Assembly: GCA_024636405.1 (NCBI GenBank) | Contig: JAGXHC010000009.1 | Location: 1 to 10,579, forward strand | From: Sulfitobacter sp. | GTDB lineage: Bacteria > Pseudomonadota > Alphaproteobacteria > Rhodobacterales > Rhodobacteraceae | Length of the DNA stretch: 10,579 nucleotides | Direction of reading: 5' to 3' | In this document: piece by piece, positions 1-10,579 of the stretch | Numbering within the stretch: position 1 is the stretch's first letter | Layout of the letters: every line of letters begins with the position of its first letter | Made by a program: the position numbers and the translations under genes | Notes under the pieces: model-generated | Databases searched by the model: none | What the model was told of the DNA's origin: nothing | What the model saw: the letters and a program-made list of their open reading frames with translations, nothing else

Positions 1-740
1 AGGTAACGGCCTGCACGTGCGCCGCCGACGCGCTGGATCGCATTGACGCGACGTGTGATCTGCTGATCACCGATCACAAAATGCCCGGTTCCGACGGTTT
101 CGAGTTGGCAAAGAGCCTGCGACGTGCGGGCCACGCTTTGCCGATCCTGTTGCTAAGCGAGACGCCCGACCACGCCCGGAAAAATCCGGCCCGGCCCCAG
201 GTGCAGCGAGTGTTGCAAAAGCCCTTGTCGCGGCAGGTATTGCTGGCAGAGCTTCAGGCCTGCACGCCGCACCCGGAAACCGCGGTCTCTGCGCCCCCGG
301 CCGACACGCCACCGCCCTTGCGGCCAATGCGCATTTTGGCCGCGGAAGACAACAAGACCAACCAATTGGTGTTTCGCAAGATGATCAAGAACCTGAACGT
401 TGAGCTTAGCGTCGCGAACAATGGCGAAATGGCCGTCGCTTTGTTCAAGTCCAATCAGCCCGATCTTGTGTTTATGGACATCTCAATGCCCAAGATGGAT
501 GGAAAGCAGGCCACACGCGCCATCCGCGCCCTTGAGGCAGACAGCGGTGGACATGTGCCCATTGTCGCACTCACGGCGCACGCGATGGATGGCGACGACG
601 CGGGCATTCTGGCTGCGGGGCTGGATCATTATTTGACCAAACCGCTGCGCAAGCCGCTGATCATTGCGCAGATCACAGATGCCTGGACTGATGCAATGGA
701 ACCGCTGGACGTGGAAGTACCCGATCAGGCTGCGGAGTAG
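1..740 (+). CDS. Hybrid histidine kinase or multi-receiver response regulator, C-terminal part (5' end outside window)
   Basis: The frame is open from base 3, so the first 245 visible residues are the C-terminal part of a longer protein. Two receiver (REC) domains are seen. The first is cut at its N-terminus: its phospho-acceptor is D24 in LLITDHKMPGSDG, and its conserved lysine lies in VLQKPL; a serine stands where the usual Thr/Ser sits (LLLSE). A Pro/Ala-rich linker (about residues 92-108) leads to a complete second REC from about residue 109: acidic pair in AAEDN, phospho-acceptor D159 in LVFMDISMPKMDG, threonine in ALTAHA, lysine in LTKPL. Tandem C-terminal receivers after a kinase core are typical of hybrid sensor kinases, so phosphorelay signalling at the membrane or in the cytosol is inferred; the kinase domain itself is not in view. 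The last 16 bp overlap the end of yaaA on the other strand. Confidence 0.85.
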   Translation, partial: VTACTCAADALDRIDATCDLLITDHKMPGSDGFELAKSLRRAGHALPILLLSETPDHARKNPARPQVQRVLQKPLSRQVLLAELQACTPHPETAVSAPPADTPPPLRPMRILAAEDNKTNQLVFRKMIKNLNVELSVANNGEMAVALFKSNQPDLVFMDISMPKMDGKQATRAIRALEADSGGHVPIVALTAHAMDGDDAGILAAGLDHYLTKPLRKPLIIAQITDAWTDAMEPLDVEVPDQAAE

Positions 741-1504
741 GGCCGCACAAACACGGGGCGTTCCGGCGTGGACGCATCCGCCTGCCACACGTATCCGCCA
801 CCGTCGAAATCGCGCAGCGCTTCGGAGTCGACCAGACGGTTCTGCACGATGAACCGTGCCATCGCGCCGCGCGCCTTTTTGGCGAAAAAGCTGACGATCT
901 TTGGCCCCTTGCCGTTGCCCTTGTCCTCCATGAATTGCGGAGTGATCACCCTCAGTTTCAGCGCCTTGGAGGACACTGCACCAAAATATTCCTGGCTGGC
1001 ACAATTGATCAGCACGTCAGTACCGATGTCTTCTGCCTGTGCATTCAGCGCTTTTGAAAGATCGTCGCGCCAATAGTCATAGAGGTTCTTACCGCGCCGC
1101 GTCTTCAAACGGCTGCCCATTTCAAGACGATAAGGCTGGATCGCGTCCAAGGGGCGCAACACCCCGTATAGCCCTGACAGAATGCGCAAATGGTCCTGCG
1201 CCCACGCCATTTCGTCGGCATCAAGGCTTGCAGCTTCCAGTCCCTGATAGGTATCACCGGCAAAGGCCAGCGCGGCAGGCCGCGTCACATCGACATCAGG
1301 CACCTCTTCGAACGCATTGAAACGATCCCGGTTCAGTCGCGCCAGATCATCGCTCAGATCCATCAGCGCCTTGAGCCGCCCCAGCGTCAGATTGCGCGCC
1401 GTGCGGGCCAACCGCACCGCGTCATCGCGAAATTCCGGCTGCGTCGCGATCACGTCCCGCCCTGTCCAGTCCAGCCGTTTAGCCGGAGAAATCACCACCA
1501 ACAT
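725..1504 (-). CDS. yaaA: Peroxide stress protein YaaA (UPF0246 / DUF328)
   Basis: A 259-residue cytosolic protein, close to the length of E. coli YaaA. Recognisable family signatures are the N-terminal VISPAKRLD, FAGDTYQGL (about 81-89), SGLYGVLRPLDAIQPYRLEM (110-129), NLYDYW (140-145), NCASQEYF (167-174) and FFAKKARGAMARF (206-218). In E. coli the protein is induced by OxyR and lowers intracellular free iron during hydrogen-peroxide stress, limiting Fenton damage to DNA and protein; the same role is inferred here. The ATG at 1504 has an AAGGGGG Shine-Dalgarno at about 8 bases. It lies 31 bp downstream of recQ on the same strand and is probably co-transcribed with it, a plausible pairing of DNA repair and oxidative-stress functions. 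It ends inside the tail of the convergent receiver-domain gene. No OxyR site was identified. Confidence 0.93.
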   Translation of the reverse strand: MLVVISPAKRLDWTGRDVIATQPEFRDDAVRLARTARNLTLGRLKALMDLSDDLARLNRDRFNAFEEVPDVDVTRPAALAFAGDTYQGLEAASLDADEMAWAQDHLRILSGLYGVLRPLDAIQPYRLEMGSRLKTRRGKNLYDYWRDDLSKALNAQAEDIGTDVLINCASQEYFGAVSSKALKLRVITPQFMEDKGNGKGPKIVSFFAKKARGAMARFIVQNRLVDSEALRDFDGGGYVWQADASTPERPVFVRPYSAA

Positions 1505-1535
1505 TATCTAGCCCCCTTGCGCCTTGCGGCATTAC

Positions 1536-3581
1536 CTAGCCTGCGTCGCGCAGCGCGTCCAGAAATGCCGGCCCAAAGCGTTCGGCGTGGCGTGCGCCCA
1601 GCAGCCGCTCGATGGTGGCGATATCCGGCGCATGAAGCTGTGCCACTTTTGCAAGTTGCGACGCCGAACAGGTCATCGGCTTGTCCGTGCCTGCGGCGCC
1701 ACGCGCCAATTCTGCCTGCACTTGCAACAGCTTGTCGTACACGTCACCCGCCCCACGACCCGCCAGCTTGCGGCGGCTTGGATGCATTTGTTGCGCTTCG
1801 CCATTGATCACTTCCAGAAAAGCCGCGCCGTAGCTTTCAAGCTTTTTCGCGCCTACGCCGCCGATCCTGGCCATGGCGTCAAGGTTGGCAGGCCGCGTCT
1901 CTGCCATTTCAATCAAAGTGCGGTCGGTAAAGATGATGTACGCGGGCACCTTGCCCGCCTCGGCAAAGGCGCGCCGTTTTGCCTTCAGCGCAGACAGCAG
2001 TGGTGCGTCTTCGTCGCTGACCATTGCCTTGACCGCCGGTCGCCGTGCGGATGCCGCCGCCTTGATGCTGTCGCGCCGCAATTCGATCTGCGCCTCGTCA
2101 CGCAGGATCGGCAGTGCTGCGTCCGTCATGCGCAACGCGCCGTGCCGTTCTGCATCTGGCCGCACCAGATCATGGCCCATCATCTGCCGGAATACCGCCT
2201 GCCATTCGTTGCGATTATATTCAGTTCCAACGCCATACGTCGGCAGCGACTGGTGACCGCGTTGGCGGATCTTGTCTGTCTCATTGCCCAGCAGAATGTC
2301 TATCAGATGCCCCGCACCGAACCGTTCATCGGTGCGCAGGATCGCAGACAGCGCCTTGCGCACTGCGGTTGTGCCGTCAAACACCTCGGGTGGCGTGTCA
2401 CAAAGATCGCAACGCCCGCACGAACCGCCATGTTCATCGAAATAACCCAGCAATGTCTTGCGCCGACAGTGCAGCGCTTCGGCCAGTCCCAAAAGCGCGT
2501 TCAGCCGTCCGTGATCGGCCGCGCGACGTTCCGGAGGCGCGAGGCCTTCGTCAATCTGGCTGCGGCGCAGGCGGATGTCTTCGGAACCAAACAGCGTCAG
2601 CGTCTCGGCAGGTGCGCCATCACGTCCTGCGCGCCCGATTTCCTGATAATACGATTCAATGCTTTTGGGCAGGTCCGCATGTGCCACCCAGCGGATATCC
2701 GGCTTGTCGATGCCCATGCCAAAAGCCACCGTGGCCACAACGATCAACCCGTCTTCCTGCTGGAAACGTCGCTCCGCGATGCGCCGGTCCTCTGCTTCCA
2801 TGCCGCCATGGTAGTGCAGCGCGGACTGCCCGGCATCGTTCAATGCCCGCGCGATGCCTTCTGTCTTGGCGCGGGTTCCGCAATAGACGATGCCCGATTG
2901 GCCCTTGCGCGCGGCGGCAAAGTTCAGGATCTGGTTGCGCGGAGAATCCTTGGCGGCGAAGGCCAGATGGATGTTGGGCCGGTCAAATCCGCCCAAAAAG
3001 GTACGCGGCGGCGATCCGTCAAACAGCTTCTGCACGATCTCATCGCGGGTTTCTGCATCTGCTGTCGCGGTAAAGGCCGCCAACGGGACATCCAGCGTCC
3101 GCCGCAATTCGCCGATGCGCAGGTAATCGGGCCGGAAATCATGGCCCCATTGGCTGACGCAATGCGCTTCGTCCACCGCGATCATCCGCACATTTACCCG
3201 CCGCAGCATCCCCATGGCAGATCCCGCCGCAAGCCGCTCCGGCGCCATGTAGAGCAGCTTTAGCGTACCCGTCTCAAGCGCTTCCCAGACTGCGTCGGTT
3301 TCTTCGTCGGTATTGCCAGAAGTAAGAGCACCCGCAGACACGCCCGCCTCCTGCAAGGCGCGCACCTGATCGCGCATCAACGCAATCAGCGGGCTGATCA
3401 CTACTGTGACGCCCTCGCGCATCAATGCAGGTAGTTGAAAACACAGCGATTTGCCGCCGCCTGTCGGCATGATGGCCAGCACGTTTTCACCTGCTGTTAC
3501 GGCCTCCACAATCTCCTGCTGGCCGGGGCGGAAGGCATCAAAGCCAAATACGTCACGTAAAAGCGTGGCAGCGCCTGTCAT
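1536..3581 (-). CDS. recQ: ATP-dependent DNA helicase RecQ
   Basis: A 681-residue 3'-5' superfamily-2 DNA helicase acting in RecF-type recombination and stalled-fork repair. All helicase motifs are visible: Walker A MPTGGGKS (38-45), SPLIALMRDQV (63-73), DEAH (137-140) followed by the aromatic-rich loop CVSQWGHDFRPDY, FTATAD (170-175), GIVYCGT (230-236), VVATVAFGMGIDKPD (281-295) and motif VI QEIGRAGRDG (313-322). A four-cysteine zinc site follows (C372, C388, C391, C394), then the RQC winged helix (about 400-500) and an HRDC domain (about 523-593), then a tail of about 90 residues. The ATG at 3581 is preferred because AGGA sits 6 bases upstream; an in-frame GTG at 3605 lies within an inverted repeat and has no good Shine-Dalgarno. 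It appears to head the recQ-yaaA unit, with yggT 116 bp upstream. Confidence 0.96.
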   Translation of the reverse strand: MTGAATLLRDVFGFDAFRPGQQEIVEAVTAGENVLAIMPTGGGKSLCFQLPALMREGVTVVISPLIALMRDQVRALQEAGVSAGALTSGNTDEETDAVWEALETGTLKLLYMAPERLAAGSAMGMLRRVNVRMIAVDEAHCVSQWGHDFRPDYLRIGELRRTLDVPLAAFTATADAETRDEIVQKLFDGSPPRTFLGGFDRPNIHLAFAAKDSPRNQILNFAAARKGQSGIVYCGTRAKTEGIARALNDAGQSALHYHGGMEAEDRRIAERRFQQEDGLIVVATVAFGMGIDKPDIRWVAHADLPKSIESYYQEIGRAGRDGAPAETLTLFGSEDIRLRRSQIDEGLAPPERRAADHGRLNALLGLAEALHCRRKTLLGYFDEHGGSCGRCDLCDTPPEVFDGTTAVRKALSAILRTDERFGAGHLIDILLGNETDKIRQRGHQSLPTYGVGTEYNRNEWQAVFRQMMGHDLVRPDAERHGALRMTDAALPILRDEAQIELRRDSIKAAASARRPAVKAMVSDEDAPLLSALKAKRRAFAEAGKVPAYIIFTDRTLIEMAETRPANLDAMARIGGVGAKKLESYGAAFLEVINGEAQQMHPSRRKLAGRGAGDVYDKLLQVQAELARGAAGTDKPMTCSASQLAKVAQLHAPDIATIERLLGARHAERFGPAFLDALRDAG

Positions 3582-3597
3582 CCGGTTTCCTAAGATT

Positions 3598-3618
3598 GTC
3601 TGCACTTTCTATGCAGAC
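3598..3618. repeat. Perfect 7-bp inverted repeat in the recQ leader
   Basis: GTCTGCA (3598-3604), a 7-base spacer, then TGCAGAC (3612-3618), a perfect dyad starting 17 bp upstream of the recQ ATG. It may be a regulator's operator or a hairpin in the recQ 5' leader; the symmetric 7-7-7 layout fits either. No U-tract follows on either strand, so it is not an intrinsic terminator. Confidence 0.5.
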
Positions 3619-3626
3619 TCCCACAC

Positions 3627-3641
3627 TAACAAAGGGTGAAC
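3627..3641 (-). promoter_or_regulatory. LexA-box-like site GTTC-N7-GTTA upstream of recQ
   Basis: Read on the recQ strand the site is GTTC ACCCTTT GTTA, one base away from GTTC-N7-GTTC, the direct-repeat SOS box known for Rhodobacter and other alphaproteobacteria. It lies about 46 bp upstream of the recQ start, a sensible position for repression. One mismatch in eight informative bases makes chance a real possibility. Confidence 0.35.
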
Positions 3642-3697
3642 AAGGCTGCGCCGTGAGGGTTTTGCAGATTGCGCCGCGCAAGGCGCCCGTCAGATTT

Positions 3698-3985
3698 TCA
3701 GTAAAACGCCGCTGCGTTATTCATCAGCACAATCCGCAGGATCGCAACCGCAATCAGCACGATCAGCGGCGCAAGGTCGAGCCCGCCCATCGGCGGAATG
3801 ACTGACCGCACGCGGCTGTAGACAGGTTCCAGCAGGCGGTTCAGCCCTTCCCAAATCTGCGCAACAAGTGGCTGGCGCAGGTTAAGTACCTGAAAGTTGA
3901 TCAGCCAGGACATGATCACATGCGCAATGATAATGAACCAGACGATGTTCAAAAGCAGCATCAGGATCTGAAAGAGTGAGGTCAT
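3698..3985 (-). CDS. yggT: YggT family integral membrane protein
   Basis: A 95-residue protein with two hydrophobic segments, about residues 3-27 and 68-89, separated by a loop containing the family-typical stretch LLEPVYSRVRSVIPPMGG just before the second segment (GLDLAPLIVLIAV). Proteobacterial YggT proteins of one repeat are about this length; longer homologues have two copies. The family is found in the cytoplasmic membrane and has been linked to osmotic-shock tolerance and, in other phyla, to division-related or photosynthetic-complex assembly roles; its biochemical activity is unsettled, so none is claimed. The ATG at 3985 has an AAGG about 8 bases upstream. It is divergent from the MFS gene and 116 bp upstream of recQ; a GC-rich hairpin (GCGCC/GGCGC) just past its stop lacks a U-tract, so read-through into recQ is possible. 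Confidence 0.9.
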   Translation of the reverse strand: MTSLFQILMLLLNIVWFIIIAHVIMSWLINFQVLNLRQPLVAQIWEGLNRLLEPVYSRVRSVIPPMGGLDLAPLIVLIAVAILRIVLMNNAAAFY

Positions 3986-4065
3986 CGGGCAGGCCTTTCA
4001 TTGCGGTGACAGTCAGTTAAGCAAGCAGCGCACAAAGGGCAAGGGCAACTCAGTCCGGGGCCTTG

Positions 4066-4094
4066 TTGCACGGACAACGCCGAAAAACCATAAC
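4066..4094 (+). promoter_or_regulatory. Weak sigma-70-like promoter candidate for the MFS-mepA operon
   Basis: TTGCAC (4066-4071) and CATAAC (4089-4094) are 17 bp apart in the divergent yggT/MFS intergenic region, about 56 bp upstream of the MFS start. The match is only moderate (3/6 and 4/6). An imperfect dyad (TTGT/ACAA within GGC/GCC, about 4060-4081) covers the -35 part. Confidence 0.3.
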
Positions 4095-4149
4095 TTGCGT
4101 GACACGCCGCGCCCTGCTCTACCTCCTGATAAAAATGGACAGGGACGAC

Positions 4150-5523
4150 ATGGCAGATATCACACGACGCAAGCGCATCTGGGGCTGGTATTTCTTTGAT
4201 TGGGCCAGCCAACCCTACAACACCTTGCTGCTGACGTTCATCTTTGGTCCCTATTTCGCACAAACTGCAACAGCCTCAATGGTTGCGCAGGGCATGGAGC
4301 TTGGCGCGGCCAAGGCGCAAGCACAGGCTTATTGGGGTTACGGGCTGACCGCGGCGGGCATCACCATCGCCGTCCTTGCGCCGATCCTTGGCGCGGTCGC
4401 GGATTCGTCAGGCAAGCGGATGCCGTGGATCTGGTTGTTCTCCGCGCTTTACGTCATTGGTTCTGGCGCCTTGTGGTGGACGGCTCCTGCAGATTTTTCC
4501 GTGATCTGGGCACTGTTCTTTTTTGGCATCGGCCTGATCGGGATGGAGTTCGCGACGATCTTTACCAATTCTTACCTGCCTGAACTTGATCCCGACCCGG
4601 ATGAGCGTGGACGGCTGTCCGGGTCCGGCTGGGCGTTCGGATATGTCGGCGGCGTTTTGGCGCTGATGGTGATGATCGCACTGTTTCAGGCGGGGCCGTC
4701 GGGCAAGACCATGGCGGGGCTGTCGCCGGCCTTGGGCCTTGATCCCGCAACGTATGCAGATACCCGCATCGTCGGGCCGCTGACCGCGATCTGGTATGCG
4801 GTTTTCATGATACCGTTCTTTCTTTTCATGCGCGACAAGCCCAATCCGGCGGCGGCCCGCTATCGGTTGGGACAGGGCCTGTCTGATCTGGCCCGGACCT
4901 TGCGCAAACTGCCACGTCACCCGTCGCTGATGGCCTACCTCGGGTCGTCGATGTTTTACCGGGATGCGCTGAACGGGATGTACACATTTGGCGGGATTTA
5001 TGCGCTGGGTGTGCTGAACTGGTCGATCATCGACATTGGTGTTTTCGGCATTATCGCGGCGTTGTCAGGCGCGATTTTCTGCTGGATAGGCGGGCGCGTG
5101 GACCATGCCATCGGGCCAATGCCGGTGATTGTTACATGCTGCATCATCCTGATCCTGACCGCCTGCCTGATCATCTCGCTGACACCTACGTCCGTGCTTG
5201 GCATGACCGTAAGCGAAGCATCGCCACTGCCGGATTATCTGTTCTATCTTGCCGGTGCGCTGATCGGCGCGGCAGGGGGCGCGCTTCAGGCATCGTCGCG
5301 CAACATGCTGACGCGGCAAGGAAATCCAGAGCGTATGACCGAAGCCTTCGGACTTTATGCGCTGTCAGGCAAGGCGACGTCATTCATCGCGCCGGCACTG
5401 ATCGCAGTGGCAAGTGACCTTACGGGAAGTCAAAGATTGGGCATCACCCCCGTTGTGGGGCTGTTCATTATCGGGCTGATTCTGCTAGCATGGGTGAAAC
5501 CCAAGGGAGATTTCGTAAAATGA
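4150..5523 (+). CDS. UMF1-family MFS transporter (Atg22-like)
   Basis: A 457-residue integral membrane protein with about 12 hydrophobic segments and MFS organisation. The N-terminal WGWYFFDWASQPYNTLLLTF (from residue 11) is a hallmark of the bacterial UMF1 / Atg22-like branch. The loop between segments 2 and 3 reads GAVADSSGKRMPWIW, an MFS motif-A variant. A second half-repeat begins near the MAYLGSSMFYRDALNGMYTFGGIY stretch. Fungal Atg22 exports amino acids from the vacuole; the substrate of bacterial members is not known, so none is assigned. The ATG at 4150 is chosen because GGGA lies 4-5 bases upstream and the conserved region begins soon after; an ATG at 4135 has no Shine-Dalgarno. Its stop overlaps the mepA start as ATGA, so the two are translationally coupled. 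Confidence 0.92.
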   Translation: MADITRRKRIWGWYFFDWASQPYNTLLLTFIFGPYFAQTATASMVAQGMELGAAKAQAQAYWGYGLTAAGITIAVLAPILGAVADSSGKRMPWIWLFSALYVIGSGALWWTAPADFSVIWALFFFGIGLIGMEFATIFTNSYLPELDPDPDERGRLSGSGWAFGYVGGVLALMVMIALFQAGPSGKTMAGLSPALGLDPATYADTRIVGPLTAIWYAVFMIPFFLFMRDKPNPAAARYRLGQGLSDLARTLRKLPRHPSLMAYLGSSMFYRDALNGMYTFGGIYALGVLNWSIIDIGVFGIIAALSGAIFCWIGGRVDHAIGPMPVIVTCCIILILTACLIISLTPTSVLGMTVSEASPLPDYLFYLAGALIGAAGGALQASSRNMLTRQGNPERMTEAFGLYALSGKATSFIAPALIAVASDLTGSQRLGITPVVGLFIIGLILLAWVKPKGDFVK

Positions 5524-6467
5524 TCCTGAAAAATATCCTGATATCGGCCGCACTTGCGCTGGCGCTCGCAAGCTGCGGCGGCGGCAAGACGGAAACCGAC
5601 ATTGACGGGTCTGCCGTGACCCTGCCCACCATCGGGTCTTCCGGCGGCGCGCTGAGCAATGTGCAGGCCAAGCGCCTGTTTGGCGCAAAAAGCAATGCGT
5701 CGGGCCAATCGCCCGCGCCATTCGGCAGCTACGCCAAGGGGTGCCTCGCAGGTGGTGCGCAATTGCCCGAAACCGGGCCAACATGGCAGGCAATGCGCCT
5801 GTCACGCAATCGCAATTGGGGGCATCCTGAAACGGTCGATTTTATCAAAACTCTCAGTGCCAAGGCCGCGCGCCAGCCCGGCTGGTCCGGGATTTACGTC
5901 GGTGATATGAGCCAGCCACGCGGCGGGCCCATGTTGACCGGTCACGCAAGCCATCAGATCGGGCTGGATGCCGACATCTGGATGCTGCCGCCGAAATCGC
6001 TGAACCTCAGCCGGGCACAACGCGAGAATATCTCTTCCATATCAATGCGTCGGTCCAATGGGGCCTACGTTAACAGCAGTTGGACCCGTCAGCATCACGA
6101 GGTCCTCAAGGCTGCGGCAGAAGACCCCCGCGTCGCGCGGATTTTTGTCTTTCCGGGTGCCAAGGTGCAGATGTGCGAAGATGAAAAAGGCGACCGAGGC
6201 TATCTGCGCAAGATCCGCCCTTGGTATGGTCACCACTACCATTTCCATGTGCGCCTGGCCTGCCCCAAAGGTCTGCGCGGTTGCGTCGATCAGTCCACGC
6301 CGCCTGCCGGTGATGGCTGCGCCGATGCACGCAAATGGCAATCGGACATCCTGAATCCGCCCAAGCGCAAACCAGCGGATCCCAATGCGCCGAAACCCAA
6401 GCCCAAGCGCGAACTCGTGCTGGCCGATCTGCCCGCACAATGCAAATCCGTCCTCGACGCCAACTGA
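5520..6467 (+). CDS. mepA: Penicillin-insensitive murein DD-endopeptidase MepA (LAS family, M74), predicted lipoprotein
   Basis: A 315-residue zinc endopeptidase that cleaves D-alanyl-meso-diaminopimelyl cross-links in peptidoglycan. The zinc-site motif TGHASHQIGLDADIW gives H142, H145 and D152, and GHHYHFHVRL gives H238, H241 and H243; their spacing matches the E. coli ligands and active-site histidines (H110, H113, D120, H206, H209, H211). Six cysteines beyond the signal (75, 219, 248, 255, 267, 308) have the spacing of the three E. coli disulfides. The N-terminus MILKNILISAALALALASC ends in a lipobox (LASC, Cys19), so a membrane-anchored lipoprotein is predicted rather than the soluble periplasmic form of E. 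coli. A Lys/Pro-rich segment precedes the last cysteine. The start at 5520 overlaps the MFS stop (ATGA); the 3' end overlaps the next gene by 28 bp. Confidence 0.95.
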   Translation: MILKNILISAALALALASCGGGKTETDIDGSAVTLPTIGSSGGALSNVQAKRLFGAKSNASGQSPAPFGSYAKGCLAGGAQLPETGPTWQAMRLSRNRNWGHPETVDFIKTLSAKAARQPGWSGIYVGDMSQPRGGPMLTGHASHQIGLDADIWMLPPKSLNLSRAQRENISSISMRRSNGAYVNSSWTRQHHEVLKAAAEDPRVARIFVFPGAKVQMCEDEKGDRGYLRKIRPWYGHHYHFHVRLACPKGLRGCVDQSTPPAGDGCADARKWQSDILNPPKRKPADPNAPKPKPKRELVLADLPAQCKSVLDAN

Positions 6468-7333
6468 TCCGTACCTTGCTGTCCGTCTTTGTCGCCTGTG
6501 CTGCCTTGGCGGCACAGGCAGAGCAGGGGCTTCGGGTGATGTCCAACGTGATCTGGGCGCAGAACGATGCATGGTTCGGCGGTTTTTCAGGGATCGAGAT
6601 TTCGAATGACGGTGCCACGATGACGGTGGTTTCCGACAAGGGCCGTATTGTGCGCGCCAAGATGCTGCGGGACACCTCTGGCACGCTGAGCGCGATACAG
6701 GTCACGTCATCGGTGGCAATGACAGATCCATCGGGACGGTTTCTTAAGGGCAATCATACCGATGCGGAAGGGCTGGCGCAGGACGCTCAGGGGAGCCTGT
6801 TCGTATCGTTTGAGCACAAACATCGTGTGATGCGAATTAATCCGGCAACAGGGCGAACAGCGCCCTTGCCGCAAAGCCCTGATTACAACCTGTTCGGCCC
6901 GAATGCGGGGCTTGAGGCGCTGGCGGTCCATCCAGATGGGCGTTTGTTTGCCCTGCCCGAAGCTGCAGACAGGGCTGGATTTTTCCCTGTCTATGCGCTT
7001 GACGGGGAAAGCTGGCGCATCGTGGCGCGCATCCGCAAGCGGGGTCCGTTCCTGCCGGTGGGTGCTGACTTTGATCGCGACGGGCGGCTGTACCTGCTTG
7101 AACGCACGGTCACGCCGCTGGGCTTTCGCAGCCGTATCCGCCGGTTTGATCTGGACGCCGCCGCCTTGGGTGAACTCACCCTGTTCAGCACCACGCCCGC
7201 GCGGTTTGACAATCTGGAATCGCTCAGCGTCTGGACCGACCCGCACGGAAAGACACGTCTGACCGCCATTTCTGACGACAACTTTTTGCCGATACAGCGC
7301 ACCCAGATCGTAGAGTTCACGCTCACGGAATGA
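6440..7333 (+). CDS. Exported esterase-like activity of phytase family protein
   Basis: A 297-residue predicted exported protein of the phytase-like domain family (beta-propeller-like, often annotated esterase-like activity of phytase). The core shows repeated blade-like strands: GFSGIEISNDGATMTVVSDKG, HTDAEGLAQDAQGSLFVSFE, NAGLEALAVHPDGRLFALPE, ADFDRDGRLYLLER and FDNLESLSVW. The start MQIRPRRQLIRTLLSVFV gives a signal peptide with predicted cleavage at AQA|EQ (after residue 27); the n-region also contains RRQLI, which fits a minimal twin-arginine pattern RR-x-hydrophobic-hydrophobic. The ATG at 6440 is inside the end of mepA (28-bp overlap, other frame) and has no clear Shine-Dalgarno, so coupled translation from mepA is likely. 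The substrate is not known; phytase activity should not be assumed from the name. Confidence 0.85.
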   Translation: MQIRPRRQLIRTLLSVFVACAALAAQAEQGLRVMSNVIWAQNDAWFGGFSGIEISNDGATMTVVSDKGRIVRAKMLRDTSGTLSAIQVTSSVAMTDPSGRFLKGNHTDAEGLAQDAQGSLFVSFEHKHRVMRINPATGRTAPLPQSPDYNLFGPNAGLEALAVHPDGRLFALPEAADRAGFFPVYALDGESWRIVARIRKRGPFLPVGADFDRDGRLYLLERTVTPLGFRSRIRRFDLDAAALGELTLFSTTPARFDNLESLSVWTDPHGKTRLTAISDDNFLPIQRTQIVEFTLTE

Positions 7334-7341
7334 CTTGCGCC

Positions 7342-7386
7342 GGGTCGGACGACCCCGTAATGCACCCTCGTCTGCGATCCCCGCAG
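7342..7386 (+). other. Two adjacent hairpins in the leader of the queuosine-precursor transporter gene
   Basis: GGGTC-GGAC-GACCC (7342-7355) and CTGCG-ATCCC-CGCAG (7372-7386) are perfect 5-bp stems in the 90-bp spacer before the yhhQ-type gene. No U-tract follows either one. They may be leader structure or a processing/attenuation region. They do not match the preQ1 riboswitch classes I can recall. Confidence 0.35.
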
Positions 7387-7423
7387 GCCAAGTCGCCGCA
7401 CCCTTGCATAAAACGGTTTACAT

Positions 7424-8044
7424 ATGACACGCACCCCGCTTCCTGGCATCCTTGCCATGGCCGCCATCGTTGTGGCCTCGAATATTCTTGTCCAGTTTCT
7501 CTATGGTCAGTGGTTGACCTGGGGCGCCTTTACCTACCCGCTGGCGTTTCTTGTCACCGATGTGATGAACCGCGTCTACGGCGCCGCCGCAGCGCGCCGC
7601 GTGGTGCTGGCGGGCTTCGCCGTAGGGCTCCTGTGTTCGCTGATCGGAACGCAAATCATGGGGGAGTTCGGGCCGCTTGTTACGCTTCGGATTGCCATCG
7701 GTTCGGGGATCGCATTCCTTGTGGCGCAGTTGCTGGATGTGTCGATCTTTGCCGCGATACGCGGTGGTGCGTGGTGGCGCGCGCCGCTTGTCAGCACCCT
7801 GATTGGCAGCAGCGTCGATACGGCACTATTCTTCTCCATCGCATTTTCCGGGGCGCTGTCATTTGTTCATTCAAGCACCGATGTCGCTTGGGCGTCAGAG
7901 GCATTGCCACTGCTGGGCGTTGGTCCGGTTGTCCCGCTTTGGGTGTCATTGGCAGTGGCTGACTGGTCCGTAAAACTGGCGCTGGCGCTGGTCGCACTGA
8001 TCCCTTTTCGGATGATCACATCGCGTCTGAGGCCATCCGCCTGA
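7424..8044 (+). CDS. yhhQ: VUT family queuosine precursor transporter (YhhQ-like, DUF165)
   Basis: A 206-residue membrane protein with about six hydrophobic segments. It matches the E. coli YhhQ pattern at several places: ASNILVQ (18-24), TWGAFTYPLAFLVTD (32-46) with the following NRVYGAAAARRVV, AQLLDVSIF, and WWRAPLVSTLIGSSVDTALFFSIAF. E. coli YhhQ imports the queuosine precursors preQ0/preQ1 for wobble-position modification of tRNAs with GUN anticodons; import of such a deazapurine is inferred here. The ATG at 7424 is the first codon giving the conserved N-terminus; its Shine-Dalgarno is poor (only AAACGG nearby). It lies 90 bp after the phytase-like gene on the same strand and could be the last gene of that operon or have its own promoter. 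No queuosine biosynthesis gene is in the window. Confidence 0.88.
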   Translation: MTRTPLPGILAMAAIVVASNILVQFLYGQWLTWGAFTYPLAFLVTDVMNRVYGAAAARRVVLAGFAVGLLCSLIGTQIMGEFGPLVTLRIAIGSGIAFLVAQLLDVSIFAAIRGGAWWRAPLVSTLIGSSVDTALFFSIAFSGALSFVHSSTDVAWASEALPLLGVGPVVPLWVSLAVADWSVKLALALVALIPFRMITSRLRPSA

Positions 8045-8160
8045 AGCACATCGCACTTGCGCAGCGGCAACACACATTTCCTGCTTGACCTAACGGCAGC
8101 AAAAAAACGCTTTGCAGATTGAAAAACCTGTGCGACGATTCAGGTGATTTCAACAACGGT

Positions 8161-8175
8161 AAGGAGGTGATCCAG
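8161..8175 (+). promoter_or_regulatory. Extended Shine-Dalgarno, 15 nt perfectly complementary to the 16S rRNA 3' end
   Basis: AAGGAGGTGATCCAG is the exact reverse complement of CTGGATCACCTCCTT at the 3' end of bacterial 16S rRNA. The core GGAGG (8163-8167) is 7 bases from the GTG at 8175, an ideal distance. Ordinary Shine-Dalgarno sites pair 4-8 bases, so this pairs well beyond what initiation needs. Confidence 0.8.
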
Positions 8176-8231
8176 TGTCAAGAACGGTATTGGAGCGAGG
8201 TGTCGGAACAGCTTGGGAGGATAGCCGCTAG
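8175..8231 (+). CDS. Candidate 18-residue small protein or leader peptide
   Basis: GTG at 8175, 7 bases after an exceptional Shine-Dalgarno, opens 18 codons ending in TAG (8229-8231). The predicted peptide is MSRTVLERGVGTAWEDSR. It has mixed charge and no signal peptide or transmembrane segment, so a membrane toxin of the Hok/TisB type is unlikely. The stop codon lies in the bulge and stem of a GC-rich hairpin (8224-8244). I do not recognise the peptide. It could be a real small protein, a leader peptide whose translation changes the downstream fold, or a non-functional frame in an RNA whose purpose is ribosome binding. Confidence 0.4.
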   Translation: MSRTVLERGVGTAWEDSR

Positions 8232-8256
8232 GGCAGCCCCCGGCGGTACGAACCCC

Positions 8257-8287
8257 AGGTGGATCGCCGATCTAACCGATCCCACCT
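8257..8287 (+). repeat. Hairpin carrying an SD-like motif in one arm and an anti-SD mimic in the other
   Basis: AGGTGGATCG (8257-8266) pairs with CGATCCCACCT (8277-8287): ten base pairs with one bulged C at 8281 and a ten-base loop. The right arm contains CACCTCC (8283-8289), which is also complementary to GGAGGTG of the Shine-Dalgarno at 8163-8169, so two folds are mutually exclusive. Confidence 0.6.
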
Positions 8288-8304
8288 CCGTAAGCCATTC
8301 GATT

Positions 8305-8335
8305 GGGCCGCTCCGTCAACGGGGCGGCCCTTTTT
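8305..8335 (+). terminator. Strong rho-independent terminator
   Basis: GGGCCGCTCCG (8305-8315) and CGGGGCGGCCC (8320-8330) form an 11-bp stem with one G-T pair and a TCAA loop, followed at once by TTTTT (8331-8335). It has no matching T-run for the other strand, so it serves rightward transcription only. Confidence 0.9.
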
Positions 8336-8347
8336 GATTTCAATACG

Positions 8348-8767
8348 TCAGGATTGCGGCTTAGCCGACTGCGCGTCGTCCAAGATGGGCGCAGCGTGGG
8401 CGTCCAGCGACCGCCACGCCGATATTTCTTCGTCAAATATCTCCGCTTCGACCGGCAGAATGCTCGACAGCCCGTCGATCAGTTCCTGCGCGTGTTCCGC
8501 ACTTCCCACGATCACATAACGCCGCAGGCGGGCTTCGGCTCGGAACCAGGATTTCATGGCTTCCCAGTCAAAGGTATCTGCCGCCTCTGCTGGTGCATAT
8601 CGGTCAAAGGCGATCATCAGATCAACTTGATCGTGCGCGTCAAAGATCCCGTTGAGGTGTTCGGCCAGCGCGTCCATCTCGTCATGGGTGATTGCCCCGG
8701 TCACGCGAAAGGCAATCAGATCGTCACGGCTGGTGCCGATCTGGGTCAGGGAATTGAGGGTCAGCAT
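8348..8767 (-). CDS. SpoIIAA-like (STAS/SEC14-fold) protein
   Basis: A 139-residue cytosolic protein of the SpoIIAA-like family. It shows the usual pattern of the family: an N-terminal strand DLIAFRVTGAITHDEMDAL, a helix, a strand VDLMIAFDRY, a helix around DWEAMKSWFR, then RLRRYVIVGSAEHAQELIDGLSSI followed by a segment rich in acidic residues (EAEIFDEEISAWRSL). These small STAS-like proteins are of unknown function in proteobacteria; the anti-anti-sigma role of Bacillus SpoIIAA should not be assumed. The ATG at 8767 is favoured because AAGGA is 8 bases upstream; the ATG at 8773 would leave only 2 bases and adds MI to the N-terminus. It is divergent from arfB and convergent with the small transcript, whose terminator ends 13 bp from its stop codon. 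Confidence 0.85.
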   Translation of the reverse strand: MLTLNSLTQIGTSRDDLIAFRVTGAITHDEMDALAEHLNGIFDAHDQVDLMIAFDRYAPAEAADTFDWEAMKSWFRAEARLRRYVIVGSAEHAQELIDGLSSILPVEAEIFDEEISAWRSLDAHAAPILDDAQSAKPQS

Positions 8768-8864
8768 GATCATGGTCCTTTTCGGTGGGGGCTATCCCCT
8801 TGGGACCAAACGCCCCTTCACCCCGGCGCGTTCCAATGCGATGCTGGGCGCGAAAGGGGGCAGG

Positions 8865-9287
8865 ATGCTGCATATTACCGACAATGTCGCAATACAGGAC
8901 TGGGAACTGACGGAAAACTTCGTTCGGTCCTCCGGACCCGGCGGACAAAACGTCAACAAGGTCTCAAGCGCCGTTGAACTGCGATTCGAAGCGGCATCTT
9001 CGCCATCGCTTTCCGGGCCGGTTAAGTCGCGGCTGAAACGGCTGGCGGGCCGCCGCTGGACGCTGGAAGGCGCGCTGATTATTCAATGCGAAGAGACCCG
9101 CAGCCAGGCGCGTAACCGCGACATCGCACGCGACAGGCTGGCAGAGCTTATCAAAAAGGCACTGACCCCGCCCAAACGCCGGATCCCCACCCGACCCACG
9201 CTGGGGTCCAAGAAACGGCGTCTGAAAGAAAAGAAGGTGCGCGGTGAGGTCAAGGCGATGCGCGGAAAAGTCGATCCGGGCACCTGA
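8865..9287 (+). CDS. arfB: Alternative ribosome-rescue factor ArfB (peptidyl-tRNA hydrolase, YaeJ)
   Basis: A 140-residue protein, the same length as E. coli ArfB. Residues 21-35 read RSSGPGGQNVNKVSS with the catalytic GGQ at 26-28, shared with class-I release factors. The Lys/Arg-rich C-terminal tail, with RRIPTRPTLGSKKRRLKEKK and VKAMRGKV, matches the family's tail that enters the empty mRNA channel of stalled ribosomes. It hydrolyses peptidyl-tRNA on non-stop ribosomes, backing up tmRNA. The ATG at 8865 aligns with the family N-terminus (MLHITDNVAI) and has AAAGGGGG upstream, about 4 bases away; the frame is open further upstream but that part has no family similarity. The gene is divergent from the SpoIIAA-like gene and ends 10 bp from the stop of cobF, with both stop codons inside one hairpin. 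Confidence 0.95.
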   Translation: MLHITDNVAIQDWELTENFVRSSGPGGQNVNKVSSAVELRFEAASSPSLSGPVKSRLKRLAGRRWTLEGALIIQCEETRSQARNRDIARDRLAELIKKALTPPKRRIPTRPTLGSKKRRLKEKKVRGEVKAMRGKVDPGT

Positions 9288-9301
9288 GACGGATGTCTCA
9301 G
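9284..9301. terminator. Palindromic hairpin shared by the arfB and cobF stop codons
   Basis: CTGAGAC (9284-9290), loop GGAT, GTCTCAG (9295-9301) is a perfect 7-bp stem. The left arm contains the arfB TGA and the right arm the cobF TGA. Flanking CCGG on both sides could lengthen it with a bulge. There is no U-tract, so it is a possible bidirectional hairpin rather than a classical terminator. Confidence 0.5.
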
Positions 9302-10050
9302 CCGGGCGTTCGGCGCAGGATATAAATGTCCATGATCCAGCCATGCCGGGCGCGTGCTTCGGCGCGCAGCGCAGTAATCTCGGGCCCGATCCTGGCCAGC
9401 GGTCCTGCCCGGATAATCTGCTCTGGCATGCCGACGTAAGCCCCCCACCAAATCTCGACACCGGCGGGATCAAGTGTTTCAAACGCGCTGCCGCCATCGA
9501 GCATGATCACAGCGGTATCCACCCCAGGTGGCCAACCTTCATCGCGCAATCGACGGCCTGTTGTCACGACAAACGGCGCGCCGATCTCATTAACCGGGAT
9601 CGCATGCGCCGCCGTCAAAGCGTGCAATGATGTGATGCCGGGAATGGCTTCCAACACCGGGGCCGGGTCCAGACGCGCCGCAATACGCAGGGTGCTGTCA
9701 TAAAGCGACGGATCGCCCCAGACCAGCAATGCCACCTTTTGCGCAGCGGGGTGATGCGCCATTGCGCCCTGCCATGCCGCGGCAATGGCGTCGTGCCAGT
9801 CATCAACGCGGCTGCGGTAATCCAATGTTGCGGCGTCGCGTATTGGCAAATCAAAGCTCGCGATGCGGGTCGCAGCATTTGTCAGCACCTCATCACAGAT
9901 CGTACGGCGCAGACCGGCAAGGTCCGCTTTGCCTTCGCCTTTCAACGGAATCAGTATCAGGTCCTGTCGATTGATCGCGCGGATTGCCTGAAGCGTCAGA
10001 TGATCGGGATTGCCGGTTCCAATCCCGATCAGCGTCAAATGCAGTGTCAT
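9298..10050 (-). CDS. cobF: Precorrin-6A synthase (deacetylating) CobF
   Basis: A 250-residue SAM-dependent methyltransferase of the tetrapyrrole methylase fold. In the aerobic cobalamin pathway it methylates C1 of precorrin-5 and removes the C20-derived two-carbon unit as acetate, giving precorrin-6A. The N-terminal glycine loop IGIGTGNPDHLT (8-19) and the LLVWGDPSLYDSTLRI motif (108-123) are typical of CobF, as are EAIPGITSLHALTAAHAIP (134-152) and the late IWWGAYVGMPEQIIRAG segment. The full length agrees with the family. The start overlaps the stop of the DUF1636 gene as ATGA, so translation is coupled with the upstream cob genes. A deacetylating CobF rather than CbiG/CbiJ-type steps indicates the oxygen-dependent route. 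No cobalamin riboswitch is in the window; the operon's promoter lies outside it. Confidence 0.94.
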   Translation of the reverse strand: MTLHLTLIGIGTGNPDHLTLQAIRAINRQDLILIPLKGEGKADLAGLRRTICDEVLTNAATRIASFDLPIRDAATLDYRSRVDDWHDAIAAAWQGAMAHHPAAQKVALLVWGDPSLYDSTLRIAARLDPAPVLEAIPGITSLHALTAAHAIPVNEIGAPFVVTTGRRLRDEGWPPGVDTAVIMLDGGSAFETLDPAGVEIWWGAYVGMPEQIIRAGPLARIGPEITALRAEARARHGWIMDIYILRRTPG

Positions 10051-10361
10051 GCCGGGATCCTTGCCAGCGCCCTGGTGCGCAAATCACCCAGCACGCGGGC
10101 GTCGGCGAAGGTGCCATCGGCGGACGCATCGTAGAGTTGTGCGAACTTGTGCAGGGCGGGCAGATCTGCCGCAGTGATATCGCCAAAGAGGTACGCAACC
10201 TTGCCCGGACTGCGAAAGGCAACTGTCTGTGCGCGGATGCAGCCGGACATGCAATCGACCGGCATGACCGTGACATTGCCCATCCCGCCCCGCGCGACAT
10301 CAACAAAGCTGCCGTCCGCGGTGCACGAGGTGCAAACCAACATTTTGACCGGCGTGCTCAT
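10047..10361 (-). CDS. DUF1636 family predicted metal-binding protein in the cob operon
   Basis: A 104-residue protein of the DUF1636 family. Four cysteines occur as LVCTSC (C10, C13) and DCMSGC (C37, C41), a C-x2-C ... C-x3-C layout that resembles thioredoxin-fold [2Fe-2S] proteins and could bind an iron-sulfur cluster or another metal. A following stretch GKVAYLFGDITAADLPALHKFA is also typical of the family. The function is not established. It overlaps cobA upstream and cobF downstream by 4 bp each (both ATGA), which binds it firmly to corrin-ring synthesis; a role in electron or metal supply to the pathway is an inference from position only. Confidence 0.85.
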   Translation of the reverse strand: MSTPVKMLVCTSCTADGSFVDVARGGMGNVTVMPVDCMSGCIRAQTVAFRSPGKVAYLFGDITAADLPALHKFAQLYDASADGTFADARVLGDLRTRALARIPA

Positions 10362-10579
10362 TGGCGCAGATCCGCCAGCGCACCGTAGAAAATCAGCGCC
10401 GGTGTGGTGCTGCTGGCAGTCTCCAGATGTGCGGCCAGTGTGGAGATTGTAAACCGCTCAATCCGCTCTGCCGGGGTTGATACCGCTTCGGCCAGCAGCG
10501 CAGGCGTGTCCGGCGATAAACCATGCTCGATCAGACGCGCGGCAAGGCCCGCAAAGGTGCGCTTGCCCATGTAGACCAC
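10358..10579 (-). CDS. cobA: Uroporphyrinogen-III C-methyltransferase CobA, C-terminal part (5' end outside window)
   Basis: The last 73 residues of a gene that continues past the right edge. The segment VVYMGKRTFAGLAARLIEHG followed by SPDTPALLAEAVSTPAERIERFTISTLA is the C-terminal signature of SUMT enzymes, where VYMG lies in the SAM-binding domain. CobA transfers two methyl groups from SAM to C2 and C7 of uroporphyrinogen III, giving precorrin-2, the first committed step toward cobalamin and siroheme. The GTG at the window edge is an internal valine codon, not the start. The stop overlaps the DUF1636 start as ATGA, so the order is cobA - DUF1636 - cobF in one coupled unit. A CysG-type fusion cannot be excluded without the upstream part, but the family branch is clear. 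Confidence 0.85.
   Translation of the reverse strand: MVYMGKRTFAGLAARLIEHGLSPDTPALLAEAVSTPAERIERFTISTLAAHLETASSTTPALIFYGALADLRQ

Follow-up and report, generated by a model that had tools for sequence, protein, structure and literature searches.

A near-maximal Shine-Dalgarno sequence within a small RNA gene of Rhodobacterales: conservation, predicted sequestration, and a possible link to free 30S subunits

Leader-peptide attenuators of the rnTrpL class combine a short open reading frame (ORF), a structured leader, and an intrinsic terminator. Pos19, a coding sRNA of Rhodobacter sphaeroides, is a short transcript with a translated ORF of 150 nt and a Rho-independent terminator, and mutation of its Shine-Dalgarno sequence (SD) leaves some translation; a complement of the 16S rRNA tail is not described in the passages of that paper (PMC5036791). 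Excerpts of two further papers mention rnTrpL (PMC10117765) and report that an SD-anti-SD helix longer than canonical affects initiation in Staphylococcus aureus (PMC13009471). Closest in sequence to the RNA described here is CC2171 (RF01867), which occurs in Caulobacter and other Alphaproteobacteria and is typed by Rfam as an sRNA gene. Mesorhizobium MH_s33 is listed as RF01867 in a passage of PMC5596092, and CC2171 appears in the Rfam 15 table of revised structures as excerpted from PMC11701678. Our searches of the accessible text of the CC0, CC BY, and CC BY-SA literature brought up no study of its function.

Here, we analyze an RNA gene with an unusually long SD in 10,579 nucleotides of Sulfitobacter sp. 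(contig JAGXHC010000009.1, forward strand), the whole of which we refer to as the window. The RNA shares all three elements of the rnTrpL class but has no supported antiterminator, no constant cis gene in other orders, and a maximal SD. It likewise shares the general build of Pos19, with a far shorter ORF. The extension described in S. aureus adds two pairs in ordinary mRNAs, whereas here 13-15 nt are predicted to be sequestered in one dedicated RNA. A natural RNA that hides a near-maximal SD would lend itself readily to testing what purpose extra SD pairing serves.

Relation to CC2171 and parts of the RNA gene

When compared to CC2171, the window aligned over all of model positions 1-159 (E 6e-9, 47.1 bits), including the conserved 5' block that contains the SD, while every other Rfam family listed at a permissive threshold gave E 0.13 or more; among these, BjrC80 (RF02354) matched part of the RNA weakly and not significantly (19 bits, E 0.13). 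Since the score lies below the CC2171 gathering score of 75, the window RNA is a diverged relative of CC2171 rather than a member by Rfam's own test. Many pairs of the CC2171 internal helices are non-standard in the window, and the alignment holds a 29-base insert. Among 20 Rhodobacterales relatives, 17 matched CC2171 at E<=0.01, all with 27.9-49.2 bits, and in a gathering-score scan of 18 loci, Rhodobacterales included, the five that passed as CC2171 all encode a VSHC peptide. The Rfam threshold misses the RNA both in the window and in the 20 relatives scanned. With CC2171 the RNA shares the 5' block CAACAA-N-GAAAGGAGGUGAUCCAGUGUC, a similar length, and the position of the terminator, but its ORF differs, as do its gene neighbors where looked at, and the two helices that we call P1 and P2 (Table 1) are absent from the Rfam consensus structure.

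Table 1. Features of the locus, in window coordinates.
Feature	Position	Strand	Basis or remark
yhhQ, queuosine precursor transporter (TIGR00697, PF02592)	7424..8044	+	upstream neighbor
Promoter-like stretch, CTTTGC ... GTGCGACGAT	8110..8139	+	likeness to the TTTTGAC-N-CTGTGNCANNCT block upstream of relatives
RNA gene body	8151..8331	+	full-length match to Rfam RF01867 (CC2171), 47.1 bits
15-nt SD, AAGGAGGTGATCCAG	8161..8175	+	complement of the 16S 3' tail CTGGATCACCTCCTT
Lock helix P1, 5' strand GGAGGTG (SD core)	8163..8169	+	predicted fold
Start-codon hairpin P2, 5' strand TCCAGTGTC	8171..8179	+	pairing and covariation score
18-codon ORF, GTG ... TAG, peptide VSRTVLERGVGTAWEDSR	8175..8231 (stop 8229-8231)	+	sequence, relatives
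Start-codon hairpin P2, 3' strand GGTATTGGA	8186..8194	+	pairing and covariation score
Conserved GGCAGCCC directly after the stop codon	8232..8239	+	possible terminator-arm partner
Alternative SD partner GTGGATCGCCGATCTA	8259..8274	+	strongest single duplex with the SD in the window's RNA
Lock helix P1, 3' strand CACCTCC (16S anti-SD mimic), before the terminator	8283..8289	+	pairs with the SD core in the predicted fold
Intrinsic terminator hairpin, then TTTTT	8305..8330	+	
SpoIIAA-like gene, convergent, between the RNA and arfB	8348..8773		
arfB, alternative ribosome-rescue hydrolase (NF006718)	8865..9287	+	downstream neighbor

The promoter-like stretch was recognized by eye from the upstream sequences of 60 of the 119 relatives introduced below, and a sigma-70 scan found no promoter there. 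The conserved octamer GGCAGCCC resembles the 3' arm of the terminator, and covariation gave no support to its pairing with the terminator arm. As a candidate antiterminator this pairing was rejected as unsupported: it ranked among the most stable segments, but an RNA's own pairing was the better one in only 49 of 113 cases, in an own-versus-other test that is weak because the terminator arms are much alike.

The 16S-complementary site and its conservation

The preliminary description had identified the 15-mer as the exact reverse complement of the 16S tail, and the 16S 3' ends of a relative confirm this. In Roseobacter sp. GAI101 (G001), the 13-mer AAGGAGGTGATCC occurs three times, and two of these copies continue into AAGGAGGTGATCCAGCCGCAGG, the antisense of the 16S 3' end (16S was recognized by eye), which establishes the exact complementarity; the third lies in the orthologous RNA (locus L097). 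In the window, identity to antisense 16S ends after the 15 bases, and the 15-mer is the sole such site even with up to three mismatches allowed, where shuffles lead to an expectation of 0.15. The site had also been placed 7 bases before a GTG in an intergenic region. The GTG in fact opens on the final base of the 15-mer, at 8175, and the 7 bases are its distance to the GGAGG core; rather than being simply intergenic, the region holds an RNA gene, complete with an 18-codon ORF and a terminator. As a whole, the original observation stands and is stronger than was claimed.

To follow the site across relatives, we aligned 30 of the 34 Rhodobacterales copies listed from the start codon on (the label Rhodobacterales follows record titles and peptide type) and built a covariance model without the SD. 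In the family of G001, this model matched 127 of 149 genomes at E<=1e-3, with 121 matches below 1e-10 (each genome sample in this work includes its own starting genome), and we fetched 119 of the strong matches, leaving out G462 and G560 at contig ends. Since the model holds the ORF, the P2 3' strand, the stop codon, and the terminator, retrieval favors conservation of those parts, and only the stretch upstream of the start is independent of it. Directly before the start codon, the 14-mer AAGGAGGTGATCCA was exact in 70 of the 119 copies and carried one mismatch in 34, two in 7, and three in 3, with the other 5 shifted or more divergent. Nearly all single mismatches (31 of 34) were A to G at position -5, which still forms a G-U pair with 16S. 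With G-U allowed, at least 14 consecutive pairs with the 16S tail were kept in 104 copies and only 9-10 in the other 15; when the three training-set copies were removed, the exact 14-mer stood at 67 of 116 and the longer pairing at 101 of 116.

Conservation per position in the 119 copies was 95-100% from -15 to -1, save for 61% at -5, compared to a mixed 33-86% from -24 to -16 and 30-46% from -40 to -25. This contrast, together with changes at -5 that keep G-U pairing, supports selection on the 15-mer as a 16S-pairing site, although conservation from -4 to -1 could stem from P2 instead. Loss of the 15-mer in close relatives had been named as evidence that would count against the site: most copies keep it, while the 15 that retain only the 9-10 base core indicate that the SD extension is not indispensable.

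The preliminary description had further judged a chance match unlikely, and the same result emerges from the exact pattern AAGGAGGTGATCCANTG with an NTG start: within the class of G001, 29 of 289 genomes carry it, starting genome included, whereas the reversed control pattern was found in none of four evenly drawn genome samples (289, 149, 111, and 119 genomes). A chance match or a stray 16S fragment would account for the identity to antisense 16S and for nothing beyond it. That identity stops after 15 bases, no Rfam family, the rRNAs among them, reaches its gathering score in the window, the 16S pairing is kept in most copies, and the reversed controls are zero. Conservation already refutes this explanation, to which we assign a negligible probability.

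The short ORF and the predicted lock

In 112 of the 119 copies the ORF spans 18 codons, and codon 19 is TGA in 55, TAG in 44, and TAA in 13; the other 7 have a different codon there, and TGG, the fourth purine combination, is found in none of the 119. Counting single changes over sequences rather than events, the synonymous fraction in codons 2-12 was 0.48 in frame versus 0.27 expected, and frames 1 and 2 were near expectation (0.24 and 0.19 vs 0.23). Codons 13-18 of the same copies had no synonymous excess in frame 0 (0.26 vs 0.35 expected). Frame 2 of codons 13-18 showed an excess of 0.62 vs 0.38, perhaps an effect of RNA structure. Selection on frame and on the stop, with three interchangeable stop codons, is expected of a translated small mRNA or coding sRNA, and these substitution patterns suggest that the 18-codon ORF is translated. 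Among the matches listed from other branches, the ORF spans 14 codons in all 8 of the Bradyrhizobium type and 21-26 codons in 42 of 45 of the VSHC type and 22 of 26 of the MSSE type, with all three stops in use.

We next consider how accessible the SD is within its own RNA. When 34 Rhodobacterales copies, two of them 3'-shortened, were folded singly, the unpaired probability of the SD core was 0.00-0.10 in all. For P2, 92.8% of cells were paired across 89 distinct sequences, compared to 36-49% in slid versions, and its covariation score of 0.180 exceeded the slid maximum of 0.107 and was reached by 0 of 500 shuffles. Changes on both sides occurred in 4 of the 9 pairs (9 cells), and since slid controls gave 2-5 pairs (3-11 cells), such double changes alone prove nothing. 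Where an in-register copy has ATG or TTG as its start (four copies), the P2 partner always matches. For P1, 105 of 113 copies had a 7-base complement of the SD core (G-U allowed) ahead of the terminator, versus 20% of mononucleotide shuffles, and this rate fell to 46% or 35% when the SD was shifted by one base. The P1 3' strand reads CATCTCC, CACCTCC, or CGCCTCC in 91 of the 113. As the SD core is invariant, all changes in P1 fall on one side. P1 is not always the best partner of the SD; in the window, the best is 8259-8274, whose duplex with the SD (-17.6 kcal/mol) was matched in strength by 2 of 100 shuffles and is not the one formed in the predicted fold.

Pairing between the SD and its own downstream RNA was also scored against dinucleotide shuffles in 102 sequences, after those without a detected terminator were dropped; classes were set by peptide start, an imperfect criterion that put L079 and L150 in the Rhodobacterales class. 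The test gave p<=0.05 in 14 of 32 sequences of the Rhodobacterales class, 16 of 25 of the VSHC class, 4 of 23 of the MSSE class, 0 of 5 of the Bradyrhizobium type, and 0 of 2 from Devosia. Sequestration of the SD as a universal feature was rejected, with 1 of 15 other sequences, from outside Alphaproteobacteria, at p<=0.05.

Across 114 sequences, model energies put the mean cost of freeing the SD and start codon at 9.8 kcal/mol, and the predicted duplexes averaged -23.9 kcal/mol for the 13-nt free tail, -9.2 for AGGAGG, and -11.5 for AAGGAGGU. By the same model energies, the duplex exceeds the opening cost in 114 of 114 sequences for the 13-nt tail, 84 for AAGGAGGU, and 54 for AGGAGG, which suggests that the unusual length of the SD is matched to the lock. 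The site had been proposed to serve tight ribosome capture rather than plain initiation. Selection for 16S pairing agrees with the first part, but the site precedes an ORF of fixed length, and it is not an open trap because the SD is predicted to be hidden in two helices. The long pairing is better read as a key that would open a lock.

We favor, with moderate confidence, an RNA switch that is translated and whose gate is opened by free 30S subunits. Comparison among relatives supports its SD, lock, ORF, stop codon, terminator, and neighborhood, and we infer its opening by 30S subunits, what it senses, and its output. Window positions 8151-8335 would form a self-contained small mRNA, a diverged CC2171 relative, in which a first lock pairs the SD core with the 16S-tail mimic before the terminator (P1), while a second holds the rest of the SD and the GUG start inside a hairpin (P2). 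The energy to open the lock would come from a free 30S subunit, whose entire 13-nt tail is able to pair with the SD (about -24 versus about 10 kcal/mol, both predicted), where a 6-nt SD core would merely break even. The opened RNA would then be translated for 18 codons to the conserved stop, and the anti-SD-like 3' strand would meanwhile be freed. In this way, the RNA would report the supply of free 30S subunits, and the neighboring arfB may tie it to ribosome rescue. Should the RNA indeed read 30S supply, the translation machinery itself would be monitored by an RNA sensor that 127 of the 149 sampled family genomes carry, and the arfB neighborhood offers a concrete prediction on ribosome rescue. 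A bolder and, in our view, unlikely version would make the RNA a dedicated free-30S sensor that only the complete 16S tail can open. While holding the tail, it would block SD-led initiation and favor leaderless mRNAs, including that of the neighboring arfB, so that an imbalance of initiation would lead to production of the rescue factor; the same arrangement (full 16S-tail complement, tiny ORF, and terminator) would recur in Alphaproteobacteria, Planctomycetota, and Myxococcota.

Gene neighborhood, alternative explanations, and spread

Of 30 relatives with flanks, 29 have yhhQ upstream of the RNA; the gene was found in 30 of the 116 pattern-fetched matches listed, all of the Rhodobacterales class. 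Downstream, 53 of 58 loci (window counted) have arfB in the same orientation; in 48 of these 53 it lies within 334 nt of the short ORF start. It begins 14-53 nt behind the terminator in 29 of the 52 loci with a measured gap (window included). In the window, 531 nt and the convergent SpoIIAA-like gene, which is extra compared to relatives, separate the RNA from arfB. The order yhhQ-RNA-arfB is nearly fixed in Rhodobacterales-type loci (7424-9287 in the window). An SD-like motif was seen upstream of arfB in only 13 of 49 loci. Beyond the Rhodobacterales-type loci, arfB was found only at L044 and L109, and in two Hyphomonadaceae loci it lies about 0.15 and 1.0 kb off and is divergent. Neighbors in other orders, with ORFs picked crudely by length and GC3, include RNase R (Bosea), a divergent RF3 (Microvirga), FlaF and ExoD (Brevundimonas), taurine dioxygenase, gamma-glutamyltransferase, and others; the downstream genes and strands are mixed, and a cis-leader of one conserved gene in all clades was rejected. 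At the Microvirga locus L078, the longest ORF of the divergent prfC (release factor 3) starts 43 nt before the short ORF start, and L100 and L114 have similar upstream ORF ends. RNase R follows the RNA at Bosea L017, and L020 has the same ORF start. No tmRNA was found nearby in the 60 loci scanned.

The proximity of arfB on the same strand, often directly behind the terminator, and the classical anatomy of a short translated ORF followed by a terminator would both suit a cis-acting leader, or attenuator, of arfB. While ribosomes are free, the ORF would be translated and the terminator would stop transcription; when ribosomes are trapped, read-through would make the rescue factor. However, a TANNNT box stands 6-7 nt before the arfB ATG in 15 of 49 loci, compared to one case at the other spacings tested, which points to an own promoter and a leaderless mRNA that arfB may have where the box is present. 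The sole antiterminator candidate showed no own-versus-other preference among arms that are much alike, downstream genes and strands are mixed in other orders by our crude ORF calls, and in the window a convergent gene intervenes. We regard attenuation of arfB as unlikely.

Rather unlikely, too, is an ordinary small-protein gene, whose product is the peptide and whose strong SD simply secures translation: codons 13-18 lack an in-frame synonymous excess, the peptides differ between branches, and hiding a strong SD in two helices would be an odd way to ensure expression. The freed 3' strand could instead belong to a trans-acting sRNA, with CRYCUCC as an anti-SD seed that is covered by the RNA's own SD, released by translation of the ORF, and then used to repress mRNAs. 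The three variants that dominate this strand fit such a role, and anti-SD seeds are known in Alphaproteobacteria, where excerpts of the literature describe SisA-D (PMC12559287) and CCUCCUCCC loops (PMC3927594). In our RNA, however, the anti-SD motif is predicted to be paired with its own SD rather than single-stranded, its common variants are those that SD pairing allows, and VSHC-branch copies, read by eye, mostly lack CCUCC before the terminator, all of which leaves a trans-acting sRNA quite unlikely.

The SD through which a 30S-gated switch, our favored reading, would be opened is also found beyond the family. A second SD-less model, built from 29 of the 34 VSHC-type copies listed, was searched against the order of a Brevundimonas and matched 42 of 120 genomes at E<=1e-3. 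We examined the 28 with a full-length match at E<=4e-6, leaving out 14 that were partial, terminator-only, or weak. All 28, one of which was in the training set (L295 is the locus of L108), carry AGGAGGTG in the same place within 1 nt, 27 of them as AAGGAGGTG, and 16S pairing extends over at least 12 consecutive pairs in 26 and 10 pairs in 2. A scan for AAGGAGGTGATCCARTG with one genome per species returned at least 116 loci, which, being selected for this 17-mer, are uninformative on its conservation. Among the matches listed, a tiny ORF of fewer than 40 codons follows in 108 of the 114 counted. Judged by record title, most of them come from Alphaproteobacteria, while Phycisphaerales, Myxococcota, and others form smaller groups.

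Exact matches were present in 6 of 149 genomes in the phylum of a Phycisphaerales genome (NTG start) and in 9 of 111 in the phylum of a Myxococcales genome (GTG start). Spread to Acidobacteriota was rejected, as the single exact match (GTG start) among 119 genomes of the phylum is the starting genome itself. Viral spread was likewise rejected: the 19-mer occurs on 10 contigs, of which, by eye, five resemble host DNA with this RNA and five resemble unrelated phage genes. A plasmid search with 246 bases gave no match. The Phycisphaerales and Myxococcota loci (L008, L018, L023, L069, L084, L093; L067, L271-L279) have the same 15-mer and start, with ORFs of 11-20 codons and other hairpins, and TAGEVV appears in several of the Myxococcota peptides. 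Lastly, at L063, L104, L036, and L126, which include Azospirillum and a Geminicoccaceae MAG, the same SD precedes ORFs of 57-59 codons that resemble, by eye, small secreted proteins.
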